From: a virus
Length of the DNA: 35,332 nt
Direction: 5' to 3' (one strand)
IMG/VR virus record: IMGVR_UViG_3300028831_000198
Coordinates: 1 to 35,332 of that record
Shown: one piece after another, positions 1 to 35,332 of the stretch
Layout of the letters: each line of letters opens with the position of its first letter
How positions within the stretch are numbered: position 1 is the first letter of the stretch
Notes under the pieces: generated by a model
The model's input: only the letters and a program-made list of their open reading frames with translations
What the model was told of the DNA's origin: nothing
Databases searched by the model: none
Position numbers and translations under genes: made by a program

Positions 1-144
1 CAGTTCATCAAGTACATGTGCACGATCGAGCCGATCAACGAGCCGTGGGTCGAGCCCGAGCGCCCGACCGACGACGGCAAGAAGGTGCGCCAACTCATCA
101 CGCCGGACCGCAAGATCGTGGTCCCGCCGGGCGTCCGCCGGTGA
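1..144 (+). CDS. C-terminal fragment of unknown protein
   Basis: An open frame enters from the left edge and ends at TGA 142-144, giving 47 residues (QFIKYMCTIEPINEPW...PPGVRR). Its start lies outside the window. The next gene begins with GTG at 141, overlapping this stop in a GTGA junction, which suggests translational coupling. The fragment is rich in Pro and charged residues and has no recognisable domain. I cannot assign a function. Confidence 0.6.
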   Translation, partial: QFIKYMCTIEPINEPWVEPERPTDDGKKVRQLITPDRKIVVPPGVRR

Positions 145-341
145 AGTACGAAATGGGCATCGTCTGCCCGCGCTGTGGTCGAGCGTCCGTGGCGCGGGCG
201 GAAGAGGATGCCGACGGCAAGGGTGTCCGGCTGGTGATGTGCCGGTGCCCGTACCGGGAGTGCACGTATTACCGCCGGACCTGGTTCTTCGCGATAGACA
301 ACGACAACGAGGTTCTGTACCACACGCTCTACGACACGTAA
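141..341 (+). CDS. small zinc-ribbon protein
   Basis: A 66-residue protein whose GTG start overlaps the previous stop; a later in-frame ATG lies at 153. It opens with a CPRCG knuckle and has a second Cys group (CRCPYREC) about 26 residues later, so Cys-x2-Cys plus Cys-x5-Cys could bind one zinc. The layout resembles the small Ogr/Delta-type zinc-finger activators of P2-like phages, but that is inference from Cys spacing only. It could equally be a structural zinc ribbon binding nucleic acid or protein. The aromatic, acidic C-terminus is unremarkable. Confidence 0.65.
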   Translation: MKYEMGIVCPRCGRASVARAEEDADGKGVRLVMCRCPYRECTYYRRTWFFAIDNDNEVLYHTLYDT

Positions 342-351
342 GGGAACTGCC

Positions 352-825
352 ATGCCCGATCGAGACCCGCTCGACCGCCTGTTCGACGCCGTGAAGAAGG
401 ACCGGATCGAGAAGGAAGACGCCGAGTACGACAAGTTGCTCAACGAGGTGAAGCCGGAGCTGCCCGACTTCATCCGTGAAGCCATCGACAAGGGCGCGTT
501 CCTCAAGCCCTCGGACTTCGCCGAGAACCCCGGCCTGGAAAGCATGCGCCAACTCGTGCTGATGCGCGCACAGATCGAGGACTTGCGTGAGGACTTCAAC
601 CTCGCAATGGGCCTGCTGCGCGCCGTCACAGTCACGTACGGCGTGCCGGACGAGCGGTACGACGGCGGGCACAAGATCTACGTCTCCAACGAGGTTGCGG
701 AAAACCGCCCGCACTGTGTCGACGTCCACCTGCACCACACCGACGACGGCAAGGGCTCCTGGGTCCACGTGAGCCCGAGCGACTGCAACGCCACCCACAC
801 GCCGCCCGGACACGGCCTCAACTGA
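352..825 (+). CDS. hypothetical protein, 157 aa
   Basis: ATG start preceded by AAGGGA at good spacing. The N-terminal two thirds is charged and predicted helical (many Lys, Glu and Asp), with a possible short amphipathic segment around residues 65-95. The C-terminal part contains several His and Cys residues (CVDVHLHH, then a late SPSDC). I recognise no family. Its TGA overlaps the next ATG by one base (TGATG), so it is cotranslated with the following gene in the early + strand operon. Confidence 0.7.
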   Translation: MPDRDPLDRLFDAVKKDRIEKEDAEYDKLLNEVKPELPDFIREAIDKGAFLKPSDFAENPGLESMRQLVLMRAQIEDLREDFNLAMGLLRAVTVTYGVPDERYDGGHKIYVSNEVAENRPHCVDVHLHHTDDGKGSWVHVSPSDCNATHTPPGHGLN

Positions 826-1121
826 TGGCGAACATGGAGATGGTCTCGGAATCTCTGCTCCACAACATTCATGCGTTGGTGTTGATCGAGCGAGACCTGG
901 CCGCCATCGCGGCGGAGTTCGATCGATCCGAACCGTTCCTGGACGGCGAAGGCGACAACGTCCGGGAGGTCCACGGGGCCGTCCGACTGGCTGCCCGTCG
1001 TCTCCGGGAGCTGCAACAGCAGTACAAGCACCACGCGGAAGCTCGGGGGCTGTCCGGCCACGACGTGCTCGGCGCCCCAGAGGTGATCGAACCCAGGAGT
1101 CCTGCCAGACCCCCCGAATAG
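825..1121 (+). CDS. hypothetical protein, 98 aa
   Basis: ATG overlaps the preceding TGA by one base. The 98-residue product is mostly helical by composition (ERDLAAIAAEF, LAARRLRELQQQYKHH) and ends in a Pro-rich tail. No signal peptide, membrane segment or metal-binding cluster is visible. The function is unknown. Position between a charged helical protein and a long coiled-coil protein suggests it belongs to the same early operon. Confidence 0.65.
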   Translation: MANMEMVSESLLHNIHALVLIERDLAAIAAEFDRSEPFLDGEGDNVREVHGAVRLAARRLRELQQQYKHHAEARGLSGHDVLGAPEVIEPRSPARPPE

Positions 1122-1130
1122 GAGAACCCC
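1119..1130 (+). promoter_or_regulatory. start-associated leader motif
   Basis: TAGGAGAACCCC sits directly before ATG 1131. The AGGAG part is the Shine-Dalgarno core; the GAACCC extension recurs before several other + strand genes. Confidence 0.7.
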
Positions 1131-1907
1131 ATGGAGAACCCCAAGTCGCTGCACGAGCGTGCCGCCGAAGCACAGGACACCGTCGCCGACCTGACCGTGC
1201 GCGTTGCGGACCTGGAACGCACCATCGCCCTGCTCCGCATCGAGGCCAACGATCGCGAAGCGGTTACAACCACCGCGCAGGCGGCCAACCGGCGACTTCA
1301 GTCGGAGATCAACGGCCTGTCGGTACTGAACCGGAAGCTGACCGAAGAGGTCGTCGAGTGGCAGAACAAGGACCGGCGACGTGAGAGTGCCGAAGCGCTG
1401 GCCCGGGTGGGTCACGGCGACGGCTACTACTTCACGACCAAGGCCGACGGCCTGACCGACGCCCTGGTGCTCGCCAACGACGAGGTCGTGCACTGGAAGC
1501 GTGTGGCCAAGGACGCTGGTGCGGCGCGCGACCACCACTACCAGTCGGTGGTCGACAAGAACGAGCGCATCCGAGACCTGAAGGTCCAGCTCGACAAGGC
1601 CGCGAGGGAACTGGAAGACGCGCAGGAATCGGCCCGCGCGTGGGCGAAGGACCACAACAAGGTGGCCAACGAACTGCGTGAGGTTCGCCAGCACGACGAG
1701 GAGACCACACAGGCGCTGATCACCGAGCGGAACAAGCGTGAAGACAGCGTCCCCCGCGCGCTGGTCAACCGCTGGGCGACCGGTTTGGCCCGCCAGGCGG
1801 TCGAAGCGGAGAAGCTCGGGCAGTGGCACATCGTGGGCATCAACCGTGCCATCTCCGTGGCTCTGTGGAACATCCTCAATGGGAAGGAACTCCCGGACAC
1901 CAAGTGA
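1131..1907 (+). CDS. coiled-coil protein, 258 aa
   Basis: ATG start follows the AGGAGAACCCC leader. Two long heptad-rich stretches are visible: residues about 5-85 (ending in KLTEEVVEW) and about 125-205 (VDKNERIRDLKVQLDKAARE region), split by a Gly/Tyr segment (GHGDGYYF). The C-terminal 50 residues lack heptads and look globular. There is no catalytic motif. Such proteins may serve as scaffolds or partners of neighbouring nucleic-acid enzymes; the stop overlaps the start of the SNF2-like ATPase, so the two are probably made together. This partnership is inference. Confidence 0.75.
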   Translation: MENPKSLHERAAEAQDTVADLTVRVADLERTIALLRIEANDREAVTTTAQAANRRLQSEINGLSVLNRKLTEEVVEWQNKDRRRESAEALARVGHGDGYYFTTKADGLTDALVLANDEVVHWKRVAKDAGAARDHHYQSVVDKNERIRDLKVQLDKAARELEDAQESARAWAKDHNKVANELREVRQHDEETTQALITERNKREDSVPRALVNRWATGLARQAVEAEKLGQWHIVGINRAISVALWNILNGKELPDTK

Positions 1908-3484
1908 GCACCAACCCGCTGGGTCTACGGCCGTTTCAGCAGACGGCCGTAGACAAGCTCAGCCCCGTGACAGGCCGCCTGCTCGGCGACGAGCCCGGCC
2001 TCGGCAAGACGTTCCAAGCCGGAGAGCTGGACCGGCTTGTGCGCACAGTTGATGCGCGTGTGGCTGATGGGCAGTGGCTTCCGACTCTCGTGCTCGCCCC
2101 CAAGGCGATGCTTTACACCTGGGGCGCCTGGTACGCGAAGTACCTGCCGAACACCAAGACGATCGTCGTGGACGCCCGCTCGAAGAAGCACCGGGAGAAG
2201 TTCGAGACGGCGCTCAAGGAGCGCACTCACGACGTTTACATCATTCACTACGAGGGGTTGAAGCTAACGCTCCCTCTCATCGAGCCGATCTCGTGGCTGC
2301 ACGTCATCGCCGACGAGGCGCACCGAATCGGCAACCGCAAGTCGCAGACCAGCAAGGCCGTCCGATCGCTCCAGGCCGAGTGGCGCACCGCGCTCACCGG
2401 CACGGCCGCCGACCGGATCGTTGAGCAGCTCTGGGCCGTCCTGAACTTCATGGACCCGGTGACGTGGTCCTCGTTCTGGCGGTACCGCGAACGCTACGTC
2501 GAGGACATCTACGACACCTCGACCGGCAACCTGCGGATCGTGGCCAAGGCGAACCCGGCCACCATGCCCGAGCTGAAGCAGCGGCTGGCCGATGTGATGG
2601 TGCGCCGCCAGAAGGGCGAGGTGCTCACCGAGCTGCCTCCCAAGGAGTACAAGACGGTCTGGGTGGACCTGAGCCCGAAGCAGCGCCGTGTGTACGACGA
2701 GATGCGCGACGACATGATCTCGTGGATCGGCGATCACGAGGACGAGCCGCTCCAGGCCACAGTGGCGATTGCCCAGCTCATCCGGCTCCAGCAGATCGCT
2801 CTGGCCACACCGACGTTCGAGACCGCCACCAAGATGCGGCGGCAGTACTGGACCAAGCCCGAGGAGGAGCAGGAGGACGGCGAGGACATCTACGTCCGCG
2901 ACCGACAGGGCCGCCGCATCTCCGCCGGGCTGGACCTGGTGCCCGAGGAGGTCGTCGAGATCCACCTGGACGACCCGTCGACCAAGCTCGACGCGGCCAT
3001 GGAGATCATCGAGGACTTGACCTCCAACGGCGAGAAGGTCGTCGTGTTCAGCCAGTTCAGCCGGGCCATCGACCTGCTGGTCACGCGGCTGGAGAAGGCG
3101 GGCATCTACACCGGCAAGTACACCGGCGCCACCGGCGAGACGATGCGCAAGCGCATCGTGCAGGAGTTCGCCGATGGTGACCTGATGGTGTTCGCTGGAA
3201 CGATCGGGGCGGGCGGCACGGGGCTGAACCTCCAGTCCGCCAGCACGCTGATCTTCCTCGATCGCGCGTGGAAGCCGGGCGAGAACCTCCAGGCCGAGGA
3301 CCGCATTCACCGCATGGGGCAATTCGCGGCGCACGTCATCATCATCGACATCATGGCTCGTGGGACTGTCGACCGTGGGCGCTACCAGCGCATTGCCGAT
3401 AGCTGGCACGAAATTCAAATGCTGCTCGGCGACAAATACTTCGACTGGACGCACTCCATCGAAGAGGAATCACTGCCCCTGTAA
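1904..3484 (+). CDS. SNF2/SWI2-type DEAH-box DNA-dependent ATPase (helicase)
   Basis: The GTG start at 1904 overlaps the previous stop (GTGA) and gives 526 residues; an upstream in-frame start at 1823 would read far into the previous gene and is rejected. Superfamily-2 motifs are clear: Walker A GDEPGLGKT (residues about 28-36), motif II DEAH (about 137-140), TGTA motif III, and a C-terminal helicase domain with FSQFSRA, GGTGLNLQ and the SNF2 hallmark EDRIHRMGQ. The protein should couple ATP hydrolysis to translocation on duplex DNA. It may act in replication, recombination or removal of DNA-bound proteins. The length is normal for compact phage SNF2 helicases. The gene downstream encodes an SPFH membrane protein. 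Confidence 0.93.
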   Translation: MSTNPLGLRPFQQTAVDKLSPVTGRLLGDEPGLGKTFQAGELDRLVRTVDARVADGQWLPTLVLAPKAMLYTWGAWYAKYLPNTKTIVVDARSKKHREKFETALKERTHDVYIIHYEGLKLTLPLIEPISWLHVIADEAHRIGNRKSQTSKAVRSLQAEWRTALTGTAADRIVEQLWAVLNFMDPVTWSSFWRYRERYVEDIYDTSTGNLRIVAKANPATMPELKQRLADVMVRRQKGEVLTELPPKEYKTVWVDLSPKQRRVYDEMRDDMISWIGDHEDEPLQATVAIAQLIRLQQIALATPTFETATKMRRQYWTKPEEEQEDGEDIYVRDRQGRRISAGLDLVPEEVVEIHLDDPSTKLDAAMEIIEDLTSNGEKVVVFSQFSRAIDLLVTRLEKAGIYTGKYTGATGETMRKRIVQEFADGDLMVFAGTIGAGGTGLNLQSASTLIFLDRAWKPGENLQAEDRIHRMGQFAAHVIIIDIMARGTVDRGRYQRIADSWHEIQMLLGDKYFDWTHSIEEESLPL

Positions 3485-3485
3485 A

Positions 3486-3496
3486 TAGGAGAACCC
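3486..3496 (+). promoter_or_regulatory. start-associated leader motif
   Basis: TAGGAGAACCC directly precedes ATG 3497, identical to the copy at 12104-12114. Confidence 0.7.
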
Positions 3497-4429
3497 ATGA
3501 CAGCACTCGTGATATTCACGATTCTGTTCTTGCTTTTCGTCGCCGCATTCACAGGCTCGCGGAGGCAGAAGCACCCGGAGGACCGGCAGATGGCGGGCGC
3601 AACGGCTGCCGTCCTGCTCGTGCTCACGATCGGCGTCGGTGTGGCGTCCGGCTTCACGCACACGAAGTCGAACGAGATCTCGATCAACCACAACTTCGGC
3701 ACCTATCAGGACACGACCGGACCGGGCATCACCTGGGTCGGCCCGTTCACCCAGTCGGAGAAGTTCTCGACTCGCATCCAGCCCAAGAAGGTCGAGAACC
3801 ACAAGGTCACGCTCAAGGCCGAGAAGGAAGGCGCGGCGGGCGCGTCGGCGCGGATCTGGTACACGCTGCGCTACCACATCGACGGCACCAAGCACGCCGA
3901 GAAGATGTGGCGCCAGTACCGCAACTTCGACAAGGTGACCAAGGATCTGGTCGTGCCCGAGTCGAAGACGGCCGCGTTCGAGGTCTTCGGTCAGTACACC
4001 CCGGCCGAGTCGCAGGCGGGCAGTAACCGCCGCGCACAGGGCGACAAGGTTCGGGACGTGCTGAACGGGGTGCTGTCCGACGACGGGATCGTGATCGACT
4101 CCGTCAACGTCACGACGGTGGACCTCCCCCAGGACGTCGAGGACCGCCTCGCCGCCGTGCAGAAGGCCGCCGCCGACGCGCAGAAGAAGGAGGTCGACGC
4201 CAAGTCTCGCCAGGCGCAGGCCGCCATCGACGCGCAGACCCGACTCGACACCGCCACCAAGGACCGCCAGACGGCGGCCCAGCAGGCAGCGGCTGAGAAG
4301 CTCCGTAAGGGCTCGATCACCCGTGAGAGCCTGGTCGACCGATGCCTGAACATCGCCGAGGCGAAGAACCTCGCGATGCCGTGCAACTTCTGGCTGACCA
4401 ACCAGTACGCGCCCGTTCCGGGGCGTTGA
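3497..4429 (+). CDS. SPFH/band-7 (prohibitin-like) membrane protein
   Basis: A 310-residue protein starting at ATG after the AGGAGAACCC leader. Two hydrophobic segments lie near the N-terminus (about 3-18, FTILFLLFVAAF; about 35-52, TAAVLLVLTIGVGVA), followed by a beta-rich SPFH-like domain (about 58-185, with TTGPGITWVGPF typical of the family start) and a long Ala/Gln/Lys-rich coiled coil (about 205-270). The Cys-containing tail (CLNIAEAKN, AMPCNFW) resembles C-termini of other phage band-7 proteins. SPFH proteins form large membrane-bound oligomeric cages or rafts. In phages the role is not settled; it may organise replication at the membrane or protect the envelope. A hairpin terminator follows. 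Confidence 0.85.
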   Translation: MTALVIFTILFLLFVAAFTGSRRQKHPEDRQMAGATAAVLLVLTIGVGVASGFTHTKSNEISINHNFGTYQDTTGPGITWVGPFTQSEKFSTRIQPKKVENHKVTLKAEKEGAAGASARIWYTLRYHIDGTKHAEKMWRQYRNFDKVTKDLVVPESKTAAFEVFGQYTPAESQAGSNRRAQGDKVRDVLNGVLSDDGIVIDSVNVTTVDLPQDVEDRLAAVQKAAADAQKKEVDAKSRQAQAAIDAQTRLDTATKDRQTAAQQAAAEKLRKGSITRESLVDRCLNIAEAKNLAMPCNFWLTNQYAPVPGR

Positions 4430-4435
4430 TGAACC

Positions 4436-4475
4436 GCCCGGCCGTTGGGGAGGGGATGCCCTGCGGCCGGGCTTT
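4436..4475 (+). terminator. Rho-independent-like terminator
   Basis: A perfect 9-bp GC-rich stem (GCCCGGCCG at 4436-4444 with CGGCCGGGC at 4464-4472) has a 19-base loop and is followed by TTT. It lies just after the band-7 stop and before the next leader motif, so it probably attenuates or ends the first early transcript. Confidence 0.65.
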
Positions 4476-4476
4476 C

Positions 4477-4488
4477 AAGGAGAACCCA
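4477..4488 (+). promoter_or_regulatory. start-associated leader motif
   Basis: AAGGAGAACCCA directly precedes ATG 4489 and begins immediately after the terminator hairpin. Confidence 0.65.
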
Positions 4489-4752
4489 ATGACTCGTCGG
4501 GTGGAGCCCTACGACCCCTACTGCAAGCGCTACGCCTCCGACATGCCCGAGCTGGACGAGTTGTGGGCGGAGTCGCCCGAACACCTCGCCACAGCCGACG
4601 AAGACACTCGGCAGTGGGAGCGCATCAACTACGCCAAGAACGACGGCACCTACCAGCCGGACACCGGCTACTTCGCGTGCGACAAGTGCTACGAGCGATT
4701 CGGCGAGCACCGACAGATCCTTCTGCACGACCACACCGGGGTGGCCACATGA
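4489..4752 (+). CDS. C2H2-like zinc-finger protein, 87 aa
   Basis: The start at 4489 is fixed by the AGGAGAACCCA leader; the longer frame upstream runs through the terminator and the band-7 gene. The product is acidic at its N-terminus. It ends in a single finger, CDKCYERFGEHRQILLHDH (about residues 64-82): Cys-x2-Cys, the conserved Phe, a hydrophobic residue and closely spaced His residues (H-x-H instead of the usual 3-5 residue gap), followed by TG. It probably binds zinc and could contact DNA or a protein. The last codon overlaps the next gene (ATGA). Confidence 0.75.
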   Translation: MTRRVEPYDPYCKRYASDMPELDELWAESPEHLATADEDTRQWERINYAKNDGTYQPDTGYFACDKCYERFGEHRQILLHDHTGVAT

Positions 4753-4904
4753 CGCGTTGCAAATTCTGCAAAAAGGAGATCGCGTTCGACGGGCGCGTGT
4801 ACGTCCGCGTCCATGACGGCCTTCCCTCGGGAAGCCCCTACTGCCATCCGCAGTACCAGACCGGAGACCGTTCTTCTCCGTTCCACGAACCGGAGGCCGA
4901 GTGA
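4749..4904 (+). CDS. zinc-knuckle microprotein, 51 aa
   Basis: ATG overlaps the preceding stop in an ATGA junction. The 51-residue product begins MTRCKFCKKEI, a Cys-x2-Cys knuckle, and has a second half-site SPYCHPQY with Cys and His, enough for one treble-clef or zinc-ribbon site. No known family is recognised. It is the second of three consecutive overlapping Cys-rich microproteins. A longer in-frame reading from 4563 would overlap the previous gene completely and is rejected. Confidence 0.65.
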   Translation: MTRCKFCKKEIAFDGRVYVRVHDGLPSGSPYCHPQYQTGDRSSPFHEPEAE

Positions 4905-5044
4905 ACGAGAATGAGCACCTGTGGCGGATGTCCAGGAAGCTATTCGGCTTTCGGCGATTTCGGTGCGTGCGATGCCGGACCTACGTGATCACCAAGAACC
5001 CGGCCAGCCGCTTCCTCTCGGAGAAGAACTGCTGCCTGTCATGA
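4901..5044 (+). CDS. Cys-rich microprotein, 47 aa
   Basis: The GTG start overlaps the previous TGA (GTGA), and the frame is open to TGA 5042-5044. The product (VNENEHLWRMSRKLFG...EKNCCLS) is basic and has a Cys-x2-Cys knuckle (CVRC, about residues 22-25) plus a C-terminal Cys pair, so it may bind zinc. It is too short to identify by composition. The overlap chain with its two upstream neighbours and the similar Cys layout support it as a real gene of the same cassette. Confidence 0.55.
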   Translation: MNENEHLWRMSRKLFGFRRFRCVRCRTYVITKNPASRFLSEKNCCLS

Positions 5045-5050
5045 TGTAGG

Positions 5051-5064
5051 CCAACGGACGTTGG
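5051..5064. promoter_or_regulatory. short dyad upstream of the tail-fibre gene
   Basis: CCAACG and CGTTGG flank a two-base centre. The element ends next to the GGGGAGG ribosome-binding site of the gene at 5075. It could be an operator half-pair, or chance; nothing else supports it. Confidence 0.25.
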
Positions 5065-5074
5065 GGAGGTCATC

Positions 5075-6661
5075 GTGGCGCCACCTGCCAACTGGACGCC
5101 GATCACGGTCGAGGGCACGTACATCACGCCCGACGGTGTTGCGGCGACCGGAACGGTGACCTTCACCAACACGCTTTATCTGCGTGACGCGGACCTGAAC
5201 TACATCATTCTGCCCAAGCCGGTGCAGGCCACCCTTGATGGCAGCGGGCACTTTTCGGTCACGCTCATGGCGACCGACGACCCGGACATCGACCCGCCGT
5301 TCTACTACACCGTCACCGAGGTGATGAGCGGGCTCACCACGACGTTCCCGCTGTTCGTCCCCAAGGACACGATCGGCGGCGTGCTCAACCTCGCCGACGT
5401 CGACCGCAACGTGGTCATCCCGCCGGAGCCGGAGATCACCGTCCGGACGATCAACGGCATGTACGGCGACGTCTACATCCCGCAGGACTTGGGGATGGTG
5501 GCGACCAGCCGCCAAATCCTGACCGGTACCGGCCTGACCGGCGGCGGAGACCTCACGGTCGACCGCACGCTGTCCGTGGTCGCCGACTCGACCGTGCAGA
5601 AGACCGAGGTCGCGAAAGCTGGCACCCTCGTTGGTACGAGGAAGCGCCTGAACTTCGTCGACGGCGGCGGCGTGACCGCGACGGTCGCGGACGACGCGGG
5701 CAACAACCGCGTGAACATCACGCTGGGCTGGTCCCTGAGCACTCTTGCCAACGACCTTGAGATCAACGACATGTTGACCATCAAGCCGTCGGGCACCGCG
5801 CGAGGCGTGCGGACCAACACCGCCTCGGACCTGCGGACGGAGTACGGCCCGGACCACCTGTACTTCATCGGCTACTCGGCCAACAACTTCGGCGGCACCC
5901 AGACCTACTGCATGGGCATGCGCTCGGACGGTGGGCAGTTCTTCTTCGGCGACTCGCAGTGGTTCGACGCCCCGCTCGGCAACCAGCGCCACCGGATCAA
6001 CGGCCTGGCCAACGGCGGTGTGGTGTTCAACGAGAACGGCGCCGACGCCGACATCCGCTTCGAGGGCGACACCGACCAGAACCTCTTCTTCTCCGACGCG
6101 TCCACCGACCGCGTCGGCATCGGCACCGCGACCCCGGGCGTCAAGTTCGACGTGACCGGCGAGGCGCGAGCCACAGCCAACACCTCCAGCGGCATCAACT
6201 CGCAGAGCACCATCCGCTTCGTCGGCCGCAAGACCACACAGGGCGCCCCCACCTCCAGCACGTGGGTGACCGGCGACTGCATCGTCACCCCGGACGGCAT
6301 CGTCTGGCTCTGCACGTCCGGCGGCACGCCGGGCTCGTGGATCGCCATGAACGGCGGTGTGGTCACGCTGACCGACGCCGCCACGATCGCGACCGACGCG
6401 TCCCTGGGCAACCGGTTCCGGTGCACGATGACGGCCAGCCGGACGCTCGGCGTGCCGACCAACCCGACGGACGGCAAGGAGTGCATCTGGATGCTCATCG
6501 CGTCCGGCGGCGCGTGGACGCCGACCTTCACCACAGGCGCGGCGGGCTTCAGCGGCGTGACCGGCACGTCGATCGCGTCCGGCTCGACCGGCACGCTCAC
6601 GGCGGTGTTCGACGCCACGGGTAACCGCTGGCGGATCCAGTCCTGGGTGATCACAGCCTAG
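5075..6661 (+). CDS. tail-fibre / receptor-binding-like minor tail protein
   Basis: A 528-residue protein with GTG start and strong GGGGAGG ribosome-binding site. The N-terminal ~110 residues resemble the virion-attachment domain of actinophage minor tail proteins (VQATLDGSGHFSVTLMATDD, then YYTVTEV and a VPKD stretch). A Gly-rich beta region follows (TGTGLTGGGDL), then a repeat-like DRVGIGTATPGVKFDVTG segment found in trimeric fibre shafts. The C-terminus (residues about 370-528) is beta-rich and Thr/Gly-rich, as in receptor-binding tips. No peptidase S74 catalytic motif was recognised. All other tail genes lie on the opposite strand in the right arm, so its place among early genes is odd. 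It may be an acquired fibre gene with its own expression timing. Confidence 0.75.
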   Translation: MAPPANWTPITVEGTYITPDGVAATGTVTFTNTLYLRDADLNYIILPKPVQATLDGSGHFSVTLMATDDPDIDPPFYYTVTEVMSGLTTTFPLFVPKDTIGGVLNLADVDRNVVIPPEPEITVRTINGMYGDVYIPQDLGMVATSRQILTGTGLTGGGDLTVDRTLSVVADSTVQKTEVAKAGTLVGTRKRLNFVDGGGVTATVADDAGNNRVNITLGWSLSTLANDLEINDMLTIKPSGTARGVRTNTASDLRTEYGPDHLYFIGYSANNFGGTQTYCMGMRSDGGQFFFGDSQWFDAPLGNQRHRINGLANGGVVFNENGADADIRFEGDTDQNLFFSDASTDRVGIGTATPGVKFDVTGEARATANTSSGINSQSTIRFVGRKTTQGAPTSSTWVTGDCIVTPDGIVWLCTSGGTPGSWIAMNGGVVTLTDAATIATDASLGNRFRCTMTASRTLGVPTNPTDGKECIWMLIASGGAWTPTFTTGAAGFSGVTGTSIASGSTGTLTAVFDATGNRWRIQSWVITA

Positions 6662-6669
6662 TCGCTGTG
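6652..6669 (+). terminator. weak hairpin at the end of the tail-fibre gene
   Basis: CACAGC (6652-6657) pairs with GCTGTG (6664-6669) around the TAG stop, followed by GGGGTCTTT. The stem is only 6 bp, so termination is doubtful. Confidence 0.3.
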
Positions 6670-6674
6670 GGGTC

Positions 6675-6705
6675 TTTACAAGTTGTCGGTCAGTGGTGCT
6701 AGGGT
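6675..6705 (+). promoter_or_regulatory. putative sigma-70-type promoter for the recombination/replication genes
   Basis: TTTACA (6675-6680) resembles a -35 box and TAGGGT (6700-6705) a -10 box preceded by TG (TGCTAGGGT, extended -10). The spacer is 19 bases, longer than ideal. It lies in the 105-base gap before the exonuclease gene, one of the longest non-coding gaps on this arm. The leader downstream contains a hairpin GACAGGGC/GCCCGTC (about 6718-6743). Confidence 0.5.
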
Positions 6706-6755
6706 GGGGCAACGCCGGACAGGGCGACTGCCATTGCCCGTCTGACCTGCACCAA

Positions 6756-6766
6756 CTGGAGAACCC
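6756..6766 (+). promoter_or_regulatory. start-associated leader motif
   Basis: CTGGAGAACCC directly precedes ATG 6767 and keeps the GGAGAACCC core. Confidence 0.6.
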
Positions 6767-8032
6767 ATGACCGAAGGTCTGCCGTTCACGGCGTACGCTC
6801 CGGGCACCCGTCTGCCCAGAAACTCGACAGCGCAGTACATCGAGGAGTACGTCGATGACTGCATCGAGGCGGGCCTGGTCCACACGATCCACGTGTCCGA
6901 GCGGCGGGCGTTCCGGAGCTGTCGCCAGCGATGGCACTGGGCCTACGAGGACGACCTGCACTCGATCGAGAGCATCCGGGCGCTGGAGTTCGGCTCGGCG
7001 TACCACAGGGCGATGGAGGTCTTCTACGACCCCGCGACCTGGCACCTGGACAAGTTCGTGCTCCAGGAGCACGCCATCGCCGAGTTCAAGACCTTCACCC
7101 AGGACACCCTGGCGCGGTTCCAGAAGCTCGGCATGGTCGACGAGCGCCTGCTGGCGGACTTCGACGACCGGCTGTCCTCCGGCGAGGCGATGCTCCGGCA
7201 CTACTTCGCCGCCATCGCGCCGATCACCGACACGTTCGAGCCCGTCGAGATCGAGATCGCCTTCGAGGTGCCGCTGCTCGACCCGGACGGCAACTACCTG
7301 CTCTGCAAGTGCGACCGCTGCCGTGCCCGTGTGGCCAGTGTGAATGCCGACCTGTCCGGATGGATTGGACTGCCGGTCACGATCGGTGGGCGGCTGGATG
7401 TCCTGTTCCGGATCCCCGGCACCGACATCCTGGGCGTGCTCGACTGGAAGACGGCCGGAGTCCTGATGAAGGACGAGGAGCTGGAGTTCCTGGAGATGGA
7501 CGACCAGATCTCCACCTACCTGCTGGCCATGCACAAGCTCGGGCTCCCGGCGCGGGAGTTCTGGTACCACGAACAGTGGAAAGCGTCCCCAGAGCCGCCG
7601 GAGCCGTACGCCGGGAACCGCACGATCAAGGGTCGGAAGTACCAGGCCAACAAGCAGCTCGCCACGACCTACGAGCTGTACTACGAGACCGTCTCCGAGG
7701 GAGATCCCGCCGGGCTCGCGGCCGGGGCGTACGACGAGTTCCTGGAGTGGCTGAAGAACGAGGGGCCGCAGTTCTACCAGCGCACGATCGCGGAACGAAA
7801 CGACGCGCAACTGCGGAACACCGAACTGTCGATCTACCTCGAATACCTCGACATGATCTCGGGGCGGATCTACCCGAACCCTTCCCGGAAGCAGTGCACC
7901 TGGTGCAACTTCTTCGACCCCTGCCTCGGCAAGCAGCGCGGCGAGCGGTACCAGCACGCGCTGAACAGCATGTTCGTCAAGGGAGGACGAGAAATGAGTA
8001 ACGACGCCAACCTGCCCAAGGCGGCGCGATGA
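6767..8032 (+). CDS. Cas4/RecB-like PD-(D/E)XK exonuclease with Fe-S cluster
   Basis: A 421-residue nuclease. The N-terminal region has the RecB-family FRSCRQRWHWAY motif with Cys52 and GSAYH (76-80). The catalytic core is GGRLD (Asp211), then LDWKT (Asp226, Lys228), then QISTY (Gln247, Tyr251). The C-terminal CTWCNFFDPC gives Cys377, Cys380 and Cys386, which with Cys52 form the four-Cys iron-sulphur staple known from Cas4 and AddB. An extra CKCDRC (180-185) sits within the domain and may bind zinc. The enzyme probably resects DNA ends for recombination together with the nearby Sak4-like ATPase and ssDNA-binding protein. It is not linked to any CRISPR array here. The end overlaps the next ATG. 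Confidence 0.88.
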   Translation: MTEGLPFTAYAPGTRLPRNSTAQYIEEYVDDCIEAGLVHTIHVSERRAFRSCRQRWHWAYEDDLHSIESIRALEFGSAYHRAMEVFYDPATWHLDKFVLQEHAIAEFKTFTQDTLARFQKLGMVDERLLADFDDRLSSGEAMLRHYFAAIAPITDTFEPVEIEIAFEVPLLDPDGNYLLCKCDRCRARVASVNADLSGWIGLPVTIGGRLDVLFRIPGTDILGVLDWKTAGVLMKDEELEFLEMDDQISTYLLAMHKLGLPAREFWYHEQWKASPEPPEPYAGNRTIKGRKYQANKQLATTYELYYETVSEGDPAGLAAGAYDEFLEWLKNEGPQFYQRTIAERNDAQLRNTELSIYLEYLDMISGRIYPNPSRKQCTWCNFFDPCLGKQRGERYQHALNSMFVKGGREMSNDANLPKAAR

Positions 8033-8322
8033 AGATCGACGGTCACGAAGTAGTCGTTTGCGGGGACTGTGCGTTTCCGGACGGCGAACCGATCATGCAC
8101 GTGATGGCGCCTCTCGGGCCGCCCTGCGAGGAAGTCATGTCGACGATGCGGAAGCAATTGGAGTCCCGCGAGGAATCGGCGGACCAGCGGATCGCCGCGC
8201 AGCTCCGTGAGGACTACTGGGGCACCCTCGGCCACGACCGTGGCCCGTGGAAGGGCGCAAGCGTGGAGTCTCAGCGGGCCTGGCTGCGTGTGGTCAAGCG
8301 CGCTCGGGAGCTGCTCAAGTGA
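8029..8322 (+). CDS. hypothetical protein, 97 aa
   Basis: ATG overlaps the exonuclease stop (ATGA). The product has an early CGDCAFPDG motif and another Cys near residue 35, then a charged helical C-terminal half (ESREESADQRIAAQLRED, RVVKRARELLK). The Cys pair could bind metal, but a complete site is not obvious. The function is unknown. It sits between nuclease and recombinase and is translationally coupled to both. Confidence 0.65.
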   Translation: MKIDGHEVVVCGDCAFPDGEPIMHVMAPLGPPCEEVMSTMRKQLESREESADQRIAAQLREDYWGTLGHDRGPWKGASVESQRAWLRVVKRARELLK

Positions 8323-9137
8323 GCAACGTGATGACGGTCAAGTCGCAGCGGGTCGGCGGGTTGAGCCCACACAAGGTGACCGAGCTGCCGACCACGATCG
8401 ACGCGATGGTCTACGGCCCGCCGAAGTACGGCAAGACGCTGTTCTGCCTGACGGCGCAGGACGTACCCGAGATGGGCAAGTACCTGCACGTCGCCGTCGA
8501 GCCGGGTGAGGAGACGATCCGTGACACCTACCCGGACACCGACGTACTACGTCTCGACCTTTCCGACGACGGCCACTGGTTCGACCGCTACACCGATCAG
8601 TGGGATCGCTTCGACTACATCTACAGCGAGCTTCGCGCAGGTGGTCACGGTTACGGGACCGTCTGCATCGACACCATGGATGCGCTCCAGACCATCAACA
8701 TGGGCGCCATCATGGAGAACACCGACGCCGTGCTTGCCGGTACCCAGGATCCCGACATCCCGTCCAAGCGGGAGTACGGGAAGTCCCGGACCGAGATGAA
8801 GCGCTACATCCGGATGTTCCAGAACCTCCCGATGAACGTGCTCTGGGTCTGCCACAGCACGTCGGAGCAGAACGACCGCACCAAGCGGTGGGAGCGCAAG
8901 CCGATGCTGGTCGGCAAGCTCCAGGACGAGGTCGGGGGCATGGTGAACAACCTGCTCTACTTCTCGATGTACCCGGCCGACAAGAACAACCCCGAACCAC
9001 AGCGGGTGCTCATCACCTCTGCGGACGGGGAGATCCAGGCGGGCACGCGCTCTCGGGTGCTCAACGACATGGGCGAGATCACCGAGCCCACGATGTCCAA
9101 GGTCTGGGGTCCGCTCACCAGCGGCCCCGCCGCCTGA
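8319..9137 (+). CDS. RecA-like (Sak4-type) ATPase / recombinase
   Basis: GTG 8319 overlaps the previous stop; ATG 8331 is an alternative start. The 272-residue protein has Walker A GPPKYGKT (33-40) and Walker B VCIDT (115-119), followed by a sensor-like VLWVCHST strand. Compact RecA-core ATPases of this size with an N-terminal MVYGPPKYGKT strand match the Sak4 single-strand annealing/recombinase group. It should bind ssDNA and promote pairing, assisted by the probable ssDNA-binding protein encoded next. No LexA-like or protease feature is present. Confidence 0.82.
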   Translation: MSNVMTVKSQRVGGLSPHKVTELPTTIDAMVYGPPKYGKTLFCLTAQDVPEMGKYLHVAVEPGEETIRDTYPDTDVLRLDLSDDGHWFDRYTDQWDRFDYIYSELRAGGHGYGTVCIDTMDALQTINMGAIMENTDAVLAGTQDPDIPSKREYGKSRTEMKRYIRMFQNLPMNVLWVCHSTSEQNDRTKRWERKPMLVGKLQDEVGGMVNNLLYFSMYPADKNNPEPQRVLITSADGEIQAGTRSRVLNDMGEITEPTMSKVWGPLTSGPAA

Positions 9138-9168
9138 TTTCCGAGAGCCCTACGAGAACAGGACGCAT

Positions 9169-9732
9169 ATGGCCATTCAGATCAACGTCTCCGAGCGCGC
9201 TGCTGAGAAGCCGCGCCAGCGAGGCGAGCTGCCTCTCGGCTGGTACCACCTCCGGTGCACAGGGGTGGAACTCCGGGAGTCGCAGTCGGAGAAGAACTCC
9301 GGCAAGCCGATGTACAACTTCGAGTGGGAGATCACCGACGACGAGCGGAACCCCCAGAACGAAGACGGCGCGTCGGAGTACGCCGGTCGGCCCGAGTGGA
9401 TCAACGCCTGCCTGTGGGAGGGCGCAGAGTTCACGATCGTCGGGATCATGAACGCGCTGGGCCACGACATCCAGCCGGGCAAGCTCGACGTCCCGGACAT
9501 CACCGACCCGGACGACCCGCAGGGCGGTCTCGACGCCTTCCTGGGCAAGGAGCTGATGGCGTTCTGGGGCGTGAAGAAGAAGGAGAAGATCGCCGCCGCC
9601 AAGGAGAAGCGCAAGCCCGACGCCGAGTGGCTGCGGTTCCGGTCGGCCGACGAGGATGATGATGCGGGTGTGGCTGCGGCTACCCCGGCCGTCCGCGTGA
9701 CCGGCGGCCGAACTCGCCGGGCGCTGGCCTGA
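9169..9732 (+). CDS. probable ssDNA-binding protein (DUF669-like)
   Basis: A 187-residue protein with ATG start. The first ~140 residues look beta-rich with OB-fold-like character (GWYHLRCTGVEL, YNFEWEI, FTIVGIMNAL), then comes a Lys-rich helix (KKKEKIAAAKEKRK) and an acidic stretch (DEDDDAG) before a basic tail. Phage proteins of this type often follow Sak4-like recombinases and act as ssDNA-binding partners; function is inferred from this context and from the acidic tail. It might alternatively be an unrelated replication accessory. A hairpin follows the gene. Confidence 0.55.
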   Translation: MAIQINVSERAAEKPRQRGELPLGWYHLRCTGVELRESQSEKNSGKPMYNFEWEITDDERNPQNEDGASEYAGRPEWINACLWEGAEFTIVGIMNALGHDIQPGKLDVPDITDPDDPQGGLDAFLGKELMAFWGVKKKEKIAAAKEKRKPDAEWLRFRSADEDDDAGVAAATPAVRVTGGRTRRALA

Positions 9733-9744
9733 TCTAGCTCCATC

Positions 9745-9777
9745 GGGGCCGCCCTTCCTTCCCCGGAGGGCGGCCCC
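9745..9777 (+). terminator. strong GC hairpin, probable terminator
   Basis: GGGGCCGCCC (9745-9754) pairs perfectly with GGGCGGCCCC (9768-9777), extendable by T-A inside. No T-run follows, as is common for intrinsic terminators in high-GC actinobacteria. It separates the recombination genes from the primase gene. Confidence 0.6.
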
Positions 9778-9802
9778 ACTCGACTCGTGAGGGAGGGCCG
9801 CG

Positions 9803-12106
9803 TTGAACGTTGATCTACTCCCGTTCTTCACGGGCGTGTACGGAACCGGGGTTCCGGACCAAGAGCGCTTCATGTGCGTGGCGTATCTGCGCCCCGGCGG
9901 CAAGATGATCGAGCGCTACTTCCGATGGCCTGAGCAGGCGCCGATCGCGATCAAGCTGATCGAAGCCCTGTCGCAGCCGGGGCGTTCGTCCGACGTCTAC
10001 TACTGCGTCAGTCTTTTGACGGGCCAAAAGCGCAACCGCGACTTCCTCGACGAGACGCACTGCGTCTGGGCCGACCTGGACAACACCTCCCCGAACAAGC
10101 TGCACATCGAGCCGACGTTCCTGATCGAGACCTCCCCGAGCCGCTATCAGGCCATCTGGACTCTCAGCGAACCCATCCCGTACGCCACGGCCGAAGACTT
10201 CGCCCGGCGCGTCTACCACGAACACCGCAAGGACGGCGCGGACGCGACCTGGGACGCCACACGCCTGCTGCGCGTGCCCGGCACGATCAACCACAAGTAC
10301 GAGATCCCTGGTCAGGGCCACCCGATCGTCGACCTGGTGATCCAGCGCTCCGTTCAGTACGACCTGGACGAGTTCGACGCCGCCTACCCGATCAGCATCT
10401 CCGAGGGGCCGGGCGCCAGCCAGTCGGTCGTGCTCGACTACGACCAGGTCAGCCACGTCGGCACGATGCCGGAGATCATCAGCCGGTACCAGCGGGAGTT
10501 GGACCCCGACCTCCAGGACTTGATCTTCACGCCGACCGCGCCGGACCACCCCTCGTGGTCGCACCGGCTGTGGGCGCTGGAGATGGGCCTCTTCGAGCTG
10601 GGCATGGACATCTACGAGGTGTTCGTCGTCGTCCGGGACTCCGGCTGCAACAAGTACGAACGCGACGGCCGCCCCGAAGCCGACCTGTGGAAAGAGATCG
10701 TCCGAGCGCGCGAGAGCGTCGAACGCCGGTCCGGGATGGTCCTCACGACCACCGAGATCGAAGAGATCGACATCATGACGCCGGAGGAGATCCAGGAGGT
10801 CCAGCAGCAGCCCCTCGGCTTCATCGAGCGGTACCAGGAGTGGGCGACCACACGGACGGACGCACCCCGGGAGTTCCACATCGGCGGCGCGCTCATGGCC
10901 TTGTCGTCGACCCTGAGCAGCAAGCTGATGATCGCCACCAAGTTCGGCGACGTGAAGCCGAACATCTGGGTGATGCTGCTGGCCGACTCCACGATCTCCC
11001 GCAAGACGACCTCGATGCGCCTGTCTATGGAGATCACCGAAGCTGCCGGGGTCGACGCCCTGCTGGCCACAGACGGCTCGATCGAGGGTCTGCTCACGGA
11101 GCTGGCCGCTCGCGAGGGCGTGCCCAGCGTGTTCATGCGGGACGAGTTCACGTCCCTGGTCGAGGGGGCGAAGAAGAAGGACTACATGTCCGGCTTCCTC
11201 ACCGACCTCTGTGGTCTGTACGACGGCGGCCGGATCAAGCGGCGCCTGCGCAAGGAGACCATCCAGGCCCGAGACCCTGTGTTCCTGATGTTCGCGGGCG
11301 GTGTGGAGACCCGGCTGCTCGACATCCTCGGGCACGAGGACATCACGTCCGGCTTCATCCCCCGGTTCCTGCCGATCTTCGGTCGCACCTCGATCTCCGA
11401 GCTGGACCTGATCGGGCCGCGCCGCAAGCGCTCTCACGCGGCCAGGGACGCTCTGGTGACGGAGTTGGTCCGGATCGCGGAGCTGTACACCCCGGCCAAG
11501 CCGGTCCTGACCGTCCCCGGTCCAGACCTGACCATCACCCAGCCGATCATCGAGGCGGACCTGTCCGAGGCCGCCTGGAACCGGCTCCAGGTAGCCCAGC
11601 GCTACCTGCTCGACCTGGCCCAGGAGCACGACAGCCGGGATCTGCTGCTGCCCTGCACCGAACGACTGGTCGTCAACGTCCTCAAGGTCGCGTTGCTGAT
11701 CGCGGCCAGCCGCCAGCGGCCTGTGGTCAACGAGACCATCACCATCGAATACGACGACCTGATGATGAGCCTGTACTACGCACGCGGCTGGCTCGACCAC
11801 CTGCTGCGGATCGTGACCCGCATCGGCCGTGACCCGTTCGACGGCCAGACCCAGAAGATCCTGGAGTTCGTCACCTACGCCGGGGACAGCGGGACCACAC
11901 GCGGCGCGATCATGCGGAACTTCCGGATGTCCTCCCGGGACGCCGACGAGATCCTGTCCACCCTGCTCGACCGCGAGGAGGTCGTCGCCGACGGCGGCAA
12001 GGGAGTGACCGGCCGGGGCGCGGTATACCGGGCCACACAGCACGCGCGAACTGCCAAGCAAGTGCGCGTGGCGACACCAATACAGGTGCGCCGATCCCAC
12101 CGATAG
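9803..12106 (+). CDS. primase/helicase: AEP-like primase fused to DUF3987-type ATPase
   Basis: TTG start with strong GAGGGAGG ribosome-binding site; 767 residues. The N-terminal region looks like an archaeo-eukaryotic primase-polymerase: WADLDN (Asp91, Asp93) as metal site, SPSRYQAIW (111-119), and DATRLLRVPGTINHK (151-165), a motif shared with phage and plasmid AEP primases. The middle and C-terminal part (from about residue 340) resembles DUF3987 helicases, with a degenerate Walker A-like LLADSTISRKTTS near 391-403 and an MRDEFTSL segment as motif II. A winged-helix-like tail (about 685-745) follows. It probably primes and unwinds at the phage fork. The replaced Gly in the P-loop makes ATPase activity uncertain. 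Confidence 0.8.
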   Translation: MNVDLLPFFTGVYGTGVPDQERFMCVAYLRPGGKMIERYFRWPEQAPIAIKLIEALSQPGRSSDVYYCVSLLTGQKRNRDFLDETHCVWADLDNTSPNKLHIEPTFLIETSPSRYQAIWTLSEPIPYATAEDFARRVYHEHRKDGADATWDATRLLRVPGTINHKYEIPGQGHPIVDLVIQRSVQYDLDEFDAAYPISISEGPGASQSVVLDYDQVSHVGTMPEIISRYQRELDPDLQDLIFTPTAPDHPSWSHRLWALEMGLFELGMDIYEVFVVVRDSGCNKYERDGRPEADLWKEIVRARESVERRSGMVLTTTEIEEIDIMTPEEIQEVQQQPLGFIERYQEWATTRTDAPREFHIGGALMALSSTLSSKLMIATKFGDVKPNIWVMLLADSTISRKTTSMRLSMEITEAAGVDALLATDGSIEGLLTELAAREGVPSVFMRDEFTSLVEGAKKKDYMSGFLTDLCGLYDGGRIKRRLRKETIQARDPVFLMFAGGVETRLLDILGHEDITSGFIPRFLPIFGRTSISELDLIGPRRKRSHAARDALVTELVRIAELYTPAKPVLTVPGPDLTITQPIIEADLSEAAWNRLQVAQRYLLDLAQEHDSRDLLLPCTERLVVNVLKVALLIAASRQRPVVNETITIEYDDLMMSLYYARGWLDHLLRIVTRIGRDPFDGQTQKILEFVTYAGDSGTTRGAIMRNFRMSSRDADEILSTLLDREEVVADGGKGVTGRGAVYRATQHARTAKQVRVATPIQVRRSHR

Positions 12107-12114
12107 GAGAACCC
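12104..12114 (+). promoter_or_regulatory. start-associated leader motif
   Basis: TAGGAGAACCC directly precedes ATG 12115 and overlaps the end of the primase gene, so the motif also forms its stop codon (TAG). Confidence 0.65.
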
Positions 12115-12375
12115 ATGGGCCTGCCCAAGATCGAGAACATGGATCAGACGCTCACCATTACGACGACGGTCACCCCCGACGGCGTTGCCGTCGAGACCAA
12201 CATTTCCCCGGGATTCGGCGACGACGAGGAAGCCGAGTGGAACTTCGTCACCAAGACCCTGGTGGCGGTTCTGTCCCTGTGGATGCCCGAGGCCGTCGTC
12301 GAGCAGTACAAGCCGGGCAACCAGCTCAAGCTGATGGCCGCCGAGGAGCTACGCAAGAAGGGGTGGCTCAACTGA
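12115..12375 (+). CDS. hypothetical protein, 86 aa
   Basis: ATG start after the AGGAGAACCC leader. A beta-like Thr-rich N-terminal half (TLTITTTVTPDGVAVE) is followed by helices with a hydrophobic face (VTKTLVAVLSLWMPEAVV) and a basic end. It is not recognised. The stop overlaps the next ATG by one base (TGATG). Confidence 0.65.
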   Translation: MGLPKIENMDQTLTITTTVTPDGVAVETNISPGFGDDEEAEWNFVTKTLVAVLSLWMPEAVVEQYKPGNQLKLMAAEELRKKGWLN

Positions 12376-12620
12376 TGAGCGACAACCCGGACCGCGTCGG
12401 TGTGGCCATCGAGTTCACCCCGCTCGAAGACGCCTTCGAGCTGGACGTGAAGGTGCTCAACCTTGGAGACCCGGACGACCCGGAGGTGGTCGAGCGCGTC
12501 ACCTATCTGATCGCTCTGGCCCTCGCCTCGTACGCCCCAGGGATGCTCAAGGACGAGGTGCGTGAGGAGCTGCTGAAGCCCTTCGATGTGGTCGACACGG
12601 AGGCTGAGCAGAATGGTTGA
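12375..12620 (+). CDS. hypothetical protein, 81 aa
   Basis: ATG overlaps the preceding stop. The acidic 81-residue product (FELDVKVLNLGDPDDPEVVE, then a helix LIALALASYAPGMLKDE) has no known motif. Its general plan, a beta strand pair then a helix, resembles the neighbours on both sides, so the three may be distant paralogues; this is inference from shape only. Confidence 0.62.
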   Translation: MSDNPDRVGVAIEFTPLEDAFELDVKVLNLGDPDDPEVVERVTYLIALALASYAPGMLKDEVREELLKPFDVVDTEAEQNG

Positions 12621-12822
12621 CGCGCCCCTCTGGCGCGTCGAAGTCACATTGACGTTGGAGGGTGGAACGAAAATTGCGTTCCACCATTCCATTCCCGATC
12701 TGGAACTCCATCGTCTCTACGAAGCGCCTGACCAATTGATCGCTTCCATCGCCGAAGAGGCGTACGAACAGATTCAGAAGAAGAGGCTTGGCATTGGTGG
12801 AACGCAAGCATCCGCTGGCTAA
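12613..12822 (+). CDS. hypothetical protein, 69 aa
   Basis: ATG at 12613 overlaps the previous gene by 8 bases; an upstream start at 12586 would add nine residues inside that gene. The product starts with amphipathic strands (WRVEVTLTLEGGTKIAFHH) and continues as a helix ending QIQKKRLGIGG. It overlaps the start of the polymerase gene by about 26 bases. The function is unknown. Confidence 0.6.
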   Translation: MVDAPLWRVEVTLTLEGGTKIAFHHSIPDLELHRLYEAPDQLIASIAEEAYEQIQKKRLGIGGTQASAG

Positions 12823-15202
12823 GTGTGAGGAGTGCCCCCTCTACTTGGAAACCGGTCCCGTGCTGGGGACCGGCCCGGAGGGCGCGGTCAAAGTGGCCGT
12901 CGTCGGAGAGGCTCCGGGGTTCCAAGAGGCGACGGTTGGGCGGCCCTTCGTGGGGCCGTCCGGCCTCGTCCTCAACGAGGTGCTCCGCAACAACGACATC
13001 GACCGCAAGGACGTGTGGGCCACCAACGCGGTGGCCTGCCGTCCGAAGGACAACGCCACACCGACTCAGGACGCGATCGACGCGTGCAAGCCGCGTCTGA
13101 TGGCGGAGCTGTCCGCGCACAACCCCGACTACGTCCTGGCTACCGGCGCCGTCGCTGCGAAGGCGCTGGGGTTGAAGGGCGCGATGCAAAACCTGCGTGT
13201 CGGGCCTCCACGCGACGTCATCATCCCGACCGATTGCACGGAATGCGACTGTGAGATGCACACGCTGGTCGTGCCTACTTGGCACCCGGCGTACACGATG
13301 CGTCTGCCGGACGCGATCGTGTCGCTCGACTTCGACGTCTCCAAGATCAACAAGGGAACGAACTCCGAGCGGTACTCCGAGCCGACGCTCACGGTGTTGG
13401 ATGACCGGCTGACCGCTCTGGACGCGATTCACGATCTCTGGCGAATCCCGGGGCCGTGGTCGGTCGACATCGAGACCGGCGTCGACAAGGACGACATCGA
13501 CCTGCACGCCGACCAGCGCCCGCTGCTCTGCATCGGGGTCGGCTACGAGCCCGGCAAGGTCGCGGTGTTCGGCAAGAACGTCATGGACGACAAGGCCGTG
13601 CTGGAAGCGTTGGGTGGGCTGTTCCGCAAGCGCGACCTGATCATGCACAACGGCAAGTCCGACGTCGCCGGTCTGCTCCCGGTCATGGGACAGGTCAAGC
13701 TGCGGTACGACACGATGCTGGAGCACTACACGCTCGACGAGCGCACCGGCGGGCACTCGCTAGGCCAGCTCGGGATCGAGCTGATCGGCACACCGGACTG
13801 GAAGACGATGGTCAAGCCGTACCTGAAGAAGGGCAAGGAGAAGAACTTCGCCGACATCCCGGCCGAACTGCTCTACCGGTACAACGCGATCGACTGCGAC
13901 GTCACGTACAAGCTCCACCAACGCTTCTGGCCGGAGCTGGAGCGCCAGGGCCGGACGAAGGCCCACGACCACATGGTCCGCGCGGCGAACCAGCTCGTGT
14001 ACGCCGAGATGGACGGCATCGCGTTCGACCTGCCGTACTCGATGGACCTGACCACACGCCTCCAGGCGGAGATCGACGCGGTCGAGAAGGGCATGGCCGA
14101 GCTGGTCGGCCGGGAGATCAACCCCCGATCTAGCCAACAGCTCATCCGGCTGTTCCAGGACCATGGTTGGTACGTGCCGACCGGTAAGGAGCGGAAGCCG
14201 ACCACAGAGGCGAAGGCGATCAAGCGTGCCCTGGCCGACGGCCGGTACGACTCCTCCCCCGCCGCGCAGGAGTTCATCACCCGGCTCTTCGAGGCGCGCG
14301 ACCTGAGCAAGGACGACGGCACGTACGTACGGGGGATGCAAAACCGGGTCCACCTCGCCGACGACGGTGTGGCCCGCATTCACACCACGTTCACGCTGCA
14401 CGTCACGACCACAGGCCGTCTCTCGTCCAAGGATCCGAACCTCCAGAACATCAAGGACAAGGATTACCTGCGTCGGCAATTCGTGGCCGCGCCCGGCAAC
14501 ATCTTCCTCCAGGGGGACTACAGCCAGATCGAAGGACGCGTCATTGCCGTCCTCTCTGGTGACCCGTATTTGCAGAGCCTGTTCCTCGATACAGAGCGCG
14601 ACATCTTCGATGAATTGTCAATCGCGCTGTACGGCAAATTGATTAAGGAGAAGCGACGGCTACTCAAGACATTCTTCTACGGATTGTCATACGGAAGGAC
14701 GGCTCATGGCATTGCCAAGGATCCCGAGTTCCGCATGGAAGTAGACGACGCCCAACGCCAGCTCGATCAGTTCAAGGAGCTGATCCCGGGCGTGATGGAG
14801 TGGCAGGAGAAGACCTGGCAGACCGTTCAGGACCAGGGCTACCTGGAGACGACGTTCGGTCGACGCCGACACTTCCCGCTGATCACGAACCGGAACAAGG
14901 ATGACGTCCGGAACGAGGCGCTGGCGTTCGTACCCCAGAGCACCGCGTCCGACATCTGCCTGAGCGCGTTCGTTCAGCTCCGCCCGGCCCTGGAGTCGTA
15001 CTTCGACGACTCCGCACGCATCCGGCTCACGATCCATGACGCGATCGTGACGGAGGTGCGGGAAGATCTGGTTGTACCCGTTGGTGACCTCCAAGCGAAG
15101 ATCATGGAGACAGCGGGCAACTGGTGGGCTCGGGAGCAGCACTCGGACGTGCCGTTCAAGGTCGCGTTCAAGCGCGGCACGAGCTGGGACCAGTTGGACT
15201 AA
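12797..15202 (+). CDS. family-4 uracil-DNA glycosylase fused to family-A DNA polymerase
   Basis: GTG 12797 is favoured by AGAGG ten bases upstream; TTG 12794 or 12788 are alternatives. The 801-residue protein begins with a family-4 UDG domain: CEEC (Cys10, Cys13), GEAPGFQE (38-44), GRPFVGPSG (48-56), Cys81, Cys97 (a 4Fe-4S pattern) and WHPAY (162-166). A 3'-5' exonuclease follows with Asp224/Glu226, HNGKSD (284-289) and YNAID (362-366). The polymerase domain has motif A DYSQIE (Asp574), motif B Arg620, Lys624, Tyr628 and YG 632-633, and motif C HDA (747-749). It should replicate phage DNA with proofreading. The Glu of motif C is replaced by Ala, and Tyr occupies the position of E. coli Phe762. 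Confidence 0.93.
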   Translation: MERKHPLAKCEECPLYLETGPVLGTGPEGAVKVAVVGEAPGFQEATVGRPFVGPSGLVLNEVLRNNDIDRKDVWATNAVACRPKDNATPTQDAIDACKPRLMAELSAHNPDYVLATGAVAAKALGLKGAMQNLRVGPPRDVIIPTDCTECDCEMHTLVVPTWHPAYTMRLPDAIVSLDFDVSKINKGTNSERYSEPTLTVLDDRLTALDAIHDLWRIPGPWSVDIETGVDKDDIDLHADQRPLLCIGVGYEPGKVAVFGKNVMDDKAVLEALGGLFRKRDLIMHNGKSDVAGLLPVMGQVKLRYDTMLEHYTLDERTGGHSLGQLGIELIGTPDWKTMVKPYLKKGKEKNFADIPAELLYRYNAIDCDVTYKLHQRFWPELERQGRTKAHDHMVRAANQLVYAEMDGIAFDLPYSMDLTTRLQAEIDAVEKGMAELVGREINPRSSQQLIRLFQDHGWYVPTGKERKPTTEAKAIKRALADGRYDSSPAAQEFITRLFEARDLSKDDGTYVRGMQNRVHLADDGVARIHTTFTLHVTTTGRLSSKDPNLQNIKDKDYLRRQFVAAPGNIFLQGDYSQIEGRVIAVLSGDPYLQSLFLDTERDIFDELSIALYGKLIKEKRRLLKTFFYGLSYGRTAHGIAKDPEFRMEVDDAQRQLDQFKELIPGVMEWQEKTWQTVQDQGYLETTFGRRRHFPLITNRNKDDVRNEALAFVPQSTASDICLSAFVQLRPALESYFDDSARIRLTIHDAIVTEVREDLVVPVGDLQAKIMETAGNWWAREQHSDVPFKVAFKRGTSWDQLD

Positions 15203-15212
15203 GGGAGGAAGC

Positions 15213-15482
15213 ATGCCGTTCGAGACCACAGCCGGTCCGGCCGTACTCGTGGAGAACATCTGCTCGCTCGAAGAGTGCTCCGAGCGCCTCGGCGTGCACA
15301 TGAACTCGATCTATAACTGGGTGAAGCTGCGCAAGCGCACCAACTTCCCCCATCCGCTCCCGTGTGGCCGCAAGTTCATCTTCGACTACGCGGAGGTCTA
15401 CGACTGGTTCAAGCTGTGGGTGCTGGAGCACCCGACCCAGTACCCCAACGCGTTCGCCGCGTTGTCCGGAGGTGAGAAGTGA
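15213..15482 (+). CDS. helix-turn-helix DNA-binding protein (excisionase/AlpA-like)
   Basis: ATG 15213 has AGGGAGG at good spacing. In the 89-residue product, SLEECSERLGVHMNSIYNWV (about residues 18-37) fits a helix-turn-helix, and KFIFDYAEVYDWFKLW (about 54-69) matches the wing and following helix of excisionase/MerR-type domains, which read a DNA site and often carry an FxxxEVxxW-like pattern. It could control the arm junction or replication genes, or act in recombination. No integrase is visible in the window. The stop overlaps the next GTG. Confidence 0.72.
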   Translation: MPFETTAGPAVLVENICSLEECSERLGVHMNSIYNWVKLRKRTNFPHPLPCGRKFIFDYAEVYDWFKLWVLEHPTQYPNAFAALSGGEK

Positions 15483-16030
15483 CCGCCGCCGCCAGCTCCG
15501 AGTCGGCGTTTGACCGCAAACTGCGTGGCCTCCCCGCGTACGGGGTAACCGGCGACATGCCCAAAGAGATCACCCTGCTCTCGTTCGACCCGGGCGGCAC
15601 GACCGGCTGGGCGCTGGCGACCTTCAATCCGGAGACCGGCGAGATCGTCGAGGACTCCAAGCGGTGGGGCGAGCTGAACACGCCCGGCCACCACACCAAG
15701 CTCTGGAGCCTGCTGCGGCTCACGCTCGACGACCACCCCCACTTGATGGTCGTGACGGAGGACTACGTCCCCGAGTTCGGCCGGGCGCAGAACTACATCG
15801 CGCTGGAGTACATCGGCGTGATGGAGGCGTTCTGCAAGTTGCACAACGTGTCGTTCGAGCGGCAGTCCCGGAACATCAAGCCGTTCTGGACCCACAAAAA
15901 GATGCAGGCCGTGAAGTTCTGGCCGACTGCCAAGAAGCACGCCCAGGACGCGGCCCGGCACTGGCTCACGTACGCCGCCAAGCAGAGCCGCCCGCTACAC
16001 ATCAACTTGGCGCGTTCGTTCCGCGAGTAG
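15479..16030 (+). CDS. RuvC-like Holliday-junction nuclease (RNase H fold)
   Basis: GTG start overlaps the upstream stop and has GGAGGTGA in front. The 183-residue product shows an RNase H-fold core: LLSFDPGGTTGWAL (Asp37), VVTEDYV (Glu94), and HAQDAARHWL (Asp157), the Asp/Glu/Asp pattern of RuvC-like resolvases in phages. It should cut branched DNA, resolving recombination or replication intermediates before packaging. The fourth acidic residue is not certain by eye. Confidence 0.8.
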   Translation: MTAAASSESAFDRKLRGLPAYGVTGDMPKEITLLSFDPGGTTGWALATFNPETGEIVEDSKRWGELNTPGHHTKLWSLLRLTLDDHPHLMVVTEDYVPEFGRAQNYIALEYIGVMEAFCKLHNVSFERQSRNIKPFWTHKKMQAVKFWPTAKKHAQDAARHWLTYAAKQSRPLHINLARSFRE

Positions 16031-16045
16031 AGAGAACCCCCCACC

Positions 16046-16165
16046 ATGAACTGGATTCCGCTCGGGGGTGGCCTGGTGTTCGCCGTAGTGCTCATCGGTT
16101 GGTTCCACTCGATTGACCCGATCGTGCGGTGGATGAACAACCGAAGAATCCGCAAGAGTCGATAG
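16046..16165 (+). CDS. single-pass membrane microprotein, 39 aa
   Basis: ATG follows AGAGAACCCCCCACC, a diverged version of the leader motif. The 39-residue product has one hydrophobic helix (PLGGGLVFAVVLIGWF, residues 5-20) and a very basic tail (NNRRIRKSR), so it is probably inserted with the tail in the cytoplasm. The function is unknown. Confidence 0.55.
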   Translation: MNWIPLGGGLVFAVVLIGWFHSIDPIVRWMNNRRIRKSR

Positions 16166-16173
16166 GAGGAGCC

Positions 16174-16323
16174 ATGGGTGCTTCTCGCCAGCGCATGCTC
16201 GGCCTACAGAACTGCTACGACCACTACTGCTATCGCTGTGGCAACAAGCTCAAGAACAAGACCCGCCGCGCTCAACGCCTCCGCGAGCGCCGCGAATGGA
16301 AAGCCGAAGCGTCGCAGACGTGA
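16174..16323 (+). CDS. basic Cys-rich microprotein, 49 aa
   Basis: ATG preceded by AGGAGGA. The product contains three Cys and a His in NCYDHYCYRCGNK (about residues 13-25), including the knuckle CYRCG, followed by an Arg/Lys-rich helix (RRAQRLRERREWK). A zinc-dependent nucleic-acid binding role is plausible but unproven. The stop overlaps the next GTG. Confidence 0.6.
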   Translation: MGASRQRMLGLQNCYDHYCYRCGNKLKNKTRRAQRLRERREWKAEASQT

Positions 16324-16475
16324 AGTCTCGGTTCGCCTTCCCGTGGCCGGAGTGGGCTGCCTGGGCGTTGGTCCTGTTCTTTTGGACCATCACCTCGGCG
16401 CTCGTGTGGGCAGGAATGACCTACCTGGTATTCCGCGTAGAAGACAACAAGCTCTACATCGGCGTCGAATGGTGA
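16320..16475 (+). CDS. single-pass membrane microprotein, 51 aa
   Basis: GTG overlaps the previous stop; ATG 16296 in the same frame is an alternative giving 59 residues. A Trp-rich hydrophobic stretch spans about residues 12-38 (AAWALVLFFWTITSALVW core). It is the last gene of the + strand arm and ends just before the convergent terminator. The function is unknown. Confidence 0.55.
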   Translation: MKSRFAFPWPEWAAWALVLFFWTITSALVWAGMTYLVFRVEDNKLYIGVEW

Positions 16476-16480
16476 AGTAC

Positions 16481-16522
16481 CCGGAGGTGTGGCCGGAAGG
16501 GAGGAACCGACCACACCTCCGG
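16481..16522. terminator. bidirectional terminator between convergent arms
   Basis: CCGGAGGTGTGG (16481-16492) and CCACACCTCCGG (16511-16522) form a perfect 12-bp stem with an 18-base loop. It lies between the + strand stop at 16475 and the - strand stop at 16525, so it can end both transcripts. No strong T-run is seen on either side. Confidence 0.75.
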
Positions 16523-16524
16523 AG

Positions 16525-17247
16525 CTAGATTTCGTCCGAGCCGCGAATGGCCAGGACGTCAACGGTGAAGGTGGACGCGCTGGCGACCGTCTTCTCCGCC
16601 TCGACGATCACGTGGAGCGTGCCGCCGACCGGGAACTGGCTGGCGGGCAGCTCCAGCGGTGGGGTCACCAACTCCGTCGAGATCGCCGGAGCGAGCAGCG
16701 TCGGGTTGTACGGCCCGCCGGACTGCGTCCCCAGCACCGTGAACGTGGTGATCTCCCGGAACCGCAGCCGGATGTTGGTCGCGCCGTCCGAGCTGAAGTA
16801 GTTCAGCACCACCTCGATGGAGGGGTTCGACTTCCGGAAGTACGCCTCGCCCATGGTCGCGTACACCGTGGTCGTCTGCGCCGGAGCGGTGCTCCCGACC
16901 TTGCGCACGTTGTGGGAGATCGACGGCCGCCGCAGGCCGTCCTCGTAGGTCTCGGAGTCGCCGACGATCACGTTGCCGCGCCGGTCGTAGATCTTGACCG
17001 ACTGCGCCTGCCCGCCGCCGGGCGAGTTGACCTCCAGGGCCTTCCCGCCGTCGTCCCGGCCGATCGAGAAGCCCCGCTCCTCGGTGTCCGGGTCCGTGCC
17101 CGCGCGCATGAGGACGTCGCCGGTCGAGTTGTAGAACACCACCTGGTTCTTGGGCGCCCCGCGCTCGATCTTCTCGATGCGTGACTCCAGCGCCGCCAGC
17201 CGGTTGGCCAGGTTCGCCTGTGTGGGGTACGGCTCGGAGGTAGCCAT
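16525..17247 (-). CDS. minor tail protein, 240 aa
   Basis: ATG with GAGGGAGGGAG upstream; overlaps the stop of the preceding gene (TGATG). A short N-terminal coiled coil (NLANRLAALESRIEKIERG, about 13-31) probably drives trimerisation. It is followed by VVFYNSTGDVLMRAGTD, a pattern common in actinophage minor tail proteins, and then beta-rich segments. It is the last gene of the tail operon, so it may form part of the tip or fibre complex. Confidence 0.68.
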   Translation of the reverse strand: MATSEPYPTQANLANRLAALESRIEKIERGAPKNQVVFYNSTGDVLMRAGTDPDTEERGFSIGRDDGGKALEVNSPGGGQAQSVKIYDRRGNVIVGDSETYEDGLRRPSISHNVRKVGSTAPAQTTTVYATMGEAYFRKSNPSIEVVLNYFSSDGATNIRLRFREITTFTVLGTQSGGPYNPTLLAPAISTELVTPPLELPASQFPVGGTLHVIVEAEKTVASASTFTVDVLAIRGSDEI

Positions 17248-18389
17248 CAGTCCCGACTCCCTCCCTCAAGGCTCTCGAACGTCGGCGAGATCTTCTCGCG
17301 CTCGGTGTCGCTGGGCGGGCTGAAGTCGAGCTGAATGATGCGCGCTTCCTTCTCGAACCCGTCCGGGAACCGGGGGTCTCCCACCACGAACGAGATAACC
17401 CCCCAGTCGCCCACCCACGCATCGAAGTCAGAGGTGTCGCTCAACTCGATGGTCGGCAGGGCCACCGGCATCTTGCGCGCGAGGCCCTCCCGGTTGGCGC
17501 GCGGCTGGACCAGCGCTGTGGCGAGCTGGTTGTCGTTGAGCACGTAGTCCTTGCGCCGGTATCCCCGGCCGAACACCTCGCTGTCGACGTAGTACCCCAC
17601 CGGGGCTTCCTGTCCGGAACCCTCACCCGTGACGAAGAACGTGGTGCCCGCGCCGGACAGGTTGCGGGTGTAGTAGTAGTTCGAGACGTTGGTCGGGTAC
17701 TCGAAGAAGAACGCGTCGCGGTCCCGGCCGATGGTCGGGTAGCCCAGCTCCAAATACTTCTGCGGGTAGTCGCCGACCATCCGCGTGACCACACGCCAGT
17801 CGAAGCCGTCGTCGGCGCGCGAGAGGTCGTCCATGACCGACCGGTAGGTCTTGCGGTCCCACGGGTTGACCTCGATGCGCCGGAACACCGACGAGAACGC
17901 CGGGAACACATCCGGCACCTTGACGTCGATGTTGCAGCCGGGCACGGACTGCATGAGCAGCCACAGCTCCCGCATGATGTTGAGCTGGTCGATCCCGTTC
18001 CAGATCCGGGGCGTGACGAACTCGTCGAGCGTGACCATCTCCGGGCTGGATTCCCACGTGCGCCAGTAGACGCCGCAGACCTTGGCCTGCGAGTTGTACG
18101 ACTGCGAGATGATCTCGCCGCCGCCGCCGAGCAGGGGGACGTTGTTCCGGTAGATGACGATCTGCGTCCGGCCGGGCTCGGTCATCTCCAACATCTCGGC
18201 GTTCGCCCGGCGCATGTCGGCCTCGGTGTACGTGCTGGGCAGGTTGGCCCCATCCAGCTTGAAGTACCCCTGACCGTTGCCGCCGTCGGAGAGCTTGACG
18301 TTGAAGTTGACGCCGTAGAGCGGGATCTCCCCGATCGGTCGGCCGGTGAGCAGCTCCCGGAACTCGTAGCGGTACTCCGGGACGGTCAT
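17247..18389 (-). CDS. tail hub / baseplate-like minor tail protein (ReqiPepy6 Gp37-like)
   Basis: A 380-residue protein opening with YEFRELLTGRPIGEIPLY, the type of N-terminus seen in the siphovirus Gp37-like tail proteins, where the chain describes the field near the tail tip. IVIYRNNVPLLGG (about 77-89) and the DDLSRADDGFDWRVV segment fit the same family, which is related to hub (Tal/gp27-like) domains. It probably joins the Dit ring to fibres. The start has little Shine-Dalgarno sequence and is likely coupled to the upstream stop three bases away. Family match is from memory of motifs. Confidence 0.62.
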   Translation of the reverse strand: MTVPEYRYEFRELLTGRPIGEIPLYGVNFNVKLSDGGNGQGYFKLDGANLPSTYTEADMRRANAEMLEMTEPGRTQIVIYRNNVPLLGGGGEIISQSYNSQAKVCGVYWRTWESSPEMVTLDEFVTPRIWNGIDQLNIMRELWLLMQSVPGCNIDVKVPDVFPAFSSVFRRIEVNPWDRKTYRSVMDDLSRADDGFDWRVVTRMVGDYPQKYLELGYPTIGRDRDAFFFEYPTNVSNYYYTRNLSGAGTTFFVTGEGSGQEAPVGYYVDSEVFGRGYRRKDYVLNDNQLATALVQPRANREGLARKMPVALPTIELSDTSDFDAWVGDWGVISFVVGDPRFPDGFEKEARIIQLDFSPPSDTEREKISPTFESLEGGSRD

Positions 18390-18390
18390 G

Positions 18391-19437
18391 TCAGTACATG
18401 ATCCATCCGCCGATGTGCATGTACGACGGCGACGGCGCGAAGCCCGCTGTCATGACTGCACTGTCGGACGTCTTGACCAGCACCTGGCTACCGCCGGGCA
18501 GCGCTCGCCACACCAACCCCCGGTTGCCGAAGTCGTAGTTGCCGGTGCCCGATCCCTGCTGCGCCGGGGTGATGCCAGGTGGGAGGTCGACGTTGAACGT
18601 CGGACCCGCCGGGACCGTGCCGCTGGCGCCGTTGAAGTTGAACTCGACCGACCAGAAGCACAGCTTGACCGACGGGATCAGCTTGTAGAAGCCGCCCTTC
18701 GTGCCGGTGGCGCCCAGGTTGAAGCCGGACGGCGTGCCGGGCGTGTAGGTGCCCGACCGGACCACAGGGACGATGTCCCACTGGTTGTCGGTGGCGTTGT
18801 AGATGCGGGACGTCTCGTTGTGCAGCGTGTGGACCCGCTGGCCCGGCCGGATCGTACCGGTCGGTGGGATGTAGAAGTCGTTGTTGGCCTCGGCGTAGCC
18901 GCCCAGCGCGTGCGCCCACGGGGCGAACCAGACGATGTTGCCGTTGTTGATCGACGAGACCGACGCGCCCACGTTGACGATGGCCAGCGTGATGCCGTTG
19001 GCGTCGTTGTTCGGTGCGACCGGCGAGCCTGCGGCGGTGCCGGTCTTGACCTCCAGCAGCCAGTCGTTGTTGCCGCCGGAGTACTGCGAGTCGCGCACGC
19101 GCGCCTGCACGATGTCGATCCGGGAGAGCCCCGGGCCGGGTGCGGCGGCGATCGAGAGCGTGACGTCCGCGTCGTTGTGGCAGACGTAGACGCCCTGCTT
19201 GCCGCCCTCGGTGCCGGGCAGGAAGACGGTGCCGGACTTCACGATCACGGCCATGGTGGGCGAGCCGGTCTGCGTCACCTGCATCCGGTTGCCGTGCTCC
19301 GGGTGCACACCGCCGCGCGAGAGGAAGCCTCCCGCTAGGGGGTGCTCCCCGAGCATCGCGGCCGAATGCAGACGCATCGTTTCCGCGCTGTGGTCATTCC
19401 GCGCCTGCATGAACGCGGGCGGCTGAACAGTTGCCAC
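18391..19437 (-). CDS. minor tail protein (probable fibre/tip component), 348 aa
   Basis: GTG start with GGGAGG six to seven bases upstream. The product is beta-rich. MLGEHPLAGGFLSRGGV near residue 28 and the GLSRIDIVQARVRDSQY stretch (about 103-119) are typical of actinophage minor tail proteins, where a short adhesin domain is repeated on the tip. The C-terminal ~130 residues are Gly/Thr/Pro-rich (TYTPGTPSGFNLGATG), like a receptor-binding domain. It lies between the Dit-like and hub-like genes. Confidence 0.68.
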   Translation of the reverse strand: MATVQPPAFMQARNDHSAETMRLHSAAMLGEHPLAGGFLSRGGVHPEHGNRMQVTQTGSPTMAVIVKSGTVFLPGTEGGKQGVYVCHNDADVTLSIAAAPGPGLSRIDIVQARVRDSQYSGGNNDWLLEVKTGTAAGSPVAPNNDANGITLAIVNVGASVSSINNGNIVWFAPWAHALGGYAEANNDFYIPPTGTIRPGQRVHTLHNETSRIYNATDNQWDIVPVVRSGTYTPGTPSGFNLGATGTKGGFYKLIPSVKLCFWSVEFNFNGASGTVPAGPTFNVDLPPGITPAQQGSGTGNYDFGNRGLVWRALPGGSQVLVKTSDSAVMTAGFAPSPSYMHIGGWIMY

Positions 19438-19449
19438 TTCATTCCTCCC

Positions 19450-20337
19450 TTAGCGCCATGCCGACCGGTAGATGACATCCATGTGCGTGCCGAACGCACC
19501 GCCACCCTCGATATCGAAGCTGACGTAGTTGTTGCCCGGCTGAAGATCGAACCACGACGGTCGGCGCAGCGTGTCTCGCCGATTCTGCTGGCCGAACAGT
19601 CCGTTGAATCGCACGGTGTGCGCGGCCGTATCCACTTCGAGGAAATACGAGCTGGAGTCGACGATCATGTCGAACGCCATCTCGTAATCGCCCGCCGAGT
19701 TGCTCACCTTGATGTGCGGATTGATGTACGGGCCGTACATCCGGAACTTGACCGGCGTCGGCCGGTTGCCCGCGTTGTAAGCGTTGATCGCGTACGCGTT
19801 CGGAGTGACGCCGCCGAACCCGAAGTTGAACGACAGGTTGAACGAGAAGCCGGTCTGGACGACGTTGGTGACGTCCATCGTCTTGGTCGTCTCGAATCCG
19901 GCGTAGAGCCGGGGGTCGCCCGCGATGGCCGTGAACGTCACCTCGACCACACCCAACCGGCGAAGCTGCGTGATGCTGTAGTTGCAGCCGACCGGCTTCA
20001 CCCAGACCATCCGGTTGCCCACACCGGGGTTCCGGTAGTTCAGTGCGATCGGAACCTTGCTCGGAGCCCACTCCTGCTTGAGCGTGTCCAAGAAGATCTC
20101 GGTGTGGTTGACGTCGTCGTAGACGACGGCCTTGATCATGATCGTCCGGGCCTGGTCGAACTCGGCATCGACGTAGGCGCCGTCGGCACCTTCCCGGTCC
20201 TTCACCGTGGTGCGCACCGGTGCGCTGTCGAGCCCCTCGACCTCCAGGACGTCGACCGTGGGGTAGGTGACCGCGTTCGGGTTGATGATCGTGCCGTTCG
20301 AGCCGAGCTGGAACGTGAAGTCTGTCGTCAGCGCCAT
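19450..20337 (-). CDS. distal tail protein (Dit-like), 295 aa
   Basis: ATG overlaps the region just after the tape-measure stop. The N-terminal half (VDVLEVEGLDSAPVRTTVKD, then RTIMIKAVVYD and LNYRNPG) matches the Dit/Sipho_tail ring domain, and the C-terminal half is a beta sandwich with VSFDIEGG. Dit hexamers form the ring that joins the tail tube to the tip, and its gene normally follows the tape measure, as here. Confidence 0.72.
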   Translation of the reverse strand: MALTTDFTFQLGSNGTIINPNAVTYPTVDVLEVEGLDSAPVRTTVKDREGADGAYVDAEFDQARTIMIKAVVYDDVNHTEIFLDTLKQEWAPSKVPIALNYRNPGVGNRMVWVKPVGCNYSITQLRRLGVVEVTFTAIAGDPRLYAGFETTKTMDVTNVVQTGFSFNLSFNFGFGGVTPNAYAINAYNAGNRPTPVKFRMYGPYINPHIKVSNSAGDYEMAFDMIVDSSSYFLEVDTAAHTVRFNGLFGQQNRRDTLRRPSWFDLQPGNNYVSFDIEGGGAFGTHMDVIYRSAWR

Positions 20338-20341
20338 GTGA

Positions 20342-23300
20342 TCACCCGATCGCCTTCTCCAGCTCCATGCCGAGCATCATCGCGTTCCGGCGCGGGTCGA
20401 TCTCGTTGGTGTAGACGTTCACGGTGACGCCCCCGCCGCCACCGCCCCGGCTGAACCCGCCGACCGGCGCCAGGCCGGAGGAGTCCCGAGGCGCCTGCGT
20501 GGCCTGGCTGAGCTGGGCCATGGCACCGCTCTGGGCCATGCCGAGCAGGTTGGCTGCCGACGCGGCGGCGTACATCGAGCCCCGGGTGACCCGGGAGACC
20601 GCGTTGTTCAGCAGCCCACCGGCATCCATGACGCCCTTGGCCATACCCTGCGAGATCGGCACACCGACCTTGAGGGCGAAGTCCTTCGAGGGCGAGTTGA
20701 TGCCGACGGCCGCACGTGCGGCGGCCAGCGCGTTGCTGACCACAGCCGCTGCGGCCGACGCCAGCCCGCCCGCCGCCGCGATGACGCCGTTCCGGACGCC
20801 GTTGATGATGTTGGCACCGATGCCGAAGGCCTGGCCGATCAGCCCGTTGAAGGCGCCACGGATCCCGCTGATCAGGCTCTGGATCACCGACAGGATGGCG
20901 TTCGCGCCGGACGCGACCGCGTTGCGGGCGGACGCGAGGGTCTGGCTCCAACCACCGGTGAACCAGCTCCAGAAGGCCGACAGGGCACTTCGAGCCGAGT
21001 TCAGGGTGGCCGACCAGCCGGAGGTGAACCACGAGAAGAAGCCCTGGATGCCCGAGCGGGCGCTGTTCAGCGTGGACGACCAACCAGAGGTGAACCAACT
21101 GAAGAAGCCCTGGATACCGGTCCGGGCGCTGTTCATGGTGCTCGCCCAACCGCTGGTGAACCAACCCCAGAAAGACTGGATCTGGCCACGTGCCGCGTTC
21201 AGGTTGGCGGCCCACCCAGTAGTGAACCAGCTCCAGAATTCCTGCGGCGCCTGCTTTGCGCTGGCGAAAGTAGAAGCCCAACCGCTAACGAACCACGAGA
21301 AGAATCCCTGGATCTGCGCACGCGCGGCGGAAAGGTTGGCCGTCCAACCGTTCGTGAACCAGGTCCAGAATTCCTGTGGGGCGTTCTTGATATCGGCGAA
21401 TGCCTGCTTCCACCCGTTGGTGAACCACGTCAGGAACCCGCCGATGATCTCGCCGAGTTGCGAGAAGGTATCCCCGAACGACTGAACCATGTTCGAGATG
21501 CCCTGGCCGAACTCGCCCAGTACGGCGGCCCACCCGGAGAAGAACCACTTGATGACCTCCCAGAGATGGGAGAACCACCAGTTGACGGCATCGTGGAACC
21601 ACTCGACCTGCGTGTACGCGTAGCCCCAGATGGCACCGAAGGCAATAACCGCGCCGATGATGAGCGTCAGTGCGCCCACACCGATGCCGATAACTCCGGC
21701 CACCAGTGCCAGTGCCCCGACGAAGAGAAGAACGAAGCCTGCTGCGATGGCGAGCACGCCGCCGATGACCACAGCCCAGGCGAGGAACTCCTTCTGGCCG
21801 GGCGAGAGCTTCTCGAACCACTCGGCGGCCTTCATCAGCCCGTTGCTCAAGCTCTCGATCGCGGGGAACAGTTCCGTTCCCAGCTCGACCGCCAGCGCCT
21901 TCCAGTTGTTCTTCATCTTCTCGTTGCGGACGGCGATGGTGTCGGCCATCTCGCCGTAGGCGTTCTCCAGCGAGCCACCGGAGTTGGTGACGTCCTGGAC
22001 CATCTTGTCGAAGCTCTTGGCGCCCTCCTCGGACGCGAGCACCAGATCCCAGAACCGACGGGCCTGGATGTTGTTGCCCGAGCCCTTGAAGAGGGCGTCG
22101 ATCGCCTTGGCCTTCTGCTCCGGGTTCAGATCCTCCAGCTTGTGCTGGAGTTCGACGACCACGTCCGAGAGGGGCCGGAAGTTGCCTGACGCGTCCCGGG
22201 CGTTGATGCCCATGTCCTTGAGCCGGTCCACGACCTTCGGGTTGGCGAACAGGTCCAGCGCTCGACCGGCGGAGGTGACGGCGTTCGCGGCGGTGGCGCC
22301 GTTACGCGTCATGTACGCGATCATGCCGCCGAGTTCTTCGAAGGTCTGGCCAGCCTTCACCGCCGACGGGATCGATCGACCGACGGTCCGGTTCAGTTCC
22401 TCGTAGGTGAGCTTGCCGAGCTGGATGACCTTGAACTGCGTGTCCAGGATCTTGGTGGTGTCCGAGATCGGCCGGTGCCACGCGTTCATCACACCGATGG
22501 TCGTCTGACCAGCCGTCTTGATGTCGGTACCACCGGCGATGGCCGCCTTGGAGAAGTCCCGCAGCATGACGGTCGCCTCCTTCACCGTCGCGTCCGTGGA
22601 CGAGAAGATGTCGAAGAAGGCTTCCTGGATCTGGTCGAACGACACACCGAAGTCCCGTGCGACGTCCAGGCCGATCTTGCCAAGCTGCTCCATGGTGACG
22701 CCGGTCTCCCGGACCTGCGTCTTGGTCATGGCGGTCTGCTTCTCGTAGTCCACAGCCGCTTGGGTGAGCTGGTACACCCCGGCCAGCACGATGGCGCCAC
22801 CGGCGGTCATCGCCGTACCGGCATCCATCATCGACCGGCCGGTGTCCCGAACCCGCTGGTTGTGGATCTCCCGTGCGGCGTTCGACTGCTTGATCGCGTC
22901 CATCTCGCGGTTGATCGCGTTGATCTGGTTCTGCCGCTCGGCGATGTCCAGCCTCTGCTGCGAGACCACTTCACGCTGCGCGCGGATCTGATCGTCGTAC
23001 GCCCTGGCGGCGTTCTGCGCCACCAGGAGGTTCTGCGCGGCCACCTGCTGGTGCTGCTTGGACGTGTTGATCTGCTGCTGCGTAGCGTCGATCTGAGCCC
23101 GCTGCGCGTTGATGTCGTTGTTGCGCGCGATGATCACGTCGCGCGTGTTGGCGATCTGCTCGTTGAGCGCGGTGTTCTGCTGGCGCAGCGCGAGCACGTG
23201 GGCGCCCGACCCCTGGACGGACCGGGCCTGCTCGATCGCTACTTGGTTGTGCGCCTTGGCGTTCTGGAGGGCCGCGACGGCGTTCTTGTCCATCGCCTGC

Positions 23301-23641
23301 GCCTGATCCAGGATCGCAAGCTGAGTCTGCTGGGCGGCCTTCTGCCCCTGGAGCTGTGCGGTGTTCCAGCCGAGCATGCGCTGTGTGGCCTGCTCGGTGG
23401 CGACCGCCTGCTGGGCCGTGGCCCGCTCGGATTCGAGCTGCCGCAGCGCGTACTCCGCGTGTGCCTTCGCGTTCCGCGCTGCGGCCTGCTCTGCCATGAG
23501 GTGAGCCTTCTGCGACTCCACACCCATGAGTGCGGCTGACGATCGTGCCCTGTCGAGATCCCGGGACATCGCGTTCAACGCGCCGGTCGCCTCGTTCTTG
23601 GCACGAAGGATCAGGTACAACTCACGGCTGCTTAGCGCCAC
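20342..23641 (-). CDS. tape measure protein, TP901-like, 1099 aa
   Basis: GTG start with AGGAGAGG upstream. Residues about 25-270 form Gln/Ala-rich coiled coil, then a TP901-type core (QTAMTKTQVRETGVTMEQLG to about residue 490). A strongly hydrophobic block (about 630-690, LAIAAGFVLLFVGALALVAG) may cross the membrane during DNA entry. Residues 735-910 are eight 22-residue repeats with W-F-x-x-G-W cores. The C-terminus has NSPSKDFALKVG, seen in other tape measures. The length sets the tail length; 1099 residues implies a tail of roughly 165 nm at about 1.5 angstrom per residue. Confidence 0.95.
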   Translation of the reverse strand: MALSSRELYLILRAKNEATGALNAMSRDLDRARSSAALMGVESQKAHLMAEQAAARNAKAHAEYALRQLESERATAQQAVATEQATQRMLGWNTAQLQGQKAAQQTQLAILDQAQAMDKNAVAALQNAKAHNQVAIEQARSVQGSGAHVLALRQQNTALNEQIANTRDVIIARNNDINAQRAQIDATQQQINTSKQHQQVAAQNLLVAQNAARAYDDQIRAQREVVSQQRLDIAERQNQINAINREMDAIKQSNAAREIHNQRVRDTGRSMMDAGTAMTAGGAIVLAGVYQLTQAAVDYEKQTAMTKTQVRETGVTMEQLGKIGLDVARDFGVSFDQIQEAFFDIFSSTDATVKEATVMLRDFSKAAIAGGTDIKTAGQTTIGVMNAWHRPISDTTKILDTQFKVIQLGKLTYEELNRTVGRSIPSAVKAGQTFEELGGMIAYMTRNGATAANAVTSAGRALDLFANPKVVDRLKDMGINARDASGNFRPLSDVVVELQHKLEDLNPEQKAKAIDALFKGSGNNIQARRFWDLVLASEEGAKSFDKMVQDVTNSGGSLENAYGEMADTIAVRNEKMKNNWKALAVELGTELFPAIESLSNGLMKAAEWFEKLSPGQKEFLAWAVVIGGVLAIAAGFVLLFVGALALVAGVIGIGVGALTLIIGAVIAFGAIWGYAYTQVEWFHDAVNWWFSHLWEVIKWFFSGWAAVLGEFGQGISNMVQSFGDTFSQLGEIIGGFLTWFTNGWKQAFADIKNAPQEFWTWFTNGWTANLSAARAQIQGFFSWFVSGWASTFASAKQAPQEFWSWFTTGWAANLNAARGQIQSFWGWFTSGWASTMNSARTGIQGFFSWFTSGWSSTLNSARSGIQGFFSWFTSGWSATLNSARSALSAFWSWFTGGWSQTLASARNAVASGANAILSVIQSLISGIRGAFNGLIGQAFGIGANIINGVRNGVIAAAGGLASAAAAVVSNALAAARAAVGINSPSKDFALKVGVPISQGMAKGVMDAGGLLNNAVSRVTRGSMYAAASAANLLGMAQSGAMAQLSQATQAPRDSSGLAPVGGFSRGGGGGGVTVNVYTNEIDPRRNAMMLGMELEKAIG
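20912..21439 (-). repeat. eight tandem 66-bp repeats inside the tape measure gene
   Basis: The DNA encodes eight in-frame 22-residue units, each with an aromatic start, the WFTxGW core and a NSAR-like end. Copies vary in sequence but not in length. The 22-residue period equals two 11-residue units. Confidence 0.85.
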
Positions 23642-24244
23642 GTCGCCTCTCCTGGTCCTTCTTGTCCTTCGCGTTCTGTGCCTCGATGGCGAACTTCATC
23701 ATCTCGACGACGATCCACGGTTGGTTATACAAACCGCCCGCGTAAGGCAAAACATTCAACGTGCGACACAGGGTCGTCATGTTCACTGCTTCGACAACCT
23801 CGGCATCATCCGAGCTGCCGTTCATGACGACGAGTACCTCCATCGCGCGTGCTATTTTCCCTCTTCCTCCTCGTCCTCCCAGTTGTTCAGTTCGTCGATC
23901 AGCTTGCTGATCTCTTCACCAATGCGCGGATCGAGCTTCTCGATGTGCGCAGCATTGGTCAGATCCAGCCGCTGGTCGTTCTCGTCGTCCAGGTTGTGGT
24001 CGACGATGCAGGCACGGAAGTCGATGAGGGTCGCGGCGCGGTTGAGCATCTGCACTTCGGTCTCGGTGTTGACCGACTGCCCCCGGCGGCGCGGGCCGCC
24101 CTCCTGCTTCATGGTCATCTTCATGGCTTCTTGCGAGCGGCCCAACTTGGTGCCGTACGCCATCGGCTTGAGAATCACGAATGCTCCGGGACACGACTTC
24201 AATTCGTGCCGGACCGTTTCGGTAGTGACAGTTGCGCGAGGCAT
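23622..24244 (-). CDS. tail assembly chaperone, -1 frameshift product (G-T type)
   Basis: Reading begins at ATG 24244 and slips back one base on GGGAAAA (23861-23855), so that after the Lys codon translation continues with ATA GCA CGC GCG ATG GAG and ends at 23622. The product is about 207 residues: 130 from the first frame and 77 from the second. The second frame contains QPWIVVEMMKFAIEAQNAKD and ends by overlapping the start of the tape measure gene. The lambda G/GT arrangement is well known; this two-frame layout matches it. Actual slippage is not measured. Confidence 0.8.
23852..24244 (-). CDS. tail assembly chaperone (G-type), 130 aa
   Basis: ATG 24244 has GGGAGG at good spacing. The 130-residue product is acidic towards the end (WEDEEEEGK) and stops with TAG just after the slippery site. 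An in-frame upstream ATG at 24334 would add 30 residues with a hydrophobic helix; I prefer 24244. Role: it coats the tape measure and helps build the tail tube, as for lambda gpG. The neighbours (major tail protein before, tape measure after) support the call. Confidence 0.83.
   Translation of the reverse strand: MPRATVTTETVRHELKSCPGAFVILKPMAYGTKLGRSQEAMKMTMKQEGGPRRRGQSVNTETEVQMLNRAATLIDFRACIVDHNLDDENDQRLDLTNAAHIEKLDPRIGEEISKLIDELNNWEDEEEEGK
23855..23861 (-). promoter_or_regulatory. slippery heptamer GGGAAAA for -1 frameshift
   Basis: On the - strand the sequence is G GGA AAA followed by the TAG stop of the first frame, a classic X XXY YYZ site. The -1 frame is open from here to the tape-measure start region. 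Confidence 0.8.
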
Positions 24245-24333
24245 TTCTTTCCTCCCTTTCCTCGCTAGGACAAAAAGTGAGAGCAGGATGGCGGCCAGGC
24301 TCAGTGCAACCCTGACCGCCTCCGCTCGATTCA

Positions 24334-25275
24334 TCAGGTGATGTTCTCCGCCGTGATGATCGTCATCTGGTAGGCGTTGCCGGATGCCGCCCGGACGGCC
24401 TGGTACTCGATCGAAGCACGCACCAGATCGCCCTGACCGTTCAGGCCGACCTCGTAGGTGTTCTTGGTCGCCGCAGCCATCAGGAACGTCATCGTCTCGG
24501 CACCCTTGGCCGCCGCCCACGTGATGGACTGCGCAGTCAGCGCCTTGAAGGCGTCGTAGTCGGCCCGGCTGTCGAAGTCTCGGTCGACGGTCATCGTGAC
24601 GTCACGCTCGCCGAACTTGACGAACTGCGCGCCCCGGCCGGTGTTCTTCATCCGGAACTGGGGCTCGGCGTTGTCGTTGATCGTGAGTTCGAAGCCTTCG
24701 GTGTCGAAGATCGGCGTCGCCGTCGGCACCTGAAGCGCGATGTCCCCGGCACCGAACGGCACCGTGGTCGGCCACGTCGGGGTCGGCGCGGACTGCACGG
24801 CCTCGTCGTTGCCCACGATCGAGTAGGTACCGATCAGCGTGCCGTTGTCGACGCTGTACTGCACCTGGCTGACCAGGCAGCCGGTGTAGGCGAAGACGAT
24901 CCCGTTCCGGACCACCGTGATCGAAGCCGTCTTGGCCGACGCCGTGTTCGCGCCGGTGGCACCGCAGTTGCCGGTGTACACGTAGGTGTACGGACCGGCA
25001 CCGGTCTTGTTCAGCGCGCCACGCATGATGTGGTGGAAGAACACTGCCGAGTCAGGAGTGACCTCGAACTCGACGTCACCCTCGACATGCGCGTTGCCCG
25101 GGATGGCCGCCGTGACATCCACGGTCTGGCCGATCGGGCGCCGCCACACGGTCTCCTGCATGTAGGTCAGGGACTCGGAGCGGATGTAGATGAACTTGGT
25201 CGGGGCGACGTACGTCCCCGAGACGGCCTCCAGGGCGATGCCCAGGTAGCCACAGCCTGCAAGGCCAGCGGTCAT
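24334..25275 (-). CDS. major tail (tube) protein, 313 aa
   Basis: ATG overlaps the preceding TAA (TAATG). The N-terminal GYLGIALEAVSGTYVAPTKF is typical for long non-contractile tail tube proteins. The chain continues as beta-rich (DVEFEVTPDSAVFFHH, FELTINDNAEPQF, VTMTVDRDFDSR), and the C-terminus repeats this style. Hexamers of this protein stack to make the tail tube. Its position before the chaperone genes and after the terminator-like proteins fits. Confidence 0.88.
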   Translation of the reverse strand: MTAGLAGCGYLGIALEAVSGTYVAPTKFIYIRSESLTYMQETVWRRPIGQTVDVTAAIPGNAHVEGDVEFEVTPDSAVFFHHIMRGALNKTGAGPYTYVYTGNCGATGANTASAKTASITVVRNGIVFAYTGCLVSQVQYSVDNGTLIGTYSIVGNDEAVQSAPTPTWPTTVPFGAGDIALQVPTATPIFDTEGFELTINDNAEPQFRMKNTGRGAQFVKFGERDVTMTVDRDFDSRADYDAFKALTAQSITWAAAKGAETMTFLMAAATKNTYEVGLNGQGDLVRASIEYQAVRAASGNAYQMTIITAENIT

Positions 25276-25538
25276 TACGCATCACCCTTCGAGGTCTTGG
25301 CGGCCTCGGTCGGCTTGTCCTCGGCGGCCTCATTCTTCGCGGCAGTGCGTGCAGTCACCACAGAGACCCCCTCGGCGAAGTGGGCGCGGCCCAACGTCAC
25401 TCCGGTGAGGTTCTTGAACTGTTCTGCCTGCCCCGAGTCGACCTTGACGGTCGTCCCGTTCTTGATCTCGCCCAGACCGACGATGAGCACGGAAGTGTCA
25501 CCAGCGGTCGGGAGATTCACCGTGACTTCGTAGTCCAC
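25275..25538 (-). CDS. small virion-region protein, 87 aa
   Basis: GTG 25538 preceded by GGAAGGGAAA. The longer frame from 26099 overlaps two other genes and is rejected. The product has a beta-like start (YEVTVNLPTAGDTSVLIVG) and a Lys/Ala/Glu-rich tail ending KTSKGDA. It is not recognised; the site between tail terminator and major tail protein suggests a tail or connector role. Confidence 0.6.
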   Translation of the reverse strand: MDYEVTVNLPTAGDTSVLIVGLGEIKNGTTVKVDSGQAEQFKNLTGVTLGRAHFAEGVSVVTARTAAKNEAAEDKPTEAAKTSKGDA

Positions 25539-25561
25539 TGGTTTCCCTTCCTTTCTCCTGG

Positions 25562-26041
25562 TCAGCAGGGTAGACCCTCGCGCGATCGTCCGCGCACAGT
25601 CAGGATCACGGCCTTGTACTTGCTGTCCTTCTTGTACGCGAAGCCACTCTCGACGGATTCGACGTAGAAGTCCTCCGTCAACCCACCCAGCGTGTGGTCG
25701 GAATTGAGAATCGTCTCGACGATTTCCCCGAGAAGATCCACCTTTTCGCGCACGATCTCCTCGCCCTCGTGAATGCGGCTCAAGTACCCGATCACGTTGG
25801 CGGTGAAGTAGATGGGGAAAACCCGCTGGAGCAACTGCCGCTCGACGTTCCGCTCCTTGCGGACCGGCTCGACGCAGTAGCTCGGTGTGGTCGGGTACTT
25901 GTCCTGCTCGCCGTACCACACGCGCCCGGGGTTGCCGTCGTAGGCAAGCTGCGCGATGTTCGCGTTGAGCTTGGCCTCGATCCCCTTGCAGAAGGCGACC
26001 AGGGATGCGGTGAGCGGACTGAAGTCCGGGGGGATCGTCAT
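25562..26041 (-). CDS. tail terminator / head-tail joining protein, 159 aa
   Basis: ATG overlaps the previous stop. The sequence resembles tail-terminator proteins in size, position and plan: an N-terminal helix (ASLVAFCKGIEAKLNANIAQ), then QRVFPIYFTANVIGYLSR and a C-terminal beta end (KYKAVILTVRGRSR). The order connector, completion protein, terminator, major tail protein is standard. No specific family was confirmed. Confidence 0.6.
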   Translation of the reverse strand: MTIPPDFSPLTASLVAFCKGIEAKLNANIAQLAYDGNPGRVWYGEQDKYPTTPSYCVEPVRKERNVERQLLQRVFPIYFTANVIGYLSRIHEGEEIVREKVDLLGEIVETILNSDHTLGGLTEDFYVESVESGFAYKKDSKYKAVILTVRGRSREGLPC

Positions 26042-26556
26042 CCGCGACTCCAGATCGCACCGGCGCGGCGCTCCATCCAGTCGAGGAAGATCTCCTCAAC
26101 CTTGTCGGCGTCCTCCGGCTGGTACATCAGGAACGGCCGGGCCGGGATGCGCACCGACCGGGTGTAGCCCGCGCCGCTGGCCCCGCCCTGGGCCACAGCC
26201 GCGCGGGTCAGTACGTCGCCGGGCCAGTTGGTGATCTCAGCCTCCGTGGTGCCGATGCTCCACCGGGACTGCTGCGTGGCCACACGCCGCAGCTTGCCGG
26301 ACTCCTGGAGGATCGCCGTCCCGGTCCCCTGCCGCGCTCGGCGCTCCAGCGTCTCGGAACTCAGGGGCGTCCATGGGGGCCGACCCCCGGCGGAGAAGTT
26401 GGCGTCGATGGACGGGATGACGACCTGACGAACGGACTCCCGAATGGGGGTGCGCATGTTCGAGAGATCGCGACCGATCTCGTCGAGAGCAGACTGAATG
26501 CGTTCCAGTGGCGGGCTGAACTCAATGCTCACCGACCCCGCTGCGACCATGGGCAT
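26038..26556 (-). CDS. tail completion / virion morphogenesis protein (P2 gpS-like)
   Basis: A 172-residue protein; ATG lies right after the stop of the upstream gene (TAG-ATG). FSAGGRPPWTPLSSETLERR (about 54-73), then LQESGKLRRVA (about 84-94), and RIPARPFLMY near residue 140 match the pattern of gpS / phage virion morphogenesis proteins that finish the tail and join it to the head. A second in-frame ATG at 26550 is possible. Confidence 0.72.
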   Translation of the reverse strand: MPMVAAGSVSIEFSPPLERIQSALDEIGRDLSNMRTPIRESVRQVVIPSIDANFSAGGRPPWTPLSSETLERRARQGTGTAILQESGKLRRVATQQSRWSIGTTEAEITNWPGDVLTRAAVAQGGASGAGYTRSVRIPARPFLMYQPEDADKVEEIFLDWMERRAGAIWSRG

Positions 26557-27024
26557 CTACATCACCATGTTCGTGGTGAAGAGTGGCGGACCCGCCGACG
26601 GGTCTTCTTCCGTCGCCCCGGCTTCAGCCGAGCTGGCGTCGTTGGGGTAGAAGCGCGGCGAGCGGGCAATACCGGTGACCCCCGCGATCTCCGGGATGTC
26701 CACGGCGCCGGTCTGGATCGCCTCGCTCAGCGACTTGGCCATGTTCTCCAGGCGGCGAGCCCAGGGGTTACGGCCCTCGTCCTCGGAGTACTGCCGGTCG
26801 TAGTAGAGCGAGACGTACCGCATGGCGATCAGCGTCCGCACGATCTGCGGCGTGGTCGCGTCGTTGACCCACAGCGCTTGGATCAGGAGCGGGTCGTACG
26901 CCCTCCCAATCTCGGCGAGGACCATGGCCTCGACGTGCGCCAGCAGCGGCGCTTCAAGCGCTGTGATCTTGAGCTTCGACGACTCGCCCCACGCCTGGGC
27001 TTCAGCCACCGTGATGCGAGCCAT
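26557..27024 (-). CDS. head-tail connector / adaptor protein, 155 aa
   Basis: ATG 27024 is chosen over TTG 27027 because AGGGAGG lies at better spacing. The helical core (YDPLLIQALWVNDATTPQIV, then MRYVSLYYDRQYSEDEG) is like HK97 gp6-type adaptor proteins that sit under the portal. The C-terminus is Ser/Ala-rich. The assignment rests on helical pattern and on position between the capsid and completion genes. Confidence 0.65.
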   Translation of the reverse strand: MARITVAEAQAWGESSKLKITALEAPLLAHVEAMVLAEIGRAYDPLLIQALWVNDATTPQIVRTLIAMRYVSLYYDRQYSEDEGRNPWARRLENMAKSLSEAIQTGAVDIPEIAGVTGIARSPRFYPNDASSAEAGATEEDPSAGPPLFTTNMVM

Positions 27025-27042
27025 CAACCCTCCCTTGAGCTG

Positions 27043-27081
27043 CGACGGCCCGGCCCCAGGTCTAGTGGAGCCGGGCCGTCG
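27043..27081 (-). terminator. strong hairpin inside the head operon
   Basis: GACGGCCCGGC (27044-27054) pairs perfectly with GCCGGGCCGTC (27070-27080), with one further C-G pair outside. It sits in the gap between two head genes. No T-run follows, so it may attenuate or protect RNA rather than stop it. Confidence 0.55.
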
Positions 27082-27088
27082 TCAGGAC

Positions 27089-27502
27089 TTACTTGTCCTT
27101 CGCTTCGTCCTTGGTTTCCCGCCGGACGGCGCCCGAGGTGAGCAGTGGGCGCAGCTCCTCCTCGGACAGACCTTCGACGACGTCGCCCTCGTGGAACACC
27201 GTGTGCTCCTCGACCTCGCGACCCTTCGGCTTCCCGAAGGTGGTCTCCGAGATGAAGCGGCCGGTGTGCTGCTCCTTGTCCTCCGCGATCTCGCGGTCGA
27301 CGTAAAGCACCTGAGTCAGACCGCCCTGCACGAATGCGGGGTCGACCTTTCCCTCTCGTACGGCGTGCAGCCGGTTACCCGTGCCGTCGTACTCACCGTC
27401 GTCGTCCTTCTCCACCGGCGCGGAGACGGGAGCGTTCTTCGGCTGCTGTGCCCGAAGCTCTGCCTCCCGGTCCGCGACCGACTTGCGCTCTACCTGTGCC
27501 AT
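27089..27502 (-). CDS. head-region protein of unknown function, 137 aa
   Basis: ATG overlaps the stop of the upstream 81-residue gene. The N-terminal 45 residues are charged and probably disordered; VQGGLTQVLYVDREI and FHEGDVVEGLSEEEL follow, ending in LLTSGAVRRETKDEAKDK. Similar LLxSGAVR tails are found in small phage head-region proteins. The role is not known. Confidence 0.62.
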   Translation of the reverse strand: MAQVERKSVADREAELRAQQPKNAPVSAPVEKDDDGEYDGTGNRLHAVREGKVDPAFVQGGLTQVLYVDREIAEDKEQHTGRFISETTFGKPKGREVEEHTVFHEGDVVEGLSEEELRPLLTSGAVRRETKDEAKDK

Positions 27503-27747
27503 CAGACCTCCTCGATCGTCAGCTTGTACTGCTTCTCGACGTCGAAGTCAGGTACCCCTGCCTGGGTGCTGGCAGACAGCAACACGGAAATCCGAACCGA
27601 CTTGGTAGCGCCCGAGGGGGCGTTCGTGCCCTCCCCCTCGAACACTCCCTGGTTGCCGTAAGTCGAGTTGGCGAAGAGGTTGACCCCCTGCGCCGACTTG
27701 CTCGGGCCGATCACCCAGCCGTCGATCGGCTTGTCTCCGCTCGCCAT
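27502..27747 (-). CDS. head-region protein of unknown function, 81 aa
   Basis: ATG overlaps the capsid gene stop (TAATG), so translation is probably coupled to capsid synthesis. The product is Gly/Ser-rich and beta-like (WVIGPSKSAQGVNLF, SVRISVLLSASTQAG). It may be a capsid accessory or decoration protein. No family is recognised. Confidence 0.62.
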   Translation of the reverse strand: MASGDKPIDGWVIGPSKSAQGVNLFANSTYGNQGVFEGEGTNAPSGATKSVRISVLLSASTQAGVPDFDVEKQYKLTIEEV

Positions 27748-28778
27748 TACAGGAGCGCGTAGTCGGCGTCGGTGATGGTGTTGGTGATGAGGTAGCCGGT
27801 GATGATCTTGCCGAGCGAGTCGGTGCCGACCGCCTTGAGGTCGTACTCCCACTGGCAACGCACGACATCCGACTTCCGCTTGTCCTCACGCCACCGGTCC
27901 ACCGTGAGCGGTTCCTTGGTGAACTGGTAGCCGTAAGCCGGGGTCTTGAGACCCGGAGCCTCGGGGACGTACGCCAGGACCACAGAGTCGCCCCAGGTGT
28001 AGTCCAGCGAGCCCGGCTGGCCAATGGCCGCCGTGTTCGTCTGCACCTCGGGGACCACCACGTTCCAGCCGGTGAGGCCCAGGCACGCGATGACGTCCGC
28101 GTTGGTGAGGTTCGCCGAACTGATGTTCGTGAACTTCGCCAGCAGCTTCGGGTGCCACCGCAGGAACGACATGACCGGCGACGGGATGATGATCGTGTTG
28201 GCCGGGGGCGACCCCGCACGAGCCATCCGCCGCTTGGCGGTCTCGATGTTCAGCGCCGGGTCCGAGTCGGCGTCGGCGTAGTCCGAGGTCGACCAGGTGG
28301 CCGAACCGGGCGTACCGCTACCGGTGGCGACCAGCGCCTTGCTGTGGCCCGTCGCGTAGTTGGACGAGGTCGTCGCGAAAGCCTTGATGGCCAGTTCACG
28401 ACCGGTCCACAGCTTCGAGGTCAGCAGCTCAACCGCGTCCGCCTCGGGCGAGATGCCCGAACCGGCCGGGATGTTCTCTCGCTCCTCGTCCGTCACCGCC
28501 ATCTGGAGCGCGTGCTCCATGGTGAAGTACGTGTCGCTGGAGAGCGAGAGACCCGGGATCTCGTTCGCCTCGGTGCCCGGAGCCCGGTAGTCCACCTCAG
28601 CGGTGACAGCGGTGCTGCGGTCGTTGAAGACGTAGTACTTAGCCGACCGCTCCTGAACCGGAACGGACGGGAACAGGGCCTCGCCGACGAAGCCGAATGC
28701 GGGCCAGCCGACCGAAATGTTCGTGAGAACGGGGTCGGTGATCCGGGTTCCGGCCTGGAAGGAGTTCCAAACGGGCAT
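27747..28778 (-). CDS. major capsid protein, 343 aa
   Basis: ATG with AGGAGGAG upstream. The sequence has capsid hallmarks: LFPSVPVQERSAKYYVF near the start, a long helix (EADAVELLTSKLWTGRELAI), PANTIIIPSPVMSFLRWHP (about residues 194-212), and a beta-rich C-terminus (GLKTPAYGYQF, RCQWEYDLKAVG). Position after protease and decoration genes is as expected for an HK97-fold capsid. No N-terminal scaffold domain is fused; the scaffold seems to be in the protease gene. Confidence 0.88.
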   Translation of the reverse strand: MPVWNSFQAGTRITDPVLTNISVGWPAFGFVGEALFPSVPVQERSAKYYVFNDRSTAVTAEVDYRAPGTEANEIPGLSLSSDTYFTMEHALQMAVTDEERENIPAGSGISPEADAVELLTSKLWTGRELAIKAFATTSSNYATGHSKALVATGSGTPGSATWSTSDYADADSDPALNIETAKRRMARAGSPPANTIIIPSPVMSFLRWHPKLLAKFTNISSANLTNADVIACLGLTGWNVVVPEVQTNTAAIGQPGSLDYTWGDSVVLAYVPEAPGLKTPAYGYQFTKEPLTVDRWREDKRKSDVVRCQWEYDLKAVGTDSLGKIITGYLITNTITDADYALL

Positions 28779-28791
28779 CTGTCACTCCTCC

Positions 28792-29184
28792 TTACGGGAC
28801 CACGACGGAGCCTGCGAAGAGCAGGACGTCGATTTCGTCGTTGAGGGCAGCAGCCGCAGTCAGCGCGATGCCGACCGGGAACTGCGTGGACACTGCGGTC
28901 TGCGCCTTGCCGTTGGCGGCCGGAGCCACCTTGGCGTCCTTGGCGATGGGCGCGTTCGCGACCACACGGGCGATCGACCCGGGAAGCCAGATCGGGGCGA
29001 CGAACTTGCCGGTCGCCGCCATGGCGTCGGTGAAGGTCTCCTGGTTGACGCCGATCGCCACCTGGGTGATCGCCGACATCGTGGTCGCCGACTGCGCGAC
29101 GGTACCGGCCCGGACGAACAGCCCCCGCTGGAGGCCGGTCACGGGCTGCCAGAGGTAACCCTTGCCGAGGATGTAGTTAGCCAT
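28792..29184 (-). CDS. capsid decoration protein (DUF2190-like), 130 aa
   Basis: ATG with AGGTGATG upstream, next to the protease stop. The Ala/Val/Thr-rich product has the plan of DUF2190-type cement proteins (VTGLQRGLFVRAGTVAQSA, then APAANGKAQTAV and an alternating beta end, EIDVLLFAGSVVV). Such trimers stabilise the expanded capsid. The family match is by composition and pattern only. Confidence 0.62.
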   Translation of the reverse strand: MANYILGKGYLWQPVTGLQRGLFVRAGTVAQSATTMSAITQVAIGVNQETFTDAMAATGKFVAPIWLPGSIARVVANAPIAKDAKVAPAANGKAQTAVSTQFPVGIALTAAAALNDEIDVLLFAGSVVVP

Positions 29185-29187
29185 GGG

Positions 29188-30339
29188 CTACATCACCTGC
29201 CGCTGGAAAGCCTCGGTCGCGTCCCGGTACTCCTCGAAGAGCTTCGGGTCGCGCTGCATGGCGCGGTTGACGGCGTCGCGGTAGCCCTTGACGCCGTCGT
29301 TCTTCTGGATCTCCGCCACCAGGTCAGTGAACTTCTTGACGGGGTCGCCGGTGGTCGCCGTCGCGTGCGCGACCGGGTTCACCGAACCCTGCTCGCCCAG
29401 CTTGACGGTGCCCTTGCCCTCCGCGAACTGGCGGAGAACCGCCACCAGTTCCGCCCGAGCCGACGCGGGGAGCTTCGCCATGAGCGGCTCAGCCAGACCC
29501 TTGACGGCCGGGGTGATGGTCAGCTCGGTGCCCTCGTCCACCTCATTGAGGGAGATGCGGATCTCCGAGAGACGCATCTGCGTCTCCATCTCGGCCAGAC
29601 GCTTCTCGCTCTGTGCCTGGTCTGCCAGCAGCTTCGCGATAGCCGGGTTCGACTCCGCGAGCTGGGTCAGGTCAGGGGCCGAAGGCTCAACCGGCGTAGC
29701 CGGTTCCGCGAGCTTCGCAAGGACGGCCTCGACGACCGCCTCGTCACTCGCACCCTCGGAGAGCTTGAGCGCCGTCCGGACGGCGGTGAGGTCAATCCCC
29801 ACGGTGCCTCCTTCGGTTGCTCCCCCGACGCCGGTTGACGTAGGGGCTTCCTCGTTGAGTCGAGCCTGCTCGGCTTCGCTCTCCGAGAGATTCACGGGGA
29901 CCATGCCCTTGATGAACGGGCGGTTGGTCAACCCACCACCGAACAGGACATCGGAATAAATGGTCCCGGTCTCCGGGTGGGTCCACATATCGGCGAACTC
30001 ACTGGAGAAGTATTTGTACTGCTTGCTGCGGATCTTGTCGGCAGCCTCGTCGGTCCATTCGACGTGGTACCACACGCCGTCGGGCCGGGCCGCCGTTTCA
30101 ATGACCCAACCGGCTGCGTCCATCCGCATCCGCTTGTGGTCGTAATCGATGTCCATCTGGATGCCGCGCACGTTCGCCCGCTCGTTGGCGACGAACGCCT
30201 GCCCGCGTTCCGGGGTGATATCGATGGAGCCGAAGATCGGGTGGTCGTACTTCCCGTACTTCAGCGCCATGATCCAGCTCGAATTGGTGCCTTCATCGAG
30301 GGTGATGGTGGAAAGCTCGGAGCGGTAGCTTGCCTTCAC
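29188..30339 (-). CDS. capsid maturation protease-scaffold (Mu gpI-like), 383 aa
   Basis: GTG 30339 is favoured by GGGGAGG seven bases upstream; GTG 30345 is too close to it. The N-terminal domain (to about residue 150) matches Mu gpI-like proteases: IDITPERGQAFV, MDIDYDHKRMRMDAAGWVIE, YKYFSSEFADMWTHPETG and GGGLTNRPFIKGM. The rest is a Pro-rich linker, a coiled coil (QSEKRLAEMETQMRLSEI) and a helical tail, which probably act as scaffold and are cut away during maturation. The combination in one chain is usual for Mu-type heads. Confidence 0.85.
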   Translation of the reverse strand: MKASYRSELSTITLDEGTNSSWIMALKYGKYDHPIFGSIDITPERGQAFVANERANVRGIQMDIDYDHKRMRMDAAGWVIETAARPDGVWYHVEWTDEAADKIRSKQYKYFSSEFADMWTHPETGTIYSDVLFGGGLTNRPFIKGMVPVNLSESEAEQARLNEEAPTSTGVGGATEGGTVGIDLTAVRTALKLSEGASDEAVVEAVLAKLAEPATPVEPSAPDLTQLAESNPAIAKLLADQAQSEKRLAEMETQMRLSEIRISLNEVDEGTELTITPAVKGLAEPLMAKLPASARAELVAVLRQFAEGKGTVKLGEQGSVNPVAHATATTGDPVKKFTDLVAEIQKNDGVKGYRDAVNRAMQRDPKLFEEYRDATEAFQRQVM

Positions 30340-30354
30340 GTACACACCTCCCCA

Positions 30355-30387
30355 CGACTATTCGTGCTCATGATGCACGAATAGTCG
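30355..30387. promoter_or_regulatory. perfect 13-bp inverted repeat before the protease gene
   Basis: CGACTATTCGTGC (30355-30367) and GCACGAATAGTCG (30375-30387) are separated by TCATGAT. The element is AT-richer than its surroundings and ends one base before the protease Shine-Dalgarno sequence. It may be a protein-binding operator, an RNA hairpin controlling translation, or a terminator without T-run. Confidence 0.6.
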
Positions 30388-30399
30388 CACGGCGCGCTA

Positions 30400-30765
30400 C
30401 TACGCCTTGACTTTGGCCCCTGTCGCGTCTACCGGCGCGGTCACCCGGTCCCGGGTCCAGAGGGCGACGACGGCCGCGACAGCGACCGAAATGAGCGAGA
30501 GCTGAGAGTCGCTGATCTCCGCGCCGAACCCGATGGCCACGGCCAGCACCGCCTGGACCACACCGACGACGAAGGGGAGCGCCTTCTCGAACGCCACGCT
30601 GGCCGCCGCGATGGCGCCGAGCACCACGGCGATGGCCGCGTTGAGCAAGCTCTGCTGCTCGTCGGTCCAGTGCAGCACCAGGGCTGAGAGCACCTGGAGG
30701 GTGGCCGCGATGGCGGCGGTCCACGCCACCGGCTCCCGACCGAAGATGAGTCCGTTCTTGAACAT
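30400..30765 (-). CDS. holin-like membrane protein, 121 aa
   Basis: ATG with AGGAGGT upstream, overlapping the preceding stop. Three hydrophobic segments are visible (about 15-33, VAWTAAIAATLQVLSALVL; about 41-58 with AAIAVVLGAIAAAS; about 64-80, PFVVGVVQAVLAVAIGF), possibly a fourth at 87-102, and a charged C-terminus. This is typical for phage holins, which open the membrane so that endolysin can reach the wall. Placement two genes after the endolysin supports it. Confidence 0.7.
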   Translation of the reverse strand: MFKNGLIFGREPVAWTAAIAATLQVLSALVLHWTDEQQSLLNAAIAVVLGAIAAASVAFEKALPFVVGVVQAVLAVAIGFGAEISDSQLSLISVAVAAVVALWTRDRVTAPVDATGAKVKA

Positions 30766-31100
30766 CAGATACCTCCTTGCTGCATCAGCTCGATGATCCG
30801 ACGGTCGCGACTGCGGATGTCGTCTTCGAGCTGCCTGATGCGAGTGTCCGATGCCTGCCGCTCTCGCGCCAGCGTTTGCTCCAGCTCGATCGAGCGCTGC
30901 TTCACTTCCTTCAATTCCGCCCGGAGCATTTCGATCTGCTCCCGGAACGGAGCCAGCAACGACGTCGCACTGTCGACGATGATGTCGGTGGCTTCGGCTC
31001 TGATCTTCGCCTTGTCCGTGCGAACACGAAGAAGTTGAACGAATCCGGCCGACCCACCAAGAGCAACGATCAGCGACACAACCAGGGTCAGCCAGTCCAT
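30765..31100 (-). CDS. membrane-anchored coiled-coil protein, 111 aa
   Basis: ATG overlaps the previous stop. One N-terminal membrane helix (WLTLVVSLIVALGGSAGFV, residues 3-21) is followed by a long coiled coil (about 55-105, REQIEMLRAELKEVKQRS region) without Cys. The plan resembles an inner-membrane spanin or a holin partner. Gram-positive hosts need no spanin, so a holin regulator or lysis accessory role is more likely. The function is unproven. Confidence 0.6.
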   Translation of the reverse strand: MDWLTLVVSLIVALGGSAGFVQLLRVRTDKAKIRAEATDIIVDSATSLLAPFREQIEMLRAELKEVKQRSIELEQTLARERQASDTRIRQLEDDIRSRDRRIIELMQQGGI

Positions 31101-31549
31101 CAGCCCTCCTTGTTCAGCACCTCGCCGAGGGCGCGAATCCTGGACAATATCCGTCCGATTTCGACAGCCCGCACCAGGCATGCTGCGGCGAACCCGAACA
31201 GGAACAAGGAGGCGGCCAGCCCCCGCACTCCCCCGGCGGAGAGCAGGGCGATGCCGAACACCAGGCAAGCCGACGTCAGCGCCCACAGGCCCGACCGCTC
31301 GATGAGCAGGCCGACGATGGCGCCGCGCCAGAACACGCCCATCAGACTCACGACGGAGCCGAAGGTAAGCAGGAGGTACCAGGCCAGCAGTAGGGCCGGA
31401 GGCAGCGTCCGCTCCAGGGAGCCCGACGTGGGTTCGGACAGAAGCCGGGACACGCCGACGGCTGCGGCGGAGACGAGCATGGCTACCTCGAAGGGGTGCC
31501 TCCTCCCGAGATCGTGGACGTACGTCCCGTGAGCTGCGCGTCCGGGCAT
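31100..31549 (-). CDS. multi-pass membrane protein of the lysis region, 149 aa
   Basis: ATG with AGAGGGG upstream. Four hydrophobic segments: about 21-36 (FEVAMLVSAAAVGVSRL), 49-70 (LPPALLLAWYLLLTFGSVVS), 88-104 and 108-127 (GLAASLFLFGFAAACLV). No known family is recognised. Its place between endolysin and the coiled-coil/holin genes suggests a second holin or antiholin, but this is inference from position. Confidence 0.6.
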   Translation of the reverse strand: MPGRAAHGTYVHDLGRRHPFEVAMLVSAAAVGVSRLLSEPTSGSLERTLPPALLLAWYLLLTFGSVVSLMGVFWRGAIVGLLIERSGLWALTSACLVFGIALLSAGGVRGLAASLFLFGFAAACLVRAVEIGRILSRIRALGEVLNKEG

Positions 31550-31561
31550 TCATAACCCCTC

Positions 31562-32341
31562 TTAGTCCAGGCCATCGACCTGGGCGGTCTGCTTGACGAT
31601 GGTGGTGCCAAAGCCCGCCAGGGCCTCCTCGTTCTCCACCACGAACGCTTCGGTGAACTTGGCCTTGGTCTTGGCGTCGGCCCCCGACGGGAGCATCTTC
31701 AGATTCGCCTGCTGCACGGCGGTGAACTGGGGCTTCGACAAGTGCTGGAGCGCTCCGTCGCCGCGAACGAGGTAGACCTCGGGGCGTCCCCGGAGCTGCA
31801 CCGTCTTGTACATGTCGTCCTCCCAGTCGAATGTGACAGTAGGGCCTGGTGTGATCGTCGGCGGGGTAACCGGCTTGTTCGTCGGTGTCACATTCACGGC
31901 ACCAGCGGGCCACCCGAACATGTCGTAGAAGAGGTTGCTGGTGAAGTAGGTGCGTCCACCCAGCACCTCCAGGTGCAGGTGGCCGTCGCCGGACGACCCC
32001 TGGCGCACCCCGTTCCAGTCGTACTGGTTGTAGTTGACGTTGATGAAGTCGATCCACGTGGTGTCGTAGGTGCGGGTCTTCATCAACTTCAGGATGGCCG
32101 CCTGCACGGCCGGGTAACCGGACTTCATCACGTCGATGGCCGTGACCACACCGAACGGGGCGCCCGGCTTCCACGGCGTGTGGCCGCCCTGCTTCTTCAG
32201 GTGGTCGGCGTTGCCGATCGAGTACCAGGTGATCTTGAGCCGGTCGAGCTGCTTGCCCAGCAGCGCTAGCCCCGGCGCCAGCTTCCACTCGACGCTCTTA
32301 CCCGTGTGCGGGTTGCGGACCGTTCCGCTGTAGGCGCCCAT
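31562..32341 (-). CDS. endolysin, M15-like peptidase, 259 aa
   Basis: ATG overlaps the portal stop by one base. The catalytic domain (about 15-130) has ADHLKK (His47), GHTPW (His54), TAIDVM (Asp70) and GDGHLHLEV (His121, His123), the His/Asp/His zinc layout of M15-type peptidases seen in actinophage lysins. After a Pro/Thr linker (NKPVTPPTITPGPT, about 148-162) a 90-residue C-terminal part probably binds the wall. It should cut peptidoglycan cross-bridges or stem peptides. No signal peptide is present, so it needs a holin. Confidence 0.78.
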   Translation of the reverse strand: MGAYSGTVRNPHTGKSVEWKLAPGLALLGKQLDRLKITWYSIGNADHLKKQGGHTPWKPGAPFGVVTAIDVMKSGYPAVQAAILKLMKTRTYDTTWIDFINVNYNQYDWNGVRQGSSGDGHLHLEVLGGRTYFTSNLFYDMFGWPAGAVNVTPTNKPVTPPTITPGPTVTFDWEDDMYKTVQLRGRPEVYLVRGDGALQHLSKPQFTAVQQANLKMLPSGADAKTKAKFTEAFVVENEEALAGFGTTIVKQTAQVDGLD

Positions 32342-34026
32342 CAGTTACCTCCCGATCGATCAGTGCCCGCGTTCGCCTGCTGGCGGCCGGTCGGCGGAGC
32401 CGCCTGCCGCGCCTGCCCCGCGCTCTGCCCGCGCTGCTTCACTCCGCCCTGCGCTGCCGCCGTGCCGCCGGTGGCCCCCGGGGCGCCGGGGGCGTTCGGG
32501 TCTTCGGTGCCATCGGCGTTGGGGTCGTTCGGGTTCTGCGGCGCCTCGACCACACGCCGGGTGGCGAGGTCGGCCATCGGCAGGTCCAGCTCCTTGCGGA
32601 GCTGCGCTTCGAGCACCTCGTCCGGCGTGATCAGGTCCGCGCCGACCAGGTTGCGGATGGCGAAGGACCGCGTGCGCATGTCCTCGAACTCGCCGATCCA
32701 GCGCGGCGTGATGCGCGGGTACTTCTTGACGTTGGCCCAGTTGTAGTCGACCAGCTCCTTGACGACCCACCGGTTGAGCGTGTCCGCGATGCGGTCAGCG
32801 ATGTACCGGGTGGACTTCATGAACAGGTCGTAGCCGTTGTCGGTGTCCTCCCACAGGACGTTCAGCTCGATCTGCTTGGCGTGCCACTCGGCGGATTCGA
32901 GCGGGTTGACCACAGAGCCTTCGATCTTGGCCCATTCGAGTTTCCAGTTCGGGTCGGGCAGGACGACGTGGGCGCGCTCGTTGGCGCGAAGGTTGCGTCC
33001 GATTTCCTCAGCAAGTGCCAGCTCAGCATCGCTCGCCCCCGGCGGCAGCGTGATTACCGGAACGCCGACGGCGTGACGCTCCTTCTGGACCGCGTCGATC
33101 TTCATCAGCGCGTTCATCATGATCCAGTGGCCGTAGGCCGACCGGAGCACCGACGTCCCCTGGAGATCCCCCGCCTCGCCGTCGAGCGAGAACACCACCA
33201 GGTTGGCCATCTTGATCTCGACGTTCTTCGACCCGGCGTTGCCGATCGGCGAGGACGCGCCGTCGTTGCGGGTCTCGTAGGCAGCCGCCGGGAAGAAGCT
33301 CACGAACTCCGGCGAGCCGAACTTGTCGTAGACCACCCGCTCGACATCCAGCGGGTGACGCGGCGCCAGCTTGGCCAGCTTGATGGACGCGCCACCGGTG
33401 CCCGCCTTGACGTCCTTGATGTACACCTTGTTGAGCATCGAGTAGCCGTAGCGCAGCATGAGCAGGATGTCCGAGAGCGTCTGCGCCCAGGTGACGTCGA
33501 GGCCCTCGAACAGGTTCTCCGCGACGAACTCGGCCTGCTTCTTGGCACCGGTGGTGTCCTCGCCGGGGATCACCGTCCAGCGCGCCGACTCGATCGGCGT
33601 CTGGATCCGTCGGATGGCCCGGCGGACCGCACCGTTCTCCCGCCACATCTGCCGGTAGACCGACAGCGCGCGGGTACCCCGCAGTGTGGTGTTCGGATCC
33701 TGCCGGAGCGCGGAGGTGATCGGGGACGGCGACGCGGCACCGATCTCCCGGAAGCTCGCCGAGTCCGGCGTGATCTTCTGCGCCGTCCGGGGCTTGGAGC
33801 CCGGCCCGGTCACGGCGAGCAGGAACGGAACCCCATCGGCCGTCTCACCGCCGCCCACCACACGGTCGGCGGACGGCAAGACGGTACTTCCCCGCTCGGA
33901 GGCAGTCACGACACCACCATCCGAAGCTGGCACGGTACCCCGGCCTTCGGTCGTAATGTCAACGATCCCCGGGCTCGGCCGCGTGGGCGGCTGTGGCACG
34001 CCCTTGTTGATGCTGCGGTTTACCAC
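32341..34026 (-). CDS. portal protein, Mu gp29-like (DUF935), 561 aa
   Basis: GTG 34026 has GGGGGG six bases upstream and overlaps the terminase stop. The core matches DUF935-type portals: AVRRAIRRIQTPIESARWTV, MLRYGYSMLNKVYIK, then LQGTSVLRSAYGHWIMMN and DTDNGYDLFMKS. The first ~100 residues are low-complexity and the C-terminal ~80 are Gly/Pro/Gln-rich (GGVKQRGQSAGQARQ), probably disordered. Portals form the dodecameric DNA gate. Mu-like portal and protease genes here occur with a siphovirus-type tail. Confidence 0.88.
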   Translation of the reverse strand: MVNRSINKGVPQPPTRPSPGIVDITTEGRGTVPASDGGVVTASERGSTVLPSADRVVGGGETADGVPFLLAVTGPGSKPRTAQKITPDSASFREIGAASPSPITSALRQDPNTTLRGTRALSVYRQMWRENGAVRRAIRRIQTPIESARWTVIPGEDTTGAKKQAEFVAENLFEGLDVTWAQTLSDILLMLRYGYSMLNKVYIKDVKAGTGGASIKLAKLAPRHPLDVERVVYDKFGSPEFVSFFPAAAYETRNDGASSPIGNAGSKNVEIKMANLVVFSLDGEAGDLQGTSVLRSAYGHWIMMNALMKIDAVQKERHAVGVPVITLPPGASDAELALAEEIGRNLRANERAHVVLPDPNWKLEWAKIEGSVVNPLESAEWHAKQIELNVLWEDTDNGYDLFMKSTRYIADRIADTLNRWVVKELVDYNWANVKKYPRITPRWIGEFEDMRTRSFAIRNLVGADLITPDEVLEAQLRKELDLPMADLATRRVVEAPQNPNDPNADGTEDPNAPGAPGATGGTAAAQGGVKQRGQSAGQARQAAPPTGRQQANAGTDRSGGN

Positions 34027-35332
34027 TGCATGCCCCCCAGGGAGGTGGTGTCGTTGGTGACGTAATCGTTACGTGTGAGGAACAGGCTCCCAGCCGCGCT
34101 GACCGTCCGGCGAGCCGATGACGCCACCACCTGCTCCACCTCCGCACGCAGCAGCATCTCCGACACGATCCCGCTGGCCCGGTACCCCAGGCTGAACACG
34201 TGCATCAGGCCGTACCGCAGCGCATCACAGGTGTGGTCGCTGGAGGACTTGGCCCGCTCACGCGGGTCCAGGTCGCGCACCGCTGCCACAGCCCGGTAGT
34301 TGATGTGCTCCTTGATCGTGTTGTCGCACGAGTTGTCGATGTACAGGCTCGGCTCCCGGCCCGGGGTGCCCTCGGCGGCTTCCTCGTCGCGCGGCTGAAG
34401 GAACCGCTTGACCAAGCTGATCCCCGCGCGCCAGTTCTCCTTGGCCTTGGGGTCGCCGACGGTGGGCGCCCAGATCCGGTTGAGCACCTCGATCGCCTCG
34501 GGGTCGGCCGAGTCGCCGAACATCATGTCGACCTTGTAGCCCGGCGGCTGCGGCCGGTTCTTCATGTACTCGACGTGCTGCTCCAGCGTCATGTTGGGGG
34601 CGTAGTGCTCCCGCCACACCCACACCCGATCCATCGGGTCGACCTGGAACTCGACCGCTGCCAGCGGCGCGGCGAAGCCGAAGTCCCACGTGATGTAGTT
34701 CGGCCACTCCGGGTTGTACTTGACCGGCCGGACGTGCACCTTCTCGTCGAACTCCGGGTAGATCTGGCCCTGGAACGCGGCGAAGGATGCGCCGTACTCC
34801 TGGAGGAATACCGGCGTCGCGGTCTCCCGCTTGATCGCCAGGATTTCGGTGTCGAACTCGCCCTTCGGGTACACGAACGGGTTGGACCACGAGGGGAACT
34901 GCCAGCTCTCGTACTCCTCCTCGTCCGGGTTCTGCCCCATCCGCCACAGGTCGTAGACCCAGTTGGCCGTGCCCTCCGGCGTGGTCGGGAACGTCGCCCA
35001 GCCCTTGTAGTCCGTCAGGGCCGGGCGGATGTACTGCTGCCAGATGTTGTGCTGCTGCTTGGCCGCCTCGCTCATGATCACGCCGTGCAGCGAGTCACCG
35101 ACCAGGGATTCCGGGTGGTCGGCCGAGCGGACCTCCAGCCGGGTGTTCCACGGGAACTGGATCCACATCTTGCCGTTGGCCCGGTTGTACGTGCCCTTGA
35201 TGTCGGTCTCCGGCCCCATCAACCGGTACTGCTTCAGCGTGTCCCAGATGACCCGGAACTCACGCTCCCCCAGGTCGTACGTCGGCCCAACGATCCAATA
35301 GCGGCGGTCAGGCACGAATAGTTCGGGCAACA
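34020..35332 (-). CDS. terminase large subunit, N-terminus cut by the window edge
   Basis: About 437 residues are present; the frame stays open to the right edge, so the Walker A region is missing. The ATPase part contains GDSLHGVIMSEAAKQ (motif II with Ser in place of the usual Asp before Glu). The nuclease part has ITWDFGFAAPLAAVEF, VDMMFGDSADPEAIE and SSDHTCDALRYGLM, an RNase H-like Asp/Asp/Asp set. The protein pumps DNA into the prohead and cuts the concatemer. The small subunit is not in the window. Confidence 0.9.
   Translation of the reverse strand, partial: LPELFVPDRRYWIVGPTYDLGEREFRVIWDTLKQYRLMGPETDIKGTYNRANGKMWIQFPWNTRLEVRSADHPESLVGDSLHGVIMSEAAKQQHNIWQQYIRPALTDYKGWATFPTTPEGTANWVYDLWRMGQNPDEEEYESWQFPSWSNPFVYPKGEFDTEILAIKRETATPVFLQEYGASFAAFQGQIYPEFDEKVHVRPVKYNPEWPNYITWDFGFAAPLAAVEFQVDPMDRVWVWREHYAPNMTLEQHVEYMKNRPQPPGYKVDMMFGDSADPEAIEVLNRIWAPTVGDPKAKENWRAGISLVKRFLQPRDEEAAEGTPGREPSLYIDNSCDNTIKEHINYRAVAAVRDLDPRERAKSSSDHTCDALRYGLMHVFSLGYRASGIVSEMLLRAEVEQVVASSARRTVSAAGSLFLTRNDYVTNDTTSLGGMQW

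Follow-up and report, generated by a model that had tools for sequence, protein, structure and literature searches.

The window analysed here, a 35,332-base virus record, has most of its tail and capsid genes on the minus strand. On the plus strand, genes for a SNF2-type helicase, a PD-(D/E)XK nuclease, a Sak4-like protein and a primase precede a DNA polymerase gene with a uracil-DNA glycosylase (UDG) domain at its N-terminus. A gene for an SPFH/Band 7 protein (PF01145, window 3497-4429) is also found among the phage replication genes. The features considered below are as follows.

6767..8032, plus strand: PD-(D/E)XK exonuclease
8247..9137, plus strand: Sak4-like AAA recombination protein
9803..12106, plus strand: primase/DUF3987 replication protein, in the same direction as the polymerase
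12586..12822, plus strand: small ORF of 78 aa just upstream, which overlaps with the beginning of the fusion gene
12797..15202, plus strand: UDG - 3'-5' exonuclease - family-A DNA polymerase fusion, 801 aa (frame, Pfam, NCBIfam, AF2)
12797..13366, plus strand: Fe-S family-4-like UDG domain, residues 1-190 (Pfam/NCBIfam, phmmer, AF2, Foldseek)
12824..12835, plus strand: CxxC with Cys10 and Cys13, first Fe-S ligand pair, invariant in 68 fused proteins and 80 standalone UDGs
12905..12919, plus strand: motif 1/A, GEAPG (37-41) with Glu38, in agreement with motif A of PMC10359453
13025..13039, plus strand: motif 3, with Asn77, Ala80 replacing the family-4 Lys, and the Fe-S ligand Cys81 (alignment, PMC10776899)
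13085..13087, plus strand: Cys97, fourth Fe-S ligand (alignment)
13235..13252, plus strand: CTECDC (147-152), in a loop that is not conserved and is flanked by strands 139-144 and 153-161 (models, alignment)
13280..13294, plus strand: motif 2/B, WHPAY (162-166) with His163 (alignment)
13439..13951, plus strand: 3'-5' proofreading exonuclease, residues 215-385, with D224, E226, D289 and D366 (Pfam, alignment)
13952..15199, plus strand: family-A polymerase domain, residues 386-801, with D574, K624 and D748 (Pfam, alignment)

As the sequence-only reading had proposed, the domains are joined in one frame: window 12797-15202 is free of stops on the plus strand over 801 aa. Third-position GC was 0.71-0.95 in all 80-codon blocks of the gene and, among the in-frame starts beyond residue 33 and up to residue 419, only GTG 257 showed an SD-like match, which was poor and lay within the exonuclease; thus, no frameshift and no clear start site interrupts the frame between the domains, and both ways of splitting the UDG from the polymerase were ruled out. 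The candidate start codons of the gene itself are GTG 12797 and TTG 12788 or 12794. The fusion is not an assembly accident, since the 66%-identical phage L002 and dozens more carry the same one.

Pfam matched both the UDG (residues 24-172, E 2.7e-25) and the DNA_pol_A (417-798, 9.6e-70) families foreseen by that reading, plus DNA_pol_A_exo1 (264-382, 1.4e-8), while the NCBIfam type-4 UDG model matched residues 7-185 (6.9e-32) and PHROG_17 covered residues 31-798 as one uninterrupted match. The proofreading family-A polymerase is complete, as had been claimed, with the exonuclease D/E/D/D residues and all the polymerase catalytic residues present, both sets being invariant in 68 aligned fused proteins. 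Tyr628 (window 14678-14680), which we take to correspond to Phe762 of E. coli Pol I, is a tyrosine as in T7 polymerase, and would predict ready dideoxynucleotide use by this enzyme. AlphaFold2 gave a confident three-domain model of the full-length protein (pLDDT 94, pTM 0.92) and, for the UDG domain alone, a UDG fold (pLDDT 90) with family-4 structures as nearest neighbours. The best Foldseek match of the latter was T. maritima UDG 1l9g (5.3e-16), and the model resembled the family-4 UDGs of T. maritima, S. tokodaii and T. thermophilus as well as UdgX; phmmer also matched the domain to 1l9g (9.7e-27), with UdgX among the best solved relatives. With the whole model, several viral polymerases reached TMq values of 0.77-0.82, versus 0.65 for Klenow, which suggests that the modelled domain arrangement is shared with them.

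The four Fe-S cysteines (10, 13, 81 and 97) and the GEAPG and WHPAY motifs noticed before were all found in the sequence. In these, in the motif-3 Asn, in the HPA of motif 2 and in fold, the domain is like the family-4 UDGs T. maritima TM0511 and T. thermophilus UDGa (GE(A/G)PG being the family-4 form of motif 1). However, those enzymes are standalone and keep a motif-3 Lys that is Ala80 here, and the window protein also fell below the curated type-4 cut-offs (110 of 250 bits for NF040953 and 105.9 of 125.3 for TIGR00758). Judged by sequence, the domain is thus family-4-like but diverged, and not a canonical family-4 member. Substitutions F65A, N91A, K94A and H178A abolish the activity of UdgX and E52A strongly reduces it (PMC10776899), E52 being conserved in family 4 (PMC10359453). 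Four of these five key residues are matched in the window (Glu38, Phe51, Asn77 and His163), and the fifth, UdgX Lys94 or Tth UDGa Lys83, corresponds to Ala80. Comparison with characterised enzymes therefore upheld the proposed active site except for the motif-3 Lys, and the uracil pocket looks mostly, but not wholly, intact. Position 80 was Lys in 80 of 80 sampled standalone bacterial and archaeal UDGs; these were picked by a pattern around HPA, so that HPA counts in the set are biased, but position 80 lay outside the pattern. In view of this, excision by the window domain may be weak, absent or altered in specificity. The motif-3 Lys is not needed by every active UDG, however, since E. coli Ung, an active family-1 enzyme, reads N-T-V-L in motif 3 and has Leu at this position. 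UdgX differs further in its R-loop KRRIH with His109, its motif-3 insertion and its GEQPG in place of GEAPG; UdgX-type cross-linking was excluded by the absence of the R-loop. The extra Cys group noticed at 147-152 (CTECDC) is really present, but it lies in a variable loop and is missing in L002 and other relatives, and a second metal site there was discarded because the group is not conserved.

The architecture is already known, and it is more widespread than the first reading, which had only supposed that similar fusions might exist, could judge: it is common in phages and published (SPO1 gp31; PaBG gp205, PMC7412058). We found it in at least about 79 further viral contigs and in several isolates, namely Brevundimonas phage MaInes, Serratia phage Serbin, Pseudomonas phage PMBT14, Microbacterium phage Huwbert and SPO1, and also in Bacillus phage BSP7, where it is split by annotation. 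The viral contigs were scanned with exonuclease-region patterns, and at least 554 candidate stretches encode a relative; among the best 80 of these loci practically all non-truncated ones include an in-frame UDG part, which is no estimate of frequency because the ranking favoured full-length matches. In all, 68 fused proteins could be aligned full-length with that of the window (28-67% identity). No full-length fusion appeared among the best 80 loci of bacterial genomes (prophages), where the longest ORF was of 614 aa. In MaInes (L003:4554-6872), genes of a 7-deazaguanine pathway lie directly upstream of the fusion.

Jumbo phage PaBG gp205, described in 2020 and for which its authors suggest precise replication, has this architecture, and phage sequences close to its UDG domain were reported to be absent outside its group (PMC7412058). 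Beyond that paper, no direct description of the fusion was found in the literature searched. By architecture, PaBG gp205 and the Lupandier phages are like the window (N-terminal UDG followed by 3'-5' exonuclease and 5'-3' polymerase), although these are jumbo phages. SPO1 gp31 also carries a UDG N-terminal to a family-A polymerase (7.2e-28 for its N-terminus against Tth UDGa), but it has lost the Fe-S cysteines and shows QENPF for GEAPG and Ser for the Asn. PDB entries for UdgX are labelled 'Phage SPO1 DNA polymerase-related protein', so the link is an old one. Among solved structures, the chain of the phiLo family-A DNA polymerase (PDB 9qhs) matched the UDG domain model (prob 1.00, 2.6e-7), a likeness of fold in a chain of 1142 aa with about 23% identity. 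Pseudomonas phage nickie (L169:1121-4513) also has a UDG domain fused to its replicative polymerase, but there the domain, with degenerate motifs, is attached to the C-terminal end of a DnaE-type Pol III alpha, which points to a separate fusion event.

We then considered conservation in an alignment of 88 rows comprising the window, its fused relatives and the SPO1 N-terminus. The Fe-S cysteines were kept in 84-86 rows, E38 in 72, F51 in 78, N77 in 81 and H163 in 79, whereas position 80 was L in 52, S in 11, Q in 7, K in 6 and A in 5; the motif-3 Lys is thus gone, with Leu, Ser, Gln or Ala instead, in nearly all close fused relatives. The accompanying Fisher value disregards relatedness and is not to be read as a probability. 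Of 77 rows, 64 kept the whole Glu/Asn/His triad and 13 had it altered, with at least five changes on the tree of the exonuclease plus polymerase, so excision is dispensable in some phages. One group (L071, L074, L075, L078, L079, L080 and L087) has (S/A)R for the GE of motif 1 and Asn for the His of motif 2, and is predicted to be devoid of normal uracil excision. Other relatives depart from the common plan: L069:3527-8274 has tandem UDG-polA genes, one with GEAPG, TN and HPA and the other with GEFPS, TT and HPI; the fusion at L033:2324-5617 contains an intein (Intein_splicing and LAGLIDADG_2 matches) at the equivalent of Cys81; and that at L049:3057-6212 has an insertion of about 250-300 aa near the UDG end (query residues 168-179), with no Pfam intein match.

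The triad was lost repeatedly while the Fe-S fold stayed, which argues that all these proteins share a further role that is non-catalytic. As the main rival to uracil surveillance, the domain could be chiefly a DNA-binding or processivity module with the pocket as a relic or a base-flipping scanner, a reading that we regard as possible but rather unlikely. It would agree with the nearly invariant cysteines, with the loss of the motif-3 Lys and with the UDG fold that SPO1, Serbin, PMBT14, Huwbert and nickie retain despite their degenerate motifs. Vaccinia D4 UDG is a separate protein that bridges to a family-B polymerase and is not known to carry an Fe-S cluster. It provides a precedent as a processivity factor that is part of the viral replicase (PMC10253040), but D4 still has glycosylase activity. 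Moreover, E38, F51, N77 and H163, unnecessary for pure DNA binding, are almost fixed in the clade of the window (44 proteins). In this clade, entropy was 0 at C10, C13, C81 and C97 and 0.16 at E38, F51, N77, H163 and R169, versus a UDG mean of 1.65, and the pocket residues ranked within the top 26 of 180 UDG columns. The UDG part is conserved as strongly as the polymerase, with identities to the window for UDG, exonuclease and polymerase of 0.68, 0.67 and 0.68 in L002 and of 0.47, 0.46 and 0.43 in L013. Such purifying selection on the pocket argues for uracil recognition in the lineage of the window.

Against excision stands the fact that an abasic site in a single-stranded template would block the same polymerase. 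Archaeal family-B polymerases recognise uracil by reading ahead, and a sensor of this kind, in which the domain would read template uracil and stall the polymerase with no excision, would avoid template abasic sites and fit the conservation of the uracil-binding F51, N77 and H163 next to the loss of a lysine essential in UdgX. We consider it improbable: the clade retains E38, a residue tied to the chemistry of UdgX (PMC10359453), and the Leu of active Ung indicates that loss of the Lys need not end chemistry.

The gene context did not support the earlier idea of a genome exploiting uracil. No thymidylate synthase (TS)-family gene was found in 37 IMG/VR records (the window, a close relative and 35 others) and a dUTPase in only one of the 37, window included; AP_endonuc_2 (PF01261), the one AP endonuclease family searched, was absent from 42 records that included these 37. 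Many records are fragments, so absence in any single one is weak evidence. Whole-record searches showed one UDG per record, the fused one, except for the two of L069. No association of this lineage with uracil or modified-pyrimidine metabolism was found in the IMG/VR records tested, nor, in the 42 records, any phage-encoded base-excision pathway with a PF01261 AP endonuclease. It is very doubtful that the domain, in phages whose DNA is altered, targets another base such as hypoxanthine or a modified pyrimidine. Motif 3 is remodelled, and the divergent or degenerate UDGs of SPO1 (which has a dUMP hydroxymethylase), Serbin, PMBT14 and Huwbert co-occur with TS-family or dUMP-hydroxymethylase genes, but the window and the other IMG/VR records tested have no TS-family gene. 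The link is not clean either: TS is missing from the E-to-R, H-to-N group too, and the triad is intact in ctfzr933, which does carry a TS-family gene.

We believe, with moderate confidence, that this gene encodes the probable replicative DNA polymerase of a tailed phage with a built-in uracil-surveillance domain. Most likely, the UDG domain works as a built-in component of the replicase, inspecting DNA for uracil and probably excising it. According to the model and the whole-length matches to phage polymerases, the domain would sit at a fixed position beside the polymerase core, where it could bind template or newly made DNA and flip out uracil arising from cytosine deamination or dUMP incorporation. 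The uracil would then most likely be excised by the domain, and host enzymes would complete the repair, since the phages have no AP endonuclease of the AP_endonuc_2 family. The Fe-S fold may double as a module by which the polymerase permanently binds DNA, and its survival beyond the catalytic residues in several related lineages would then be explained. The two roles are compatible: the replicase would have a DNA-binding module which, in the lineage of the window, would also recognise and probably remove uracil.

Three observations are apparently new, in that we found none of them in the literature searched, although they may have been published elsewhere: the clade-wide replacement of the motif-3 lysine, the invariant Fe-S site versus the variable triad, and the separate UDG fusion to a DnaE-type polymerase in nickie. 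Quite tentatively, the remodelled UDG of a large clade of phage replicases, with the pocket residues kept and the motif-3 lysine replaced, might read uracil in line or act as a tethered glycosylase that works slowly and is coupled to polymerisation, with a chemistry unlike that of free family-4 UDGs. In laboratory use, UDG-fused polymerases could also differ in their behaviour when given uracil-containing DNA. The relatives offer a natural comparison series, with the pocket intact, the lysine lost, the triad lost, or intact and degenerate copies in tandem in one phage. In these phages the enzyme that copies the DNA has its own base-excision domain, and knowing if that domain cuts DNA, reads it or simply holds it would reveal how a replicase handles uracil at the fork.
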